DNA from: Mucilaginibacter sp. JRF
GTDB taxonomy: Bacteria; Bacteroidota; Bacteroidia; Sphingobacteriales; Sphingobacteriaceae
Assembly: GCF_015223065.1 (NCBI RefSeq)
Contig: NZ_JADFBY010000003.1
Location: 248,001 to 312,000 of the forward strand
Direction: 5' to 3'
DNA length: 64,000 nucleotides
Shown here piece by piece: positions 1 through 64,000 of the stretch. The notes beneath the pieces were generated by a model. It did not search any database. It was not told the origin of the DNA and saw only the letters and a list, made by a program, of their open reading frames with translations. The position numbers and the translations under genes are program-made. The first letter of the stretch is position 1, and every line of letters begins with the position of its first letter.

Positions 1-1316
1 AAACAAGCACCCCTCCAACTGCTGCCAGCGGTGGTACTTTGTTGGGTGGTATTGATAAGATCACTTACATATTCCCTAATGCTTCGGCATCAGGTTCGGG
101 CGGTGGCCTGGTAAGTGGCGACAAGGTAAAACTGGGTAACTTTGATGCCGGTACATCTATTGGTTTTGTGTTGATACAAGATGCATGGACCGGCTCGGGC
201 GTTAACACCGGTAATACCAAATTCTACACTATGGATAAATTCAATCCTGAAACTACTACTTCATTAAAAAGACACAGTGTAATGCTTTATGACGATGTGC
301 ACAAAGTATATGTTTTAGGTTTTGAAGATCAGAACAGGCAAACAGGTGGTTCAGATAACGACTTTAACGATTTGGTTGTTTATGCTACCGCTAACCCTAT
401 AACTGCTATATCAAACACAGGTGTTGCTACTATTGATAACGGTGGCGATACTGATGGCGACGGCGTAATTGATGAATTGGATGCTTACCCTAATGATGCT
501 ACTAAAGCATACAACAGCTACTATCCATCAGCAAGCACTTATGCACAAGTTGCATTTGAAGATAACTGGCCAACTAAAGGCGATTATGATCTGAATGACC
601 TTGTGGTTAACTATCGCTACTCATTTGTAAGCAACGCTAAAAACCAGGTTGTGAGCATGAAAGGCGAGTTTGTACCAGTAGCTGCCGGTGCATCATTCAA
701 AAATGGTTTCGGTGTACAATTACCGGTAGCCGCTTCGTCAGTATCATCAGTAACAGGCCACAAAATTACAGGTACTTACCTGCAAATGTCATCAAACGGT
801 ACCGAGGCTGGTCAAGCCAAAGCGGTTATTATTCCGTTCGATAACCAGGATGCGGTGATCAAAAACGCTGATAACTCATTTTTTATCAATACCATGAATA
901 CAAAGGATAAAGTTACCGGTACAACAGTTACTGTTAACGTAACCTTTACTACAGCTATTGATCAGGCTAACCTTGCAGTATCAGCTTTCAATCCGTTCCT
1001 GATCAGCAATCAGCGTCGTGGTTATGAGATCCACCTGCCGGGCTTTGCACCAACTGATAAAGTAAACACTAAACTGTTCGGTACGGCTGATGATGCTTCG
1101 GCACCTGCAAGCGGTAAATATTATATCTCTACCGAGAACTGGCCATGGGCTATCAGCTATACAACAGCTATACTTTACCCTATTGAGGAAGCTAACATTA
1201 CTAAAGCTTACCTGCACTTTGCAGACTGGGCAGCATCAGGCGGTACATCATATACCGATTGGTACAGTAGCACTGCCGCGGGTTTCCGTAACACAAGCTT
1301 TATATATACCAAGTAA
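1..1316 (+). CDS. LruC domain-containing surface protein, 5' end outside window
   Basis: The reading frame is open from base 3 with no start in the window, so the N-terminus is missing. The visible part matches the downstream gene almost domain for domain: a DUF4114-like segment ending in SDNDFNDLVV, a calcium-loop-like DTDGDGVIDELDAYPND, then the LruC/DUF4842 region with FEDNWPTKGDYDLNDLVV. Such proteins are cell-surface or outer-membrane-associated in Bacteroidota and their function is unknown. It is a tandem paralogue of the next gene and is followed by a strong hairpin terminator. I infer a lipoprotein signal upstream by analogy only. Confidence 0.85.
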   Translation, partial: TSTPPTAASGGTLLGGIDKITYIFPNASASGSGGGLVSGDKVKLGNFDAGTSIGFVLIQDAWTGSGVNTGNTKFYTMDKFNPETTTSLKRHSVMLYDDVHKVYVLGFEDQNRQTGGSDNDFNDLVVYATANPITAISNTGVATIDNGGDTDGDGVIDELDAYPNDATKAYNSYYPSASTYAQVAFEDNWPTKGDYDLNDLVVNYRYSFVSNAKNQVVSMKGEFVPVAAGASFKNGFGVQLPVAASSVSSVTGHKITGTYLQMSSNGTEAGQAKAVIIPFDNQDAVIKNADNSFFINTMNTKDKVTGTTVTVNVTFTTAIDQANLAVSAFNPFLISNQRRGYEIHLPGFAPTDKVNTKLFGTADDASAPASGKYYISTENWPWAISYTTAILYPIEEANITKAYLHFADWAASGGTSYTDWYSSTAAGFRNTSFIYTK

Positions 1317-1354
1317 TTACTATAACTGACCGATAAGTTCAAGAAGTTGAACGG

Positions 1355-1390
1355 AATCCCGGCCGCTGGTAACAGCGCCGGGATTTTTTT
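1355..1390 (+). terminator. Rho-independent terminator after first LruC gene
   Basis: The stem AATCCCGGC/GCCGGGATT continues, after a one-base bulge, into GCTG/CAGC with a GTAA loop, and is followed directly by seven T. It separates the two LruC genes, so the downstream copy probably has its own promoter. Confidence 0.85.
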
Positions 1391-1578
1391 GTCCATTAAG
1401 TGAGCAATTGGTACGCTATTCTGTCCCTTATTTTCCCCAATGGGGAAAATATTTCCTGATTTTTGAAATCCGTTGGCACACCTATTTCGAATATTTAGCT
1501 GTAAATGCACCATTTTTTAAAAGTTGGAACTTTTATTGCCTAATGGATTGCATCAACACTAATTAATTTAAAATAATA

Positions 1579-3666
1579 ATGAAAAAGATCTACGCCTTTT
1601 TGCTTTTAGGTACATTAGCAGGCATGGCATCATGTAAAAAAGATGCTTCTACAGAACCAAGTCCGGTTACAAACACAGGTGATAAAATCGCCCCAGAAGG
1701 TTTCAACTTCAACACTACTAAAGACGTTACAGTTAACGTTACATTACGTACTAACAACGATCAGCCATTGGCCGGTGTAGTAGTTAGTGTATTCAACCCC
1801 TCAAATACTGAATCAGCTATCTTCAAAGCGGTAACAGATCAGAATGGTAAAATCAGTTCAAAAGTAACTGTTCCAACTTCAGCTACTGAATTAATAATCG
1901 ACCCTGCGTACGTAGGTTTAATTCGCAACGCTACAGCAACTATCAATGGTTCAGCAACTACAGCTATCATTGGTGGTAAAGATGGTTTCGGTGGCGATGT
2001 TATCGGCAACGCATCAACCGCAGCTTCAACTAAAATCAGCAACTCATTAAAAATTGCTGCTGCTACTAACGTAACTTTGGTTTATCCTACAGGTTACAGC
2101 AATTCAGCTGAGGCAGTAGTAAACACTACAAAATATCCTTTCAGCCTTGGTCGTCCAAAATATCTGGAAGAAACAGGTGATGTTATTGACGCTTCATTAT
2201 TAAAATACGTTAACGCATCATTGCCTGAGAACGTTGCTCTTACTAAATCTCACCCTGAGTATTTAACAAGCAGCGCTACTACAATATTAAAGGTAACAGC
2301 TACTTCAGATGTATGGGTAACTTTCGTATCAGAAGGTGCAGGTTTCCTTAACACTTTAGCTTACTACACTTACAAAACAGGTACTACTCCAACTGAAGCT
2401 AACATAAGCGATGCGGTTGTAGTATTCCCTAACGCTTCAGCAGTAGGTTCAGCCGGTGGTTTGAACTCTGGTGATAAAGTAAAATTGGGTCGTTTCTCAG
2501 CAGGTACATCAATCGGCTTTGTATTATTACAAAACGCATGGACAGGTAAAGGTATATCATTGACAGGTACTAAATACTTCTCAAACGATGCCCTTAACCC
2601 TGAAAGCAGCGCAAGCTTAAGAAGACACTCAGTATTGTTATATGACGATGCACACAAATTATTCCTGGTTGGTTTTGAGGATCTTCCACGTGATACTGAC
2701 TCTGATAACGACTTTAACGACGTAGTATTCTACGCTACTTCAAACCCTGTAGGTGGTATATCAAATGATGGTGTTCAAGACATCGACAACGGTGGTGACA
2801 CTGACGGTGACGGCGTACTTGACGAGCTTGACGCTTACCCTAACGATGCTACTAAAGCTTACGATAGCTACTATCCATCAGCTACTACTTATTCACAAGT
2901 TGCATTTGAGGATAACTGGCCAAACAAAGGTGACTATGACATGAATGACCTTGTTATAAACTACCGTTACAAATTTGTTTTGAACGCTAAAAATCAGGTT
3001 GTGAACATGGAAGGTACTTATAATGCAGTAGCATCAGGTGCATCATTCACTAACGGTTTCGGTGTACAACTACCGGTTAGCGCATCAGCAGTATCATCAG
3101 TAACTGGTCAAAAACGTACTGGTAATTACTTAACCATGTCATCAAACGGTACTGAATCTGGTCAAACTAAAGCGGTTATCATTCCTTTCGATCAGCAAGG
3201 CAGCGCACTTAAAAATGCTGATAACTCATTCTTTATCAACACCATCATGGCTAAAGATAAAGGTACTGTTACCCCGATAGTTGTAACTGTTAACTTTACT
3301 TCGCCAATTGATCAGGCTAACTTATTACCATCAGCATTCAATCCATTCCTGATCAGCAACCAGCGCCGCGGTTACGAGATTCACCTTCCAGGTTACGCTC
3401 CAACCGACAAAGCTGACACTAAGCTGTTCGGTACTAACGATGATGCTTCAAAACCAGCAAGCGGTAAATACTACTTATCAACTGAAAACTGGCCATGGGC
3501 TATCAGCTACAACACTGCTATCCCTTACCCAATTGAAGAAGCTAACATAACTAAAGCTTACCTTCACTTTGGCGAGTGGGCTGCATCAGGTGGTTTGTTA
3601 TTCAACGACTGGTACAGCACTTTAACAAGTGGCTTCAGAAACACTGCCTTGATCTACACAAAATAA
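1579..3666 (+). CDS. LruC domain-containing lipoprotein
   Basis: 695 aa. A lipoprotein signal is visible: MKKIYAF, a hydrophobic core, then MASC with the lipidated cysteine at residue 19. Residues about 45-125 look like a beta-sandwich. A DUF4114-like region follows (about 250-390) ending in DSDNDFNDVVFYA, then an acidic calcium-type loop DTDGDGVLDELDAYPND (about 407-423), then the LruC/DUF4842 domain to the C-terminus. The C-terminal 425 residues are nearly collinear with the preceding paralogue. Compared with that copy its codons look more uniform (many AAC, GGT, ACT, CGT), which hints at high expression. Function in the family is unknown; surface exposure is inferred. Confidence 0.9.
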   Translation: MKKIYAFLLLGTLAGMASCKKDASTEPSPVTNTGDKIAPEGFNFNTTKDVTVNVTLRTNNDQPLAGVVVSVFNPSNTESAIFKAVTDQNGKISSKVTVPTSATELIIDPAYVGLIRNATATINGSATTAIIGGKDGFGGDVIGNASTAASTKISNSLKIAAATNVTLVYPTGYSNSAEAVVNTTKYPFSLGRPKYLEETGDVIDASLLKYVNASLPENVALTKSHPEYLTSSATTILKVTATSDVWVTFVSEGAGFLNTLAYYTYKTGTTPTEANISDAVVVFPNASAVGSAGGLNSGDKVKLGRFSAGTSIGFVLLQNAWTGKGISLTGTKYFSNDALNPESSASLRRHSVLLYDDAHKLFLVGFEDLPRDTDSDNDFNDVVFYATSNPVGGISNDGVQDIDNGGDTDGDGVLDELDAYPNDATKAYDSYYPSATTYSQVAFEDNWPNKGDYDMNDLVINYRYKFVLNAKNQVVNMEGTYNAVASGASFTNGFGVQLPVSASAVSSVTGQKRTGNYLTMSSNGTESGQTKAVIIPFDQQGSALKNADNSFFINTIMAKDKGTVTPIVVTVNFTSPIDQANLLPSAFNPFLISNQRRGYEIHLPGYAPTDKADTKLFGTNDDASKPASGKYYLSTENWPWAISYNTAIPYPIEEANITKAYLHFGEWAASGGLLFNDWYSTLTSGFRNTALIYTK

Positions 3667-3691
3667 TATAGAGAGATTAGTGATTTGTGAG

Positions 3692-3728
3692 AAATGCATC
3701 GTCCTTCGGGTCGATGCATTTTTCGTTT
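3692..3728 (+). terminator. Hairpin terminator after LruC lipoprotein gene
   Basis: A ten-base stem, AAATGCATCG pairing with CGATGCATTT, encloses an inner CC-TTCG-GG hairpin and is followed by a T-rich run. Confidence 0.8.
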
Positions 3729-3779
3729 TATAGCTATTTTATAATTTATATTAGAGCGTGATAATTAACCGCGCCGCCT

Positions 3780-4355
3780 ATGTTCAGCACCCTTATTCAG
3801 CACATCAGCAAATACGTAACCTTAACTGCCGATGAACAGCAAATACTTACCGAATATTTTAAATATGAAGAAGTTGGCAAAAAGCATTACCTGCTATCAG
3901 AAGGTGAGGTATGTAACGAGCAGTACTTTGTAGTGAATGGCTGCCTGCGCATGTACTTCATCAAACAAAACGGTGCCGAACACATTGTACAATTCGGCAT
4001 TGATAACTGGTGGCTTGGCGATTATATGAGTATCGACACCAAAAAGCCATCCTCATTTTTTATACAAGCCGTAGAGAGATCTCAAATATTAAGGCTCAGC
4101 AGCACCAATCAGCAGCGATTGTTGGAACGCGTACCCAAGCTTGAACACTACTTTATGCGTGTGATGCAAAAAGGCTTCGGCGCTTTCCAAATGCGGATAT
4201 GTTACTTGTTCGACATGTCGGGCGAGGAGCAGTACAACCTGTTTGTCGACCGTTTCCCCGGCTTTGTACAGCGCGTACCACAATACATGCTGGCCTCATA
4301 CCTTGGTGTTACGCCGGAGTTTTTGAGTAAAATAAGGGGGAAGAAGAAGATTTAG
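3780..4355 (+). CDS. Crp/Fnr-family transcriptional regulator
   Basis: 191 aa. The N-terminal two thirds reads as a cyclic-nucleotide-binding-type beta-roll (LLSEGEVCNEQYFVVNGCLRMY, then IVQFGIDNWWLGDY). The C-terminal end holds the start of a helix-turn-helix, RVPQYMLASYLGVTPEFLSKIR. This is the short Bacteroidota Crp-like type, often called a cNMP-binding-domain regulator. Its effector and targets cannot be read from the sequence. It stands alone, with terminators on both sides. Shared-gap elements (a REP-like palindrome and a bidirectional terminator) follow it. Confidence 0.85.
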   Translation: MFSTLIQHISKYVTLTADEQQILTEYFKYEEVGKKHYLLSEGEVCNEQYFVVNGCLRMYFIKQNGAEHIVQFGIDNWWLGDYMSIDTKKPSSFFIQAVERSQILRLSSTNQQRLLERVPKLEHYFMRVMQKGFGAFQMRICYLFDMSGEEQYNLFVDRFPGFVQRVPQYMLASYLGVTPEFLSKIRGKKKI

Positions 4356-4360
4356 TAGAA

Positions 4361-4400
4361 GCCCCTCCTAAATGATCCCCAAGGGGGAAGACTTTTAATA
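4361..4400. repeat. Short interspersed palindromic element, copy 1
   Basis: It begins 6 bases after the Crp-like gene. The sequence GCCCCTCCTAAAT, TCCCC, AGGGGGA, GACTTTTAATA matches, with few changes, the reverse complement of bases 9634-9669 at the end of purU. It has an internal CCCC/GGGG fold. Confidence 0.7.
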
Positions 4401-4415
4401 TCGCTTTAAAATTCT

Positions 4416-4498
4416 TGTCATTTCGAACGAGGTACGAGGAGAAATCTGTCGCTTTGTAATGAATGCGTGCAGATTTCTCGCTATCGCTCGAAATGACA
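4416..4498. repeat. REP-like imperfect inverted repeat (TGTCATTTCGA arms)
   Basis: The left arm TGTCATTTCGAACGA, with GAGAAATCTG further in, pairs with the right arm CAGATTTCTC and TCGCTCGAAATGACA. A loop of roughly 15-20 bases separates the arms. The layout is that of a REP/BIME-type intergenic element. Copy number elsewhere in the genome cannot be seen here. Confidence 0.7.
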
Positions 4499-4511
4499 TA
4501 AGCATTAGGCA

Positions 4512-4548
4512 CTAAAAAACACGTCATTGCAATGACGCGTTTTTTTTA
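4512..4548. terminator. Bidirectional terminator between convergent genes
   Basis: A 24-base near-perfect palindrome centred on TTGCAA (one mismatch) has an A-run on the left and eight T on the right. It serves the Crp-like gene on the plus strand and the zinc-ribbon gene on the minus strand. Confidence 0.8.
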
Positions 4549-4554
4549 AGTAAC

Positions 4555-5661
4555 TTAATTACTAAAACAAATGATCAGCACAGCAATGATCGCCAGTATC
4601 ATCAATATAAAAAGGGTGATCTTAACGGCGCTGTAGGGGCGTTTGCCTATGACCTCGCCGGTGCGGGCATTTACGGTGAACTGGTATACCTTGTTGTTGT
4701 AGTTGTAGGCGCTAACCCATACAGGCAGCAAAATATACTTTATGCCGATGTTGTCATAAGCAGTGGTGCTGCTATCAATACGTTGTTCGTCGCCGCCAAT
4801 GTCACGGCAAATAGCTTCGCGAATGTAGGGATCAATCATATGCTTGGCCATAACCAAGCCGGTTTCGGGAGTGTACTGAAAATTCTCGCACCTGAAACCA
4901 CTCAGATAACGCTCATCAAAATGATTCAGTTGGTTCAGATCCCAGGGGGCAAGCTCGGTTAGGGTTGCCTCGGGCAACGATTCGCTTGACGGTACCAATA
5001 CATCATTATAATTGCCTTCAACCGTGCCTGATGCATAGCTCCAGCGGGTTTTACGTACCTGCCGGGTTTGGGTTTGGCGCTTACCATCAACCATAGTGGT
5101 GTAGGTTTCGGTGACATAATAGTGGTCGCCGCGCTCGCCTTTGTAGCGGGTCAGGGTATCGGTATCATAACTCCAAAAGGGCATGTATACACCCTTGAGT
5201 GCCGATACATTGGCATTGATACTTTTTGATAGGTTTGATGGCGCGAACCATAATCCTTTAAGCCACTTGTTAAAATATGCTACTGCTGTTTTAGTATCAA
5301 CCTTAAATGGTAGTATGTAATGCGGCCTGATCATCACATCAGCCGACTCAGACACCACCAGCGGAGATGCGCAGAAAGGACATTTATCAGCCGTTGTTCC
5401 GTCGTCGAGCTTAGTTTCAGAGCCGCAACCGCTACACTTTACAGCATGCAATAACACTGTGCTGTACAGCTTTTTATTCTCGGTTATATACTGCTCGTAG
5501 TCGAGCGCAATAATAGGCACGGCTGATGTTAATATATCTTCATCGGCCCCGCAATGGTCGCAGCGCAGCTTATTAGTGCCGGGTAAAAAATGTGTTGAAG
5601 CGCCGCAGCTTTTGCATTTAAGCAAGCCACTAACTTCGGATAGATAAGGTTCGGTACTCAT
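4555..5661 (-). CDS. Double zinc-ribbon protein with C-terminal membrane anchor
   Basis: 368 aa. Two zinc ribbons of identical geometry are visible: C16-x2-C19 with C34-x2-C37, and C76-x2-C79 with C94-x2-C97. A long soluble region follows, and the last roughly 25 residues form one hydrophobic helix (about VKITLFILMILAIIAVLIIC) ending close to the C-terminus, suggesting a tail-anchored protein. It lies 12 bases downstream of the SPFH-GYF2 gene on the same strand, so the two are probably one operon. In Bacillus, YdjG (zinc-ribbon-like) and YdjI (SPFH) work with PspA in membrane stress; a similar role is an inference. Confidence 0.75.
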   Translation of the reverse strand: MSTEPYLSEVSGLLKCKSCGASTHFLPGTNKLRCDHCGADEDILTSAVPIIALDYEQYITENKKLYSTVLLHAVKCSGCGSETKLDDGTTADKCPFCASPLVVSESADVMIRPHYILPFKVDTKTAVAYFNKWLKGLWFAPSNLSKSINANVSALKGVYMPFWSYDTDTLTRYKGERGDHYYVTETYTTMVDGKRQTQTRQVRKTRWSYASGTVEGNYNDVLVPSSESLPEATLTELAPWDLNQLNHFDERYLSGFRCENFQYTPETGLVMAKHMIDPYIREAICRDIGGDEQRIDSSTTAYDNIGIKYILLPVWVSAYNYNNKVYQFTVNARTGEVIGKRPYSAVKITLFILMILAIIAVLIICFSN

Positions 5662-5673
5662 TTATAAAATTAA

Positions 5674-6786
5674 TTATACAAGCGGTGGCGGCGTGTTACC
5701 AAACAGGTCGGCCAGTTCATCAACCGATTCGGCCGCGGCCCAGTCGGTCATGCCTTTTTTCCAAACCTTGGTATCGCCGGTTAATTGCTTTTGGTTGATG
5801 ATGTTTTTCAGTTGATCCAGCGTAGCCGGCCCTTCCGATTTTCCATCAATAGCGATATAATATTGTGTTTCGACTTTTATTGGCGGAGGGCCATCATTTG
5901 CCGGAGGTGTGTTATTTACCTGGTTATCCTTAAAAATATTACCTACCTGCCCCATCATGGCAGCACCTACACCCAGGCCCATACCGGCAGCACCCAGATT
6001 GCCGCCAATGCTGTTCTCGGCCGATTTTTCGATAGCGTTAGCTGCCTGAAACTGCGCATAAGCCCCCAGGTTGCCGATTATACCCATTTGGGTACGTTTA
6101 TCGAGCGCGCTTTCCACTTCGGGTGGTAACGATATATTTTCAACCAATAACGATGTAAGTATCAAGCCAATCTCGGTAAGATCAGGAGCAATATTGTTCT
6201 TGATGATCACGCCTACTTCATCATAATTAGCGGCCAGATCAAGCACCGGTATTTTTGAGGCTGCAACGGTATCCATACCTCGCGATACTATGATGTTGCG
6301 CAACTGCTCGTTAATATTATCTACATTAAAATCGGCACCTGTACCGGCTATCTGCTTAAAAAACGTAGCGGCATCGCTCACCCTGAAAGCATACGAACCA
6401 AAGGCACGCAACCTTACCGGGCCAAACTCGGCATCGCGCAGCATAACCGGATTTTTGGTACCCCATTTTTGATTGGTGAACATGCGGGTGCTCACAAAAT
6501 AAACATCAACCTTAAACGGACTTTGAAAGCCATACTTCCAACCTTGTATAGTGGTTAGTATGGGCATGTTTTGGGTAGTAAGCTCGTACATGCCGGGTTG
6601 AAAAACGTCGGCTATCTTGCCCTCGTTAACAAATATGGCCACCTGCGATTCGCGCACCGTAAGCTTGGCGCCCATCTTAATGGCATTATCGTTACGCGGA
6701 TACTTCCATATCAAGGTATCGTGGGTATTGTCAACCCATTCAATAATATCGATAAGTTCGTTAAGCAATCTGCTGAAAAGTCCCAT
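5674..6786 (-). CDS. SPFH domain protein with C-terminal GYF_2 domain
   Basis: 370 aa. The N-terminal 260 residues look like the virion-core/YdjI-type SPFH family (KYPRNDNAIKMGAKLTVRESQ, QPGMYELTTQNMP, RGMDTVAASKIPVLDLA). A glycine-rich linker follows. The end (about 312-366) is a GYF_2 domain (YYIAIDGKSEGPATLDQL, WKKGMTDWAAAESVDEL). There is no clear membrane helix, so it is probably a peripheral membrane scaffold. It is the first gene of a two-gene operon with the tail-anchored zinc-ribbon protein. GYF_2 domains bind protein partners in known cases; the partner here is unknown. Confidence 0.85.
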   Translation of the reverse strand: MGLFSRLLNELIDIIEWVDNTHDTLIWKYPRNDNAIKMGAKLTVRESQVAIFVNEGKIADVFQPGMYELTTQNMPILTTIQGWKYGFQSPFKVDVYFVSTRMFTNQKWGTKNPVMLRDAEFGPVRLRAFGSYAFRVSDAATFFKQIAGTGADFNVDNINEQLRNIIVSRGMDTVAASKIPVLDLAANYDEVGVIIKNNIAPDLTEIGLILTSLLVENISLPPEVESALDKRTQMGIIGNLGAYAQFQAANAIEKSAENSIGGNLGAAGMGLGVGAAMMGQVGNIFKDNQVNNTPPANDGPPPIKVETQYYIAIDGKSEGPATLDQLKNIINQKQLTGDTKVWKKGMTDWAAAESVDELADLFGNTPPPLV

Positions 6787-6845
6787 AAGGTAGTTTTTTG
6801 TTTAAATGTAGTGATAAGATTAAAAAACGCGGTATTTGTTACATA

Positions 6846-7721
6846 TCAGGTGTTTTGAGCCCGCAATTTTTCGATTGCGCGTGTGGCATTCTGATCGGCT
6901 TTTCTGATCTTATAGTCCATCCATTTATCCTTGAACAATCGGCGCATGGTATTATCAAACCTACGTACCAAAAATATATTATTAAAGCCGCGCAGGCGTT
7001 CAACCGGGCGCTCGTTAAGCATACGCAGGCTAACCGAGTAGCCCTCGGTAACATATTTTATGTAATGCCAGTAGCCTGACGGTATGTACAATGTTTCGCC
7101 GGGTTGCAGATCGCACTCCCAGCCTTGCAGGTATTGCAGCGCAGGGTAGCGTTCCAAATCAGGCTCGTTCAGGTTGGCTATGCCATGAAAGTTAAAAGGC
7201 AGTTTGTATAGCAACGGCGATTGCTCCAGCGAGAAAAGCAGCACCTTTTTAACGCCCTTAAATTGGGTTAAAAATATATGCGACATATCAATATCGTAAT
7301 GATAACGTACGCTCGATCCCTCGCCACCAAAAAACATATAAGGTAACCATGATACTATGCGGCCGCCGGTAGGGTCGTTATACACCAAATCCTTTTTAAG
7401 CTCAGGGTTATGTTGTAATAAGTTGAACAGAAACAGGCGTAATTCGGCCGGGCCTTGCTCTATCATATCCAGGTATTCGCCAAAGGTAGCCTTCATGATA
7501 GGCGCACTCGTGGCACGATCATTAAACTCGTTTTCACGACCGTAAAGGTTAACCTTATAATCTCCGGCTATCTCCTTAAAATACTCATAGCTCCACTTTT
7601 GCAGCGCGGGGCTATCTTTAACTAAGCTTTTAAATACAACCGGAGTTTTGGTTTGTAAATGAAGTTTTTGAAAATCAGCCCGGTCTATATCGTCAACCCG
7701 GGCAATTGGTTTTAGCAACAT
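6846..7721 (-). CDS. Cupin-like / JmjC domain protein
   Basis: 291 aa of the Cupin_8 (JmjC-like) type. The Fe(II)-binding triad appears intact: H141 and D143 in RYHYDIDMSHIF, and H219 in YIPSGYWHYIKY. Members of the family are 2-oxoglutarate-dependent oxygenases, typically hydroxylases acting on proteins or RNA-associated targets. The substrate is not readable. The ATG lies only five bases after a TAAATTTG promoter element, so the transcript may be nearly leaderless. It lies 59 bp upstream of the SPFH gene and could be cotranscribed. Confidence 0.8.
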   Translation of the reverse strand: MLLKPIARVDDIDRADFQKLHLQTKTPVVFKSLVKDSPALQKWSYEYFKEIAGDYKVNLYGRENEFNDRATSAPIMKATFGEYLDMIEQGPAELRLFLFNLLQHNPELKKDLVYNDPTGGRIVSWLPYMFFGGEGSSVRYHYDIDMSHIFLTQFKGVKKVLLFSLEQSPLLYKLPFNFHGIANLNEPDLERYPALQYLQGWECDLQPGETLYIPSGYWHYIKYVTEGYSVSLRMLNERPVERLRGFNNIFLVRRFDNTMRRLFKDKWMDYKIRKADQNATRAIEKLRAQNT

Positions 7722-7726
7722 GGTAT

Positions 7727-7756
7727 CAAATTTACAAATACGGGCTAATTGGCAAA
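7727..7756 (-). promoter_or_regulatory. Bacteroidota-type promoter of the cupin gene
   Basis: On the minus strand, TTTG, 18 bases, then TAAATTTG matches the -33/-7 consensus known for Bacteroidota housekeeping sigma. The -7 box ends five bases before the ATG. Confidence 0.6.
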
Positions 7757-7851
7757 GCCCAAATCATGAGCAATTTAAGGTAAAACAGGGCAACTCCAAT
7801 ATTTTTACCTTATGATGTATATTTAATAATATTTAAAAGATATCGCGCCTG

Positions 7852-9165
7852 CTATTCAGACTTATTAACGGCTTTAACCCAAACATGCACAGGTATACCG
7901 GCAATCATCAGCATAAAACCATAAAATACGGTACGTTCGCCCGCCCCTATAATAGCCCATGCGCAATAAGCGAATGCCAGTAACGCTAACACAATAGCAC
8001 CGGTAATACCCTGTTTAATATTATTTTTTAGCCTGATAATAATGTATGATGCCATGGTGAACAGGTAAGGCACAAACACCGCGAATACCGACAGCAGCAT
8101 TAAAAACCTGAACTGCTCTACCAAACCCTTAGTATAATTCATGGCCATAAAAGCTGATACCATTATACTATTGATCACCATACCCACGTAAGGTACACCA
8201 CGTTTATTTTCGCGGGCGAATATGGTAGGGAACAGGTTATCTTTTGCTATGGATCGGGGTATTTGTCCTTGTATGAGTATCCAGCCGTTAAGGGCGCCAA
8301 AAGCGGCTATGGCAATACCGGCACTCACCCAATACCTTGCTGAGCTACCGAACATGATCACCGCGGCATCGGCATAAGGCGTAGCCGATGCTGCCAGTTT
8401 TTGCACCGGGATAACACCCATAATGCTGATGCTGCCCAGCAAATAAATTAGCGTAGCAATGCTTAAGCCTAAAACCGTAGCACGCGATACGGTTTTACCG
8501 GCATTTTCAACATCGGCTGCGGGTATGGCAGCGCTTTCAATACCCACAAACGCAAACATGGCCAGCGTGGCTGTAGCGTTAATAGCCGCCGATATTGATG
8601 TGCCGCTGCTGTTGAACGGCAAAAAGTTATCAAACCTGATAAAAAACAAACCGCCTATAGCCACAACAATCAGCGGGACTAACTTTAGGATAGTAGTAGC
8701 CAACTGCAATTTGCCTGATACCACAATGCCGCCGGTGTTTACCCAGGTAAGCAGCCATATAGCAGCCAAGCCTGTGATGATGGATGCCGTGGCGCTGTTG
8801 CCCAACATCGGCACAAAAGTACTCAGCGCGCTAACCAGCGATATGGTAATGGCCGCATTGGCGCATGACACGGCCACCCAGTAACACCACGCCACCAGGA
8901 AGCCCGCGAAATCGCCGAAGCCGCTACGGGTATAAACGTATGGTCCGCCGGATATCTGCGGCAGCAGCTTGCTCAGGTTACCAAATACCCTGGCCAAAAA
9001 ATAAGCGCCAATGGCCGCGAACACCCACCCTAACAAACTCACACTTCCGAATGATGCCATTGCCGACGGCATCAGGAATACCCCCGCGCCTATCATGTTG
9101 CCTATCACCAGGGAGGTGCTCGTCCATAAACCTAATTTGTTTTTGCTTGCAGCTGATGAGGGCAT
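7852..9165 (-). CDS. APC-family amino acid antiporter (AdiC-like)
   Basis: 437 aa with about 12 hydrophobic segments. The start of TM1, GNMIGAGVFLMPSAMA, is the substrate-binding unwound helix of the APC superfamily. PQISGGPYVYTR, FVGIESAAIPAADVENAGKTV and GWILIQGQIPRSIAKDNLFP line up with the arginine:agmatine antiporter AdiC of Escherichia coli. It acts in the inner membrane exchanging amino acids or amines. The substrate is not settled: no adjacent decarboxylase gene supports an acid-resistance role. Confidence 0.85.
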   Translation of the reverse strand: MPSSAASKNKLGLWTSTSLVIGNMIGAGVFLMPSAMASFGSVSLLGWVFAAIGAYFLARVFGNLSKLLPQISGGPYVYTRSGFGDFAGFLVAWCYWVAVSCANAAITISLVSALSTFVPMLGNSATASIITGLAAIWLLTWVNTGGIVVSGKLQLATTILKLVPLIVVAIGGLFFIRFDNFLPFNSSGTSISAAINATATLAMFAFVGIESAAIPAADVENAGKTVSRATVLGLSIATLIYLLGSISIMGVIPVQKLAASATPYADAAVIMFGSSARYWVSAGIAIAAFGALNGWILIQGQIPRSIAKDNLFPTIFARENKRGVPYVGMVINSIMVSAFMAMNYTKGLVEQFRFLMLLSVFAVFVPYLFTMASYIIIRLKNNIKQGITGAIVLALLAFAYCAWAIIGAGERTVFYGFMLMIAGIPVHVWVKAVNKSE

Positions 9166-9228
9166 AAATTGGCAGTGGTGTTTTTAAAGCAAAATAGGTA
9201 TTTATTTTTTGATATTGAGTATTGATAA

Positions 9229-9262
9229 ACCCCTCCCTGCCCTCCCCAGGGAGGGAATTAAT
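9229..9262. repeat. GC-rich palindrome related to the CCCTCC elements
   Basis: CCCTCCCT (9231-9238) pairs perfectly with AGGGAGGG (9248-9255). The surrounding bases resemble the elements at 4361 and 9634. It sits in the leader side of the AdiC-like gene. Confidence 0.55.
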
Positions 9263-9299
9263 ATTACCCCTTAAAATAAATGCACAATCCGTAAATAAC

Positions 9300-9625
9300 C
9301 TTTATTACCGGCATCAGAAATGCCCGGAGCAGTACAAGCCTGCCAAAGCACAAACTTTGACCGGGCAGGGCGTAGCCGGCGAGTTTTTGCTTCTTTTGTC
9401 TGCACAAAAGAAGTTGAGGATAGGTAATGAAGCGATTTTAAGATAGTGCTATTGTTAGGTGGTTGTGCTTTAACTATCGTTAGTCTGCTCTTGGGCGCAG
9501 GGCCCAGTTACTTTACCTTAGATGCAAAGTAACCAAACATCAAGGCAGAAAAAACCTTCCGCCCGCAAGGCCATACTCCCTGGCCCGGTTTTCTGCCAGG
9601 CCGACGCTCTTTTTTGAAAAACGTA
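9300..9625. repeat. Multi-hairpin noncoding intergenic element
   Basis: The 502-bp gap between the AdiC-like gene and purU (9166-9667) holds no convincing gene. It contains a 9-bp perfect stem, CTTCTTTTG with CAAAAGAAG (about 9390-9412), a TACTTT/AAAGTA pair, and long complementary GGCAGAAAA and TTTTCTGCC arms (about 9545-9597). This density of folds looks like an interspersed structured element rather than a leader. Only one copy is present in this window. Confidence 0.5.
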
Positions 9626-9633
9626 ATTATATT

Positions 9634-9669
9634 AAAGTCCTCCCCCCTGGGGAGGATTTAGGAGGGGTT
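9634..9669. repeat. Short interspersed palindromic element, copy 2
   Basis: The reverse complement of this stretch matches bases 4361-4400 over nearly its whole length. A CCTCCCC/GGGGAGG stem is internal. It reaches the purU stop codon. Confidence 0.7.
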
Positions 9670-10498
9670 ACTCTATCACCACCGTTTTATTATTATACAC
9701 AAACACCCTATCATCAAACACCAGTTTCAATGCTTTGGCTAAAACCGATGTTTCTACTTCTTTACCTGCGGTTACCATGTCGGCGGCGGTGTAGCCGTGG
9801 TTAACGGGGATGATCTGCTGAGCGATAATTGGGCCTTCATCCAGTTCGTTGGATACAAAGTGGGCTGTGGCTCCTATCAGTTTAACGCCTCGCTCAAATG
9901 CCTTTTTGTAGGGATTAGCACCCACAAATGCCGGTAGAAACGAGTGGTGTATATTGATGATACGCATCGGTAACAAACTGTTGAACCCGGGCGAAAGTAT
10001 GCGCATGAATTTGGCCAGTACCACGTAATCAGGATCATTCTGCTGAACCAAATCGGTTATCTGCTGCTCGGCCTGTTGCTTGGTTTGGCTCTCGTAGCTT
10101 ACGTGATGAAAGGGTATATCAAACCTGCGGCATACATCGGCTAAAACATCGTGATTACCTATAACGCATTGTACTTTAGCTCCTAATGTGCCAAAGTAAT
10201 TACGCACCAAAATATCGGCCAGGCAATGGTACTCTTTGGTAACCAATACCACTATCTTTTTTTCGGGCTGCGGATTGATCTTGACCAGTGCCTCTGGTGG
10301 TAAAATGGCATATAGCTCCTGCTCCAGTGCTTCGGTATCGCTTGTATTACCATCTATCTCCAAGCGCATAAAAAACAGGTTTTCGGCAACATCAACATAC
10401 TCACCTAACGATATGATGTTGTATTGATGCTTGGCCATCAGGGCCGATATAGAAGCCACCAACCCCACGCGGTCGCGGCATTGTATAACAATAATCAT
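9668..10498 (-). CDS. purU: Formyltetrahydrofolate deformylase
   Basis: 276 aa, normal length. An N-terminal ACT-like domain (CRDRVGLVASISALMAKHQYN) is followed by a formyltransferase fold with the hydrolase signature IINIHHSFLPAFVGANPYKKAF and GATAHFVSNELDEGPII. It splits 10-formyl-tetrahydrofolate to formate and tetrahydrofolate in the cytoplasm, feeding formate to PurT-type purine synthesis and balancing one-carbon pools. It is alone between noncoding stretches, and a repeat element touches its stop codon. Confidence 0.95.
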   Translation of the reverse strand: MIIVIQCRDRVGLVASISALMAKHQYNIISLGEYVDVAENLFFMRLEIDGNTSDTEALEQELYAILPPEALVKINPQPEKKIVVLVTKEYHCLADILVRNYFGTLGAKVQCVIGNHDVLADVCRRFDIPFHHVSYESQTKQQAEQQITDLVQQNDPDYVVLAKFMRILSPGFNSLLPMRIINIHHSFLPAFVGANPYKKAFERGVKLIGATAHFVSNELDEGPIIAQQIIPVNHGYTAADMVTAGKEVETSVLAKALKLVFDDRVFVYNNKTVVIE

Positions 10499-10578
10499 AG
10501 TGAGGTAAAGGTATATATTTCAAGCATTAATAAAAGCTATTCGCCGTTTAGCGTCTGCCTAAAATAAAATATCGCCCT

Positions 10579-10620
10579 AAAAAACGAAAGGCCCTGCAAT
10601 ATATAGTTACAAGGCCTTTC
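10579..10620 (-). terminator. Terminator after dnaK
   Basis: On the minus strand, GAAAGGCC pairs with GGCCTTTC around a loop of about 18 bases and is followed by GTTTTTT. Confidence 0.8.
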
Positions 10621-10636
10621 AAATTATCAAGAATTA

Positions 10637-12547
10637 TTACTTTTTATCGTCTTTTACCTCTTCGTAGTCAACATCAGTTACTGTGTCTGAGTTGTCGGCT
10701 TGTGCACCGGCAGCACCAGCATCAGCACCCGGTTGCTGACCGGCTTCGGCTGTAGCTTTGTACATATCTTCTGAAGCGGCGTTCCATGCGTTGCTCAATT
10801 CTGTTTGGGCAACCTCAATGTCGGCCAGGTTTTTAGAAGCATGCGCGGCTTTCAGTTTAGTAAGGCCTTCTTCGATAGGTGCTTTTTTATCAGCAGGTAT
10901 CTTATCGCCATACTCTTTCAGCTGTTTCTCGGTCGAGAAGATCAAAGCATCGGCACTGTTCAGTTTTTCAACTTCTTCCTTAGCCAATTTATCTGATTCG
11001 GCATTAGCTTCAGCTTCCGCTTTCATCTTTTTGATCTCATCATCAGTTAAGCCTGATGAAGCCTCGATACGAATCTTTTGCTCTTTACCGGTAGCTTTAT
11101 CTTTTGCCGATACGTGTAATATACCGTTAGCGTCAATATCAAAAGTTACTTCAATTTGAGGCACGCCACGAGGTGCTGGTGGAATACCATCCAGGTGGAA
11201 ACGGCCGATAGTGCGGTTTTGCGCGGCCATTGGGCGCTCACCTTGCAAAATGTGTATCTCTACCGATGGCTGGCTATCAGACGCAGTTGAGAAGGTTTCT
11301 GATTTTTTGCTTGGGATAGTAGTATTAGCTTCGATCAGTTTGGTCATTACACCCCCCATGGTTTCAATACCCAATGAAAGCGGAGTAACGTCAAGCAGTA
11401 ATACATCCTTAACCTCACCGGTTAATACACCACCTTGAATAGCAGCGCCGATAGCTACCACCTCATCAGGATTTACACCTTTTGAAGGGGCTTTGCCAAA
11501 GAATGATTGTACCGCTTCCTGAATAGCAGGGATACGGGTTGAACCACCTACCAGGATGATCTCGTCGATATCTGATGTGCTGTAACCGGCATTTTTTAAT
11601 GCTGTACGGCAAGGCTCAATAGTACGTTTTACCAGGCTATCAACCAATTGCTCAAATTTAGCACGGCTTAATGTTTTAACCAGGTGCTTAGGCATACCGT
11701 CAACAGCGGTAATGTATGGCAGGTTGATCTCGGTTTGAGTAGTGCTTGAAAGCTCAATTTTAGCTTTCTCAGCAGCTTCTTTTAAGCGTTGTAAGGCCAT
11801 AGGGTCTTTACGCAGGTCAATGCCTTCGTCGCTCTTGAATTCGTCGGCCAACCAGTCAATAATAGCCTGGTCAAAGTCATCACCACCAAGGTGAGTATCA
11901 CCATCGGTTGATTTTACTTCGAATACACCGTCACCCAATTCAAGTACTGATACGTCATGCGTACCGCCACCGCAGTCAAATACCACGATCTTCATATCCT
12001 TGTGTGCTTTGTCCAAACCGTAAGCAAGGGCAGCAGCAGTAGGCTCGTTAATGATACGGCGTACTTTTAAGCCTGCAATTTCACCGGCCTCTTTAGTAGC
12101 CTGGCGTTGTGCATCGTTAAAGTAAGCAGGTACGGTAATAACCGCTTCGCTCACTTCAGTACCTAAGAAATCTTCGGCGGTTTTCTTCATTTTTTGAAGT
12201 ATCATGGCCGAAATTTCCTGCGGAGTATAGTTGCGGTCGTCAATAGCAACACGCGGGGTGTTACCTTCGCTAACCACGTTATATGGAACGCGCTCTTTCT
12301 CTTTGCTTACTTCAGCAAATTGGTTACCCATAAAGCGCTTTATAGAATAGATTGTTTTGCGGGGATTGGTGATCGCCTGGCGCTTTGCCGGGTCACCCAC
12401 TTTACGTTCGCCGTTGTCAACAAAAGCAACTACCGATGGCGTAGTGCGCTTACCCTCGCTGTTGGCAATAACCACAGGCTCGTTACCCTCCATTACAGCC
12501 ACGCATGAGTTTGTTGTCCCTAAGTCGATTCCGATAATTTTAGACAT
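10637..12547 (-). CDS. dnaK: Chaperone DnaK (Hsp70)
   Basis: 636 aa, the usual length. The nucleotide-binding domain begins [16 protein letters not shown] and contains [16 protein letters not shown] and [12 protein letters not shown]. The substrate-binding domain follows with the helical lid, and the tail is alanine/glycine-rich, ending [12 protein letters not shown]. It is the ATP-driven cytoplasmic chaperone that works with DnaJ and GrpE, neither of which is nearby. It appears monocistronic, with its own terminator. The 252-bp upstream gap has no perfect housekeeping promoter, but a TGGCAC-type element is present about 50 bases before the ATG. Confidence 0.98.
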
Positions 12548-12598
12548 ATTGTATGATTGTTATTTCTGTTTGTTAATATTAATTACCCACAGCTATTT

Positions 12599-12614
12599 AT
12601 CAATGCGTGTGCCA
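12599..12614 (-). promoter_or_regulatory. Possible sigma-54-like -24/-12 element upstream of dnaK
   Basis: On the minus strand the bases read TGGCACACGCATTGAT. The -24 half is a full match to the sigma-54 consensus TGGCAC. The -12 half has TTGA instead of TTGC. Spacing is correct, but the missing -12 C makes this weak. Confidence 0.3.
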
Positions 12615-12741
12615 AATGGCAAATGGCAGTAAAGCGTCAGTTCAGTAGTATTTGATGGATATATTTCGTCAGCAAAAGAAGACAAATTGGTGACAGGATG
12701 GCAGAATTGATGCCACTATGAAACGACATTTTATACAAACC

Positions 12742-12777
12742 AAAAACGCCCGACTGAAAAATCAGCCGGGCGTTTTT
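12742..12777 (-). terminator. Terminator of the ribosomal operon after rplQ
   Basis: AAAAACGCCCG pairs with CGGGCGTTTTT, with an inner CTGA/TCAG stem. It is A/T-flanked on both sides, so it can act on either strand. It ends the long leftward ribosomal run. Confidence 0.9.
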
Positions 12778-12799
12778 ACCTTTTAAATTCTGTTATGAA

Positions 12800-13363
12800 T
12801 TATTCGCCTTTTTCAGCGTTTTCTTCTTTCTCAGGAGTTGCAGGTGCTTCAGTGGCCGGAGTTTCCTCAACAGTAACTTCAGCTTTTGGAGTTTCTTCAA
12901 CTACTACAGCTTCTTCAGCTACAGCGGCAGTTTTTGCTTTGCCTGAACCACCACGACGACGTGTTGATTTTTTAGCGGCAGGAGCAGCAGCAGCACCGTA
13001 AACTGTGTTGTAATCAACCAGCTCGATAATTGCTACCTCAGCGTTATCACCTAAACGGTTTTCCATTTTGATGATACGAGTGTAACCACCCGGACGGTCA
13101 GCTACTTTTGAAGCTACATCACGGAACAATTCAGTAACCGCGTCTTTGCTTTTAAGGTAAGCGAAAACTGTACGACGTGAGTGCGTAGTATCGCTTTTTG
13201 ATTTGGTGATCAAAGGCTCAACGTAAATACGCAGTGCTTTTGCTTTAGCCAATGTAGTTGTGATGCGCTTATGCAGGATAAGCGACGAGGCCATGTTGCT
13301 CATCATCGCTTTGCGATGACTGTCGGTGCGGCCTAAGTGATTAACTTTTTTACCGTGTCTCAT
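12800..13363 (-). CDS. rplQ: 50S ribosomal protein L17 with acidic C-terminal tail
   Basis: 187 aa. The first 117 or so residues are standard L17 ([38 protein letters not shown]). The remainder is a lysine/arginine patch ([12 protein letters not shown]) followed by about 45 residues rich in alanine, glutamate, threonine and proline. L17 lines the peptide exit tunnel region of the large subunit. Tails of this kind are common in Bacteroidota L17 and are probably disordered. It is the last gene of the operon; a dyad-containing gap separates it from rpoA. Confidence 0.97.
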
Positions 13364-13440
13364 TTTGTTGTTTGTTGTGGCACGTGCATACCGTTGGGCG
13401 GCGTGTTATCGTCAAGCCCTCGGAATTATGCCTATTGTTT

Positions 13441-13571
13441 GATTTGAGATATTAGATGTGAGATTTGAGATAAACTCGCCGCTACAATCCAACAGCCCGT
13501 TGTTAATTATTAAAATGTTAGATATAAAAACCGAGAAAAATCTCACATCTCATATCTAACATCTCTTATCT
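13441..13571. repeat. Imperfect dyad in the rpoA-rplQ gap
   Basis: The left arm (13441-13472) is made of GAGAT and TTAGAT words. It pairs with the right arm (about 13539-13571) at roughly 27 of 33 positions. The arms are about 65 bases apart. The wording is shared with the dyads at 14611 and 15837. Confidence 0.65.
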
Positions 13572-13576
13572 GAATT

Positions 13577-14569
13577 TTATTCTTCGTCCAGCTTGTATTT
13601 AGCCAGGTTCATGCCGAAAGAAAGACCTTTTGATTTAACCAGGTCCTGAATTTCAGTTAATGATTTTTTACCGAAGTTACGGAACTTAAGCATATCAGCC
13701 ACATCGTATGATACCAGATCAGCCAGGCTGCGGATGTCAGCAGCTTTTAAGCAGTTCAAGGCACGTACTGACAGGTCAAGATCAACCAGCTCGGTTTTAA
13801 GGATCTTGCGCATGTGCAGAATTTCCTCGTCAACCTCTTTGGTTTCTTCTTTAGCCTGAGCCTCCAGCATCATGTTCTCGTCAGAGAATAGCATGAAGTG
13901 TTGGATTAATATCTTAGCAGCTTCTTTAAGCGCGTCTTCCGGGTGTATAGAACCGTCAGTAGCAATGTCAAGAACCAGTTTCTCGTAGTCGGTTTTTTGC
14001 TCAACACGGTAGTTCTCAATAGTGTACTTAACGTTTTTTATCGGAGTGTAGATTGAATCGATAGCGATAACACCTACGTTAGCATCCGGGTTTTTGTTCT
14101 CTTCGCTTGGTATGTAACCACGGCCTTTACCTACGGTCAGTTCCACTTCAAGTGTTACTGATGAATCCATATTGGCTAAAACCAGGTCAGGATTAAGTAC
14201 GGTAAAGTTGTTTGAGAATTTAGTGATATCGCCAGCCTTAAAGCTATCCTGACCGTTTATGATCACAAATATTTTTTCGCTGTCGCCAGATTCGCCGGTT
14301 TTCTTGAACCTTACTTGTTTCAGGTTAAGGATGATCTCGGTTACATCTTCAACAACTCCTTTTATGGTTGAAAATTCATGCGTAACTCCTGAAAAACGAA
14401 CAGAAGTGATAGCAAAACCTTCTAACGATGAAAGTAATATACGACGCAGAGCATTACCTATGGTTACACCGAAACCTGGTTCTAAGGGACGGAATTCGAA
14501 CGTACCTTCAAAATCAGTCGATTTTTGCATGATAACCTTGTCCGGTTTCTGAAATGCTAAAATTGCCAT
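13577..14569 (-). CDS. rpoA: RNA polymerase alpha subunit
   Basis: 330 aa. The N-terminal assembly domain is recognisable ([26 protein letters not shown]), as is the C-terminal domain ([32 protein letters not shown]). The first domain nucleates the polymerase core; the second contacts UP elements and activators. It sits between rpsD and rplQ as in the alpha operon of most bacteria. Both flanking gaps carry inverted repeats that could tune alpha relative to the ribosomal proteins; that is an inference. Confidence 0.99.
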
Positions 14570-14610
14570 TTATATCCTTTTTTTAGTTTCTAATTGTATT
14601 TAAACAGACG

Positions 14611-14674
14611 TGAGATATACAGTATGAGATATGAGTAATTAATTAAAAACCCATATCTCATACTATATATCTCA
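14611..14674. repeat. Dyad in the rpsD-rpoA gap
   Basis: The arm at 14611-14633 (TGAGATATA, AGTATGAGATATG) pairs with 14652-14674 at 22 of 23 positions around an 18-base loop. It ends 11 bases before the rpsD stop. Confidence 0.8.
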
Positions 14675-14685
14675 AATCCTATATC

Positions 14686-15294
14686 TTATTTAGAGTATAA
14701 CTCGACGATCAAATTCTCTTTGATGTTCTCAGGAATTTCATCGCGGTTTGGATAGTTAAGGAACTTACCAACTAATTCGTTAGCATCCCACTCTAACCAG
14801 CTATATTTATTGATCTTGCGACCGGCAACTGAATTGCTGATCGCCTCAAGAGATTTTGATTTTTCACGTACGGCAACAATATCACCTGCTTTTAATGAGT
14901 ATGAAGCGATGTTCACAACTTCACCGTTAACAGTAATGTGTTTGTGGCCTACTAACTGGCGTGCAGCTGAACGTGTAGGCGCGATACCTAAACGGTATAC
15001 AGCGTTATCTAAACGTGCTTCCAGGAATTTCAACAGGTTTTCACCAGTGATACCATCTTTAGCTGAAGCGCGGTGGAAAAGGTTTTCGAACTGACGCTCT
15101 AATACACCGTAAGTGTATTTTACCTTTTGTTTCTCTTGCAACTGAGTTGAATACTCAGATTGTTTTCCTCTTCTTTTTGAGGCACCGTGCATGCCTGGAG
15201 GATAGTTCTTTCTTTCTAACGCTTTATCCGGACCGAAGATCGGCTCACGGAAACGGCGTGCAATTTTGGATTTTGGTCCTGTGTACCTTGCCAT
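14686..15294 (-). CDS. rpsD: 30S ribosomal protein S4
   Basis: 202 aa. The N-terminal region ([21 protein letters not shown]) lacks the zinc-binding cysteines found in some S4 proteins, so this is the zinc-free form. The S4 RNA-binding domain follows ([32 protein letters not shown]). S4 starts assembly of the 16S 5' domain and in Escherichia coli represses the alpha operon; whether that feedback holds here is unknown. Downstream comes rpoA across a dyad. Confidence 0.98.
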
Positions 15295-15360
15295 TGTGTG
15301 TTGTTTTAAAGTATCATGCAGCCTGAAGCTGCTGAATCTTAGCTTTAAAAATTGTGTTAA

Positions 15361-15750
15361 TTAAACTCTTCTTCTTTTTGAAGGACGACAACCGTTGTGC
15401 GGAAGCGGGGTAATATCTTTTATTGTGGTTACTTCGATACCTGTAGTTTGCAGGGTACGGATAGCTGATTCACGACCAGAACCCGGGCCTTTTACAAATA
15501 CTTCTACCTTACGTAAACCTAAGTCGTAAGCAACTTTACCGCAATCGGCAGCAGCTTGTGACGCAGCGTATGGAGTGTTCTTTTTTGAACCTTTGAAACC
15601 CATTTTACCAGCTGATGACCATGATACAGCCTGACCATTTTTGTTGGTAAGGGTGATGATAATGTTGTTGAAAGTTGCATTGATATGCGCCTCGCCAACC
15701 GGCTCAACAACTACAATACGCTTTTTGGTTACTTTTTTGCCTTTAGCCAT
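15361..15750 (-). CDS. rpsK: 30S ribosomal protein S11
   Basis: 129 aa, with the family core [35 protein letters not shown] and a basic C-terminus [17 protein letters not shown]11 sits on the platform of the small subunit next to the mRNA exit, near the anti-Shine-Dalgarno helix. Order rpsM-rpsK-rpsD-rpoA-rplQ is the classic alpha operon. Confidence 0.98.
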
Positions 15751-15836
15751 TTTATTTTTAAGTTTTTAGATATGAACTTTGAGATGTGAAGCTCACTGCC
15801 TCATTTCAAATAATTCCTACCCTATTCTTTAATCCA

Positions 15837-15878
15837 TTAGATGTGCATGTGTGAGAAACTCACATCCCTCACATCTAA
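15837..15878. repeat. Hairpin in the rpsM-rpsK gap
   Basis: TTAGATGTG and GTGTGAG pair with CTCACAT and CACATCTAA across a three-base loop, with internal mismatches. It shares its words with the dyads around rpoA. Confidence 0.65.
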
Positions 15879-15895
15879 CATCTTAATTCTGTTTA

Positions 15896-16273
15896 TTACT
15901 TAGTAGCTTTTTTCTTGTTAGCAACTGTCTTACGTTTACCTTTACGGGTACGTGAGTTGTTTTTAGTACGCTGACCACGCAGAGGTAAACCTTTACGGTG
16001 ACGGGTACCACGGTAACAACCAATATCCATTAAACGTTTGATGTTAAGTTGTACTTCTGAACGAAGCGCACCTTCAACCTTAACCTGGTCATTGATGATA
16101 CCACGGATAGCGGCTAACTGATCGTCAGTCCAATCCTGTACTTTAATGTTTACGTCGATACCTGCTTGATCCAAGATATCCTGAGCGGTTGAACGGCCGA
16201 TACCATAAATGTAGGTAAGACCGATAACGCCTCTTTTGTTTTTTGGTAAATCAATACCTGAAATCCTTGCCAT
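15896..16273 (-). CDS. rpsM: 30S ribosomal protein S13
   Basis: 125 aa. It begins [26 protein letters not shown] and ends in the basic tail [20 protein letters not shown]13 sits in the head of the small subunit and bridges to L5. A purine run, AAAAGGAAAA, lies about 11 bases before the ATG and could act as a weak Shine-Dalgarno. It is the first classic alpha-operon gene after rpmJ. Confidence 0.98.
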
Positions 16274-16348
16274 ATTTGTAGTTTTCCTTTTTACACAACA
16301 ACCGACCGGCGGCTACCGATGTGCAATTGTTGCCAATTTCTTTTTTTA

Positions 16349-16465
16349 TTAACCTTGACGTTGTTTGAACTTAGGGTTCTTTTTGTTGATAACGTAAAGT
16401 TTACCGTTGCGGCGGATGATTTTGCAATCAGCACTACGCTTTTTAATTGATGCTCTAACCTTCAT
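16349..16465 (-). CDS. rpmJ: 50S ribosomal protein L36
   Basis: 38 aa, read directly on the minus strand: it starts [20 protein letters not shown] and ends [11 protein letters not shown]. The single conserved cysteine in [10 protein letters not shown] is kept, but the usual C-x2-C and the histidine near the C-terminus are not ([10 protein letters not shown]), so this looks like the zinc-free L36 type. It lies 7 bases after infA and before rpsM, the standard place. Confidence 0.95.
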
Positions 16466-16472
16466 CGCTTTA

Positions 16473-16691
16473 TTATTTATATCTGTAAGTGATCCTACCT
16501 TTTGTCAAATCGTATGGGCTCATCTCCAGCTTCACCCTGTCGCCAGGAAGAATCTTGATGTAGTGCATACGCATTTTGCCTGATATATGCGCTATAATCT
16601 CGTGACCGTTCTCCAATTCAACCCTGAACATCGCGTTTGACAATGCTTCTTTTATTGTGCCGTCCTGCTCGATCGACGATTGTTTAGCCAT
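16473..16691 (-). CDS. infA: Translation initiation factor IF-1
   Basis: 72 aa, exact family length. The OB fold is clear: [57 protein letters not shown]. It binds the A site of the small subunit during initiation. It follows map after a 63-base gap that contains a CCCGC/GCGGG hairpin and, on the minus strand, a TAATTTTG sequence at 16736-16743 that resembles a -7 promoter box, so an internal promoter is possible. Confidence 0.98.
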
Positions 16692-16754
16692 ACTTTATTG
16701 ATTTCTACTTAATTACCCGCCCTAAAAGCGGGACGCAAAATTAATAAATTTTTT

Positions 16755-17546
16755 TTAATTATTATTTTTTTCTTTCAAAACATTATCAATATATGAAAAT
16801 GTTGAAAGTACATCGGCTTTGCCCTTCTTTACAGCCACCGTATGCTCGTAATGTGCTGATGCTTTACCATCTACTGTTGATACCGTCCAGCCATCATCCC
16901 AAAACTTGATACCTGCACGGCCGGCGTTTATCATGGGTTCAATAGCTATCACCATACCTTCTTCCAGTTTGATGCCTGAGCCTCGTTTACCATAGTTAGG
17001 CACTTCAGGCTTTTCGTGCAGCTCAAGGCCAACACCATGCCCTACCAATTCCTTTACTACGCCAAACTTGTGGTTTTCGGCATGCTCCTGTACAGCATAG
17101 GCAATATCACCAATACGCATACCGGTAACGGCTTTTTCAATACCTCTGTCTAAACACTCACGCGTTACACGCATTAGTGTTTTAGTGGTTTCATCAACCT
17201 CACCTATAGCGAAGGTAAAGGCCGAGTCGCCATAGTATTTATTCAGGATCACACCACAATCAACCGATACCAGATCGCCCTCAACCAACACATGCTTACT
17301 CGGAAAGCCATGCACAACCTGATCGTTCAGTGAAATGCAAAGCGAATAAGGGAAACCGTGAAAGTTAAGAAAGGCGGGGATACCGCCGTTATCTCTGATA
17401 TAAGTTTCAGCGAGGTTGTTAAGCTCAAGCGTTGTAACACCGGGCCCAATCACCTTTGCCACTTCGGCAAGGGTTTTTGAAACCATTTGTGCACTGGCGC
17501 GAATAAGCTCTATCTCCTCGGCAGATTTGTAGTGGATCTTAGGCAT
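16755..17546 (-). CDS. map: Methionine aminopeptidase, type I
   Basis: 263 aa. Metal ligands and active-site motifs are in order: NDQVVHGFPS, SVDCGVILNKYYGDSAFTF, VGHGVGLELHEKPEVPNYG, EGMVIAIEPMI and SAHYEHTVAV. It removes the initiator methionine from nascent proteins in the cytoplasm. It starts only six bases after the secY stop and takes the place held by adk-map or map alone in other spc operons. Confidence 0.97.
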   Translation of the reverse strand: MPKIHYKSAEEIELIRASAQMVSKTLAEVAKVIGPGVTTLELNNLAETYIRDNGGIPAFLNFHGFPYSLCISLNDQVVHGFPSKHVLVEGDLVSVDCGVILNKYYGDSAFTFAIGEVDETTKTLMRVTRECLDRGIEKAVTGMRIGDIAYAVQEHAENHKFGVVKELVGHGVGLELHEKPEVPNYGKRGSGIKLEEGMVIAIEPMINAGRAGIKFWDDGWTVSTVDGKASAHYEHTVAVKKGKADVLSTFSYIDNVLKEKNNN

Positions 17547-17552
17547 CAGTAA

Positions 17553-18896
17553 TTAAATAGCCGGAGGTACAGTGCCCGGTGCGGCAGGTACTGCCGAACG
17601 GCCTTTTATACGTCCTGTTTTCATCAGGCCATCGTAATGGCGCATTAGTAAATGGCTTTCTACTTGTTGCAGGGTATCTAACACAACACCTACTAAGATG
17701 ATAAGCGATGTACCGCCAAAGAAACGGGCGAACAAGCTGTTCACACCTACACTGCTTGCCAGCGCCGGTATAATAGCTATAATAGCCAGGAATACCGAAC
17801 CCGGAAGGGTGATCTTTGAAATTACATCATCAATATAATCGGCCGTGGTTTTACCAGGTTTAACACCCGGTACAAAGCCTCCGTTCTTCTTCATATCATC
17901 AGCCATCTGGTTAGGATTAACCGTGATAGCCGTGTAGAAGTAAGTGAACAGGATGATCAGTACCGCGAACAATATATTGTGCGACCATGAGTTGTAGTTA
18001 GCTAATGACATTAAAACGCCATTAGTTGCTGTGCTCGGGAAAAACTGCGGGATGGTTGCAGGTATGAACATCAACGCCTGAGCGAAGATGATAGGCATTA
18101 CACCGGCAGCATTCACCTTTAACGGGATGTACTGGCGCACGCCACCATATTGTTTATTACCAACAATACGTTTAGCGTACTGTACCGCAATTTTACGTGT
18201 ACCCTGCACGATCAGGATAGTGAACATCACCACCAGGATCAATGCAACGATCTCGATAATGAAGGTTACCAAACCACCTGCACCTGTAGTACGAGAATTA
18301 AACTCTGTACCAAAAGCACCCGGCAATTGAGCGATAATACCCACCATGATGATCAATGATATACCATTACCAATACCTTTATCGGTAATTTTTTCACCAA
18401 GCCACATCACAAACAAGGTACCTGCGGTTAATACGAATACGCTGATCAGCGTGAAGTAAGGCTCATCTAAAAGCTTTGCTTCCTGGTTGATCTGCGATTT
18501 TACGTAACCGATAGCCTGCAACGCTGTAATAGCGATGGTCAGGTAACGGGTCCACTGGTTGATCTTGTTGCGGCCGCTTTCGCCTTCTTTTTGCATTTTG
18601 GCAAAATACGGTACCGCTATACCCAACAATTGCACCACGATAGAGGCCGAAATGTACGGCATCACACCCAGTGCAAAAATAGAAGAGCGGGAGAACGAGC
18701 CTCCCGCAAACATATTCAATAAGCCTAACAAACCTTCTTTAGCGGTTTCGTTGCTGATAGCAGCAGCGTCAACACCCGGAAGGATGATAAAAGAACCTAC
18801 ACGGTATATCAAAAGAAATAAGAGCGTGTTTATAATACGCACTCTTAGATCTTCTATTTTCCAGATATTGGAAAGTGTGGTGAATAATTTCTTCAT
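17553..18896 (-). CDS. secY: Protein translocase subunit SecY
   Basis: 447 aa with ten predicted membrane helices. Typical segments are RVGSFIILPGVDAAAI, FALGVMPYISASIVVQLL, KITDKGIGNGISLIIM and PNQMADDMKKNGGFVPGVKPGK. SecY forms the channel of the Sec export machine in the inner membrane. It follows rplO by six bases, as in most spc operons. Confidence 0.99.
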   Translation of the reverse strand: MKKLFTTLSNIWKIEDLRVRIINTLLFLLIYRVGSFIILPGVDAAAISNETAKEGLLGLLNMFAGGSFSRSSIFALGVMPYISASIVVQLLGIAVPYFAKMQKEGESGRNKINQWTRYLTIAITALQAIGYVKSQINQEAKLLDEPYFTLISVFVLTAGTLFVMWLGEKITDKGIGNGISLIIMVGIIAQLPGAFGTEFNSRTTGAGGLVTFIIEIVALILVVMFTILIVQGTRKIAVQYAKRIVGNKQYGGVRQYIPLKVNAAGVMPIIFAQALMFIPATIPQFFPSTATNGVLMSLANYNSWSHNILFAVLIILFTYFYTAITVNPNQMADDMKKNGGFVPGVKPGKTTADYIDDVISKITLPGSVFLAIIAIIPALASSVGVNSLFARFFGGTSLIILVGVVLDTLQQVESHLLMRHYDGLMKTGRIKGRSAVPAAPGTVPPAI

Positions 18897-18902
18897 TGAA
18901 AT

Positions 18903-19349
18903 TTACAACTTAACGATTGTACCGCCTGCTGCTTCAATAGCTTTTTGGGCAGAGGCAGAAAATGCATGCGCTTTAACTTCTACTTTGGCTTTAAGTTCGC
19001 CACGACCAAGGATCTTAACCAGGTCATTTTTTGAAACTAAACCATGCTCTTTCAGTGTATCAAAATCAATTGTTGCAATTGAATATTGATCAACTAAACC
19101 TTGTAATGCATCAAGGTTAACGCTTACGTACTCAACACGGTTAGGGTTTTTAAAACCTACCTTTGGTACACGGCGCTGTAATGGCATCTGGCCACCTTCA
19201 AAACCAATTTTAGTGCTGGTTCCTGAACGTGAGCCGGCACCTTTGTGCCCGCGAGTTGAGGTACCACCACGGCCTGAACCAGTACCCCTGCCTATTCTCT
19301 TTCTGCTTTTGGTAGAACCAGCAGCAGGTTTAAGATTACTTAAATTCAT
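18903..19349 (-). CDS. rplO: 50S ribosomal protein L15
   Basis: 148 aa. The glycine/arginine-rich N-terminal extension (RKRIGRGTGSGRGGTSTRGHKGAGSRSG) and GGQMPLQRRVPKVGF identify L15. It helps late assembly of the large subunit. It is the last ribosomal gene before secY. Confidence 0.98.
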   Translation of the reverse strand: MNLSNLKPAAGSTKSRKRIGRGTGSGRGGTSTRGHKGAGSRSGTSTKIGFEGGQMPLQRRVPKVGFKNPNRVEYVSVNLDALQGLVDQYSIATIDFDTLKEHGLVSKNDLVKILGRGELKAKVEVKAHAFSASAQKAIEAAGGTIVKL

Positions 19350-19353
19350 GATA

Positions 19354-19533
19354 TTAAATGCTTTCTATTGCTACCAAATGATTAACTTTTCGAACCATAC
19401 CGATAATAGCCGGAGTAGCTTCAACCTCAACGCTATGGTTAATTTTCTTTAAGCCCAATGCTTCAATGGTCCTTTTTTGGCGCTCACTTCTATCGATCAC
19501 GCTCTTAATCTGAGTTATTTTGATTTTTGCCAT
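19354..19533 (-). CDS. rpmD: 50S ribosomal protein L30
   Basis: 59 aa, translated directly from the minus strand: MAKIKITQIKSVIDRSERQK, then TIEALGLKKINHSVEVEATP, then IIGMVRKVNHLVAIESI and TAA. The IGMVRKVNHLV motif is the family signature. It fills the gap between rpsE and rplO exactly where L30 is expected, with 5 bases to rpsE and 4 to rplO. Confidence 0.96.
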   Translation of the reverse strand: MAKIKITQIKSVIDRSERQKRTIEALGLKKINHSVEVEATPAIIGMVRKVNHLVAIESI

Positions 19534-19538
19534 GATGA

Positions 19539-20057
19539 TTATCCGTTAAATACTTTGCCTAAATTAACACCACGGTGCTGAGCCACGGTATAAGCATCAC
19601 GCAGTTGCGCTAATGCTGATACGGTTGCTTTAACCACGTTGTGCGGGTTTGATGAACCTTTTGATTTTGCCAATACGTTATGTACGCCAGCGCTTTCTAA
19701 TACCGCACGCATCGCACCACCGGCAATAACACCGGTACCGTTAGCAGCAGGTTTTATGAAAACAAAACCGCCAGAGAATTTACCTATTTGCTCGTGAGGT
19801 ACAGTACCGTTAATGATAGGCACTTTTACCAGGTTCTTTTTCGCATCATCAATGCCTTTAGCGATAGCTTCGGTAACCTCTTTTGCTTTACCTAAGCCGT
19901 AACCTACAACACCGTTCTCATCGCCCACTACCACAATGGCACTGAAGCTGAAAGTACGGCCACCTTTGGTTACTTTAGCCACACGTTGTATGCTTACCAG
20001 GCGATCTTTTAATTCGATCTCGCTGGTTTTTACTCTTTTTATGTTGATTGTTGACAT
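19539..20057 (-). CDS. rpsE: 30S ribosomal protein S5
   Basis: 172 aa. The double-stranded-RNA-binding fold ([34 protein letters not shown]) and the C-terminal half ([34 protein letters not shown]) are standard. S5 affects decoding accuracy and mRNA unwinding at the entry tunnel. Confidence 0.98.
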
Positions 20058-20069
20058 CTCTCGTTTGTA

Positions 20070-20420
20070 TTAAAAGTTTAAACCACCTTCACGTGCACCG
20101 TCAGCCAGTGATTTAACACGGCCGTGGTACAAATAACCATTCCTGTCAAACACCACATCTTTAATACCAGCGGCAACTGCTTTCTCGGCAACTAATTTAC
20201 CTACAGCGGCTGATTGATCTGATTTTGTACCGTTAGCTGAAAAATCTTTTGATAAAGATGATGCTGATACAAGTGTTTTACCGGTTACATCGTCAATGAT
20301 CTGAGCGTAAATACCTTTATTGCTTCTGTACACTGACAAGCGCGGACGCGCTGAAGAACCTGAAATGCGTTTTCTGATTCCTCTTTTTATTCTGTCTCTT
20401 CTTGATAATTTACCTGCCAT
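20070..20420 (-). CDS. rplR: 50S ribosomal protein L18
   Basis: 116 aa with [20 protein letters not shown] and the C-terminal [25 protein letters not shown]18 binds 5S rRNA with L5 and helps attach it to the large subunit. It lies 5 bases after rplF and 12 before rpsE. Confidence 0.98.
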
Positions 20421-20425
20421 GACGA

Positions 20426-20983
20426 TTATTTTTTAGATGCTGATTTACCTGCTTTTCTGCGTAATACTTCGCCTACAAACTTGATACCTTTACCTTTGTA
20501 TGGCTCTGGTGCACGTAACGAACGTATTTTAGCCGCAACCTGGCCGATCAATTGTTTATCGATCGATTCAAGGATGATGGTAGGGTTTTTACCCTTTTCA
20601 GCGGTGGTTGTAACCTTAATTTCTTGTGGTAACTCAAAAATGTAGTGGTGAGAATAACCCAAAACTAAATCTAAAGTATTACCTGTGTTGGTGGCACGGT
20701 AACCCACACCCACTAATTCCTGCTCAACTTTGTAACCAGTGGTTACACCAACAACCATGTTATTTAAAAGCGCGCGGTATAAACCGTGTAACGCTTTGTG
20801 ACGTTTTTGGTCAGACGGGCGTTTAACCAGTAACTGTCCGTCTTCCTGCTCAACAGTGATATCTTTATCAACTGCCTGCTGCAATTCACCTTTAGGGCCT
20901 TTTACAGTAACAACGTTATCTGCCGATACGGTTACAGTTACGCCTGAGGCTATTGCTATAGGTGCTTTTCCTACTCTTGACAT
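20426..20983 (-). CDS. rplF: 50S ribosomal protein L6
   Basis: 185 aa. [20 protein letters not shown] and the C-terminal [22 protein letters not shown] are diagnostic. L6 sits by the sarcin-ricin loop and L7/L12 stalk base. Unusually for this phylum, a strong Shine-Dalgarno, AGGAGG, lies 10 bases upstream of the ATG (20994-20999). Confidence 0.98.
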
Positions 20984-20993
20984 TGCTTAATTT

Positions 20994-20999
20994 CCTCCT
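20994..20999 (-). promoter_or_regulatory. Strong Shine-Dalgarno of rplF
   Basis: The minus strand reads AGGAGG, then 10 bases, then ATG. Such sites are rare in Bacteroidota, where the anti-Shine-Dalgarno is usually masked on the ribosome. Confidence 0.8.
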
Positions 21000-21000
21000 A

Positions 21001-21399
21001 TTAATAAACGTAGCATAAAACTTCGCCACCAACATTGTGCTGACGGGCTTCCTTATCCGTCATCACACCTTTTGATGTTGACAGGATAGCGATACCTAAA
21101 CCATTTAATACACGTGGCATACTTGAAGTACCTGCGTATTTTCTCAAACCTGGTTTACTGATACGCTGAATGCTGCGGATAGCAGAAATTTTAGTTATCG
21201 GGTGGTATTTCAAAGCCACTTTGATAGTGCCTTGAGGACCTACTTCCTCAAACTTGTAATTAGCGATGTAACCTTTGTCGAAAAGCACTTTCGTGATTTC
21301 CTTTTTCAGATTTGATGCAGGAATTTCAACAACCCTATGGTTGGCTTTAATAGCATTCCTTACTCTTGTAAGATAATCTGCGATTGGATCTGTATTCAT
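21001..21399 (-). CDS. rpsH: 30S ribosomal protein S8
   Basis: 132 aa with MNTDPIADYLTRVRNAIKAN and the C-terminal LSTSKGVMTDKEARQHNVGGEVLCYVY. S8 binds helix 21 of 16S rRNA and in Escherichia coli represses the spc operon. Upstream is a 146-base gap containing a perfect 22-bp inverted repeat, so its expression may be partly uncoupled from rpsN. Confidence 0.98.
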   Translation of the reverse strand: MNTDPIADYLTRVRNAIKANHRVVEIPASNLKKEITKVLFDKGYIANYKFEEVGPQGTIKVALKYHPITKISAIRSIQRISKPGLRKYAGTSSMPRVLNGLGIAILSTSKGVMTDKEARQHNVGGEVLCYVY

Positions 21400-21480
21400 T
21401 TTTGTTTGTTATGATGGTGGTTTCCTACAGCCACCGCGGCTGCCGACCTTCCATCGGTTAGTCTTTATTCATTATGAGTA

Positions 21481-21540
21481 GTGAGCAGTAAATGGTGAGT
21501 TGCAAAGTATATCACTCACAACTCACCATTTACTGCTCAC
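21481..21540. repeat. Perfect 22-bp inverted repeat in the rpsN-rpsH gap
   Basis: Bases 21481-21502 (GTGAGCAGTAAATGG, then TGAGTTG) are the exact reverse complement of 21519-21540, with a 16-base loop. There is no T-run after it on the coding (minus) strand, so a simple terminator is unlikely. Confidence 0.95.
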
Positions 21541-21545
21541 AAATA

Positions 21546-21815
21546 TTACCAGCTTGCTTTTTTAACACCCGGTATCTGGCCTGCTAATGCCATTTCGCGG
21601 AATGTAACACGCGAAATGCCAAACTGGCGCATATAACCACGAGGACGGCCGGTTAACTTGCAACGGTTGTGCAGTTTTACCGGTGATGATGCTTTAGGTA
21701 ATTTATCTAAAGCGATCCAATCACCTGCTTCTTTCAAAGCAGCCCTTTTTTCAGCGTATTTAGCTACTAATTTAGCACGTTTAACTTCACGCGCTTTTAC
21801 ACCTTCTTTAGCCAT
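21546..21815 (-). CDS. rpsN: 30S ribosomal protein S14, zinc-free type
   Basis: 89 aa from the ATG at 21815; an upstream in-frame start would add nine nonhomologous residues. [13 protein letters not shown] and [20 protein letters not shown] match the long, zinc-independent S14, which lacks the C-x2-C pairs. It overlaps the end of rplE by eight bases, suggesting coupled translation. Confidence 0.96.
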
Positions 21816-22368
21816 TATTTTGATTTTTAAATGGTAATCCAAATTGTTTCAGCAACTCCAGAGCTTCAACATCGTTGGTAGCTGAGGTTACAAAGGTAAT
21901 ATCCATACCTTGGATTTTATTGATTTTGTCAATATTGATCTCAGGGAAGATAATTTGCTCAGTAATACCTAAAGTATAGTTGCCTTTACCGTCAAAACCT
22001 TTATCGTTGATGCCTTTGAAATCGCGGATACGCGGTAAAGCAACAGCAATTAAACGATCAAGGAATTCGTACATGGTGTTATCACGTAAAGTAACACGTA
22101 CACCTACAGGCATACCTTTACGTAACTTAAAGTTTGAGATATCCTTTTTTGATTTTGAAGATACTGCCTGCTGGCCGGTAATGGTAGTTAACTCAGTGAT
22201 AGTGTTCTCGATAAGTTTTTTATCGGTAGTAGCACCACCAACACCCTGGTTAATAGCAATTTTTTGCAGCTTCGGAACCTGCATAACGCTTTTGTACTGA
22301 AATTTATCTTTCAGCGCGGTACGGATCTCCTCTTTATATTTCGATTTTAATCTCGGTGTGTAAGTCAT
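21808..22368 (-). CDS. rplE: 50S ribosomal protein L5
   Basis: 186 aa with [45 protein letters not shown] and [11 protein letters not shown]5 binds 5S rRNA and forms an intersubunit bridge with S13. Its ATG overlaps the rplX stop as TAATG. A GGGAGG Shine-Dalgarno lies 10 bases upstream inside rplX (22379-22384), so it is set up both for coupling and for direct initiation. Confidence 0.98.
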
Positions 22369-22715
22369 TACTTAATTTCCTCCCCTGATTTTTTTGCTAC
22401 TCTAACCAGTTTACCTGCGTCATTAAGCTTACGGCCTACGCGGGTGGTGTTACCTGTTTTAGGGTCAACCAGCGCCAGGTTTGAGATATGAATTGCAGCT
22501 TCTTGTTTAACGATACCGCCGTTTGGATTTGCAGCGTTAGGTTTTGTGTGTTTTGACACCATATTGGCACCTTCAACCACAGCCCTGTTTTTTGCTGTAA
22601 TCACTTCAACAATTTTACCTTGTGATCCTTTTGAATCACCGGCTATAACCTTTACCAGGTCGCCCTTGCGGAGCTTTATTTTGCCGGTTTGTGCTTTTAC
22701 TTTATTATATGCCAT
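22368..22715 (-). CDS. rplX: 50S ribosomal protein L24
   Basis: 115 aa with a KOW motif, [22 protein letters not shown], and [14 protein letters not shown] and [15 protein letters not shown]24 begins large-subunit assembly. It starts one base after the rplN stop and has a GGAGGT Shine-Dalgarno at 22724-22729 located within the end of rplN. Confidence 0.98.
22379..22384 (-). promoter_or_regulatory. Strong Shine-Dalgarno of rplE
   Basis: The minus strand reads GGGAGG followed by 10 bases and the ATG; it lies inside the last codons of rplX. Confidence 0.75.
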
Positions 22716-22716
22716 G

Positions 22717-23085
22717 TTACAATACCTCCGGTGCTAATGATACAATTTTCATAAATTGTTTCTCACGCAGTTCTCTTGCAACCGGGCCAAAGATACGGGT
22801 ACCTCTTGGCTCGTCCTGGTTATTTAACAAAACAGCTGCGTTATCGTCGAAACGGATATATGAACCATCTTTACGACGGATCTCTTTTTTAGTTCTTACT
22901 ACTACGGCTTTTGATACGGTGCCTTTTTTTACGTTTCCTGAAGGAATTGCGCTTTTAACGGTAACAACGATCTTGTCACCAATTGAGGCATATCTTTTAC
23001 CGGTACCACCTAATACGCGGATCACTAAAACTTCTTTAGCGCCGCTATTATCGGCTACGTTTAATCTTGATTCCTGTTGTACCAT
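22717..23085 (-). CDS. rplN: 50S ribosomal protein L14
   Basis: 122 aa, exact family length, starting [27 protein letters not shown] and containing [29 protein letters not shown]14 contacts L19 and the small subunit. It follows rpsQ with a one-base gap. Confidence 0.98.
22724..22729 (-). promoter_or_regulatory. Strong Shine-Dalgarno of rplX
   Basis: The minus strand reads GGAGGT, then eight bases, then ATG; it lies within the end of rplN. Confidence 0.75.
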
Positions 23086-23086
23086 G

Positions 23087-23341
23087 TTATTTAGCCCTTT
23101 CTAAAATTTCAACTAATCTCCAGTTCTTATTTTTGCTCAGGGGGCGGGTTTCCATAATTAATACGGTATCGCCAATACCACAGGTATTCGTTTCATCATG
23201 AGCCATAAACTTGGTAGTTTTTTTCACGAACTTACCATAGATTGGGTGCTTTACTTTACGCTCCACGGCAACTACAATAGATTTCTCCATTTTATTGCTA
23301 ACTACCAAACCGGTACGTGTTTTTCTTAAATTTCTTTCCAT
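23087..23341 (-). CDS. rpsQ: 30S ribosomal protein S17
   Basis: 84 aa with [34 protein letters not shown] and the C-terminal [22 protein letters not shown]. It is an OB-fold primary binder of 16S rRNA. It lies 19 bases after rpmC. Confidence 0.98.
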
Positions 23342-23360
23342 TTTTTCCCGACGTTAAAAA

Positions 23361-23573
23361 TTAATTCGTTTCAGAAGCTGACGCCGCTGCTTTACGTTTT
23401 GTTAATTCGGTATTCAAACGAGCGATGTCCTTACGTACCTTTGTTATACGGCTTGGATTTTCAATAGCCGATACCGCGTGCGCAAATTTCAGTTTGGTAA
23501 GGTTGTTTTTTTCCTCACCGATCTTCGCAACCAAATCCTCGGTCGAAAGCTCTAAAATTTCTGAGTTCTTCAT
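23361..23573 (-). CDS. rpmC: 50S ribosomal protein L29
   Basis: 70 aa from the ATG at 23573 (MKNSEILELSTEDLVAKIGE). An in-frame start further upstream would add 18 unrelated residues that run into the dyad of the rplP gap. KLKFAHAVSAIENPSRITKVRKDIARLNTEL is the family core. L29 sits near the exit tunnel and the SRP docking site. Confidence 0.95.
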   Translation of the reverse strand: MKNSEILELSTEDLVAKIGEEKNNLTKLKFAHAVSAIENPSRITKVRKDIARLNTELTKRKAAASASETN

Positions 23574-23595
23574 TTTATATTTTGTTGTATGCTGT

Positions 23596-23632
23596 AAGTT
23601 GTGAGTTGCAAGCAATATGTAACTCACAACTT
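23596..23632. repeat. 12-bp inverted repeat in the rplP-rpmC gap
   Basis: AAGTTGTGAGTT (23596-23607) is the exact reverse complement of 23621-23632, with a 13-base loop. A further CTACAGGT/ACCTGTAG pair (about 23658-23696) lies in the same 130-base gap. Confidence 0.75.
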
Positions 23633-23703
23633 TTCAACTTACAATGTTTATCCCACACTACAGGTATTCAATAAATGTTGTTTACCACCTGTAGCTACCA
23701 CGT

Positions 23704-24126
23704 TTATGCTTCGGCGTAATCTCTACGCACTATGAATTTTGTTTGTACAGGTAATTTCTGTGCAGCAAGGCGTAATGCTTCTTTAGCAACTTCTAAAGGC
23801 ACACCTTCTGCTTCAAAGATGATCCTGCCGGGGCGTACTACCGCTACCCAGTATTCAGGGGCACCTTTACCTTTACCCATACGTACCTCTGCTGGCTTTT
23901 TAGTTACAGGCTTGTCAGGGAAAATCCTGATCCATACCTGGCCTTCACGTTTCATGAAACGTGTTACAGCGATACGGGCTGCCTCGATCTGGCGGCTGGT
24001 TATCCAGGCCGGCTCGAGTGATTTTATACCGAAAGATCCGAATGAAAGCTCAGCACCACGGGTGGCTAAACCTTTCATCCTGCCTTTTTGCATCTTTCTG
24101 AACTTCGTTCTTTTTGGCTGTAGCAT
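23704..24126 (-). CDS. rplP: 50S ribosomal protein L16
   Basis: 140 aa: [19 protein letters not shown], the [31 protein letters not shown] core, and [18 protein letters not shown]16 helps position A-site tRNA and is the arginine-hydroxylation target of RoxA/YcfD-type enzymes in other bacteria. A 50-base gap separates it from rpsC. Confidence 0.98.
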
Positions 24127-24176
24127 TTTTTTAAGCTTTTATATCTAAACGATGTCTGTCTCGACTTTGTTAATAA

Positions 24177-25055
24177 TTATCTTCTACCTTGACCTTGTCC
24201 GCCCGGGCGATTACCGCCGCCGCGGTTGTTACCGCCTTGGCCACCGCGGTTGTTACCACCACGATTGTTACCACCCGGACCACGGTTACCGCCACCACGA
24301 TTGTCACGACGTTCGCCACCGCGCTCGCCGCCTCTTTGGTTACGGTCACCAAATTGTGAGCCACCTTCCGGACGACCACCTTTACCACTTGGGCCGCTGT
24401 TGCTGCCAATGTTTGGAGATAGATCGCGTTTACCGTAAACTTCGCCTTTGCAGATCCATACTTTAACACCTATTTTACCATAAGTAGTTAAAGCTTCGCC
24501 TAAAGCGTAGTCAATATCAGCACGGAATGTGTGCAGAGGAATTCTTCCCTCTTTGTATTGCTCAGAACGTGCCATCTCAGCACCGCCTAAACGGCCTGAC
24601 GTCATTACCTTGATACCTTCGGCACCCATTCTCATGGTTGACGCGATGGTGGTTTTCATGGCACGACGGAAAGATATACGTGCTTCTAATTGTTTTGCTA
24701 TGCCTTCAGCTACTAATTGCGCGTCAAGCTCAGGACGTTTGATCTCGAAAATGTTGATCTGAACTTCTTTTTTAGTAAGTTTTTTCAACTCTTCTTTGAT
24801 CTTGTCAACTTCCTGACCACCTTTACCGATAACGATACCCGGACGGGCAGTGTGTATAGTAACGGTGATGCGTTTTAAAGTACGTTCAATAACTACTTTT
24901 GATACGCCACCTTTGTTGATACGTGCTGAAAGATACTTGCGGATTTTTTCGTCCTCAACTAATTTGTCGGAGTAGTTGTTGCCACCGAACCAGTTAGAAT
25001 CCCAGCCTCTGATGATTCCTAATCTGTTACCTATTGGATGTGCTTTCTGTCCCAT
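24177..25055 (-). CDS. rpsC: 30S ribosomal protein S3 with long RGG-rich tail
   Basis: 292 aa. Residues 1 to about 215 are a normal S3 with KH domain ([20 protein letters not shown]) and S3 C-domain ending [19 protein letters not shown]. The remaining 75 or so residues are low-complexity, built from NRGG, GGERGG and GGNNRGG units. S3 forms part of the mRNA entry helicase; the tail would extend from that region and could bind RNA. Short basic or glycine tails occur on S3 of other Bacteroidota; this one is long. The nucleotide repetition makes out-of-frame shadows look coding, but only this frame is real. Confidence 0.97.
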
Positions 25056-25061
25056 TTCAAA

Positions 25062-25490
25062 TTAATTGTTTTCGTTTTTACTATCCACAATAAGGGTTAC
25101 GTGGTTTGAGCGCTTGCGGATGCGGTAACCTCTACCTTGCGGTGCAGGGCGCAATCTTTTAAGCTGGCGACCGCCACCTACTGAGATCTCTTTAACAAAC
25201 AAGCCGGCTTCCTCAGCCTTTTTGCCTTCGTTTTTAGCTTCCCAGTTGGTAATTGCTGATACCAGTAATTTCTCAACACGAATAGCCGCTTCTTTATTAG
25301 TGAACTTTAAGATGTTTAAAGCTTCGAATACGTTTTTACCGCGTACTAAGTCAACTACCAAACGCATTTTGCGAGGTGAAGTTGGGCAGTCTTGTAACTT
25401 AGCAACAGAAGCACCTCCTTGTTGAGCTTTCGCAGCTTCTTTTTGTTGCCTGATTAGTACAGACCTTTTAATTTTTGTTGTTGCTTCCAT
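25062..25490 (-). CDS. rplV: 50S ribosomal protein L22
   Basis: 142 aa. The core [24 protein letters not shown] and [25 protein letters not shown] is standard; its hairpin lines the exit tunnel. An extra basic N-terminal segment of about 25 residues ([20 protein letters not shown]) precedes the usual start. The gene is 6 bases after rpsS. Confidence 0.97.
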
Positions 25491-25496
25491 TGCCTG

Positions 25497-25763
25497 TTAT
25501 TTTTTCTTTTCTGCGTGACCACGGAATGTGCGTGTTGGAGCAAACTCTCCCAGCTTGTGACCAACCATGTTTTCTGTTACGTACACCGGTATAAACTTGT
25601 TGCCGTTGTGTACTGCAAATGTGTGACCAACGAAATCAGGAGAGATCATGGAACGGCGTGACCATGTTTTAACCACTGATTTTTTATTTGATTCATTCAG
25701 GACAAGAACTTTTCTTTCCAGGTTAAAATCAATATAAGGTCCTTTTTTAATTGAACGTGCCAT
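25497..25763 (-). CDS. rpsS: 30S ribosomal protein S19
   Basis: 88 aa: [42 protein letters not shown] and [22 protein letters not shown]19 lies in the head, bridging to L5 through S13. Its start overlaps the rplB stop (TAATG), and a purine run GAAGGAAG precedes it. Confidence 0.98.
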
Positions 25764-26587
25764 TATTTCTTCCTTCTTTCAATGATGTAGCGATCCGATG
25801 TTTTCTTTTTGTCGCGAGTTTTGTAGCCTTTAGCTAACAAACCTTTGCGTGAACGTGGGTGACCACCTGATGAACGGCCTTCACCACCACCCATAGGGTG
25901 ATCGACAGGGTTCATGGCAACACCACGAACGCGTGGCCTGCGACCTAACCAGCGCTTGCGGCCGGCTTTACCTAACACTTCGTTAGCCTTTTCAGAGTTT
26001 GAAACGGTACCGATAGTAGCAAGGCAGGTAGCCAGGATCATACGGGTTTCGCCTGAAGGTAATTTAATGATAGCATATTTACCATCACGTGCTGAAAGCT
26101 GAGCATAAGTACCTGCTGAACGAGCTATGGTACCACCCTGACCCGGGTTTAATTCAATGTTATGAATGATTGAACCCAGTGGGATGCTTTTTAATGGTAA
26201 CGTGTTACCAACTTCAGGAGCTACGCTCTCGCCTGAAAGTACAGTTAAACCAACTGTTAAGCCTTCCGGCGCGATAATGTATCTCTTTTCACCATCAGCG
26301 TATACTAATAAAGCGATACGTGCTGAACGGTTTGGATCGTACTCAATAGTCGCAACTTTTGCAGGGATGTCAAATTTGTTACGTTTAAAGTCGATCAATC
26401 GGTATGATTTCTTATGTCCCCCACCGATATAACGCATGGTCATTTTACCGGAACTGTTACGTCCACCTGATTTCTTGTGTGATACTACAAGTGACTTTTC
26501 AGGCACGTTAGTAGTAACGTCAGAGTAATCGGCACCTACTCTGAAGCGGGTACCCGGAGTAACCGGTTTAAATCTTTTTACTGCCAT
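25763..26587 (-). CDS. rplB: 50S ribosomal protein L2
   Basis: 274 aa, full length. [18 protein letters not shown] and the C-terminal [34 protein letters not shown], containing the conserved peptidyl-transferase-proximal histidine, are diagnostic. L2 is needed for subunit joining. It lies 8 bases after rplW. Confidence 0.99.
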
Positions 26588-26595
26588 CTCTGTTT

Positions 26596-26886
26596 TTATA
26601 TTGTGCTATAAAAATCTATTACTTCACCGTCTTTCAACGTGATAACCGCTTTTTTGTAAGTAGCTGAGCGGCCTTGTACGGCACCAGCCTTAGTGTTGCG
26701 GGTTTTCAGTTTTCCAACGTATTTCATGGTGTTTACTGCTGTAACGTTAACACCATACATTTGCTCAATTGCTGCCTTGATCTGAATCTTATTAGCTCTG
26801 TGATCAACTTTGAAAGCATAACGGTTAAGCTTCTCAGTTAATTGAGCTACTTTTTCAGTAAGTAAAGGCTTCTTTAAAATTTCCAT
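26596..26886 (-). CDS. rplW: 50S ribosomal protein L23
   Basis: 96 aa: [49 protein letters not shown]23 is the docking site for trigger factor and SRP at the tunnel exit. It starts two bases after the rplD stop. Confidence 0.98.
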
Positions 26887-26888
26887 AA

Positions 26889-27518
26889 TTACTTAGCTAA
26901 CGCTTCCTCCAAAGTTTTAACAGTACCGGCAGTTAACAAAAGTTTGCCTGCGTTAAGCACATCATAAGTGTTTAACTGGTCGGCAGTGATCACCTTTGTT
27001 TTCTTCAGGTTTCTGCTTGATAAGTATACATTGTTATTTGCAGCAGGCAATACCAGCAATGTTTTAACGTCAGTAACGTTAAGATCGGCAACCAATTTAA
27101 TGTAGTTCTTGGTTTTGATGCTGTCAAAAGTAAAGTCTTCCAACACAACGATGTTGTTATCTTTAGCTTTGTATGACAGTGCTGATTTACGAGCTAATGA
27201 TTTAAGCTTTTTGTTCAGCTTAAAGCTGTAATCGCGCGGTTGCGGACCGAATACACGGCCACCACCGTTAAACAATGGCGATTTGATGCTACCCGCACGG
27301 GCACCACCTGTACCTTTTTGTTTGTATAGCTTGCGGGTTGAACCTGCAATTTCATTACGCTGTTTTGCTTTGTGTGTACCTTGGCGTTGGTTAGCTAAAT
27401 AAAGCTTAACGTCAAGATAGATAGCATGGTCGTTTGGCTCAATTCCGAATACGGACTCAGGAAGCTGCACCTTGGCACCTGTTTCTTTACCTGAGATGTT
27501 CAATACATTAACTTCCAT
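26889..27518 (-). CDS. rplD: 50S ribosomal protein L4
   Basis: 209 aa: [53 protein letters not shown] is the loop that reaches the exit tunnel. In Escherichia coli L4 represses the S10 operon through the leader RNA. Here the leader lies directly before rplC rather than rpsJ, so any L4 control would act from there. Confidence 0.98.
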
Positions 27519-27519
27519 C

Positions 27520-28137
27520 TTATTTATCCACTATTACGAATGAACCCTTAGCTCCCGGAACGGAACCTTTAACAACTAATAGGTTTTGCTCAGCAAATAC
27601 CTTTACTACTTCAAGGTTCTGTACCTTAACGCGAACGTTACCCATTTGACCAGCCATGCGCATACCTTTAAATACGCGTGAAGGCCATGATGAGGCACCT
27701 AATGAACCAGGAGCACGTAAACGGTTGTGCTGGCCGTGAGTTTGCATACCCACACCGCCAAAACCATGACGTTTTACAACACCCTGAAAACCTTTACCTT
27801 TTGAAGTACCAACCACGTCCACAAAATCGCCGATCTCAAAAATGCCGACAGTAACGGTGTCGCCTAATGTTTTTTGATCTTCGAATGATTTGAACTCAAC
27901 CAGTTTGCTCCTTGGAGCAGTACCGGCTTTTTGGAAATGGCCTTTTAAAGGAGCAGTAGTGTTTTTTTCCTTTTTTTCGCCGTATGCCAACTGTACAGCA
28001 GCATACCCGTCTGTTTCAACAGACTTCACTTGCGTAACCACGCAAGGGCCAGCCTCGATCACAGTGCATGGGATATTTTTCCCTGACTCGTCGAAAATGC
28101 TGGTCATTCCTACTTTTTTACCAATAATTCCTGACAT
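27520..28137 (-). CDS. rplC: 50S ribosomal protein L3
   Basis: 205 aa from the ATG at 28137 ([20 protein letters not shown]); an in-frame start eight codons upstream lacks homology. [55 protein letters not shown] is the L3 core. It is the first gene of the leftward ribosomal run, because rpsJ, its usual upstream neighbour, is 8 kb away. A perfect Bacteroidota promoter and a hairpin-bearing leader of about 70 bases precede it. Confidence 0.97.
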
Positions 28138-28161
28138 TTCTTTTAATTTGTTTGTGCCCAT

Positions 28162-28208
28162 CGAAGCAGTAGGGCTTCGTTCAAGGCATATTATTCCCTT
28201 TTAAGGGA
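28162..28208 (-). promoter_or_regulatory. Leader hairpins upstream of rplC
   Basis: The transcribed leader holds a perfect 6-bp stem CGAAGC/GCTTCG with a six-base loop (28162-28179). A TCCCTT/AAGGGA palindrome (28195-28208) sits at about the predicted transcription start. These could be an L4- or other r-protein-responsive site; that is inference. Confidence 0.45.
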
Positions 28209-28211
28209 CGG

Positions 28212-28242
28212 CAAAGTTAGAAATTTTACTTTAATTGTCAAA
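28212..28242 (-). promoter_or_regulatory. Consensus promoter of the rplC-rplQ operon
   Basis: On the minus strand, TTTG (28239-28242), exactly 19 bases, then TAACTTTG (28212-28219). This is a complete match to the Bacteroidota -33/-7 consensus. The expected start is near 28205, giving a leader of about 70 bases. Confidence 0.85.
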
Positions 28243-28373
28243 TAGTTACGAAGTTATTTTTAAAATATTTATTTAGGTGTCACGCAGTTACGTCATCAGC
28301 CTCAATAAATCTCATTATTGTGCTTGGCCACAAGTTGATAATTGAATAAATTAGTTTACCTAACCTAAGCTGC

Positions 28374-28919
28374 ATGAAACCAATTTTCACCTTAATTCTT
28401 ATTACAATAAGTTCTATTGCCGCATACGGACAGCAAAATTCGGGCACGACAGATTCAACATTAAGAATAATTGACTCAAAAAGTCTTCAAATTTCTGATA
28501 CAACTGAGCTGCTAATACCTGATGATAACGAAACACGACCTCAATTTAAAGGCGGCATTAAAGCATTTGGCAAATACATCGTAAACAATTTAAAATACCC
28601 TGAAGTAGCGCAACTTATAGGCATTAACGGCAAGTTGAAAGTGCAATTTGTAATTGATAAAGACGGAAGCATTGTTGATGCAACACCCTTAACCTGCATA
28701 GGTGCCGGTTGCGAGGCAGAGGCCGTAAGGGTTTTAACTAATTCGCCTAAGTGGATTCCGGGTACTCAAAGACTAAAGCCTGTAATAGTGCAATACATCA
28801 TACCGATTGATTTTACTACACACAAGACAATGCTCACGATGAAGGAACTCCGTAGATCCAACTACGGTTTTCTGTTCCTGATAAAAGACAAGGTATACAA
28901 CATGGATCAGGCCGAATAG
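28374..28919 (+). CDS. Secreted TonB C-terminal-domain protein
   Basis: 181 aa. A signal peptide (MKPIFTLILITISSIAAYGQ) is followed by a short linker and a TonB C-terminal domain (RPQFKGGIKAFGKYIVNNLKYPEVAQ, GKLKVQFVIDKDGSIVDATPL, VQYIIPIDF). Unlike TonB itself it has no retained membrane anchor and no proline-rich span, so it is probably a soluble periplasmic protein. Proteins with this arrangement are common in Bacteroidota and of unknown role. It diverges from rplC and is the first gene of the block that splits the ribosomal clusters. Confidence 0.75.
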   Translation: MKPIFTLILITISSIAAYGQQNSGTTDSTLRIIDSKSLQISDTTELLIPDDNETRPQFKGGIKAFGKYIVNNLKYPEVAQLIGINGKLKVQFVIDKDGSIVDATPLTCIGAGCEAEAVRVLTNSPKWIPGTQRLKPVIVQYIIPIDFTTHKTMLTMKELRRSNYGFLFLIKDKVYNMDQAE

Positions 28920-29038
28920 GTGCTTGGCAAATCATTCCTATCAAACAGTATAATTATTGCCGAAGAACAGCATAACGAACAGCGCAAAATTGCCGGTAAA
29001 AAAAGCTACTTATTTATTGAAGATAGATGGTTAATCCA

Positions 29039-30898
29039 TCAAACAGCACTATCTTCTGTGGCTTGCATTATCTCTGTTTCCTGCTCATTAGCATCGGTAT
29101 TCCTTTTTACAAACGGATATATAGCATAACCGCTAATTATACCGGCTACCAGTCCTCCAATGTGCGCGGCATTATCAACCGAGCCTTTGATACCCATCAG
29201 CAGGTTAATGCCAATAAAAAAGGCCATGTTTGTAAGCAGAGCCTTGCGTTGAGCTGCTGTGTACATTTTGGTGGTTAACAAAGCTACATAAACACCGTAC
29301 ATACCAAATATAGCACCCGAAGCGCCGACGCCAACCGTTGCCGGGTGCCACCACAAGCTTGCCGCGCTACCTGCAAGGCCTGCAACTGTATAAGCTATAG
29401 CGAATTTTTTCGAGCCAATAACCGGCTCAAGCAGTAAGCCGATTAACATTAAGCCATACATATTTAACACCAGGTGCATAATACCCCCATGCAAAAACAT
29501 GGCAGTAAACAAGCGCCAGTAATCGCCATCAATAACGGCAGGTCGGTAATCGGCACCCCAAGTAAGCAGGTCAGATGAGCGGAATGACAGAAAACCCAAA
29601 CCGGCTATTACCATGGCAAAAAATATCGATATGTTCAGCAACATAACAACCGGTGATATACTATAACCCGGCCTTGGCCATAAAATACCTTTGACATCAT
29701 TAAGCCATCCAGAATTGGATTTTTTGGAGTTTAGCTTGCGCTGATGATCATTGCGAAGCGGGAAAAACTGAATGACTATCAAAAAGATGAATGCACCTAT
29801 ACCAAACGAGCCAAATATCCAGCCAAAGCTTGCACCTGCGCGCGCCTCAAAGGGCTCGTAAACCGGTTTCAATAATATCGCGTCATCAGCCGATTGGGTT
29901 GTATCTGTTTGAATAATTGCTGTACGGAAATTACTTAGATTGTCGCTTTTAGGTACCTTTTCAAGATAAATAAATGTACCCTGGTCTACCTGGTCAAACT
30001 CCGTTTGTGATGCCTCAGCAAACCTGTTATACTCTTTCTCCTTATCTTCGGGCGACAGATCATTCGAGATGGTTTTCTTGTATGTAACAGCAAGCCAGGC
30101 ATCGGGCTGTTCAATAATTAATGATCGCCCTTGATTATCACTACCTGTTTTTACCTCAAAATGTATAACACCATATTTACCTTTTTCGCCATACATTAAA
30201 GTTGACCTTTGAATATCTATGGTTTCCATAGATGCAATTCTGTTGCGAGGTATTCTGCTTATCTCTGCCTTAGAAGCTTCGCGCCCATTCACTATCAATA
30301 AAGCTTTTTTAAGGTTCAAATTGTCCTTGTTTTGCAGTGATAATAATAGGCTATCCACAGAGCGATCGGCAACTGTATCGTCTACCTTTGCATTGTGTAT
30401 CGGCACAGCACAATAAATTGTCATATCAAAATTCTGATCGTACTTACCAGAAGTTTTAAATGCGGAATGTGAACGAACAGCCTGTTTATCGAGATAATAC
30501 TGTTTCAGCTCATAGTATTTGGTTAGGGGCTGCTTTTTTATCGCACTGATGTATTCAAGCCGGGTAAGTTTACCTGTTGATGTTTCGATATAATTTAGGG
30601 CTATACATAAAGCGGCTCCTGACGAAAGGATTATAACAACTATAATACCACCTAACGGATCACGGCTTTTACTTGAGTTAAAATTTAAACGCTTTATTAT
30701 TAAGCGGGTAAATATTAAAGAAACCAGCACTACCACCGCCCCCGGAATGATAAAATTTTGCCACATATCATCAAGTTCGATCAACTCAAACCTGACAAAT
30801 ATTAGCCAATGCAGTAAGGAGTAAGCGAGTATAGTAGTTACAGAGATAAATAAGTAAGGCAGAAACACGTGCCTCAGCTTTGCTAAAAATTGATTCAT
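29039..30898 (-). CDS. Rhomboid-family intramembrane protease with plug-like insert
   Basis: 619 aa. The C-terminal 170 residues are a rhomboid domain: WRLFTAMFLHGGIMHLVLNMYG, the catalytic serine S527 in GVGASGAIFG, and histidine H579 in DNAAHIGGLVAG. The N-terminal half has three or more membrane helices. Between them, at about 198-251, a segment resembles the conserved end of TonB-receptor plug domains (ALLIVNGREAS, RIASMETIDIQRSTLMYGEKGKYGVIHFEVKTG). It would cleave membrane proteins; the substrate is unknown. It lies 31 bases downstream of the prephenate dehydrogenase gene on the same strand. Confidence 0.85.
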   Translation of the reverse strand: MNQFLAKLRHVFLPYLFISVTTILAYSLLHWLIFVRFELIELDDMWQNFIIPGAVVVLVSLIFTRLIIKRLNFNSSKSRDPLGGIIVVIILSSGAALCIALNYIETSTGKLTRLEYISAIKKQPLTKYYELKQYYLDKQAVRSHSAFKTSGKYDQNFDMTIYCAVPIHNAKVDDTVADRSVDSLLLSLQNKDNLNLKKALLIVNGREASKAEISRIPRNRIASMETIDIQRSTLMYGEKGKYGVIHFEVKTGSDNQGRSLIIEQPDAWLAVTYKKTISNDLSPEDKEKEYNRFAEASQTEFDQVDQGTFIYLEKVPKSDNLSNFRTAIIQTDTTQSADDAILLKPVYEPFEARAGASFGWIFGSFGIGAFIFLIVIQFFPLRNDHQRKLNSKKSNSGWLNDVKGILWPRPGYSISPVVMLLNISIFFAMVIAGLGFLSFRSSDLLTWGADYRPAVIDGDYWRLFTAMFLHGGIMHLVLNMYGLMLIGLLLEPVIGSKKFAIAYTVAGLAGSAASLWWHPATVGVGASGAIFGMYGVYVALLTTKMYTAAQRKALLTNMAFFIGINLLMGIKGSVDNAAHIGGLVAGIISGYAIYPFVKRNTDANEQETEIMQATEDSAV

Positions 30899-30929
30899 TG
30901 TATTGTGATAAGGTTTGATTATTTGTTTA

Positions 30930-32189
30930 TTACTCCATTGTTAACCGCCTGATTAGTTCTGCGCTTTGCTTGTTGCCTTCGTCCAGCCTGTCCTTAAAAA
31001 AGGCTTGTACGTGGTTAAAGTGGTTCTTATAGCCCTCCATATCGCCGTAGCCTATAATTGACGACCACTCGCGCACGGCTGAGTGAAATTCCAGATCGTC
31101 GCCACGGATGGTTTTGTCGTACAGGGCGGTTTCTATTGATTCTTCCAGCAGTTCTTCGTTCTTGAACAGGTATTCGGCAATACCCAACCGTAAACGGAAC
31201 GGCGGGGTTTGCGCTATCAGGTTATCGTACGGGCTAACGCCCAAATGGTACCAGGCATCAACCATACTCAATATACTTAAGTGCGAGTTGGGCTTACGCT
31301 GGGCGGGGCCATCGGCTAACGAGAACTCCTTCATTACGGCATCATTAAACATGATGGGTTTGCGGCTTTCGTGAAATACAAAATCGCGGGCGCGGTACAG
31401 CCTGTCGCGAAACTTTTGGCCCTCCTCCATGATCATCAGCTTAAACAGTTCTGACTCCGATTGTGCATAGCGTTTTACCTGCTGCCGCGCATACGGGTTC
31501 ATGATAGCCAAACCGGCATATACGTGCGCCTTGTAGCTGAATATGCGCAGGGTAGTAAGTATCTTAACATTATCAATACCGCCATGGTACGATCCATTAT
31601 CCCAGGGGAAGAAACCGGCATTGCTCCAGGCGGTGCCCATGCTTTCAAAACCCACGTGGGTTACGGCCTGTGTATCGGCCACAATGCGGTCGTGCTCGTG
31701 GTAGTCCTTTAACTCCACCACATCCGAACCTATGGCCGTGAACAGATCGAGCATGCGCTTGTAAGCATCGGCATTAGCACGATGGTTAATCAGTATCAGC
31801 TTTTGCCCTTCGGGTGCAAAGCCGGGGCCGTGCATGGCATGGAAGGTAATGATGTTGGTATCGGCAGGCAAATGTTTTTCAAAGGCTGTTATCTCGGGAT
31901 GTTTTACCGAGGTTTGCCCGGCTACTATGGCGCCATATTTGGTGATAGGGCCGTACTCGGCTACTACCTGATCTATCTTTTCGGCCTCTACCGAGTATAT
32001 AATGAGGTCGCAACGGTGAGCTATATCCTTACCGCTGTCTAATATTTTTACGTTATGCGGAGCAAGATCGGCTTCCAGCTTCTCGCGGTTATCGGGCATA
32101 TCGCATCCGTACACCTCGTAACCTGCCTTTGCAAATGCCTTGGCGTATAAACGCCCCATATCGCCCAAACCAATAATGCCTATTAACAT
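30930..32189 (-). CDS. Prephenate dehydrogenase, fungal Tyr1-like type
   Basis: 419 aa. The N-terminal Rossmann fold has GIIGLGDMGRLYAKAF. Several stretches recall yeast Tyr1, the NADP-dependent prephenate dehydrogenase: YSVEAEKIDQVVAEYGP, AGQTSVKHPEITAFEK, LHGP-like HAMHGPG, EHDRIVADTQAVTHVGFESMG, HVYAGLAIMNPYA and REWSSIIGYGD. It would oxidatively decarboxylate prephenate to 4-hydroxyphenylpyruvate for tyrosine synthesis. The resemblance is from memory of the yeast protein and needs an alignment. No other aromatic-pathway gene is adjacent. Confidence 0.75.
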   Translation of the reverse strand: MLIGIIGLGDMGRLYAKAFAKAGYEVYGCDMPDNREKLEADLAPHNVKILDSGKDIAHRCDLIIYSVEAEKIDQVVAEYGPITKYGAIVAGQTSVKHPEITAFEKHLPADTNIITFHAMHGPGFAPEGQKLILINHRANADAYKRMLDLFTAIGSDVVELKDYHEHDRIVADTQAVTHVGFESMGTAWSNAGFFPWDNGSYHGGIDNVKILTTLRIFSYKAHVYAGLAIMNPYARQQVKRYAQSESELFKLMIMEEGQKFRDRLYRARDFVFHESRKPIMFNDAVMKEFSLADGPAQRKPNSHLSILSMVDAWYHLGVSPYDNLIAQTPPFRLRLGIAEYLFKNEELLEESIETALYDKTIRGDDLEFHSAVREWSSIIGYGDMEGYKNHFNHVQAFFKDRLDEGNKQSAELIRRLTME

Positions 32190-32324
32190 GCTGCTAATAT
32201 AACTACGGTTGGCATATTTTGGAATGAAACATTATTTTCGTTTATTGCGCATGCTGATGCGGTTTATGTTAATATAGCCGCTGTGCAAGCTATTTTTATT
32301 CTGAAACTATCTAAAACTACACCT

Positions 32325-32963
32325 ATGAAGAAATTATTTTTTACCCCGATAATTATTTTTATAGCGTTTTTTACAACCGCACAGTCGCAGGACACTACTA
32401 AGAAGGTAGCTGGCCCGCAAACACGCGCCCAAACCCAGGCTGCTGCCCCTGCACCGCAAAATACCGATCGCAGCCTTAACGGCCAATACCGTTACCTGCT
32501 TACCAAAACATACAATTACCAGCAACCCGTTATCGGCGCGTTTTACCGCAACGTAATGGATACCATTAAAACCGAGCGCTCGGCATTACGCAAGGCGCAG
32601 GCTACGGTTAACAGCCAGGCTGCAACCATTAAAAAGTTGAATGTTGATGTTACCGTTAAGGATGAAATGATATCGGCATCAAACGCTAAAATGGATCAGA
32701 TAAATTTGTTGGGCATTGGCTTTACCAAAGCGGCTTACAATACCTTGATGTGGGGATTGGTGTTGGGCTTTGGCATTGCGTTGGCTATTGTTATTATTAC
32801 CACCACCCGCTTTAGGCACGAGGCTAAATACCGCATTAAGCTTTTTAATGAACTGTCGGAGGAATTTCAGGCCTATAAAACCAAGGCTAACGAGAAAGAG
32901 AAGAAGCTTGCCCGCGAACTGCAAACAGAGCGCAATAAGCTTGATGAGCTGATGGGCAGATAA
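32325..32963 (+). CDS. Signal-peptide, coiled-coil membrane protein of unknown function
   Basis: 212 aa from the ATG at 32325 (MKKLFFTPIIIFIAFFTTAQ), which begins a clear signal peptide; a start 14 codons upstream would bury it. An alanine/glutamine-rich linker follows, then a helix likely to be coiled coil (about 95-135), one membrane segment (about 153-175, LMWGLVLGFGIALAIVIITT) and a charged, coiled-coil-like C-terminus. Similar Bacteroidota proteins have sometimes been named tRNA (guanine-N1)-methyltransferase; nothing in this sequence supports that. I do not recognise a function. Confidence 0.6.
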   Translation: MKKLFFTPIIIFIAFFTTAQSQDTTKKVAGPQTRAQTQAAAPAPQNTDRSLNGQYRYLLTKTYNYQQPVIGAFYRNVMDTIKTERSALRKAQATVNSQAATIKKLNVDVTVKDEMISASNAKMDQINLLGIGFTKAAYNTLMWGLVLGFGIALAIVIITTTRFRHEAKYRIKLFNELSEEFQAYKTKANEKEKKLARELQTERNKLDELMGR

Positions 32964-33055
32964 TACGTACTATCCACTTTTATAATTTTTTAAAAAGACA
33001 GGCGGCAGCTTGCTTAATTATAAACGAACAGATATATTTAGGCTTTATCAACCTA

Positions 33056-34210
33056 ATGATCAATGCCATGCCGTCATCCAAAAGGAATCACCTTTGTTAT
33101 TTATTGCTGTTAGTACTGATAGTTTCGGGGCTGTGCTTTAACAGTGCCTATGCAGCAACATCATTTACTGATACCACCCGCAAGGTGCAAAGGTTAGATA
33201 CGGTAATGTCTGTACGCGGCTTTGCCATCGGCGCGCCACGCCCAAAGGGACTGGATGATTTTATCAAATTCATCAATCAGGAGCTTGGCCCCCGCCATGT
33301 AAATACGCTGATATTACGGATAGATTATGCCTATCAATTTAAATCGCACCCGGAATTGGTGGATAGCTTCGCCCTATCAAAAAACGAGGTTAAACGCATT
33401 GTTAAGGCTTGCCGAGATAATAAGATAGCAATAGTTTGCCAGATCAACCTGCTTGGTCATCAATCATGGGCTAACAAGGTGGGTAAGCTGTTAAAAGCCT
33501 ACCCGCAGTTTGATGAAACGCCCAACATCATCCCCCCGGCAAATTATAAATGGCCTAATGCCGATAGCCTGTACTGCAAAAGCTACTGCCCGTTGCACCC
33601 AGATGTACACAAGGTGGTGTTTGATGTGGTTGATGAGATATGCGACGCCTTTGAAACCAAAGCCTTTCACGCCGGAATGGATGAGGTGTTTTACATAGGC
33701 CATCAGCAATGCCCGCGTTGTGGAGGTAAGGACAAGGCCGCCTTGTATGCGGGTGAGGTGAAAAAGATCCGCGATCACCTGGCCGAAAAAGGCCGCTCGT
33801 TATGGATATGGGGCGATCGCCTGCTGGATGCCCGCCTAACCGGGCTGGGTATTTGGGAAGCCAGCATGAACAATACCGACCGCGCTATTGATATGATACC
33901 TAAGGATGTATTCATCTGCGACTGGCATTATGACCGCCCCGACCAAACTGCCGTGCTATTCGCCCTTAAAGGCTTGGATGTAGCCACCTGCACCTGGCGC
34001 AGTCCGCAGATAGCGGTACAACAAACGGAGGACATGATGCGTTTCCGTAAAAACTCTACCCCTGAGATGAAGGATCATTTTAAGGGAATGATATTGACGA
34101 TATGGTCGCGCAATGATCAGTTTTTGGATGAGTTTAAACAGGGCAAAAGTGAGGGGTTATCGCAAGCGGAAACCTTCAGGCAGTTATTTACTAAGGTAAA
34201 CAGCCTTTAA
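33056..34210 (+). CDS. Secreted glycoside hydrolase family 20-like protein
   Basis: 384 aa. A hydrophobic signal segment ends at about residue 34. The rest reads as a TIM barrel with the GH20-type Asp-Glu pair at D209-E210 in FHAGMDEVFYIG, and later SLWIWGDRLLD and MILTIWSRND. GH20 enzymes remove terminal N-acetylhexosamine by substrate-assisted catalysis. It lacks the usual GH20 N-terminal domain, so it is a short, divergent member. Its stop overlaps the stop of the convergent GH43-like gene by four bases. Confidence 0.7.
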   Translation: MINAMPSSKRNHLCYLLLLVLIVSGLCFNSAYAATSFTDTTRKVQRLDTVMSVRGFAIGAPRPKGLDDFIKFINQELGPRHVNTLILRIDYAYQFKSHPELVDSFALSKNEVKRIVKACRDNKIAIVCQINLLGHQSWANKVGKLLKAYPQFDETPNIIPPANYKWPNADSLYCKSYCPLHPDVHKVVFDVVDEICDAFETKAFHAGMDEVFYIGHQQCPRCGGKDKAALYAGEVKKIRDHLAEKGRSLWIWGDRLLDARLTGLGIWEASMNNTDRAIDMIPKDVFICDWHYDRPDQTAVLFALKGLDVATCTWRSPQIAVQQTEDMMRFRKNSTPEMKDHFKGMILTIWSRNDQFLDEFKQGKSEGLSQAETFRQLFTKVNSL

Positions 34211-35085
34211 ACGGCGGAAACACCTTCGCTCGTCATGATGATACGCCTGATAGTGCCATCATCATTGTAAAATAACCTGTCAACACATACCGCCCGGCGA
34301 TGGCTGCCTCCGCCGGGCAATGCACCATTATGGTAAAAAAAGTAGTCTGCTTCCTTAAAGGTAACTATAGCCGGGCGATTGGTTTCGCAATTACCGGCAA
34401 CCTCATTCAGTATGCCTTTAAATTGCCACAGGCCGTTAATATTTCTGCTGATGGCGTACGCCACCTTTTCGGGCTCGCCAAAGCCGTAGCACAGGTAATA
34501 GGTGCCATTGCGCTTATGTATGTGCGCTCCCTCGCTAAAGTATGGCAGGTTGAGTTTATAAATGTCGCTATCAATGCTGATCATATCATGGCTAAGTCGC
34601 GCGAAATAGCAGGTGCCCTTACCCCAAAAAATATAGGCCTGCCCGTCATCATCAATTAGTACCGATGGATCAAGGTTAGTCATTTCATCATTAACACCCG
34701 GCAGCATATCCAGATCTATCAATGCCGAACCCCGCGCATCAGTAAACGGCCCTTCCGGATTATCAGACACGGCCACCGCTATGGCTTTGCCTGTAATGGC
34801 AGCATGGGTTACGGCGGCATACCAATAGAATTTACCATTACGTTCAATCACCTTTGAGGCATAAGCATCGCCGCTTGCCCAGGTAAAATCAGTGGCGCGT
34901 AATGGCGTGGGGTGTTCGTGCCAGTTAACCATATCGGTTGATGAAAAGCAGCACCAATCATTCATCACATAATCGTCAATACCTTCGGGCGGGTCATCAT
35001 GACCGGTATAGAGGTAAACACTTTGTTGGTGCACCAGCACCGTCGGATCGGCAGTAAATTTATGTTTAATGATTGGGTTACTCAT
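34207..35085 (-). CDS. Glycoside hydrolase family 43-like protein
   Basis: 292 aa from the ATG at 35085 (MSNPIIKHKFTADPTVLVHQ). The three acidic residues of the five-bladed propeller family are placed as expected: D13 in TADPTV, D139 in NLDPSVLIDDDGQAYIFWG, and E185 in YFSEGAHIHKRNGTYYL. No signal peptide is seen, so it may act in the cytoplasm on imported arabinosides or xylosides. Substrate is not determinable. It converges on the GH20-like gene. Confidence 0.8.
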   Translation of the reverse strand: MSNPIIKHKFTADPTVLVHQQSVYLYTGHDDPPEGIDDYVMNDWCCFSSTDMVNWHEHPTPLRATDFTWASGDAYASKVIERNGKFYWYAAVTHAAITGKAIAVAVSDNPEGPFTDARGSALIDLDMLPGVNDEMTNLDPSVLIDDDGQAYIFWGKGTCYFARLSHDMISIDSDIYKLNLPYFSEGAHIHKRNGTYYLCYGFGEPEKVAYAISRNINGLWQFKGILNEVAGNCETNRPAIVTFKEADYFFYHNGALPGGGSHRRAVCVDRLFYNDDGTIRRIIMTSEGVSAV

Positions 35086-35233
35086 GGCATCGGCATCTAA
35101 TAACAATTATAACATCAACTGTTTAGTAAACTGCCCAACGCCAAAAAGGTTGACACAATTATGCGTTTATGGTATCATTATTGATGATTTTAAGCATCGC
35201 ATCAGTATTTTGAACCATTAAACTATCAGGCTT

Positions 35234-35494
35234 ATGAAAATCACCGTGAAAGAACCCTCAACAGGGGCGTTATTGAATTTAGATGCCAAGCCCGAAAAGC
35301 TTAACGGCGCGCAAGGCTATCGCATACAGCATGAAAATGGCTCGAGCTTTTTTATCAGCCACAGCGCGGGCACATGGCGATCAGGCGACAGCCATCATAT
35401 TGAGCCGGAGTTTCTGGTGAACATTGGCCTCGCGCTTGAGGGTAATGAGCTTAGCGAACAGATCGACTCTACAGATAGCAATACCGATCAGTAG
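35234..35494 (+). CDS. Small protein of unknown function
   Basis: 86 aa, soluble and acidic at the C-terminus (ELSEQIDSTDSNTDQ). The middle, GYRIQHENGSSFFISHSAGTWRSGDSHHIEPEFLVNIG, is regular enough to be a small folded domain. It has no recognised family. It converges on a 58-residue hydrophilic gene with a gap of six bases. Confidence 0.55.
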   Translation: MKITVKEPSTGALLNLDAKPEKLNGAQGYRIQHENGSSFFISHSAGTWRSGDSHHIEPEFLVNIGLALEGNELSEQIDSTDSNTDQ

Positions 35495-35500
35495 CGCGGG

Positions 35501-35677
35501 TTACTCGTGTTCTCTGTTCTTCAGGTCGGCAGCGACGCTGTTATCCGTTTTTTTGGTTTTGGGTTGTTGCTTGGCGGTGCGTTCTTCCGCTTCCTTAACC
35601 TCGTCTTTTTCACTGATGGGATGCTCTGTATGGAGTTCCTCTTTTTTATCACTATCGGTTTGATGTTGCTTTGCCAT
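35501..35677 (-). CDS. Small hydrophilic, probably disordered protein
   Basis: 58 aa read directly on the minus strand, starting MAKQHQTDSDKKEELHTEHP and ending VAADLKNREHE. More than half of the residues are charged or polar, with no hydrophobic core. It resembles in composition the proteins at 47328-47516 and 62581-62817. The frame is short, so it is held with modest confidence. Confidence 0.5.
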   Translation of the reverse strand: MAKQHQTDSDKKEELHTEHPISEKDEVKEAEERTAKQQPKTKKTDNSVAADLKNREHE

Positions 35678-35841
35678 GGTGTGGTATTTATATAACTAAC
35701 CTCTCCTTTCGGCCGATTGTTTAAAAGAAAATAAATTAATCAAAAAGAAACTATCTGAGATATAAATTAGTTATATTTATATCCCCGTACCATTATTGGT
35801 ACCCGGCCTAAACTTCCTGGTTAAACTTAAATTATAATGTT

Positions 35842-36039
35842 ATGGAACAGGAACTAAAGCATTATGAATTCATTAACCTGCAAACAGGTAATGTAATTTC
35901 GTACATATCGCTACCCGCGTCAATCACAGGTTTTAAACTGGAGCAACAGCTCGCTAAAAAGAAAACGGAACTGGCGATAAACAATCAGCTATACCTCGAC
36001 TTGATCTACTGGCAGGATCATGATCATTGCATCAGATAG
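35842..36039 (+). CDS. Small protein of unknown function
   Basis: 65 aa: MEQELKHYEFINLQTGNVIS, then a helical, charged middle and an aromatic/histidine-rich end (LDLIYWQDHDHCIR). No recognised family. It sits alone just before the rpsJ terminator region. Confidence 0.45.
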   Translation: MEQELKHYEFINLQTGNVISYISLPASITGFKLEQQLAKKKTELAINNQLYLDLIYWQDHDHCIR

Positions 36040-36054
36040 GTAAGAACAGCCTTA

Positions 36055-36096
36055 AAACAAAACAGCCATTTGCTTTTGGGCAAATGGCTGTTTCTA
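36055..36096. terminator. Bidirectional terminator after rpsJ
   Basis: AAACAGCCATTTGC pairs perfectly with GCAAATGGCTGTTT around a short loop, with A-rich and T-rich flanks. It ends the str cluster on the minus strand, so rpsJ is not read into the 8-kb accessory block. Confidence 0.85.
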
Positions 36097-36117
36097 TTTT
36101 CGGATCTTCCAGTACTA

Positions 36118-36423
36118 TCACACTTTGATCTCTACTTCAACACCGCTTGGCAATTCAAGCTTCATTAAAGCATCAACAGTTTTTGAATTTGAACTGTAGA
36201 TATCCAACAAACGCTTGTATGAGCAAAGTTGGAATTGCTCACGAGCTTTTTTGTTTACGTGTGGTGAACGTAATACAGTGAAAATTTTCTTTTCAGTTGG
36301 TAACGGAAGTGGTCCGCTAACTACAGCGCCAGTTGGCTTTACTGTTTTTACGATCTTCTCGGCTGACTTGTCAACCAAGTTGTAATCGTACGATTTCAAT
36401 TTGATCCTGATTCTTTGGCTCAT
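36118..36423 (-). CDS. rpsJ: 30S ribosomal protein S10
   Basis: 101 aa: [56 protein letters not shown]10 lies in the head of the small subunit and, as NusE, joins antitermination complexes. Here it is the last gene of rpsL-rpsG-fusA-rpsJ, with a strong terminator, and not the head of the S10 operon. Confidence 0.98.
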
Positions 36424-36529
36424 TTTAATTTACTTTTTGTGATTTCACCGATTGATTTGTGATCTCACTGATTTATTGATTGATCAGCACCTAAGAGCTA
36501 TTTATTAGGCAATGATCTGTTTATTGATA

Positions 36530-36573
36530 ATTGCACTAATTCATTCGTGAAAACACAAACGAATCAGTGCAAT
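36530..36573. repeat. Dyad in the fusA-rpsJ gap
   Basis: ATTGCACTAATTC (36530 onward) pairs with the arm ending at 36573 at 17 of 20 positions, with a four-base loop. It starts 11 bases before the fusA stop is reached from the rpsJ side. Confidence 0.7.
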
Positions 36574-36584
36574 CATGTAAGATA

Positions 36585-38696
36585 TTAATCTTCTTCGCCT
36601 TTTTTGCGGCCTTTGTTTTTAGCCACAACCTCTTCCTGTACGTTACGAGGAGCTTCTTCATAGTGGTCAAACTCCATGGTTGAAGTTGCACGACCTGAAG
36701 TGATGGTACGTAATTGAGTTACGTAACCGAACATCTCAGAAAGTGGCACCATAGCCTTGATCACTTGTGAACCGTTACGGGTATCCATACCTTGCAGCTG
36801 GCCACGACGACGGTTCATGTCACCGATAACGTCACCCATGTTTTCTTCAGGGGTTAAGATCTCGATCTTCATGATCGGTTCAAGCAATACCGGTTTACAT
36901 TTTGGCAATGCCTCACGGTAAGCTGAACGACCGGCGATCTCGAAAGATAACGCATCCGAATCGACAGCGTGGAATGAACCATCTATCAAACGAACTTTTA
37001 AGCTTGTAAGCGGGAAGCCTGCAAGTACACCGTTATCCATTGCTGATTTGAAGCCTTTTTCAACAGATGGGATAAACTCGCGAGGGATTGAACCACCCAC
37101 TATCTCGTTAATAAATTGTAAGCCTTCTTTCTCGTCATCAGCAGGAGAGATGATAACTTGAATATCAGCGAATTTACCACGACCACCGGTTTGTTTCTTG
37201 TAAGTTTCGCGGTGTTGGGTAGTACCGGTGATAGCCTCTTTGTAAGCTACCTGTGGCGCACCCTGGTTAACCTCAACCTTAAACTCACGTTTCAAACGAT
37301 CCATGATGATATCAAGGTGAAGCTCACCCATACCTGAGATTACAGTTTGACCTGTATCCTGATCTGTTTGTACGCGGAAGGTTGGATCTTCCTCAGCTAA
37401 TTTACCAAGAGCGATACCTAATTTATCAACGTCGGCCTGAGTTTTAGGCTCAATAGCCAAACCGATAACCGGCTCAGGGAACTGCATTGACTCTAACACG
37501 ATAGGGTGTTTTTCGTCGCAAAGGGTATCACCTGTTTTAATATCCTTAAAGCCTACTACCGCGGCAATATCACCTGCACCTACGTTAGGGATAGGGTTTT
37601 GCTTGTTAGCATGCATTTGGAATATACGAGAGATACGCTCTTTGTTCTCTGAACGCATGTTGTATACATATGAACCGGCATCCAGGTTACCTGAATAAAC
37701 ACGGATGAAGCACAAACGACCTACGAATGGGTCGGTAGCGATCTTAAATGCAAGGGCTGAGAATGGCTCTTTAACATCCGGCTGACGGGTGATCTCCTCA
37801 CCTGTTTCAGGGTTAGTACCGGTGATAGCGTCAACATCAAGTGGCGAAGGCAACAACTCCATTACATAATCAAGCATGGTTTGTACACCTTTGTTTTTGA
37901 ATGATGAACCGCAAGTCATCGGAACGATCTTACCGGCTAATGTAGCCTGACGTAAAGCGTCAAGAACTTCACGCTCAGTGATAGTGGTAGGATCGTCAAA
38001 GAATTTCTCCATCAGCGTATCGTCAAACTCGGCAACAGCTTCAAGTAATTTTTCTCTCCACTCGTTAGCTTCGTCAATCAGATCGTCAGGAATCGGCACT
38101 TCGGTAAAAGTCATACCTTTATCGTGCTCATTCCAAACCACACCACGGAAGTTGATCAAATCAACCACACCTTTAAAGCCATCTTCAGCACCGATAGGGA
38201 TTTGCAGTGGTACAGCGTGGCTGCCCAGCATCTCTCTTACTTGCTTAACAACTTTCAAAAAGTCAGCACCTGAACGGTCCATTTTGTTAACGAAACCGAT
38301 ACGTGGTACGTTGTAGTTGTTAGCCAAACGCCAGTTAGTTTCTGACTGTGGCTCAACACCATCAACTGCTGAGAAAAGGAATACCAGACCATCAAGTACA
38401 CGTAATGAACGGTTTACCTCTACGGTAAAATCCACGTGACCCGGGGTATCAATAACGTTTACCTGGTATTTGTTGCTGCGGTAGTTCCAGAACACGGTAG
38501 TAGCTGCCGAAGTGATGGTGATACCACGCTCCTGCTCTTGCGCCATCCAGTCCATCGTAGCTGCACCTTCGTGCACCTCACCAATTTTGTGGCTCACACC
38601 GGCATAATAAAGAATACGCTCGGTAGTGGTGGTTTTACCGGCATCAATGTGAGCGGCAATACCTATGTTTCTTGTATATTTAAGATCTCTTGACAT
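36585..38696 (-). CDS. fusA: Elongation factor G
   Basis: 703 aa. The GTPase motifs are [19 protein letters not shown], the [10 protein letters not shown] switch, [12 protein letters not shown] and [11 protein letters not shown], with the later EF-G domains full length. It drives translocation on the ribosome. It sits between rpsG and rpsJ as in the str operon; both flanking gaps carry inverted repeats. Confidence 0.99.
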
Positions 38697-38717
38697 CTTT
38701 TGTTATTTATTGATTTG

Positions 38718-38776
38718 TTGAATTACTGATTTAATGATTAATAGTATGTTACTTAATCAACAATTCAGTAATTCAA
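38718..38776. repeat. Dyad in the rpsG-fusA gap
   Basis: TTGAATTACTGA (38718 onward) and its TGATTA end pair with 38754-38776 at about 20 of 23 positions, with a 13-base loop. The sequence words differ from those of the dyads near rpoA. Confidence 0.75.
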
Positions 38777-38791
38777 TCCATCAGTAATATT

Positions 38792-39259
38792 TTAGAACCT
38801 GAAGTGTGAGAACGCTTTGTTGGCTTCAGCCATTTTGTGCGTATCTTCCTTCTTTTTAACCGCGGCACCTTCACCTTTTGAAGCTGAGATGATCTCACCG
38901 GCTAATTTCTCCATCATGGTTTTTTCACCACGTTTACGAGCATAGCTGATAAGCCATTTCATACCTAAAGCGATTTTACGCTCCGGACGAACCTCAGTTG
39001 GAACCTGGAAGTTAGCACCACCTACACGGCGAGATTTAACTTCAACAGCAGGCATAACGTTGTTTAATGCTTTTTTCCAGGTATCTAAACCGCTTTCGCT
39101 GGTTTTCTTTTCAACAATATCAACAGCATTGTAAAAAATTGAGTACGCGGTAGATTTTTTACCATCATACATCATGTTATTTACAAACCTTGTTACCAAA
39201 GTATCATTGAACCTTGGATCAGGAAGGATAATTCTCTTTTTTGGTTTCGACTTTCTCAT
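38792..39259 (-). CDS. rpsG: 30S ribosomal protein S7
   Basis: 155 aa: [47 protein letters not shown] and [25 protein letters not shown]7 nucleates head assembly and in Escherichia coli represses the str operon. A full AAGGAGG Shine-Dalgarno precedes it, unlike most genes here. Confidence 0.98.
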
Positions 39260-39269
39260 TTTCTATTAT

Positions 39270-39276
39270 CCTCCTT
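39270..39276 (-). promoter_or_regulatory. Strong Shine-Dalgarno of rpsG
   Basis: The minus strand reads AAGGAGG, then 10 bases, then ATG, within the rpsL-rpsG gap. Confidence 0.8.
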
Positions 39277-39277
39277 A

Positions 39278-39691
39278 TTATTTCTTTTTACCTTTTGCAG
39301 GTGCAGCAGCTGCCTGACCTGGTTTAGGACGCTTAGTACCATATTTAGAACGGCGCTGATTACGGCCGGCAACACCTGAAGTATCTAAAGCACCACGGAT
39401 GATGTGGTAACGTACACCAGGTAAATCCTTAACACGACCGCCACGGATTAACACGATAGAGTGCTCTTGTAAGTTGTGACCTTCACCCGGAATGTAGGCG
39501 TTAACCTCTTTACCGTTAGTAAGGCGCACACGGGCAACTTTACGCATTGCTGAGTTTGGTTTTTTAGGGGTAGTGGTGTACACACGGGTGCACACGCCTC
39601 TTCGCTGTGGACAGCTGTCCAACGCTGGTGACTTACTCTTGTCTTCCAGAGCTACTCTACCTTTTCTAACTAATTGCTGAATAGTAGGCAT
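39278..39691 (-). CDS. rpsL: 30S ribosomal protein S12
   Basis: 137 aa: [44 protein letters not shown] and [20 protein letters not shown]. The lysines that mutate to give streptomycin resistance (in TPKKPNS and GRVKDLPG) are wild type. S12 monitors decoding. It is the first gene of the str cluster, with its own promoter. Confidence 0.98.
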
Positions 39692-39736
39692 TTCTTGCTT
39701 TGTTTCTTTACAGTTTTATTCCTATTTTAAGGACTG

Positions 39737-39767
39737 CAAAAGTACGGAGTAATTTTTGATTTTCAAG
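39737..39767 (-). promoter_or_regulatory. Promoter of the str cluster (rpsL)
   Basis: On the minus strand, CTTG, exactly 19 bases, then TACTTTTG (39737-39744). This is one mismatch from the Bacteroidota consensus and predicts a leader of about 40 bases. Confidence 0.75.
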
Positions 39768-39888
39768 TACTTGATTAAAAATATTTTAGAGATGCGAAAT
39801 CATCCCTTAAAAAGGTCGGCGAATTATACTGCAACAATAAATAGCAGCAGCATTATAAATTAACACTCAGAATTGTATGTGCCGCTGT

Positions 39889-40848
39889 TTATAAAGCGCA
39901 TATCTCCCTGATACTCTCGCTCACCGGTTTAAATTCAATGCCGATAGCTTTCTTGATCTTGGAGTTATCAAAGTACTTGGTGGTAACAGCTGATTGTGCA
40001 GCTATTTTATCAAGGAATGGGTCTTTACCGGTAATGGCGGCAATAAAGGCTGCGGCGCGCCAGGCCAGGTTCATCACCCAGGGTTTGGCTTCTTTGGCGG
40101 GCACCGGTATGCCGTAGCCCTGAGCTATTTCTTCAACTAACTGTTTATACGCAAGGTTTTCGGAATTGATAATGAAGCGCTCGGCGGTAATATCGCTGTT
40201 CATCAGCGCGATCATGCTTTTGGCTACATCCTGCACATCAACCAATCCGGCGGTGCCGCTGGTGTAAAACTTCAAGCCCTTACGTACCGTATTAAATATC
40301 TGCCCGGTACCCTCATCTCCGGCATTTACACCGATAATGAGCGATGGGTTTACAATAACCGCATCCAACCCTTCGGCAATACCGCGCCACACTTCCATCT
40401 CGCTTTCCAGCTTTGATATGGCATAACCGTCGGTTTCGGTACTTACATCTAAATGGGTATTCTCTGTAATAACCTCACCGGGCTTAGCCAGGCCCAATGC
40501 CGCGATGGAGCTTACATGCACCAGCTTGCAATTATTATCAAGGCACAGGTTTACTATGTTAGCCGTACCCGCAACGTTGGCGGCAATCATCGGGTTTTTT
40601 TCCTTTTGCTTTAACGACACCCATGCCGCGGCATGATACACCTGCGTTACACCTGCAAAAGCATCCTCCAAAGCGAACACATCCAGCATATCCGCATCAA
40701 ACCATTCAATAAGCGCCGCATGGGGTTTCAGTATCTCAGGTATAACCGACGATGCACGTTTAATACAACGCACACGCTCACCCTGCTTTACCAATTGCAA
40801 AGCAACCTCAGCCCCCAAAAAACCTGTTGCGCCAGTTATTAAGATCAT
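39889..40848 (-). CDS. NAD(P)-dependent SDR, dihydroflavonol-reductase-like
   Basis: 319 aa of the extended short-chain dehydrogenase family. GATGFLGAEVALQLV binds NAD(P), SSIAALG supplies the serine, and YAISK the Tyr-Lys pair. It is close in layout to dihydroflavonol-4-reductase/3-beta-HSD-like bacterial proteins, whose substrates are mostly unknown. The ATG comes four bases after an ACATTTG sequence lying in the 38-bp inverted arm, suggesting a nearly leaderless transcript. Confidence 0.8.
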   Translation of the reverse strand: MILITGATGFLGAEVALQLVKQGERVRCIKRASSVIPEILKPHAALIEWFDADMLDVFALEDAFAGVTQVYHAAAWVSLKQKEKNPMIAANVAGTANIVNLCLDNNCKLVHVSSIAALGLAKPGEVITENTHLDVSTETDGYAISKLESEMEVWRGIAEGLDAVIVNPSLIIGVNAGDEGTGQIFNTVRKGLKFYTSGTAGLVDVQDVAKSMIALMNSDITAERFIINSENLAYKQLVEEIAQGYGIPVPAKEAKPWVMNLAWRAAAFIAAITGKDPFLDKIAAQSAVTTKYFDNSKIKKAIGIEFKPVSESIREICAL

Positions 40849-40851
40849 GCT

Positions 40852-41055
40852 GCAAATGTGCGAATTGTTTTTGAACTATTGTCTGAACCAGAATTATCGG
40901 AGTTGTCTGAACCAGAATTTACGGAATTTGTCTTGAACCTGAATTTTCAGAATTAATGAATTAGCAGAATGTGAAGTACCCAAGAAATTCTGAAAATCCT
41001 AAAATTCTGAAAATTCAGGTTCAGACAATAGTTCAAAAACAATTCGCACATTTGC
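40852..41055. repeat. Long inverted repeat spanning a divergent gap
   Basis: Bases 40852-40889 are the exact reverse complement of 41018-41055 (38 bp). Inside the arms are several TCTGAACC, CAGAATTT and TTCTGAAAAT words in both orientations. The structure fills the 231-base gap between the SDR and ureohydrolase genes and reaches to within 4 and 24 bases of their starts. Confidence 0.95.
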
Positions 41056-41079
41056 ACTTCAACATATCCGCACATCAAT

Positions 41080-42261
41080 ATGTCATTAGCTGATTTTTTT
41101 ACCCCGATAGACCTGAAGCGTATAACTCCTAAAAAGGGCTATTACACCAGTCAGTTAGGCGCAAAAATTGAGCATCACTCTGTTGATTTTCCTGATCTGG
41201 AGCAAAAGGTTGACATTGCCATAATTGGTGTTCAGGAAGGCCGCAATGCCGATAATAATGATGGCTGCTCGCACGGGCCGGATCATGTGCGCGAAAAGTT
41301 ATATATACTTAACGAGGGTAATTACAATACCAAGATAGTCGACCTGGGTAACATCAGGCAGGGTGCCGCGGTTACTGATACTTACTATGCCCTTAAAACC
41401 GTAGTGGAGGAACTGATCAAACAAGATATCTTTCCATTAATAATAGGCGGTAGCCAGGATCTGACCTATGCCCAGTATCTCGGTTACGAAAACCTGGAAC
41501 AAAAGGTAGACCTGGTGGTGATCGATTCGCATTTTGATATTGAGGATGACACCAATCACGGCACTATTGAAACCTCATCGGCATCGTACTTAAGCAAAAT
41601 ATTTTTGCACGAACCTAACTACCTGTTCAACTTCAGTAACCTGGGGTATCAAACCTACTTCACCAGCCAGGAAAGCCTGCGCGTAATGGAGAAGCTATAT
41701 TTTGATGTGCATCGACTGGGTGAATTGAGCGGACAAGTTGCCGTTACCGAGCCCATCGTACGTAATGCCAACATGATCAGTTTTGACGTTTCGGCCATAC
41801 GCTCGGCCGAGGCTATGGGGAATGCCAACGCTACGCCAAATGGTTTTTACGGCGAGGAGGCTTGTCAGCTTTGCCGATACGCGGGCTTTAATGACAAGCT
41901 AAGTTCGATAGGATTTTACGAATACAACCCGGCTTACGATAGCAACGGCCAAACCGCCATGCTGCTGGCGCAAATGATATGGTGTTTTGTAGATGGTTTT
42001 TATAACCGCAAGCGCGATTTCCCGCTCAACCCGAAATCGCAGTATCTGATATACAAAACCAGCCTTAAGCACGACGACCATGAACTGGTATTTGTAAAAA
42101 GCAAAAAATCCGACCGTTGGTGGATGCAGGTGCCCTACCCTACGCATGGCTCTATGAATGAGCGTTTCCATTTGGTGCCTTGCAGGTACGAGGATTATAA
42201 AACTGCCGTATCCGGCGAAATGCCCGACCTTTGGTGGCGCACTTATCAAAAACTCGCCTGA
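41080..42261 (+). CDS. Formimidoylglutamase/arginase-family protein with altered metal site
   Basis: 393 aa with the ureohydrolase fold: IIGVQEGRNADNNDGCSHGPDHVRE, LIIGGSQDLTYAQYLG, VVIDSHFDIEDD and NMISFDVSAIRSAEA. The motif that is usually GGDHS reads GGSQD (Q126 for His), and the usual SxDxD reads SFDVS (S238 for the second Asp). D149, H151, D153 and D236 remain. Each manganese site would lose one ligand. It may be a formimidoylglutamase-like enzyme with one metal, or a noncatalytic relative. Such proteins are widespread in Bacteroidota. Confidence 0.75.
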   Translation: MSLADFFTPIDLKRITPKKGYYTSQLGAKIEHHSVDFPDLEQKVDIAIIGVQEGRNADNNDGCSHGPDHVREKLYILNEGNYNTKIVDLGNIRQGAAVTDTYYALKTVVEELIKQDIFPLIIGGSQDLTYAQYLGYENLEQKVDLVVIDSHFDIEDDTNHGTIETSSASYLSKIFLHEPNYLFNFSNLGYQTYFTSQESLRVMEKLYFDVHRLGELSGQVAVTEPIVRNANMISFDVSAIRSAEAMGNANATPNGFYGEEACQLCRYAGFNDKLSSIGFYEYNPAYDSNGQTAMLLAQMIWCFVDGFYNRKRDFPLNPKSQYLIYKTSLKHDDHELVFVKSKKSDRWWMQVPYPTHGSMNERFHLVPCRYEDYKTAVSGEMPDLWWRTYQKLA

Positions 42262-42296
42262 TACAATTAGGTAGTTATTTACACGTTAATCAGTTA

Positions 42297-43481
42297 ATGA
42301 AAAAAATTACTCTGGCCGCTGCCCTTTTATTACCGGCAATGGCTTTTGCGCAAACCGATGCGCCTTTTAAAATAAACGGAAAACTGGGCAAGCTAAACGC
42401 CCCCGCCAAAGCTTACCTGGCTTACCGCGTAGGCGATAATAATGTTACCGATTCGGCCGAGTTTAAAAACGGCACCTTTGAATTTAACGGCCGTATAATT
42501 GAGCCTACCAATGCCACGCTGTTTATTGATCGCCGGGGATTGGGTTTTGAGCGTTATGTTGATCTGAACTTTCAGGATGGGGGGCAATCAAAAACCGCCG
42601 AGATGCTGCCGTTGTTTATCGGCAAGGAAAGCTTTACCATTACCGGTACCGATTCGGTTAGTAAAGCTACCATCAACGGTTCTAAAATAAACGACGATAA
42701 CAAAAAGCTGGTTGATCTGCTTAAGCCTATCAACGAGAAAGCTAAAAAAATAAATACCGAAGCTGCCGCCGCTACCGATCAGCAGAAAAGTTCGGCAGCG
42801 TTTCAAAACAGCATGCAGGCCAAATACAAGGCGCTGCAAACCGAACAAAAAACGGTGATGAAGAACTTTATTACGGAAAACCCCGACAGCTTTATCAGTC
42901 TGCTTGCGGTAAGTTCGCTGGGTGGCCCCTCGCCCGAACCTTCGGAGATAGAGCCTCTGTTCAGTAAATTAAGCCCGGAGTTAAAGAGCTCGACAGGAGG
43001 CAAGGCTATTCAGCATGCTTTAGAAGGTTTGCGCAGTACCGCAATTGGTGCCATGGCTCCCGACTTTACGCAGAACGATGTGAACGGCAAACCGGTTAGC
43101 CTGTCATCATTCAGAGGGAAATACGTGCTGATAGATTTTTGGGCCGCCTGGTGCAAGCCCTGCCGTATGGAAAACCCAAATGTGGTGAAGGCCTACTATC
43201 TGTATAAGGATAAAAACTTTACCGTGTTAGGTGTATCATTAGATCCGCAAAGTGCTAAAGCTTCATGGCTGGAAGCCATTAAACAGGATGGACTGGTATG
43301 GACGCAGGTATCTGACCTGAAATACTGGAACAACGAAGCCGCCGGACTTTACGGCGTACGCTCTATACCACAAAACTTTTTAATAGGTCCCGATGGAAAG
43401 ATCATCGCCAAAAACCTGCGTGGTGATGACCTTGACGAAAAGCTTGCCGAACTGTTAGGTGGCAAAAAGAAATCGAGATAA
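42297..43481 (+). CDS. Secreted thioredoxin-like protein with N-terminal DUF4369
   Basis: 394 aa from the ATG at 42297 (MKKITLAAALLLPAMAFAQ), the start of a clean signal peptide. Residues about 25-230 are a DUF4369-type beta domain plus helical linker. The C-terminal 140 residues are a TlpA/ResA-type thioredoxin domain with the active site WAAWCKPCRMENPN and the cis-proline in RSIPQNF. It probably reduces or isomerises disulfides in the periplasm. It follows the ureohydrolase by 35 bases on the same strand. Confidence 0.85.
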   Translation: MKKITLAAALLLPAMAFAQTDAPFKINGKLGKLNAPAKAYLAYRVGDNNVTDSAEFKNGTFEFNGRIIEPTNATLFIDRRGLGFERYVDLNFQDGGQSKTAEMLPLFIGKESFTITGTDSVSKATINGSKINDDNKKLVDLLKPINEKAKKINTEAAAATDQQKSSAAFQNSMQAKYKALQTEQKTVMKNFITENPDSFISLLAVSSLGGPSPEPSEIEPLFSKLSPELKSSTGGKAIQHALEGLRSTAIGAMAPDFTQNDVNGKPVSLSSFRGKYVLIDFWAAWCKPCRMENPNVVKAYYLYKDKNFTVLGVSLDPQSAKASWLEAIKQDGLVWTQVSDLKYWNNEAAGLYGVRSIPQNFLIGPDGKIIAKNLRGDDLDEKLAELLGGKKKSR

Positions 43482-43487
43482 AAACAA

Positions 43488-43513
43488 TTAAAACAGGCTT
43501 AGGCCTGTTTTAA
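43488..43513. terminator. Palindromic terminator shared by convergent genes
   Basis: TTAAAACAGGC and GCCTGTTTTAA form an 11-bp perfect stem with a TTAG loop. The hisS stop codon lies in the loop and its last codons in the stem. Confidence 0.8.
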
Positions 43514-44875
43514 CGCTTCAATAATTTGGCCGGCGGTTAGCTTTTGCTGTTCGCCGGTCATCATATTTTTAAAGGCGAGTTCGCCGCTTTGTATCTCCTC
43601 GCTGCCAATTAATATGGTGTAAGCTATCCGCTTATTATTGGCATAATCCATTTGCTTTTTGATCTTGGCTCCGGCAGGATAAAGCTCGGCCTTAATATCC
43701 TGAGCACGCAGTTGTTGCAGTAATGGCCAGGCGTATGCTTCGGCATCCTTATCAAAGCAGCATATCAACGCTTTGGTACTTTGCACCGCCTCGGTAGGGA
43801 ACAGGTTAAGCTCTTCCATTACATCATATATCCTATCGGCACCAAAGCTGATGCCCGCGCCGGTAAGGTTTTTCAAACCGAACATGCCCGTCAAGTCATC
43901 ATAACGACCACCGCCGCCTATGCTGCCCATTTGCACTTCGTTGGTTTTTACCTCGAATATAGCGCCGGTATAATAATTCAAGCCGCGGGCAAGGGTGATA
44001 TCAAGCTCCAAAACCGCTTTTTGTAGAGGAGCAGTGTTGATAAAGTTCAATACCGTTTCAATTTCATCGCAGCCTTTAAGTCCGGTTGCGGATGTGGCTA
44101 AAGCCTGGCGCAGACTGGTTAGCTTTTCGGTATTGGAGCCTTGCAGCAGAATAACCGGTTTAAGCTTTTCAATATCATCTTCCGTAAAACCCTTGGTAAT
44201 TAGTTCGGCGGTAACGCCATCCAAACCTATTTTGTCCAGTTTATCAATGGCTACGGTAAGGTCAATAATGCTATCGCTTTTGTTGATAACCTCGGCAATA
44301 CCCGATAGTATTTTTCTATTATTAATCTTGATGGTAAAATCCTTTAGTCCGAGTTTGCTTAAAGCTTCATCATATATCTGTACAAATTCAGCCTCGTTAA
44401 GCAGCGAATCAGAACCTACCACATCGGCATCGCACTGGTAAAACTCACGGTAACGACCTTTTTGCGGCCTGTCGGCACGCCAAACCGGCTGCATCTGGAA
44501 ACGTTTGAAAGGGAATGTAATATCATTTTGATGCTGCACCACGTAGCGCGCGAAAGGCACGGTTAAATCGTAACGCAGGGCTTTTTCGGAAATGTCAGAC
44601 ACCAGCGCGTTTGAATCAGCCTGGGTTAATTTTTCGGGCTTTACTTTCGACAGATAATCGCCGCTGTTCAATATCTTAAACATCAGCTTATCGCCCTCAT
44701 CACCATATTTACCGGTAAGGGTACTCAGGTTCTCCATAGCGGGGGTTTCTATCTGCTGATAGCCATATTTGCGGAAAACCGACTTAATGGTATCAAAAAT
44801 AAAATTACGCTTTGCCATTTCGGCCGGAGAAAAATCGCGGGTACCCTTTGGTACCGATGGTTTGATGGATGCCAT
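43499..44875 (-). CDS. hisS: Histidyl-tRNA synthetase
   Basis: 458 aa from the ATG at 44875 ([20 protein letters not shown]). A longer in-frame start would add 21 nonhomologous residues and would begin upstream of the promoter box. Motif 2 is [30 protein letters not shown]. The histidine signatures are [15 protein letters not shown] and [17 protein letters not shown]. The C-terminal anticodon domain is present. The ATG is four bases after TACCTTTG, so the mRNA is probably nearly leaderless. It diverges from surE. Confidence 0.97.
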
Positions 44876-44879
44876 GCGG

Positions 44880-44887
44880 CAAAGGTA
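44880..44887 (-). promoter_or_regulatory. -7 promoter box of hisS
   Basis: The minus strand reads TACCTTTG, then CCGC, then ATG. No good -33 TTTG is present at 19 bases. Confidence 0.5.
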
Positions 44888-44953
44888 AAAAAATTCCGCT
44901 GACTGAGCCTTGGCTTCAAGCGGGGCGCGATAATCCATATCCTAATTAAATAG

Positions 44954-44961
44954 TAGCTTTG
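44954..44961 (+). promoter_or_regulatory. -7 promoter box of surE
   Basis: TAGCTTTG, then CAGCCT, then the ATG at 44968. It predicts a transcript starting at or very near the start codon. Confidence 0.5.
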
Positions 44962-44967
44962 CAGCCT

Positions 44968-45738
44968 ATGAAAAAGAACAAGCCTACCATTTTGGTGGTG
45001 AACGATGATGGCATCACCGCGCCGGGAATCAAGGCGCTTATTTACGCCATGAATGATATTGGCCGTGTAGTAGTTGTAGCGCCCGATAGTCCGCAATCGG
45101 GCATGGGGCATGCTATTACCATTGGCAAACCACTGCGTTTTGATAAGGAAGAATTGTACGAGGGCATCGAGATGTACAAATGCTCGGGCACCCCGGTTGA
45201 TTGTGTTAAGCTGGCCGTAAACCTGGTTTTTAAAGGCAAAAAACCCGACCTGTGTGTATCAGGCATCAATCACGGATTGAACAATTCCATTAATGTATTA
45301 TACTCAGGCACCATGTCGGCCGCTGTTGAGGGCGCTATAGAGAGCATACCATCCATAGGTTTTTCGCTGGATGATTATACACAGCAGGCCAATTTTGAGC
45401 CCTGCGTTAAATACGTTAAGCAGATAGCCTTGCAAGTATTGGAGCATGGCTTAACGCCAGCCACATTGTTAAACGTTAACTTTCCGGCTGTGCCGTTAAA
45501 GGGTATCAAAATATGCCGCCAGGCCAATGCAAAATGGGCCGAGGAGTTTGATGAGCGCATGGACCCGCACAAACGCCCATACTATTGGTTAACCGGTGTT
45601 TTTCAGTTGAATGACCAGGGTGAGGATACTGATGTTTGGGCATTGGATAATGGTTACGTATCGGTAGTACCTGTTCAGTTTGACATGACCGCCCACCACG
45701 CCATACCGATACTCAACAGCTGGAAGTTTAACAATTAA
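44968..45738 (+). CDS. surE: 5'-nucleotidase SurE
   Basis: 256 aa from ATG 44968 (MKKNKPTILVVNDDGITAPG). Metal-binding NDDG, then YKCSGTPVDCVKLAVNLV, CVSGINHGLNNS and YSGTMSAAVEGAIE are all present. It dephosphorylates nucleoside monophosphates and is linked to stationary-phase survival. It is followed 19 bases later by lpxB, a common pairing in Bacteroidota. Confidence 0.96.
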   Translation: MKKNKPTILVVNDDGITAPGIKALIYAMNDIGRVVVVAPDSPQSGMGHAITIGKPLRFDKEELYEGIEMYKCSGTPVDCVKLAVNLVFKGKKPDLCVSGINHGLNNSINVLYSGTMSAAVEGAIESIPSIGFSLDDYTQQANFEPCVKYVKQIALQVLEHGLTPATLLNVNFPAVPLKGIKICRQANAKWAEEFDERMDPHKRPYYWLTGVFQLNDQGEDTDVWALDNGYVSVVPVQFDMTAHHAIPILNSWKFNN

Positions 45739-45757
45739 TTTTGCTGATATTTACCGC

Positions 45758-46870
45758 ATGAAGTATTACCTGGTAGCCGGCGAAGCCTCGGGCGATCTGC
45801 ATGGGGCTAACCTGATGAAAGCCCTGAAAGAGCAGGATTCCCAAGCCGAGTTCCGTTATTTTGGCGGCGATTTGATGCAGGCCGAGGGCGGCACCCTGGT
45901 AAAACATTATGCCGAAATGGCCTACATGGGTTTTGTGGAAGTGGCGCTTAACCTGCGCTCCATCCTCAAAAACATGAAACAGTGCAAGCAGGATATTACC
46001 CAATGGCAGCCGGATGTACTGGTACTGATAGACTTCCCCGGCTTTAATATGAAGATAGCCGAGTACGCCAAAAAACAGGGACTGCTGGTGTGCTATTACA
46101 TATCGCCAAAGGTTTGGGCCTGGAATCAAAAGCGTGTACTCAATATTAAAAAAGTGGTTGACCACATGTTTTGTATCCTGCCGTTCGAGGTAGATTTTTA
46201 CAAGCAATGGGGTATGCAGGTTGATTATGTAGGCAACCCATTGTTAGATGCCGCTGCCGCGTTTAAACCATCAGCCACTTTTTTGCAGGATAATAAGCTT
46301 GAGGGCAAACCCATTATTGCCCTGCTACCCGGCAGCCGCAAGCAGGAGATTAACCACTTGTTGCCCGATATGGTGGCCATGCAGGAGCGCTTCCCCGATC
46401 ATCAATTGGTTATTGCCGGTGCGCCATCGTTCAACGCCGCGTACTATCAGCCTTATTTAAAAGGGCACAACATACCCATTGTATTCAACGCCACTTACAA
46501 TCTGTTGCAACATGCCGAAGCGGCAGTAGTAGCATCGGGCACGGCAACGTTAGAAACCGCTTTGTTCCATGTACCGCAGGTAGTAGTTTATAAGGGCAGT
46601 ACCATTACCATCGCCATCGCGCGCATGGTCATCAAAATAAAATTCATATCGCTGGTTAACCTTATTATGGATAAGTTGGTGGTGCGCGAGCTAATACAGC
46701 AGCAATGCAATCCGCAGGAAATATATAATGAACTAAACAGCCTGATCAACGACAAATCCTACCGTCGGCAAATGCTCAACAATTACAACGAGCTGGATAT
46801 ATGCATGGGCACGCCGGGCGCATCAGCTAAAACAGCGGCGCTTATTGTTAAGTACGCCATAAAAAAATAG
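45758..46870 (+). CDS. lpxB: Lipid-A-disaccharide synthase
   Basis: 370 aa: YLVAGEASGDLHGANLM, the IDFPGFNMKIA motif, YYISPKVWAWNQKR, ALLPGSRKQEI and VVASGTATLETALF. It joins UDP-diacylglucosamine to lipid X in lipid A synthesis at the inner membrane. A TAATTTTG sequence across the surE stop may give an extra promoter. A hairpin follows the stop. Confidence 0.97.
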   Translation: MKYYLVAGEASGDLHGANLMKALKEQDSQAEFRYFGGDLMQAEGGTLVKHYAEMAYMGFVEVALNLRSILKNMKQCKQDITQWQPDVLVLIDFPGFNMKIAEYAKKQGLLVCYYISPKVWAWNQKRVLNIKKVVDHMFCILPFEVDFYKQWGMQVDYVGNPLLDAAAAFKPSATFLQDNKLEGKPIIALLPGSRKQEINHLLPDMVAMQERFPDHQLVIAGAPSFNAAYYQPYLKGHNIPIVFNATYNLLQHAEAAVVASGTATLETALFHVPQVVVYKGSTITIAIARMVIKIKFISLVNLIMDKLVVRELIQQQCNPQEIYNELNSLINDKSYRRQMLNNYNELDICMGTPGASAKTAALIVKYAIKK

Positions 46871-46896
46871 AGCCCTGCAACAATTGCAAGGCTCTG
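46869..46896 (+). terminator. Hairpin after lpxB
   Basis: AGAGCC pairs with GGCTCT and TGCAA with TTGCA, with small bulges. The following T-run is short (GTTTT), so it is a moderate terminator. Confidence 0.55.
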
Positions 46897-46953
46897 CGTT
46901 TTCCATAGGTAATGCGAAAAACTTTCTTTTTTATAGGTAGATGTATATGATGG

Positions 46954-47115
46954 TCAGGCAGCCGACAACGTTTGTTGTACCGCTCCTTGGTTGTTGCCCA
47001 TTTTAGGATTTTTAGCCCTGAATGCTTGCAGATCACTCATTAACATATTACGTAGTTCGTTATCAAACTTTGATACTAATTTACTTGCTGCCGGTTTGTT
47101 GTTGATGCTTTTCAT
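46954..47115 (-). CDS. Small peptide A of a tandem paralogous pair
   Basis: 53 aa read on the minus strand: it starts MKSINNKPAASKLVSKFDNE, continues LRNMLMSDLQAFRAKN and ends GAVQQTLSAA. It shares with its upstream neighbour the pattern KLVxKFDNELxxxLMxDLxA, a variable asparagine/glutamine-rich section, and the C-terminal LSAA. It is hydrophilic and helical at the N-terminus, with no cysteine and no membrane helix. Conservation of protein features between two diverged copies, and an ATG in each, support real genes. Function is unknown. Possible roles: signalling peptide, precursor peptide or toxin/immunity component; none is shown. Confidence 0.6.
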   Translation of the reverse strand: MKSINNKPAASKLVSKFDNELRNMLMSDLQAFRAKNPKMGNNQGAVQQTLSAA

Positions 47116-47150
47116 AGGTAGATGATAATTACAGGTTGAACAATTTATTA

Positions 47151-47303
47151 TTAGGCAGCCGACAGGCCGTTGTTGTTTATCGCACTTACAAACTGATTTT
47201 TCGCTTGTTTAATCGCTTTCAAATCATTCATCAAAAGCTCTTTTAACTCATTATCAAACTTGGTTACCAGTTTAGTTATTGATGTTTTTCTGAAGGTTTT
47301 CAT
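47151..47303 (-). CDS. Small peptide B of a tandem paralogous pair
   Basis: 50 aa read on the minus strand: it starts MKTFRKTSITKLVTKFDNEL, continues KELLMNDLKAIKQAKN and ends AINNNGLSAA. Compared with peptide A, the N-terminal 30 residues and last four are conserved while the section between is not, as expected of a leader-plus-core or binding-plus-variable design. It lies 35 bases upstream of A and 24 bases downstream of a charged 62-residue gene. No modification or export enzyme is visible nearby. Confidence 0.6.
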   Translation of the reverse strand: MKTFRKTSITKLVTKFDNELKELLMNDLKAIKQAKNQFVSAINNNGLSAA

Positions 47304-47327
47304 AGTTGAATATTTTTAGTTTGTCAG

Positions 47328-47516
47328 TTATTTAGTTTTTTTTGTTTTTTCCTCGTCTTCATCGCTCAGGTTGTCTTTTCTGCGTTCGGCCTCTTTAAGC
47401 TGGCGTTCCAGTTGTTCCTGATCGCGGGCATCGGCAGGCTTTTCAGGATTGGCCGGGTTTTCCCAGGTTTGCTCCTCATCTGCGTTAGCGTTATTTTTTT
47501 TATCGATGACAACCAT
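47328..47516 (-). CDS. Small charged, probably disordered protein
   Basis: 62 aa: MVVIDKKNNANADEEQTWEN, then NPEKPADARDQEQLERQLKEAERRKDNLSDEDEEKTKKTK. The composition is dominated by Glu, Lys, Asp and Asn. It is first of three small leftward genes ahead of peptides B and A. No family is recognised. Similar-looking short proteins lie at 35501 and 62581. Confidence 0.5.
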   Translation of the reverse strand: MVVIDKKNNANADEEQTWENPANPEKPADARDQEQLERQLKEAERRKDNLSDEDEEKTKKTK

Positions 47517-47830
47517 GATGCTGACGTTTTGTGATTGATGTTATTCCAATACAATGCCAAATGGCCAAAGCAGGTAAACCAATACAAATGCCCGGGAGCC
47601 CGATCCATTAAAAAAGAATTAAAACCAACCTTTTGAAGCTAAAAAGTGCAAGCATTAGCATACAATGTTGTATAAATTTGTGATACAACGTGTCGCCTCA
47701 AAAGGTCAAAAAAGTTTTTTTTAAGATATTTTGCGGGGAATGAAAACAGAGTGGCCGGTCAAATGGCGCCTGTCATACAATTGTCCTGAATGGTGTACAA
47801 ATGTGTACAGAAGCATCAATTTTACTTACA
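47517..47830. other. Noncoding gap upstream of the small-gene cluster
   Basis: 314 bases between the small-gene cluster and the ggt stop. A GTTGTAT/ATACAAC inverted repeat is present at about 47673. No gene or clear promoter was found. Confidence 0.5.
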
Positions 47831-49504
47831 CTACCATCCCGCCGCCGTATCATCCCCACGTGGGTCGGCGCCACCTTCGTAGCTACCATTGGGGTTTATC
47901 AGTACGGCATCTACCCGGCCTATGCTGTTATCATTCTTCAGTTCGTAGCCCTTTTGTTTAAGCTGCGATTGAACGGTTGGTATAAAGGCATCCGGCTCAT
48001 TGTACACCACATCGGGCAGCCATTGGTGATGGAAACGGGGCGAGCTCACGGCCTCCTGTACCGGCATGTTAAATTCAACCACATTCAGTATGGTTTGAAA
48101 TACCGATGTTATAATGGTCGATCCGCCGGGGGTACCTACCACCAGATAAAGCTTGCCCTGCTTTTCAACAATGGTCGGCGTCATGGATGATAGCATGCGT
48201 TTGCCGGGTTGTATGGCGTTGGCCTTACCGCCTATTAACCCATACATGTTAGGCACACCGGGCTTTGAGCTAAAATCGTCCATCTCGTTATTCAGTAAAA
48301 AACCGGCACCTTTTACAAATATTTTTGAACCAAAGCTACCATTAAGCGTGGTGGTTATTGATACCGCGTTGCCATCCTTATCAACTATGGAGTAGTGGGT
48401 GGTTTGGTCGCTTTCGTATCCTGCAAAGCTTCCGGGTTGTATAGTACTGCTTGGGGTAGCTTTGGTCCAGCTAAAATTTTGCATGCGCTTGTTTACGTAG
48501 TCGCTGTTCAGCAAACTATCAACAGGTACTTTATAATGATCCGGGTCGCCGAGGTATTTTGAGCGATCGGCGTACACCCTCCGTTCAGCTTCAACAATTA
48601 ACCGCACGGTCGAATCGGCATTATAGCCCCATCGCGATAAAGGATATTTTTCAACCGAGCCCAACAACTGCAACAGCGCTATACCACCGCTTGATGGTGG
48701 CGGCATGGTAATTATCTTATAATCCTTATACTTTCCTACTATCGGCGCACGCCAAACCGAATGATAACCTTTCAGATCAGCCAGGGTGATCAAGCCATTG
48801 CCCGAGTGCATTTCGGCTACAATCTGCTCTGCTACTCTACCCTCGTAAAAACCCGCGCGGCCTTTATCGCGTATCAGCTCCAGCGTTTTTGCCAGATCTT
48901 CCTGCACTAAAATATCGCCCTCGCCCCATTTATCCTTTATAAAGTATTTTTTACCGGGGTTTAGTTTTTTAAATGTTTCCTGCTGATTGTTCAGATCTTT
49001 AGCCAGTAGCCTGGTAACCTTAAAACCTTTGCGGGCAAGTTCGATAGCCGGTTGCACCACATCGGCCCATTTTAGTTTACCATACTTCTTGTGCGCCTCT
49101 ATCATACCATCAACGGATCCGGGCACGCCCGAAGCCTTGTGGGTATACAAACTTTCATCAGGCTTAACATTCCCCACCGAATCAAGATACATATTGGTAC
49201 TTGCCGCGGCCGGGGCTTTCTCCCTAAAATCCAGCGTGGCCGCATCGCCGTTAGCGGCCCGGTAAACCATAAAGCCACCGCCGCCAATATTACCGGCCTC
49301 AGGCAAGGTAACAGCCAGGGCAAATTGCACGGCAACCGCCGCGTCGACAGCATTGCCACCGCGCTTTAATATATCAATACCAACCTGCGATGCATCCGGA
49401 TAAGCGCATACCACCATGCCTTTTTTGTATTCGGTGCATGATTGTGTAAGTATTATCAGGGCAGATAATAGTATACCTGTAACCGCGATGGTTATTCTTT
49501 TCAT
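47831..49504 (-). CDS. ggt: Gamma-glutamyltranspeptidase, lipoprotein
   Basis: 557 aa. A lipoprotein signal ends LTQSC with the cysteine at 23. The large subunit has GGNAVDAAVAVQFALAVTLPEAGNIGGGGFMV. Self-cleavage would occur before the nucleophilic threonine of the small subunit in SDQTTHYSIVDKDGNAVSIT, with the later SSMTPTIV and GTPGGSTI motifs intact. It hydrolyses or transfers the gamma-glutamyl group of glutathione in the periplasm. It is monocistronic, divergent from the small beta-barrel gene. Confidence 0.96.
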   Translation of the reverse strand: MKRITIAVTGILLSALIILTQSCTEYKKGMVVCAYPDASQVGIDILKRGGNAVDAAVAVQFALAVTLPEAGNIGGGGFMVYRAANGDAATLDFREKAPAAASTNMYLDSVGNVKPDESLYTHKASGVPGSVDGMIEAHKKYGKLKWADVVQPAIELARKGFKVTRLLAKDLNNQQETFKKLNPGKKYFIKDKWGEGDILVQEDLAKTLELIRDKGRAGFYEGRVAEQIVAEMHSGNGLITLADLKGYHSVWRAPIVGKYKDYKIITMPPPSSGGIALLQLLGSVEKYPLSRWGYNADSTVRLIVEAERRVYADRSKYLGDPDHYKVPVDSLLNSDYVNKRMQNFSWTKATPSSTIQPGSFAGYESDQTTHYSIVDKDGNAVSITTTLNGSFGSKIFVKGAGFLLNNEMDDFSSKPGVPNMYGLIGGKANAIQPGKRMLSSMTPTIVEKQGKLYLVVGTPGGSTIITSVFQTILNVVEFNMPVQEAVSSPRFHHQWLPDVVYNEPDAFIPTVQSQLKQKGYELKNDNSIGRVDAVLINPNGSYEGGADPRGDDTAAGW

Positions 49505-49607
49505 CTGTGTTTTACCTTATTAGCACCGCAATATGGTGTTTTTTGCTTAGCGTTAACATAAAATATATAATATGCCGTTTATTTGCAAAACAATTCAAAT
49601 ATATCCA

Positions 49608-50096
49608 ATGAGGAAAACACTCTTACTTTTACTTTCAGCATTTACATTATTATTTGTTGCAGATAGCGCGAAGGCGCAGAGTTATACCACCGCTGCCGGA
49701 CTAAAATTTGGCGGATACGAGAACGGTATTTCTGTAAAACACTTTACTAACGAGAACACCGCGCTTGAGGGTGTTTTAGGATTTAGACGAGGCGGCTTGG
49801 TTATTACCGGCTTGTACGAGATACACCAAACAGCCTTTAATACCGATGCCCTTAAATTTTACTATGGTTTTGGCGCTCACGCCGGTTCGGTAAGCGCGGG
49901 TAAGTATAAAAAACTTGGTGGGGACGAAGTTTTTGAGGACAGCAAAATACTGATTGGTGCCGATGGCGTATTAGGTTTGGAGTATGTTATACCCAATTCG
50001 CCCATAGGCATTAGCCTTGATCTTAACCCACGCGTTGAGCTTGCAGGCCCATTCTTTGACCTGGCGCCCGGCCTGGGCATTAAGTATACTTTTTAA
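49608..50096 (+). CDS. Small outer-membrane-beta-barrel-like protein
   Basis: 162 aa from the ATG at 49608 (MRKTLLLLLSAFTLLFVADSAKAQ), which gives a good signal peptide; a start 12 codons upstream would precede it with charged residues. The mature part is alternating hydrophobic/polar with aromatic strand ends and finishes LGIKYTF, a typical C-terminal beta-signal. Function unknown. Its stop overlaps that of the convergent subtilase gene by four bases. Confidence 0.65.
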   Translation: MRKTLLLLLSAFTLLFVADSAKAQSYTTAAGLKFGGYENGISVKHFTNENTALEGVLGFRRGGLVITGLYEIHQTAFNTDALKFYYGFGAHAGSVSAGKYKKLGGDEVFEDSKILIGADGVLGLEYVIPNSPIGISLDLNPRVELAGPFFDLAPGLGIKYTF

Positions 50097-52132
50097 TCGG
50101 CCCTTACTACCAATATTTTCCTGGTTTCAACCTGGCTTCCGGCTATTAAGCGTAACACGTAAGTACCCGATGCCAGGTTGTTTACCGCTATCTGGGTATT
50201 AAAGTTACCTGCCGGGGCGGTGCGTGTGTTATCATACACTATACGGCCGCCAATATCAATCAGCTGCATACGTACATTGCCTGCCGATTTAATATCAACC
50301 AGTACATTTATAAAATCACTTGCCGGTACCGGGTATACGGTGAGGCCTTCGCCCGCAACGGTACCGTTCTTAGAGGTAAGCTGCCCGCCCGAAATAATGA
50401 TGGAGTAATTTTGCAGCCCGCCACGTAACGTACCTTTGTTTGCTACGGTAACGGTATATGTTTCGCCCTCAACTGCTGATGGAATGTATACCTGCTCAAC
50501 GTTATCAACCACGTTATCGCCGCGTGTTGCCAGCGATGATGGATTGGCCGGGTCAAGTATCCACGGCATTACAATACCTGATTCGCTGCTGCTTATGCGC
50601 ACATCCAGATCATTCACCAACTTAGGGGTACGATTGTTCAATGTACCCGCGGCAGCTACTGTGCCTTCATAATCCGTCCATGATAGGGTTGCCCACAGCG
50701 GGCCGTTGCTGGTTGCGGTGAATGAGTAAGTTTCAACCTGCCCTTGTTGCAAGGTACTTTCACCCATGTATGAGCTTGTGCCGTTATTGGTGATTGTTTG
50801 GGCTGCCTTACGCATATCTAAAACGCCCCAACCAAATATATAATCAGGCCCGGCGTTACCGGCATCAAAAGCGGTATGGCATACCAGGCCTTTTAGTGTG
50901 GCGGCACGCATTACGCTATCGTGATGCAGGCGGGCAAAGTATTCCTGCAATAATATTATTGACCCTGACACATTTGGCGATGCCATTGATGTGCCCGATA
51001 AAGTGCTGTAACTGGTAGCTCCGCTGGCTGAGGTTGATACTACACTGGCGCCCATGCCCATAATATCGGGCTTTACACGGCCATCATCCGTAGGCCCCCA
51101 GCTGCTAAAGCTTGAAACCCGTACACCGGCAGCGGTTTGCGGCCCGTTAGGTAATTGGTTTACCGAGCCAACGGTAAGTATGTTTTTGGCATTGCCTGTT
51201 GTTGATATTACATCATAGGCATCATTATCACTAATATTTGCCGGGCGACCACCTTTTTCAACAATGGTTTGATCGGTACGGCTTTGGTAGCCGTAGTAGG
51301 TTGAACCTATTGAGGGGCCTGTATAAGCATGGCTGTTACCTGCCGATTCAACTATCAGATAGTATGGTGCCTCGTGAGCTATCCTGTCCCAGGCCTGGGC
51401 ACGTTCATCGTAAAAACCAAACAGGTAATCCTCATCATCGCCGGGCAGGCCATACCATGTCCAGCGGCCATTATCAAAATCCCAACCGGCAATATCGCCA
51501 TACGAGTGGTTTGATACCAATAAATTTGCCGCGTTAGTGCCTATTTCGGCAATATCGTTATCAAAATCAAATGATCGTAATGTACCTATACCAAAGGCCA
51601 TGCCCTTAGCTACCGGCCTGATGCCTGTGGCTACCAATGTGCCTGCAACGTGGGTGGTATGCTCAATAGCGCCGGTTTGGTTGGCGCCAATAGTAATGGT
51701 TTTGTTAGCGAATTCCTGGTGATCGCGGTAAACGGTGCCGCCATCCCATATAGCCAGTTTATTAGCCAATATGGCATCAGAGCCCGAAAGGTCAAGGTCT
51801 AATTCTCCACCTGGCTGCACGGCGTTGGTGCGTGTAGCTGCCGCGGCCTCGGTATTACTGGTACGCAAAAAGCGCGGAAAGCCTAAGCTGTTTACCCCTT
51901 GTAATGATATTACCCTGCCGCCCGCGGTTATTTTACGGGTAACCCAGTTTTTTGACGGAGCCAATGCCATAGCCTTTTGCTTACCGGCCGTGTATGATGC
52001 CGATAACTGTTGCGAAAAACTCTCCAGGTTTTTCTTTTGAACTTCAGTTACCAGGTTGCGCTGTGCTAATGCCTCGCCAGCAAACAATACAGATAAAAAG
52101 CAATATAATATTGCCGGTAAAAGGCGTTTCAT
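50093..52132 (-). CDS. Secreted subtilisin-like protease with T9SS sorting domain
   Basis: 679 aa. A signal peptide ends at about residue 23. The S8 catalytic triad is visible: D130 in LAIWDGGTV, H161 in HTTHVAGT, and S382 in LSGTSMASPNVSG, with the oxyanion Asn in ESAGNSH. A P-proprotein-like beta domain (about 450-590) follows. The last 80 residues are a Por-type C-terminal sorting domain (LTVYPVPASDFINVLVDI, NLASGTYVLRLIAGSQVETRKILV), so export is by the type IX system to the cell surface or medium. Confidence 0.94.
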   Translation of the reverse strand: MKRLLPAILYCFLSVLFAGEALAQRNLVTEVQKKNLESFSQQLSASYTAGKQKAMALAPSKNWVTRKITAGGRVISLQGVNSLGFPRFLRTSNTEAAAATRTNAVQPGGELDLDLSGSDAILANKLAIWDGGTVYRDHQEFANKTITIGANQTGAIEHTTHVAGTLVATGIRPVAKGMAFGIGTLRSFDFDNDIAEIGTNAANLLVSNHSYGDIAGWDFDNGRWTWYGLPGDDEDYLFGFYDERAQAWDRIAHEAPYYLIVESAGNSHAYTGPSIGSTYYGYQSRTDQTIVEKGGRPANISDNDAYDVISTTGNAKNILTVGSVNQLPNGPQTAAGVRVSSFSSWGPTDDGRVKPDIMGMGASVVSTSASGATSYSTLSGTSMASPNVSGSIILLQEYFARLHHDSVMRAATLKGLVCHTAFDAGNAGPDYIFGWGVLDMRKAAQTITNNGTSSYMGESTLQQGQVETYSFTATSNGPLWATLSWTDYEGTVAAAGTLNNRTPKLVNDLDVRISSSESGIVMPWILDPANPSSLATRGDNVVDNVEQVYIPSAVEGETYTVTVANKGTLRGGLQNYSIIISGGQLTSKNGTVAGEGLTVYPVPASDFINVLVDIKSAGNVRMQLIDIGGRIVYDNTRTAPAGNFNTQIAVNNLASGTYVLRLIAGSQVETRKILVVRAD

Positions 52133-52239
52133 GCGGGGGTGGCGTTCTTTATGTTGACTTAAAACCAGTTACGAATATGTTGCAATTTAGCTGATTTTTA
52201 TAGAATATTATTTACTACTGAAATAATTTAATAACCTAT

Positions 52240-52276
52240 AAAAAACAAAGCCCCTTCGCGATAGCGAAAGGGCTTG
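52240..52276 (-). terminator. Terminator after the DEAD-box helicase gene
   Basis: On the minus strand, AAGCCC and TTCGC pair with GCGAA and GGGCTT around a four-base loop, followed by TTTGTTTTTT. Confidence 0.8.
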
Positions 52277-52355
52277 TCAAACTAAACCAACTAAAAACTC
52301 TGCTCACTCACTTCACTATTTGAGCAGTTATATCCTATTAATTAAAAACGAAGTA

Positions 52356-54155
52356 TTAATAACGCTTGCGGCGCTCGGTACGATCCTCACGGCGTTTGCC
52401 TGAAAAATCGCGGAAACCGCCACCACCGTTGTTATTATTTTTGAAGCCTCCTTCGCGGCGCTCGCCACCACGGAAACCTCCGCCATCGCGTTTTTTGTAG
52501 CCACCGCCACCACCTGAACGACGATCATTACCGCTGCTTTCGCCGGCTAATTCGATACGTACATCGCGGCCGTTAAAGTCAACGTTTTTAAAGCCTTCAA
52601 ATACTTTGTTAACATCATCGTTGCTTACTTCAAAGAAAGAGTAAACACCTTTAACGTCGATCTTACCTACGGTACGGCCGCTGATCTTGGTGTTGTTACA
52701 GATGTAACCCAACAGATCGCCACGGTTAAACTCATCTACCGAGCCCAGGTTAATGAACAGACGGGTAAAGTCTGAACGCATACCGGTACGGTTAAATTTA
52801 TCGCCTTCTCTTGCCGGCCTGTCTTCAAACGTAGCATTCAGATCAGGAGCATTTTTGTAATAGTCAAGGAAGCGGTTAAACTCTAATGAGGCAAAACGCT
52901 TGATGATCTCCTCTTTGCTCAGATCTTCAAACTCAGCCATAATGCGCGGAATGTACTGCTCAATTTGCTGCTCATTCACTGCAACATTATGTACTTTGTG
53001 TACTAAGGCAAACAATTGTTTTTCGCAAACATCAAAGCCTGTAGGTATCTCGGCCTTAACAAAGCGTTTACCTATAACCTTTTCAATCTGGCGAATTTTG
53101 CCCATCTCCTTACCGTTGATGATAGAGATAGATACACCTGTTTTACCGGCACGTGCGGTACGGCCGCTACGGTGGGTGTAATTCTCAATTTCGTCAGGCA
53201 GTGAGTAGTTAATAACGTGTGTAACATCATTAACGTCAATACCACGTGCGGCAACGTCAGTAGCAATTAATAATTGCAGGCTGCGCTCGCGGTAGCGTTT
53301 CATCACCTTATCGCGTTGTTGTTGCGAAAGGTCGCCGTGCAGTGAGTCGGCATTATAACCGTCTTTTATAAGTGCCTCGGCAATTTCCTGAGTTTCAATT
53401 TTGGTACGGCAAAATACTATACCAAAAATTTCAGGGTTAAAATCAACAATACGTTTAAACGCGGCATATTTGTCGCGGGCACGTACTACATAGTACTCAT
53501 GGTCGATGTTGGCATTACCGGTATTTTTGGTACCCATGGTAAGCTCATACGGATCTTCCATATATTTTTTAGAGATCCTGCGAACTTCGGCAGGCATGGT
53601 GGCTGAAAACAGCCAGGTCTTTTTTTCCTCCGGGGTGGTAGAAAGGATATTGTCTATATCTTCCTGAAAGCCCATGTTGAGCATTTCATCAGCTTCATCC
53701 AGCACTACATACTTAACGTTCGAAAAATCAATGGCGTTACGGCCAATGATATCAAGCATACGGCCCGGGGTAGCAACCACGATCTGTACACCACGACGAA
53801 TCTGGCGTAACTGATCAGAGATGCTGGCACCGCCATACACGGCTACTACATGAACGTTATTAACATTCTTTGAGTAGTTCTTAAGATCATTAGCAATTTG
53901 TAAACACAGCTCGCGTGTAGGGCATAGCACTAACGCTTGAGGTTGATTGTTGTCGAAATCCAGCAGTTCTAACAATGGCAGGCCAAAGGCAGCAGTTTTA
54001 CCGGTCCCGGTTTGGGCTAATCCGACAAAATCGTTGCTGCCTGTTAACAATACCGGGATTGACTGTTCCTGGATTGGCGTAGGATTTTCAAATCCTAACT
54101 CAGTGATGGCATTAACAATATCATGACGGATTCCCAGTTGAATAAATGGGTTCAT
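52356..54155 (-). CDS. DEAD-box RNA helicase with DbpA-type RNA-binding domain
   Basis: 599 aa from the ATG at 54155 (MNPFIQLGIRHDIVNAITEL). The promoter box at 54197 makes more upstream starts unlikely, although an ATG at 54182 remains possible. Motifs: Q (NPTPIQEQ), I (AQTGTGKT), DEAD, SAT and HRSGRTARAGKTG. After the helicase core lies a DbpA-type RNA-binding fold (TRLFINLGSVDEFNRGDLLGYIC, IDVKGVYSFFEVSND). A roughly 60-residue Gly/Arg tail follows. It probably acts in ribosome assembly or RNA decay at low temperature. Confidence 0.95.
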   Translation of the reverse strand: MNPFIQLGIRHDIVNAITELGFENPTPIQEQSIPVLLTGSNDFVGLAQTGTGKTAAFGLPLLELLDFDNNQPQALVLCPTRELCLQIANDLKNYSKNVNNVHVVAVYGGASISDQLRQIRRGVQIVVATPGRMLDIIGRNAIDFSNVKYVVLDEADEMLNMGFQEDIDNILSTTPEEKKTWLFSATMPAEVRRISKKYMEDPYELTMGTKNTGNANIDHEYYVVRARDKYAAFKRIVDFNPEIFGIVFCRTKIETQEIAEALIKDGYNADSLHGDLSQQQRDKVMKRYRERSLQLLIATDVAARGIDVNDVTHVINYSLPDEIENYTHRSGRTARAGKTGVSISIINGKEMGKIRQIEKVIGKRFVKAEIPTGFDVCEKQLFALVHKVHNVAVNEQQIEQYIPRIMAEFEDLSKEEIIKRFASLEFNRFLDYYKNAPDLNATFEDRPAREGDKFNRTGMRSDFTRLFINLGSVDEFNRGDLLGYICNNTKISGRTVGKIDVKGVYSFFEVSNDDVNKVFEGFKNVDFNGRDVRIELAGESSGNDRRSGGGGGYKKRDGGGFRGGERREGGFKNNNNGGGGFRDFSGKRREDRTERRKRY

Positions 54156-54196
54156 GAATTTAAATAACGTATTTGGCGACATTGCCAAATCGGGCG

Positions 54197-54227
54197 CAAA
54201 GGTATACATTAATATTGTCATTTCAAA
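54197..54227 (-). promoter_or_regulatory. Consensus promoter of the DEAD-box gene
   Basis: On the minus strand, TTTG (54224-54227), exactly 19 bases, then TACCTTTG (54197-54204). It is a full consensus match, giving a leader of about 35 bases to the ATG at 54155. Confidence 0.8.
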
Positions 54228-54262
54228 CCCCAATTTTAAATTAAGATTGAAATGACAATATT
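54211..54262. repeat. Perfect 16-bp inverted repeat over the helicase promoter
   Basis: AATATTGTCATTTCAA (54211-54226) is the exact reverse complement of 54247-54262, with a 20-base spacer. The left arm covers most of the -33 box and spacer. Confidence 0.9.
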
Positions 54263-54283
54263 TAGTTTAGAAGCGCCTCTAAG

Positions 54284-55231
54284 TTATTTTATTTTCCTTA
54301 AATTCAGCAACATATCTTCAACCAGTTTTGGCAGGTCGAATTCAGCTTTCCAGCCCCAGTCTTTCTGAGCCTGTGAATCGTCAATTGATTTTGGCCAGCT
54401 ATCGGCTATAGCCTGACGCGGATCGTTTTCTGAATAGGATAATTTAAAGTCGGGTAAGTGTTGTTTGATCTCCTCGTTCAACTGCTCGGGCGTAAAGCTT
54501 ACACCGGCTAGGTTATATGATGAACGGATGGTCAGGCTCTCTGCCGGGGCTTCCATCAAACTGATAGTAGCGCGAATAGCATCCTCCATGTGCATCATAG
54601 GCAACTCGGTACCTGCCGAAAGAAAGCTTTGGTACTCGCCATTAGCCAATGCCTCGTGGAAAATATGCACGGCATAATCGGTAGTGCCACCGCCCGGCGC
54701 AGCTTTCCAGCCTATTAAACCGGGGTAGCGTATGCTGCGTACATCCAAACCGTATTTTTCAAAGTAGTATTCGCACCAACGCTCACCGGCCAGTTTGCTA
54801 AAACCGTAAACACTGTTTGGGTCCATTACGCAATACTGTGGCGTGTTTTGCTTTGGCGAGTTAGGGCCAAATACGGCGATAGAGCTTGGCCAGAAAACCC
54901 GGGCTACCTTGAACTCAACAGCCAGATCGAGCACGTTAAGCAAACCATTCATGTTCAGATCCCAGGCCAGCTTAGGCTTTTGCTCGCCCACCGCGGATAA
55001 TATAGCGGCCAGCAAATAAACCTGGGTTGGTTTATACTTTTCAAATATAGCGCGCACGGCCGCCGCATCTGTTACGCTTGCCTGCTCAAAGGGGCCGTTG
55101 CTGTCGGCATTCTTTGGCGCATGAAGATCAGATGCTACAACCTGGCTATTGCCATGCTTGGCGCGTAAAGCAGTTACCAATTCGGTGCCAATTTGCCCAT
55201 TGGCGCCGATAACTAAAATCATTTCGGTCAT
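54284..55231 (-). CDS. L-threonine 3-dehydrogenase, SDR type
   Basis: 315 aa extended SDR. GANGQIGTELV binds NAD, PSSIAVFG and YGFSK hold the catalytic residues. LLAAILSAVGEQKPKLAWDLNMNGLLNVL and RYPGLIGWKAAPGGGTTDYAVHIFHEAL match the epimerase-like threonine dehydrogenase known from Flavobacterium and Cytophaga relatives. It oxidises threonine to 2-amino-3-oxobutyrate, which is normally passed to glycine C-acetyltransferase (not in this window). A second ATG three codons in is also possible as start. Confidence 0.9.
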   Translation of the reverse strand: MTEMILVIGANGQIGTELVTALRAKHGNSQVVASDLHAPKNADSNGPFEQASVTDAAAVRAIFEKYKPTQVYLLAAILSAVGEQKPKLAWDLNMNGLLNVLDLAVEFKVARVFWPSSIAVFGPNSPKQNTPQYCVMDPNSVYGFSKLAGERWCEYYFEKYGLDVRSIRYPGLIGWKAAPGGGTTDYAVHIFHEALANGEYQSFLSAGTELPMMHMEDAIRATISLMEAPAESLTIRSSYNLAGVSFTPEQLNEEIKQHLPDFKLSYSENDPRQAIADSWPKSIDDSQAQKDWGWKAEFDLPKLVEDMLLNLRKIK

Positions 55232-55248
55232 CAGGAGTTAATATGCCG

Positions 55249-55256
55249 CAAATGTA
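55249..55256 (-). promoter_or_regulatory. -7 promoter box of threonine dehydrogenase gene
   Basis: The minus strand reads TACATTTG, 17 bases before the ATG. The -33 position has AATG, one or two changes from TTTG. Confidence 0.45.
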
Positions 55257-55445
55257 AAAAATAGAATTGTGATAACATTGGTAAAACGTATTATCAAATG
55301 TTATTATCCAAACAATCAGCATATATGAGTTTTTTTGCTGATATTTGAATTTGTTAACTGACCCAGTTACATTAATTTATTCAACAAACAGAAGATGTTG
55401 TGTTGCATCCATACCATCTTCACAAAAACAATTTTTTAAAAAACA

Positions 55446-56453
55446 ATGAAAGTCGCAGTAGTAGGTGCCACAGGCTTGGTGGGCACTAAAATGTTGCAGG
55501 TTCTTGATGAACGCAACTTCCCGGTAACAGAATTAATCCCCGTAGCTTCAGAAAAAAGTGTTGGTAAAGAGATCACTTTTAAGGGTAAGCAGTATAAGGT
55601 GGTTTCTGTTGAGGATGCGATTAAACAGAAGCCGGATCTTGCTTTATTTTCAGCAGGCGGCAGCACATCATTGGCTCAGGCTCCTTTATTTGCCGAGGCC
55701 GGTATTACAGTAGTTGATAATTCATCAGCATGGCGTATGGACCCAACCAAAAAACTGGTTGTACCCGAAGTTAATGCCGATACTTTAACTGCCGAAGATA
55801 AAATTATAGCTAACCCGAATTGCTCAACCATACAAATGGTAGTGGCCTTAAAACCACTGCACGATAAATATAAAATTAAACGCGTTGTAGTATCAACCTA
55901 CCAATCGGTAACCGGTACAGGTGTTAAAGCGGTTGACCAGCTGTTTAACGAGCGTAACGGCGTTGAAGGCCCGATGGCATACCCATATACCATCGACCTG
56001 AACGTGATTCCGCAAATTGACGTGTTCACCGAAAACGGTTACACTAAAGAGGAGATGAAAATGATCCTCGAAACTAAAAAGATAATGGGCGATGACAGCA
56101 TTAAGGTAACTGCTACCACAGTGCGCATCCCGGTTATGGGCGGTCACTCAGAATCAGTAAACATTGAGTTTGTGAATGATTTTGACCTGGCCGAAGTACG
56201 CGAGCTATTAGCCGCTGCACCGGGTGTTGTTGTGGTTGATGATACCGCCAACCTGAAATACCCAATGCCACTTGACGCGCACGATAAGGATGAGGTATTT
56301 GTAGGCCGTATCCGTCGTGATGAAACACAGGACAATACCCTGAACTGCTGGATCGTGTCAGACAATCTGCGTAAAGGCGCAGCTACCAACGCTGTGCAGA
56401 TAGCGGAGTATTTGGCTGCTAAGAATTTGATAGGACAAGGTGTAGAGGCGTAA
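55446..56453 (+). CDS. asd: Aspartate-semialdehyde dehydrogenase
   Basis: 335 aa: MKVAVVGATGLVGTKMLQVL, the active-site cysteine C126 in ANPNCSTIQMVVALKPLH, TYQSVTGTGVKAVDQL and the histidine in MGGHSESVNIEF. It reduces aspartyl phosphate to the semialdehyde for lysine, threonine, methionine and diaminopimelate. Divergent from threonine dehydrogenase; a 214-base gap with AT-rich sequence lies between, without a perfect promoter. Confidence 0.97.
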   Translation: MKVAVVGATGLVGTKMLQVLDERNFPVTELIPVASEKSVGKEITFKGKQYKVVSVEDAIKQKPDLALFSAGGSTSLAQAPLFAEAGITVVDNSSAWRMDPTKKLVVPEVNADTLTAEDKIIANPNCSTIQMVVALKPLHDKYKIKRVVVSTYQSVTGTGVKAVDQLFNERNGVEGPMAYPYTIDLNVIPQIDVFTENGYTKEEMKMILETKKIMGDDSIKVTATTVRIPVMGGHSESVNIEFVNDFDLAEVRELLAAAPGVVVVDDTANLKYPMPLDAHDKDEVFVGRIRRDETQDNTLNCWIVSDNLRKGAATNAVQIAEYLAAKNLIGQGVEA

Positions 56454-56487
56454 AACCCTCTAAATCGCCCCAAAGTGGAGAATTGAA
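56453..56487. repeat. Degenerate copy of the CCTCTAAAT palindromic element
   Basis: The bases ACCCTCTAAATCGCCCCAAA, then GTGGAGAATTG, resemble the elements at 4361 and 9634. It begins at the asd stop. Confidence 0.45.
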
Positions 56488-56498
56488 AATAAAGGAAA

Positions 56499-56527
56499 GG
56501 GATAGCCGGTTGGTTATCCCTTTTTTT
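56499..56527 (+). terminator. Terminator after asd
   Basis: GGGATAGCC pairs with GGTTATCCC (one wobble), loop GGTT, followed by seven T. Confidence 0.85.
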
Positions 56528-56705
56528 ATTGTGTTTTGCGCTTACCTAACCAACGTACCAGCAAATGATATAAGCCCACAAATAGCACACCCGCTATCAC
56601 GCTTTTGATGAAAGCTACCGAGAACTGCTGGTTAAATATAAATGTGTATACACCTGCCATTATAGCGGTGTATATAATAAACATGATGATGTATTGCTTC
56701 GTCAT
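56526..56705 (-). CDS. Small two-helix membrane protein
   Basis: 59 aa from the ATG at 56705 (MTKQYIIMFIIYTAIMAGVY). Two hydrophobic helices (about 4-22 and 31-51) are followed by a basic end, LVRWLGKRKTQ, that would stay in the cytoplasm. No family is recognised. It converges on asd and diverges from the DJ-1 gene. Confidence 0.6.
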   Translation of the reverse strand: MTKQYIIMFIIYTAIMAGVYTFIFNQQFSVAFIKSVIAGVLFVGLYHLLVRWLGKRKTQ

Positions 56706-56750
56706 AAACAATAATTTTTAGGAGGTGCCAATTTAATAAAGTTTAAAACC

Positions 56751-56781
56751 TTTGGCGGCCTTTGCCTGTAATTTATATTAG
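56751..56781 (+). promoter_or_regulatory. Promoter of the DJ-1/PfpI gene
   Basis: TTTG (56751-56754), exactly 19 bases, then TATATTAG (56774-56781), one change from TAnnTTTG. The predicted leader is about 33 bases. Confidence 0.6.
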
Positions 56782-56820
56782 TTAATAAAATTTAATATAA
56801 ATTAAAAACAGAAGGCTATT

Positions 56821-57384
56821 ATGGCAAAGTTAAGCAATCGTAAGGTGGCTATCCTTACCGAAGAAGGTTTTGAGCAGGTGGAGTTAACCAGCCCTAAAGA
56901 AGCATTGGAGGCAGCCGGTGCCACAGTGCATATCATATCGCCCAAAAGCGGCAAAATAAAGGCATGGAACCATACCGACTGGGGTATTGAGGTAGATGTT
57001 GACGTTGAACTGAGCAAGGCCAGTCCGGATGATTATGACGCGTTGGTACTGCCTGGTGGTGTACTTAATCCCGACAAACTACGCCTGAACAAAGAGGCTG
57101 TGGCCTTCGCTTCGGCGTTTTTGGATGAGGGCAAACCGGTTGCCGCCATTTGCCATGGCCCGCAATTACTAATTGAAACCGGCATGATAAAAGGCCGTAC
57201 ACTTACCTCATACCCATCGCTGGAAACTGACCTGAAAAACGCGGGTGCCGAATGGGTGGATCAGGAAGTGGTCACCGACAAGGGTTTGGTGACCAGCCGC
57301 AAACCCGAAGACCTTGATGCCTTTAACCGCAAAACCATTGAGGAGATAGCCGAGGGAATACATGAAGATGCCATACAGAGTTAA
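56821..57384 (+). CDS. DJ-1/PfpI family protein
   Basis: 187 aa. The nucleophile elbow AAICHGPQ carries C111 and H112, and an acidic residue lies in TEEGFEQVEL, as in PfpI and YhbO. Related proteins are called intracellular proteases or deglycases and help in stress with reactive carbonyls; the exact activity is debated. It is monocistronic between its own promoter and a strong shared terminator. Confidence 0.88.
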   Translation: MAKLSNRKVAILTEEGFEQVELTSPKEALEAAGATVHIISPKSGKIKAWNHTDWGIEVDVDVELSKASPDDYDALVLPGGVLNPDKLRLNKEAVAFASAFLDEGKPVAAICHGPQLLIETGMIKGRTLTSYPSLETDLKNAGAEWVDQEVVTDKGLVTSRKPEDLDAFNRKTIEEIAEGIHEDAIQS

Positions 57385-57404
57385 CATATACAGCTAAGCA
57401 AAAC

Positions 57405-57431
57405 AAAAGGGGCGCAAATTGCGCCCCTTTT
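57405..57431. terminator. Bidirectional terminator
   Basis: AAAAGGGGCGC and GCGCCCCTTTT form an 11-bp perfect stem with a five-base loop, between convergent genes. Confidence 0.9.
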
Positions 57432-57434
57432 ATT

Positions 57435-58508
57435 TTATACGTTTATCACACCGTCATGATTCTTATCCTTAGCGCTGCGGATGTTCCATATACGCTCAGC
57501 CTTGCGGCCGATAAGCCAAAATGAAAGCGCCAGTATGGTGAAGAATATGGTACGATCCATGTGATCCCACAGGTATTCAAAGTATTTGGTATAAATAAAT
57601 ATCAGCAAAAAGGTGATGCCGAACTCGCGGGCAATGGCATCCTTAGTTTTAAGGCCAAGCCATAAAAAACCGCCCGCTACAACGGCCGATATAATACCCC
57701 AGTAATACAGGCTGATCTGCTTTATCTGGTACCAGGCATCCACACTGCCATAGTTGCCAAATATGCTTAGCATCCACAGGGAAAGAAACAGGTAGAGTAA
57801 GCCCACCACGTAAGTCAATTCCCAAAACCTTTCGAACCATTTTTTGGAGCGAAGCACATAAACTACCGATACCAGCAATATGCCGAAAGCCACGAAACGC
57901 AGCGGATAGTTCATGCCTAAAAAGTAATTTGCCCAACGGGTTTGATAACCAGTTTCGGTACCAAACCAGCTACCCAGCGATATCAGCGCGAACAACCATA
58001 TCAGGCTCGAATCCATACGCCAGGCCAGCAAGCCGTATATAAATACCGATAGCAAAAACAACAGTGAGTAGTGCCCCGAACCATTATCAAAACTTTTGCC
58101 TAAGTAAGCAATGCAGCATGCCGTAAAAAGTACGCCGGTAAATATCAGCGCCTCGTTGCTAAAAACCTGCTCGGGGAATAAACGTTCGCGTTTGCGGCCC
58201 TGGTAGTAAAATATGGCGGCGGCAGTACCGGCAATTATGCTTATTACAATATCGGGCGTGTAGTATAGTTGTTGCAGCCATTCAATAACCGCGTCGTTTA
58301 TTATAAGCGACCCAATAGCTATAACACCACAGGCCAGCGCTATCCAAAAGGAGTATTTGGACAGGCGCATCCAGTCGAAACCCTTTACCTCGTATGATGA
58401 ACGGAGCTTTTCGGCATGCGCGTTATCCAGCAGCCCCTCCTTTTCCCAATGAGAGATGGTGTTATTCAGAAACTCACTTTCCTGTTTATCGAGGTTCAAC
58501 TTCGGCAT
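57435..58508 (-). CDS. DUF2157-like multispanning membrane protein
   Basis: 357 aa. A soluble N-terminal helix-loop region (ISHWEKEGLLDNAHAEKLRSSY) precedes about ten membrane helices. That layout fits DUF2157 proteins. The C-terminal tail (RSAKDKNHDGVINV) is charged and resembles a single calcium-loop motif, DKNHDG. Function unknown. It lies 68 bases after ribF on the same strand. Confidence 0.7.
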   Translation of the reverse strand: MPKLNLDKQESEFLNNTISHWEKEGLLDNAHAEKLRSSYEVKGFDWMRLSKYSFWIALACGVIAIGSLIINDAVIEWLQQLYYTPDIVISIIAGTAAAIFYYQGRKRERLFPEQVFSNEALIFTGVLFTACCIAYLGKSFDNGSGHYSLLFLLSVFIYGLLAWRMDSSLIWLFALISLGSWFGTETGYQTRWANYFLGMNYPLRFVAFGILLVSVVYVLRSKKWFERFWELTYVVGLLYLFLSLWMLSIFGNYGSVDAWYQIKQISLYYWGIISAVVAGGFLWLGLKTKDAIAREFGITFLLIFIYTKYFEYLWDHMDRTIFFTILALSFWLIGRKAERIWNIRSAKDKNHDGVINV

Positions 58509-58576
58509 AGGTTATCATCTAAAAATCAGAGCCGCTAAATGTAAATATTTAAATTATAATTACAAGGCCCGCCGGT

Positions 58577-59503
58577 TTATACCAGCAATTTCAATACCGC
58601 TTCCTGATCCTTGGCCAACTGTGCGGTAAGTTCATCAAGCGAGTTGAATTTGATATCGCCACGCACATAATGGTAAAACTCCATGCGCAGCTGCTCGCCA
58701 TATATCTCGGTATTAAAATCAAATATATTAACCTCAATATTACGGGTAATGCCATTAATGGTAGGCCGCTGACCAATGTAGGCCATGCCTTTATATTCCT
58801 GATCCTTCAGTTTAACCTTTACAGCGAAAATACCATCGGCAGGTATCAGCTTATAATGTTCTTCAATCAGGATGTTTGCCGTTGGATAGCCAATTTTGCG
58901 ACCGATCTGATCGCCACGCATTACCTTACCGGTGATAAAGAATTCGTACCCCAAAAATGAGTTGGCATGCTCAATATCATTATCAAGCAAGGCATTGCGT
59001 ATTCGGGTGGAGCTGACGGCAATATCATCAATATCCTGTTCGGGTATCTCCTCCACATCAAAACCATACACCGGCCCCAGGCGCAGCAGATCAGCCAGAC
59101 TACCCTGCCTGTCCTTACCAAAGTGGTGATCATAACCGATAACTATTTTGCGGGTACCTATCTTATTCACCAGCACATCGCGTATATATTCCTCGGCGGA
59201 TTGATTGGAGAAATCGCGAGAGAACGGGGTAATGATCAGGTGGTCGATACCCAGCTGCTCCAGCAGTTCAGCCTTTTCGTGAATCGTGTTGATCAGCTTC
59301 AAACCCTCATCCTCCGGATGCAATATCATACGCGGGTGCGGAAAAAAGGTGAGTATAACCGTTTCGCCGCCTGATGCCGCGGCCAATTCCTTTATACCGG
59401 CGATGATTTTGCGGTGGCCTATATGTACGCCATCAAACGTGCCAATGGTAACCACGGCATTTTCAATAGCGGTAAATTCATCAATATGATGGTAGATCTT
59501 CAT
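58577..59503 (-). CDS. ribF: Bifunctional riboflavin kinase / FAD synthetase
   Basis: 308 aa from ATG 59503 (MKIYHHIDEFTAIENAVVTI). The adenylyltransferase half has GTFDGVHIGHRKII, HHFGKDRQG and SSTRIRNALL. The kinase half has GRKIGYPTANI and GMAYIGQRPT. It makes FMN and FAD from riboflavin. The ATG lies six bases after TACATTTG, another near-leaderless arrangement. It follows truB by 74 bases. Confidence 0.96.
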   Translation of the reverse strand: MKIYHHIDEFTAIENAVVTIGTFDGVHIGHRKIIAGIKELAAASGGETVILTFFPHPRMILHPEDEGLKLINTIHEKAELLEQLGIDHLIITPFSRDFSNQSAEEYIRDVLVNKIGTRKIVIGYDHHFGKDRQGSLADLLRLGPVYGFDVEEIPEQDIDDIAVSSTRIRNALLDNDIEHANSFLGYEFFITGKVMRGDQIGRKIGYPTANILIEEHYKLIPADGIFAVKVKLKDQEYKGMAYIGQRPTINGITRNIEVNIFDFNTEIYGEQLRMEFYHYVRGDIKFNSLDELTAQLAKDQEAVLKLLV

Positions 59504-59509
59504 TGGGCA

Positions 59510-59517
59510 CAAATGTA
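59510..59517 (-). promoter_or_regulatory. -7 promoter box of ribF
   Basis: The minus strand reads TACATTTG, then TGCCCA, then ATG. A clear -33 box is missing. Confidence 0.45.
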
Positions 59518-59577
59518 ATTGATAGCCTTACTGATAGATAATGTTAATGGTAACATAATTGCAATATTAGCCTGCAA

Positions 59578-60297
59578 CTATTCGGCCACTTGTTCGCTGT
59601 TCTTCAGGTCGCGGATGATGTTCACCATCTCCATAACCTCGCGGGCATCCTCTATTTTAAAATTACCGCTGCGGGTACGGCGCAAGCGCGATAGGTAAGC
59701 GCCATTACCAAGGGCAGCGCCAAAATCGTGCACCAGCGAACGTATGTAGGTACCCTTGCTGCATGTTACCCTAAAATCAACTTCAGGCAGTTCAATGCGG
59801 GTCAGTTCAAACTCGGCAATGGTAACTTCACGGGCACGGCGTTCTACCTCCTCGCCACGGCGGGCTTTTTCGTACAACCGCTCCCCGTCAATTTTAATGG
59901 CTGAATGCGCCGGCGGATATTGTTGAATAGTACCGATGAATTGCCCCAAAGCCGCGCGCATACCTTCAATGGATATATCGCTGATATCGAAAGTTTGGTC
60001 AACCTCGGTTTCCATATCGTACGATGGGGTTGTGGCACCCAGCACCATAGTACCGGTGTACTCTTTTTCCTCGGCCTGAAAGGTGTCTATCTGCTTGGTC
60101 ATTTTACCGGTGCAGATAATGAGCAGCCCCGTAGCCAGCGGATCAAGCGTACCGGCGTGGCCTACCTTTAGCTTTAGCGGCTTAAAGGCGTTGCGCAGCT
60201 TGCCTACCACGTCAAAGCTCGTCCATTTGTAAGGCTTATTGATCAACAGCAGTTGACCCTCGGCAAATTCATTTATGTTGGTATAATTCTCTTTCAC
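59578..60297 (-). CDS. truB: tRNA pseudouridine-55 synthase
   Basis: 239 aa, GTG start (the bases at 60295-60297 read CAC on the plus strand). INKPYKWTSFDVV and the catalytic aspartate in KVGHAGTLDPLATGLLIICTG are present, as are YPPAHSAIKIDGERLYEKARRGE and CSKGTYIRSLVHDFG. It makes the T-loop pseudouridine of tRNAs. It is shorter than Escherichia coli TruB because the C-terminal extension is absent, as is usual in this phylum. Confidence 0.95.
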   Translation of the reverse strand: MKENYTNINEFAEGQLLLINKPYKWTSFDVVGKLRNAFKPLKLKVGHAGTLDPLATGLLIICTGKMTKQIDTFQAEEKEYTGTMVLGATTPSYDMETEVDQTFDISDISIEGMRAALGQFIGTIQQYPPAHSAIKIDGERLYEKARRGEEVERRAREVTIAEFELTRIELPEVDFRVTCSKGTYIRSLVHDFGAALGNGAYLSRLRRTRSGNFKIEDAREVMEMVNIIRDLKNSEQVAE

Positions 60298-60314
60298 GTA
60301 ATACTATCTAACAA

Positions 60315-60346
60315 AAATAGCGATGGATAAACACCCATCGCTATTT
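60315..60346 (-). terminator. Hairpin between uppP and truB
   Basis: AAATAGCGATGG pairs perfectly with CCATCGCTATTT around an eight-base loop. The T-run on the minus strand is short (TTTTTG), so read-through to truB is possible. Confidence 0.65.
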
Positions 60347-60369
60347 AATACAAATATCGGTAATTTATT

Positions 60370-61167
60370 TTAAATCACTTCCAGGTTATGGCCGCTCAGG
60401 TACAGGGCTATAATAATACCTCCAACCACAATGCGGTACCAGCCGAACAGCTTAAAGCCCTTACGCTCTAAAAAACTAATAAAGGTTCGTATGGCCAACA
60501 TAGCAACTACAAACGCCACTACGTTACCTATAACCATTAGTTTAACCTCGTCGCCGGTAAAGCTGTGGCCATCTTTATAGTAGTCCAGCAGTTTTTTGCC
60601 GGTTGCGGCAAACATGGTTGGTACGGCCAAAAAGAACGAGAACTCGGCAGCAGCTGTACGACTAAGCTTCTGCGTCATGCCGCCAATAATGGTTGATGCC
60701 GAGCGCGACATACCCGGAATCATGGCCAGGCACTGGAAAAAGCCAATCTTTAATGCTGTCGGGAAGCTTATATCTTCTTCTTTGGTGACTACAGGGCTAT
60801 TAAACCACTTATCAACAAACAGCAACACAATACCACCCAAAAACAGGGTAATACCTACTGTCAGGGCGCTTTCAAGCAACTGATCGATAGTATCGCTCAA
60901 CAAATAGCCAAATACTGCGGCCGGTATAAAGGCCACCAACAGCTTAAAGTAAAACCTGGTCGACTGAAAAAAGCGCTTGAAATATAATACCACTACCGAC
61001 AGGATGGCGCCTAATTGTATGACAATGGTAAACAGCTTGATAAAAGGATCAGAAGCGATGCCCATTGCTGATGACGCAATGATCATGTGCCCGGTTGATG
61101 ATACGGGTAAAAACTCTGTCAACCCCTCGATAATAGCGAGGATGATGACATGTATCATATTGATCAT
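60370..61167 (-). CDS. uppP: Undecaprenyl-diphosphatase
   Basis: 265 aa with about eight membrane helices. The family signatures are [22 protein letters not shown] and [19 protein letters not shown]. It recycles the undecaprenyl carrier for cell-wall synthesis and can give bacitracin resistance. Its start overlaps the DUF3098 stop by four bases (ATGA type), so translation is coupled. Confidence 0.96.
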
Positions 61168-61433
61168 GCCTTGGTTGCCGGTTTACGTAGTATAGCGTAA
61201 AACCCTACTCCAAAGCCTGCAAGCACAACCACGGGTGCAACAACAATTTTAGTGGTGCTGTAAATATCGGTAGTACCGGCCATCAGCACAAAACCTATGG
61301 CCACAATGGCAATAGCTATAATAAACATCACGTAATTATCTTTATTAAAGATAAAGTTAACAGGTGTATCGGGCTGTGTGGTTTTTGTCGCGGCCCTGAA
61401 AGTGGTAGCCGGTTTTGCTGGTTGTTGTGCCAT
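61164..61433 (-). CDS. DUF3098 membrane protein
   Basis: 89 aa. A Thr/Pro-rich N-terminus is followed by [28 protein letters not shown] and a second helix, [19 protein letters not shown]. The order ftsX, DUF3098, uppP is well conserved in Bacteroidota and links it to division or envelope synthesis; its biochemical role is unknown. Confidence 0.88.
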
Positions 61434-61475
61434 GCTTTATTGTAATTTTTTTATTGAGTGATAGATTATAGTTGA

Positions 61476-62354
61476 TTAACGGTATAGCTGGTAAATTTTT
61501 AAACGTAAAAACCTGTTAACAGCCAAATAAGTACTAAAGCCTGATATAAATACCCCCAGGCCTATAACTCCTAAAAATATTAAGCCGAATTCGGTGTAGT
61601 TTTGCAGCACCACAAGGTCAGGTATCTGCATCTGGGCAAAGTACAGGGTGCCCATTAAAATAATGATGGCTATTAAGCCGCCTAACAGGCCATGCCATAT
61701 GCCATACACTATAAAAGGCTTGCGTATAAAAATTTTGGTAGCACCCACCAGCTGCATTGATTTGATCAGGAACCTTTGCGAGTAAATGGCCAGCCTGATG
61801 GTGTTATTGATCAACGCTACTGATACCACCACGAATATGCCCGCGAAGGCCAGGATAACCAAGCTGATAGAGGTGATATTGTTATTCATATCATCAACCA
61901 GTGATTGCTGGTACTTAACCTCTTTTACCAATGGATTTTTAAGCAGGGTGGCCGTAAATTTTTCGATGCTGGCGTTGTTGGTGTAGTCGGCCTTCAGGTA
62001 TACATCCAGTGAGCCCGAAAGTGGGTTATAACCCAGAAACTTCACAAAATCCTCACCCAGATCTTTTTTAAGGTGCATGGCGGCAAGCTCCTTAGTTACG
62101 TATTGGGTTTGCTTTACCATTACGTTGCTTTCAAGCTGTTTTTGCAGCTCAAGTACATCAGGCTCGTGTGCCGATTCGTCAACAAATATATTAAGTACGA
62201 TATTCTCCTTCACGTAGCGCGAAAGGTTGTTGGCATGTACCAGTATTAAACCCAGCAAACCAACCATTAATAATACCATGGCCAAACCAAATACGGTTGA
62301 TATGTATATCGATTTGGTTTTTTGTGCCGACGCGCTTGCTTCAAATTCTTCCAT
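61476..62354 (-). CDS. ftsX: Cell division protein FtsX
   Basis: 292 aa. Four membrane helices surround an extracytoplasmic domain (about 55-170; KKDLGEDFVKFLGYNPLSGSLDVYLKADY) and the FtsX permease region RLAIYSQRFLIKSMQLVGATKIFIRKPF. It forms a complex with FtsE (not in the window) that controls peptidoglycan hydrolases at the septum. First gene of the leftward ftsX-DUF3098-uppP-truB-ribF set. Confidence 0.95.
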   Translation of the reverse strand: MEEFEASASAQKTKSIYISTVFGLAMVLLMVGLLGLILVHANNLSRYVKENIVLNIFVDESAHEPDVLELQKQLESNVMVKQTQYVTKELAAMHLKKDLGEDFVKFLGYNPLSGSLDVYLKADYTNNASIEKFTATLLKNPLVKEVKYQQSLVDDMNNNITSISLVILAFAGIFVVVSVALINNTIRLAIYSQRFLIKSMQLVGATKIFIRKPFIVYGIWHGLLGGLIAIIILMGTLYFAQMQIPDLVVLQNYTEFGLIFLGVIGLGVFISGFSTYLAVNRFLRLKIYQLYR

Positions 62355-62580
62355 TTATTACTAACAGATTTTGTGGTGTTTTTACATAGGCGGCATTGCA
62401 ACATTACACAATACCACACTGGCGAAATTAACAAACCTGCCATAAAGGTAAAAGTTTATATGTTATTAAATAAGCTATTACCCTACAACCGGCCCAGTTT
62501 AACAAAAATTAACGTGATACCACCCCTGTTAATTGCCCGCCCTGCATAAACAATATATTATAACGCCTGTTTATTATAAC

Positions 62581-62817
62581 ATGACAAAGCCAGCAAACGA
62601 CCATCAAAAACCATCCCCATCAGACACGCCTACCCACAGACCTGCCGATGACGGTAACGAAGCCGTGAAAAAGAAGGAAGATAAAACCTATAAAGGCGAT
62701 GAGCCCCAACAGGAGAACATTGCCAAAGAACGCGAAAAGGAAGAACAGCCTGTTGATCCTGTAAAAAATCCGCCTGCGGAAAAAGGAATGGACAAAGGCC
62801 AGGTGCAGCCTGATTAA
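62581..62817 (+). CDS. Small hydrophilic, probably disordered protein
   Basis: 78 aa from ATG 62581 (MTKPANDHQKPSPSDTPTHR). It is rich in Pro, Lys, Glu, Asp and Gln, with no hydrophobic segment, and ends GMDKGQVQPD. No family is recognised. Its composition is like those at 35501 and 47328. It converges on the ABC exporter gene with an 11-base gap. Confidence 0.55.
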   Translation: MTKPANDHQKPSPSDTPTHRPADDGNEAVKKKEDKTYKGDEPQQENIAKEREKEEQPVDPVKNPPAEKGMDKGQVQPD

Positions 62818-62828
62818 TTACGCCACTA

Positions 62829-64000
62829 TCACGAAATATCCCGGGTAATGCCTGATGAATTTAATTGCAGATCGTAAAGTTTGCGGTAATATCCACCCTC
62901 AATACGTAGCAGTTGCTGGTGCGTACCCATTTCCTTTATCTCACCATGATCAAGCACAATAATATTATCAGCGTTTTGTATGGTCGAAAGGCGGTGGGCT
63001 ATCACAATAGCCGTACGACCCTGCATCAGTTTCTGGATGGCGTTTTGTATCAGATGCTCAGTTTCGGTATCAACCGATGAAGTTGCTTCATCCAACACCA
63101 GAATAGCCGGATCGTACACCAAAGCACGGATAAAAGATATCAGCTGCGCCTGCCCTGCCGATAAGGTGGCACCACGTTCCTGCACATTATAATCATAGCC
63201 GCCCGGCAAGCGTTCAATAAAATCGTGCGCGCCAACATCCTTAGCCGCGGCAATAACCTGTTCGCGGGTGATGGATGGGTTGTTCAGGCTGATGTTATTG
63301 GCAATGGTATCGCTAAACAGAAACACATCCTGTATAACCGTGGCAATGCGCGAACGCAGGTAATTTACTTCATAGTTTTTTAGGTCCTGCCCGTCAATAG
63401 TTACCTCGCCCTGGCCTATCTCGTAAAAACGGTTAAGTATATTTATGGTTGATGATTTGCCCGCACCCGTAGCGCCTACCAGTGCCAGTGTTTCGCCGGA
63501 CTTAACATGAAAACTGATGTTTTTTAGCACCCAATTATCATCATTATAAGCAAACCATACCTTATCAAAACGGATATCGCCATTCAGCACCGTCGGTTTA
63601 AGCTCGCCTTTATTTTCGGCTACCTCATCGGTATCAAGTACTTTAAAAATACGGTCGGCACCAACCATACCCATTTGCAGGGTATTGAACTTATCGGCCA
63701 ACTGCCTTATCGGCCTGAACAATAGGTTAAGCAGCGTAATAAAAGCCACTATGGTACCGGTTGTAATACCTTGTTTTGATGCCGAGATGGAATTGATCTG
63801 CTCATCGGTTAGTATACGTTTACAGCCATACCAAACCAGCAAACCCATGCAAACGGCAAACAATATCTCAATCACAGGGAAGAAAATAGAATACGACCAG
63901 TTACTGCGGATGTGCGCGTCGCGGTGTTTTTTGTTAACGTCGTTGAATTTGCGGAATTCCTGCTCCTCTCGGGCAAAGTATTGTATAACGCTAACGCCCG
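62829..64000 (-). CDS. ABC exporter (membrane + ATPase), 5' end outside window
   Basis: The frame is open to the window edge; residues upstream of an internal GTG read as exporter transmembrane sequence (VSVIQYFAREEQEFRKFN). The transmembrane part ends at about IRQLADKFNTLQMGMVGADRIF. The nucleotide-binding domain has Walker A GATGAGKSS, the Q-loop, a variant signature TLSAGQ, Walker B AILVLDEATSSVD and the H-loop IVIAHRLSTIQNAD. It is an MsbA/MdlB-like half transporter for lipids or drugs; the substrate is not determinable. Confidence 0.93.
   Translation of the reverse strand, partial: GVSVIQYFAREEQEFRKFNDVNKKHRDAHIRSNWSYSIFFPVIEILFAVCMGLLVWYGCKRILTDEQINSISASKQGITTGTIVAFITLLNLLFRPIRQLADKFNTLQMGMVGADRIFKVLDTDEVAENKGELKPTVLNGDIRFDKVWFAYNDDNWVLKNISFHVKSGETLALVGATGAGKSSTINILNRFYEIGQGEVTIDGQDLKNYEVNYLRSRIATVIQDVFLFSDTIANNISLNNPSITREQVIAAAKDVGAHDFIERLPGGYDYNVQERGATLSAGQAQLISFIRALVYDPAILVLDEATSSVDTETEHLIQNAIQKLMQGRTAIVIAHRLSTIQNADNIIVLDHGEIKEMGTHQQLLRIEGGYYRKLYDLQLNSSGITRDIS

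Follow-up and report, generated by a model that had tools for sequence, protein, structure and literature searches.

The 231-bp intergenic gap at 40849-41079 of the window (the whole 64,000-nucleotide stretch of Mucilaginibacter DNA that was analysed), between divergent epimerase/SDR and arginase-family genes, is most likely a gene-less palindromic repeat rather than a promoter pair or a switch. More precisely, a dispersed palindromic element is rather probably present in this gap as a gene-less copy, nested in a second word family (GCACATTTGCAC) that is common here in relatives. The copy is read as gene-less because its inner words align best to the arms of GxxExxY genes and because of the states found between leuC and leuD in the genus (see below). 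The features of the gap are collected in Table 1.

Table 1. Coordinates, in window numbering, of the flanking genes and of the words that make up the gap
Feature	Position	Strand	Basis
NAD-dependent epimerase/extended SDR gene	39889..40848	-	PF01370
Arginase-family (ureohydrolase) gene	41080..42261	+	PF00491
Left arm (39 bp, perfect), made up of the outer GTGC word TGCAAATGTGCGAATTG, the linker GTTTTTGAACTA and the beginning of the inner family TTGTCTGAACC	40851..40889	+	sequence, repeat search
Right arm (39 bp, perfect), the left arm in reverse complement	41018..41056	-	sequence, repeat search
Three tandem left modules of the inner TTGTCTGAACC-NGAATT palindrome family, the third degenerate	40879..40952	+	repeat search
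Inner family, right half: ATTCTGAAAAT words ending GGTTCAGACAA	40985..41028	-	repeat search
Outer words on the right, CAATTCGCACATTTGCA and CCGCACATC, from the second family (GTGC), which is common at the same gap in relatives	41040..41079	-	

The two arms are reverse-complementary without a mismatch over 39 bp, one more than the 38 bp given in the preliminary description, and at 93% over an extended 54 nt, with 98 nt in between. That description placed them 4 and 24 bases from the start codons; the left arm lies in fact 2 bases from the SDR start codon (gene end 40848) and the right arm 23 bases from the ATG at 41080. From the outside inwards, each arm consists of 17 bases of GTGC words, the linker and then the inner TTGTCTGAACC-NGAATT words. 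As had been reported, words are repeated between the arms in both orientations: the left modules start at 40879 and 40903, with the degenerate third at 40929, and the single right module (41012-41028) is on the minus strand. According to the repeat search, the centre between the arms is itself mostly palindromic. When up to 3 mismatches are allowed, the window has 3 occurrences of the 17-base inner word, all within the gap, and this number was reached in 2 of 100 shuffles of the window. The predicted RNA fold of the gap has an energy of -91.1 kcal/mol, compared to a mean of -40.8 for 200 dinucleotide shuffles (z -11.9, no shuffle as good). No match to GxxExxY or IVP was found in the gap.

The inner words are not confined to this gap. 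A search of the window's own genome returned 44 matches at E <= 1, counted over both strands and including the gap itself and matches confined to the outer words; the matches over the inner region fall on at least eight contigs (C1, C2, C4, C5, C6, C8, C10 and C12). The 14-mer TCTGAACCNGAATT, with up to 2 mismatches, occurs 149 times versus 74 for the pattern read backwards, and 17 of the occurrences among the places listed are exact. The exact inner 17-mer is present in 19 of 35 same-genus genomes and in 2 of 166 other genomes of the family, and its reversed pattern is absent from all 201. A scan of named genomes for the inner repeat gave at least 119 stretches, of which 47 among those listed are from Mucilaginibacter (hand count). 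Many matches to the 17-mer lack a second arm, and some of them, from distant phyla, look accidental; copies with both arms no more than 160 nt apart number 52, the window being counted twice. The TTGTCTGAACC-NGAATT words are thus a dispersed palindromic repeat, nearly restricted, within the family, to the genus. Whether the arms are unique to the locus, a point on which the preliminary description had let its own proposals depend, receives a divided answer, as the inner words are dispersed and the own-genome search for the whole 39-bp arm gave no second match spanning it entirely.

What ties this repeat to a gene is the company that such palindromes keep in the genus. GxxExxY matches are found in 47 of 61 genomes (some copies are split or carry stops) and IVP matches in 60 of 61, the window's own genome having 2 and 3, respectively. 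Two proteins of each kind were tested with Pfam: those of the GxxExxY kind fall in the PD-(D/E)XK superfamily (PF13366) and those of the IVP kind in PF05635, one of the latter also giving a weak bAvd match. The flanks were compared for 60 loci, namely the best matches, up to 30 per search, plus the own-genome loci; L187, L191, L213 and L237, which are cut by contig ends, were left out. Inverted-repeat flanks scoring at least 18 were found at 27/28 GxxExxY loci and 29/32 IVP loci, against 14/404 control ORFs of similar size and mixed taxa, drawn from the 119 stretches of named genomes and 30 loci of the ureohydrolase. Block-shuffled flanks reached this score in 4/140 (GxxExxY) and 1/160 (IVP) cases. 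Flanks mispaired between different loci of the same gene family did so in 161/756 and 135/992 cases, a high rate that comes from the sharing of words between loci. By eye, the flank words vary from locus to locus: TCTGAACC-type words flank L197, L204, L208, L209 and L212, and the own-genome locus L184 is flanked by diverged GAATT words.

The three control ORFs with the highest flank scores encode an IVP (L047), a Y1 transposase (L054) and a GxxExxY protein (L146); the last of these genes lies inside the window's inner word family in another Bacteroidetes genome. The IVP gene, in Niastella, sits inside an inverted repeat (L047:3236-3643) and has a weak bAvd match, which we take as a hint of a link to the accessory proteins of diversity-generating retroelements. 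The Y1_Tnp (RAYT-like) gene, L054:814-1203, has a strong flanking inverted repeat and is carried by a Mucilaginibacter contig that also holds TCTGAACC copies.

The window's palindrome aligns to the arms of the GxxExxY locus L197 with a score of 34, while its dinucleotide shuffle scores 19. When all gaps with an inverted-repeat score of at least 16 were aligned in the same way, terminators included, a score of 25 or more to GxxExxY or IVP arms was obtained for 11/37 palindromic gaps, 2/37 shuffled and 4/72 control gaps, with nearly equal medians (21, 19 and 19, respectively). Terminal inverted repeats are thus common to the window copy and gene-bearing GxxExxY loci at few independent places. 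By hand comparison, in the genomes covered by both searches, only 3 of 66 places with the 17-mer have a GxxExxY gene no more than 500 bp away, and each of the three is between leuC and leuD; therefore, the link from gene to word rests on few independent places, L146 and L209 being others. Three genomes of the genus (G011, G016 and G048) carry the exact 17-mer at 5 places and have no GxxExxY match, which means that the gene is now dispensable for the persistence of copies; its lack may be compatible with past activity there.

The interval between leuC and leuD offers the best evidence that gene-less and gene-bearing forms would be states of one thing. A leuD gene turned up in 56 of 61 genomes, a count that includes distant paralogues; 30 of the loci were read. 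A GxxExxY gene stands between GAATT-word arms in 12 of them. Nine of these copies end in a GTTCAGA word; at the end of the other three, among which is the copy of the window's own genome, only AATTCTG words were seen. One locus (L348) has a 64-nt gap with a TCTGAA palindrome and no gene, and three (L336, L340 and L351) are without the element. The remaining 14 have other content, several of them, by eye, with palindromes of other words.

The gap between the SDR and ureohydrolase genes can itself be followed in relatives. The ureohydrolase is present in 58 of 61 same-genus genomes; among the 30 loci read, the SDR gene is adjacent in 27 and the gap is no longer than 600 nt in 25. An inverted-repeat score of at least 16 is reached by 21 of these 25 orthologous gaps, versus 25 of 250 shuffles. 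Allowing 2 mismatches and counting without a shuffled control, GTGC words are found in 24 of 27 gaps and a TCTGAA-type word in 7 of 27, the window's own included; in L154 and L166 the latter matches are probably due to chance. On visual inspection, the nearest relatives, L151 and L152, clearly show TCTGAA words, L170 has half a copy, and the gaps of L160, L175 and L177 possibly hold remnants; TTTGAAAAT words are carried by L154, L155 and L166, and L165 has another kind. A motif scan for TTTGAAAAT matched every gap and was disregarded. The outer GTGC words often reach both start codons in relatives (by eye), and in L153 and L157 the same gap is only 59-60 bp long. Most simply, a GTGC palindrome would have been there first and have received the TCTGAACC copy afterwards. 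Elsewhere, nesting of this kind is only mildly enriched: 7/52 copies, with the window counted twice, compared to 119/2652 mispaired and 8/520 shuffled.

From the protein family and the states at leuC-leuD, we infer nuclease-driven copying with empty passengers. Some copies of the word family hold a GxxExxY gene of the PD-(D/E)XK superfamily between their arms, and empty copies consist of the arms only. The spread of copies may proceed by cutting and copying: a GxxExxY-type nuclease would act in trans and recognize the palindromic ends. The window copy, which has no gene, would then be a non-autonomous passenger, presumably with no dedicated role in the expression of its neighbours. If transcribed, the RNA of the gap is predicted to form a long hairpin, a plausible substrate of RNase III by analogy with rRNA intervening sequences. 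That the gap could be a mobile palindromic element had been suggested before, and of the earlier proposals it is the one that fares best: the dispersal of the inner words and their match to the arms of gene-bearing elements agree with this, and movement itself is something that we infer. A target-site duplication is absent: direct repeats of at least 4 nt accompany 4 of 52 copies, versus a rate of 5.7% for mispaired ones. The preferred reading leaves unaccounted for the perfect 39-bp arms and the linker, which belongs to neither word family.

The perfect symmetry, even in the linker, is one reason to consider that slippage and template switching built word palindromes locally, one arm being copied onto the other; the low complexity of the words, and the finding that at some gaps they differ between sister species, speak in the same direction. 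Nevertheless, we give little credence to such in-situ mutation, as the same 17-mer recurs across many loci and species. Moreover, arms are no more alike within a copy than between copies (p = 0.60, n = 44). Since arm-to-arm copying is unsupported in these 44 copies, the perfect 39-bp arms appear as a peculiarity of the window copy. A less remote idea, yet an unlikely one, is that the palindrome is or was mobilized by a Y1 tyrosine transposase, as REP sequences by RAYTs. Y1_Tnp genes are found in 56 of 61 same-genus genomes, copies persist in genomes devoid of GxxExxY, and the lack of a target duplication would fit this chemistry, that of IS200/IS605 elements, which leaves none. But the window's genome, 99.94% complete, has dispersed copies and no Y1_Tnp match at E <= 0.001, although this may be compatible with a lost RAYT, and the flanks of the one Y1 gene inspected (L054) look unrelated to the window's words.

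The two other alternatives would give the gap a role in the expression of its neighbours. The preliminary description proposed that the arms are one duplicated promoter, giving matched expression of the SDR and ureohydrolase genes. The divergent orientation of the genes, the closeness of the arms to both start codons, to which the outer GTGC words often extend in relatives, and the palindromic nature of this gap in most of them would all suit twin promoters. This proposal did not hold up, and we now regard it as improbable: similar palindromes lie between co-directional genes, the inner words occupy a minority of the orthologous gaps, and in two relatives the gap measures only 59-60 bp. Indeed, all the word palindromes of the window that can be compared with sister species lie between co-directional genes, except the one at 40849-41079. 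The gap also lacks promoter-like patterns, a scan for TTTG-N17-21-TAnnTTTG, sigma-70 and terminator patterns finding none in it, which is weak evidence since the patterns were loose. Perfect inverted arms are, finally, the usual layout of invertible switches, in which a recombinase would flip the centre and so toggle both genes; we consider this very improbable, because the centre is itself palindromic and arms of the same words are found in pairs at many loci, in the manner of an ordinary repeat.

The gene-less palindromic repeat has parallels in known systems. MITEs are gene-less copies that keep the ends of a gene-bearing element, and the window copy likewise shares its terminal inverted repeats with gene-bearing GxxExxY loci; unlike them, it is without a target-site duplication, and we know of no transposase for it. 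The intervening sequence (IVS) of Coxiella rRNA has, according to an excerpt of PMC4990558, a 28-bp terminal stem and tandem heptamers upstream of the S23/IVP ORF and is excised by RNase III; elements of this type are proposed there to be transposon remnants or mobile elements. The likeness lies in a small ORF inside terminal inverted repeats and in the same IVP family (PF05635), which occurs in the word palindromes of the genus. However, the IVS lies within 23S rRNA genes, whereas the window copy lies between two protein genes, has no gene, and has inner words that go with GxxExxY rather than with IVP. REP families are described with tags and RAYTs in part of the text of PMC3733652, and REPs and BIMEs, as portrayed there, resemble the window repeat in being palindromes that are scattered between genes, often occur in pairs and have been linked, as a proposal, to a transposase; in contrast, the window's genome has no Y1 transposase match. 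Passages of other papers report IVP genes within cas loci (PMC3936711) and palindromic candidate RNAs in Bacteroidetes (PMC8040213). Among the matches listed from the open-licence literature, no account was found of IVP or GxxExxY word palindromes between protein genes.

Taken more widely, the data suggest, quite tentatively, a class of small mobile elements that could be called word palindromes: two arms of imperfect words, about 7-10 nt long, that enclose a gene for IVP (four-helix) or for GxxExxY (PD-(D/E)XK), or no gene. One genus would harbour many such word families, and one family could replace another at fixed intergenic slots between sister species, with place and self-complementarity kept. 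If this were true, selection or copying would act on the palindrome as a unit and not on its letters. This wider pattern is of more interest than the result for a single gap. It connects palindromic arms with IVP and GxxExxY, both of them poorly understood protein families, and leuC-leuD shows states with the gene, without it and with no element at all; therefore, the purpose of rRNA intervening sequences and of their protein becomes testable in a genus with cultured strains. It also cautions against reading such palindromes as promoters or switches.

The comparison of sister species was based on syntenic gaps defined by genes, with a palindrome score of at least 16, terminators and other repeats included. 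Palindromes coincide in 8/50 gaps for G000-G037 (one-sided 10 and 2; p = 0.0023) and in 9/63 for G000-G001 (one-sided 10 and 4; p = 0.0013); sharing is non-significant for G037-G001 (4/74 gaps; one-sided 6 and 14; p = 0.19). The three tests are not independent, since gaps were pooled from two regions and species are shared. Four further species, with 5-14 reciprocal best hits with the region, were left out. Earlier sets of 5, 7 and 12 gaps, delimited by blast segments, gave no significant sharing of palindromes, and the gene-based gaps were used instead. The letters of coinciding palindromes are at chance level in 4/8 pairs for G000-G037, 2/9 for G000-G001 and 2/4 for G037-G001, the rest being recognisably related; one AT-rich gap (G000 C2:318971), which is counted in each of the three comparisons as palindromic with replaced letters, is probably no word palindrome. 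Word replacement is thus real at some gaps, but it is not the rule.

Two places in the window are clear cases of replacement. At 13441-13571, a gene-less palindrome of GATTTGAGATATTAGATGTGAG words has as its counterparts in G037 and G001 palindromes of the GAATCAAGAATTAAG type, with chance-level similarity to G000. At 21481-21541, between co-directional genes, the words of the palindrome differ, by eye, in all three sister species, the score in G001 being 15, below the cut-off of 16. The word palindrome at 38707-38788 stands between two genes that we take to be EF-G-like and S7-like; the words of the sister species look different, but by score the G000-G037 pair is recognisably related, and G001 reaches only 13. 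For the word palindromes in the co-directional gaps at 36425-36589 and 14570-14685, the letters of G000 are recognisably related to those of one sister species each. A further family of dispersed palindromes, GTCATTTCGAACGAGGTACGAGGAGAAATCTG, is represented at 4410-4507, with similar copies elsewhere on the contig.
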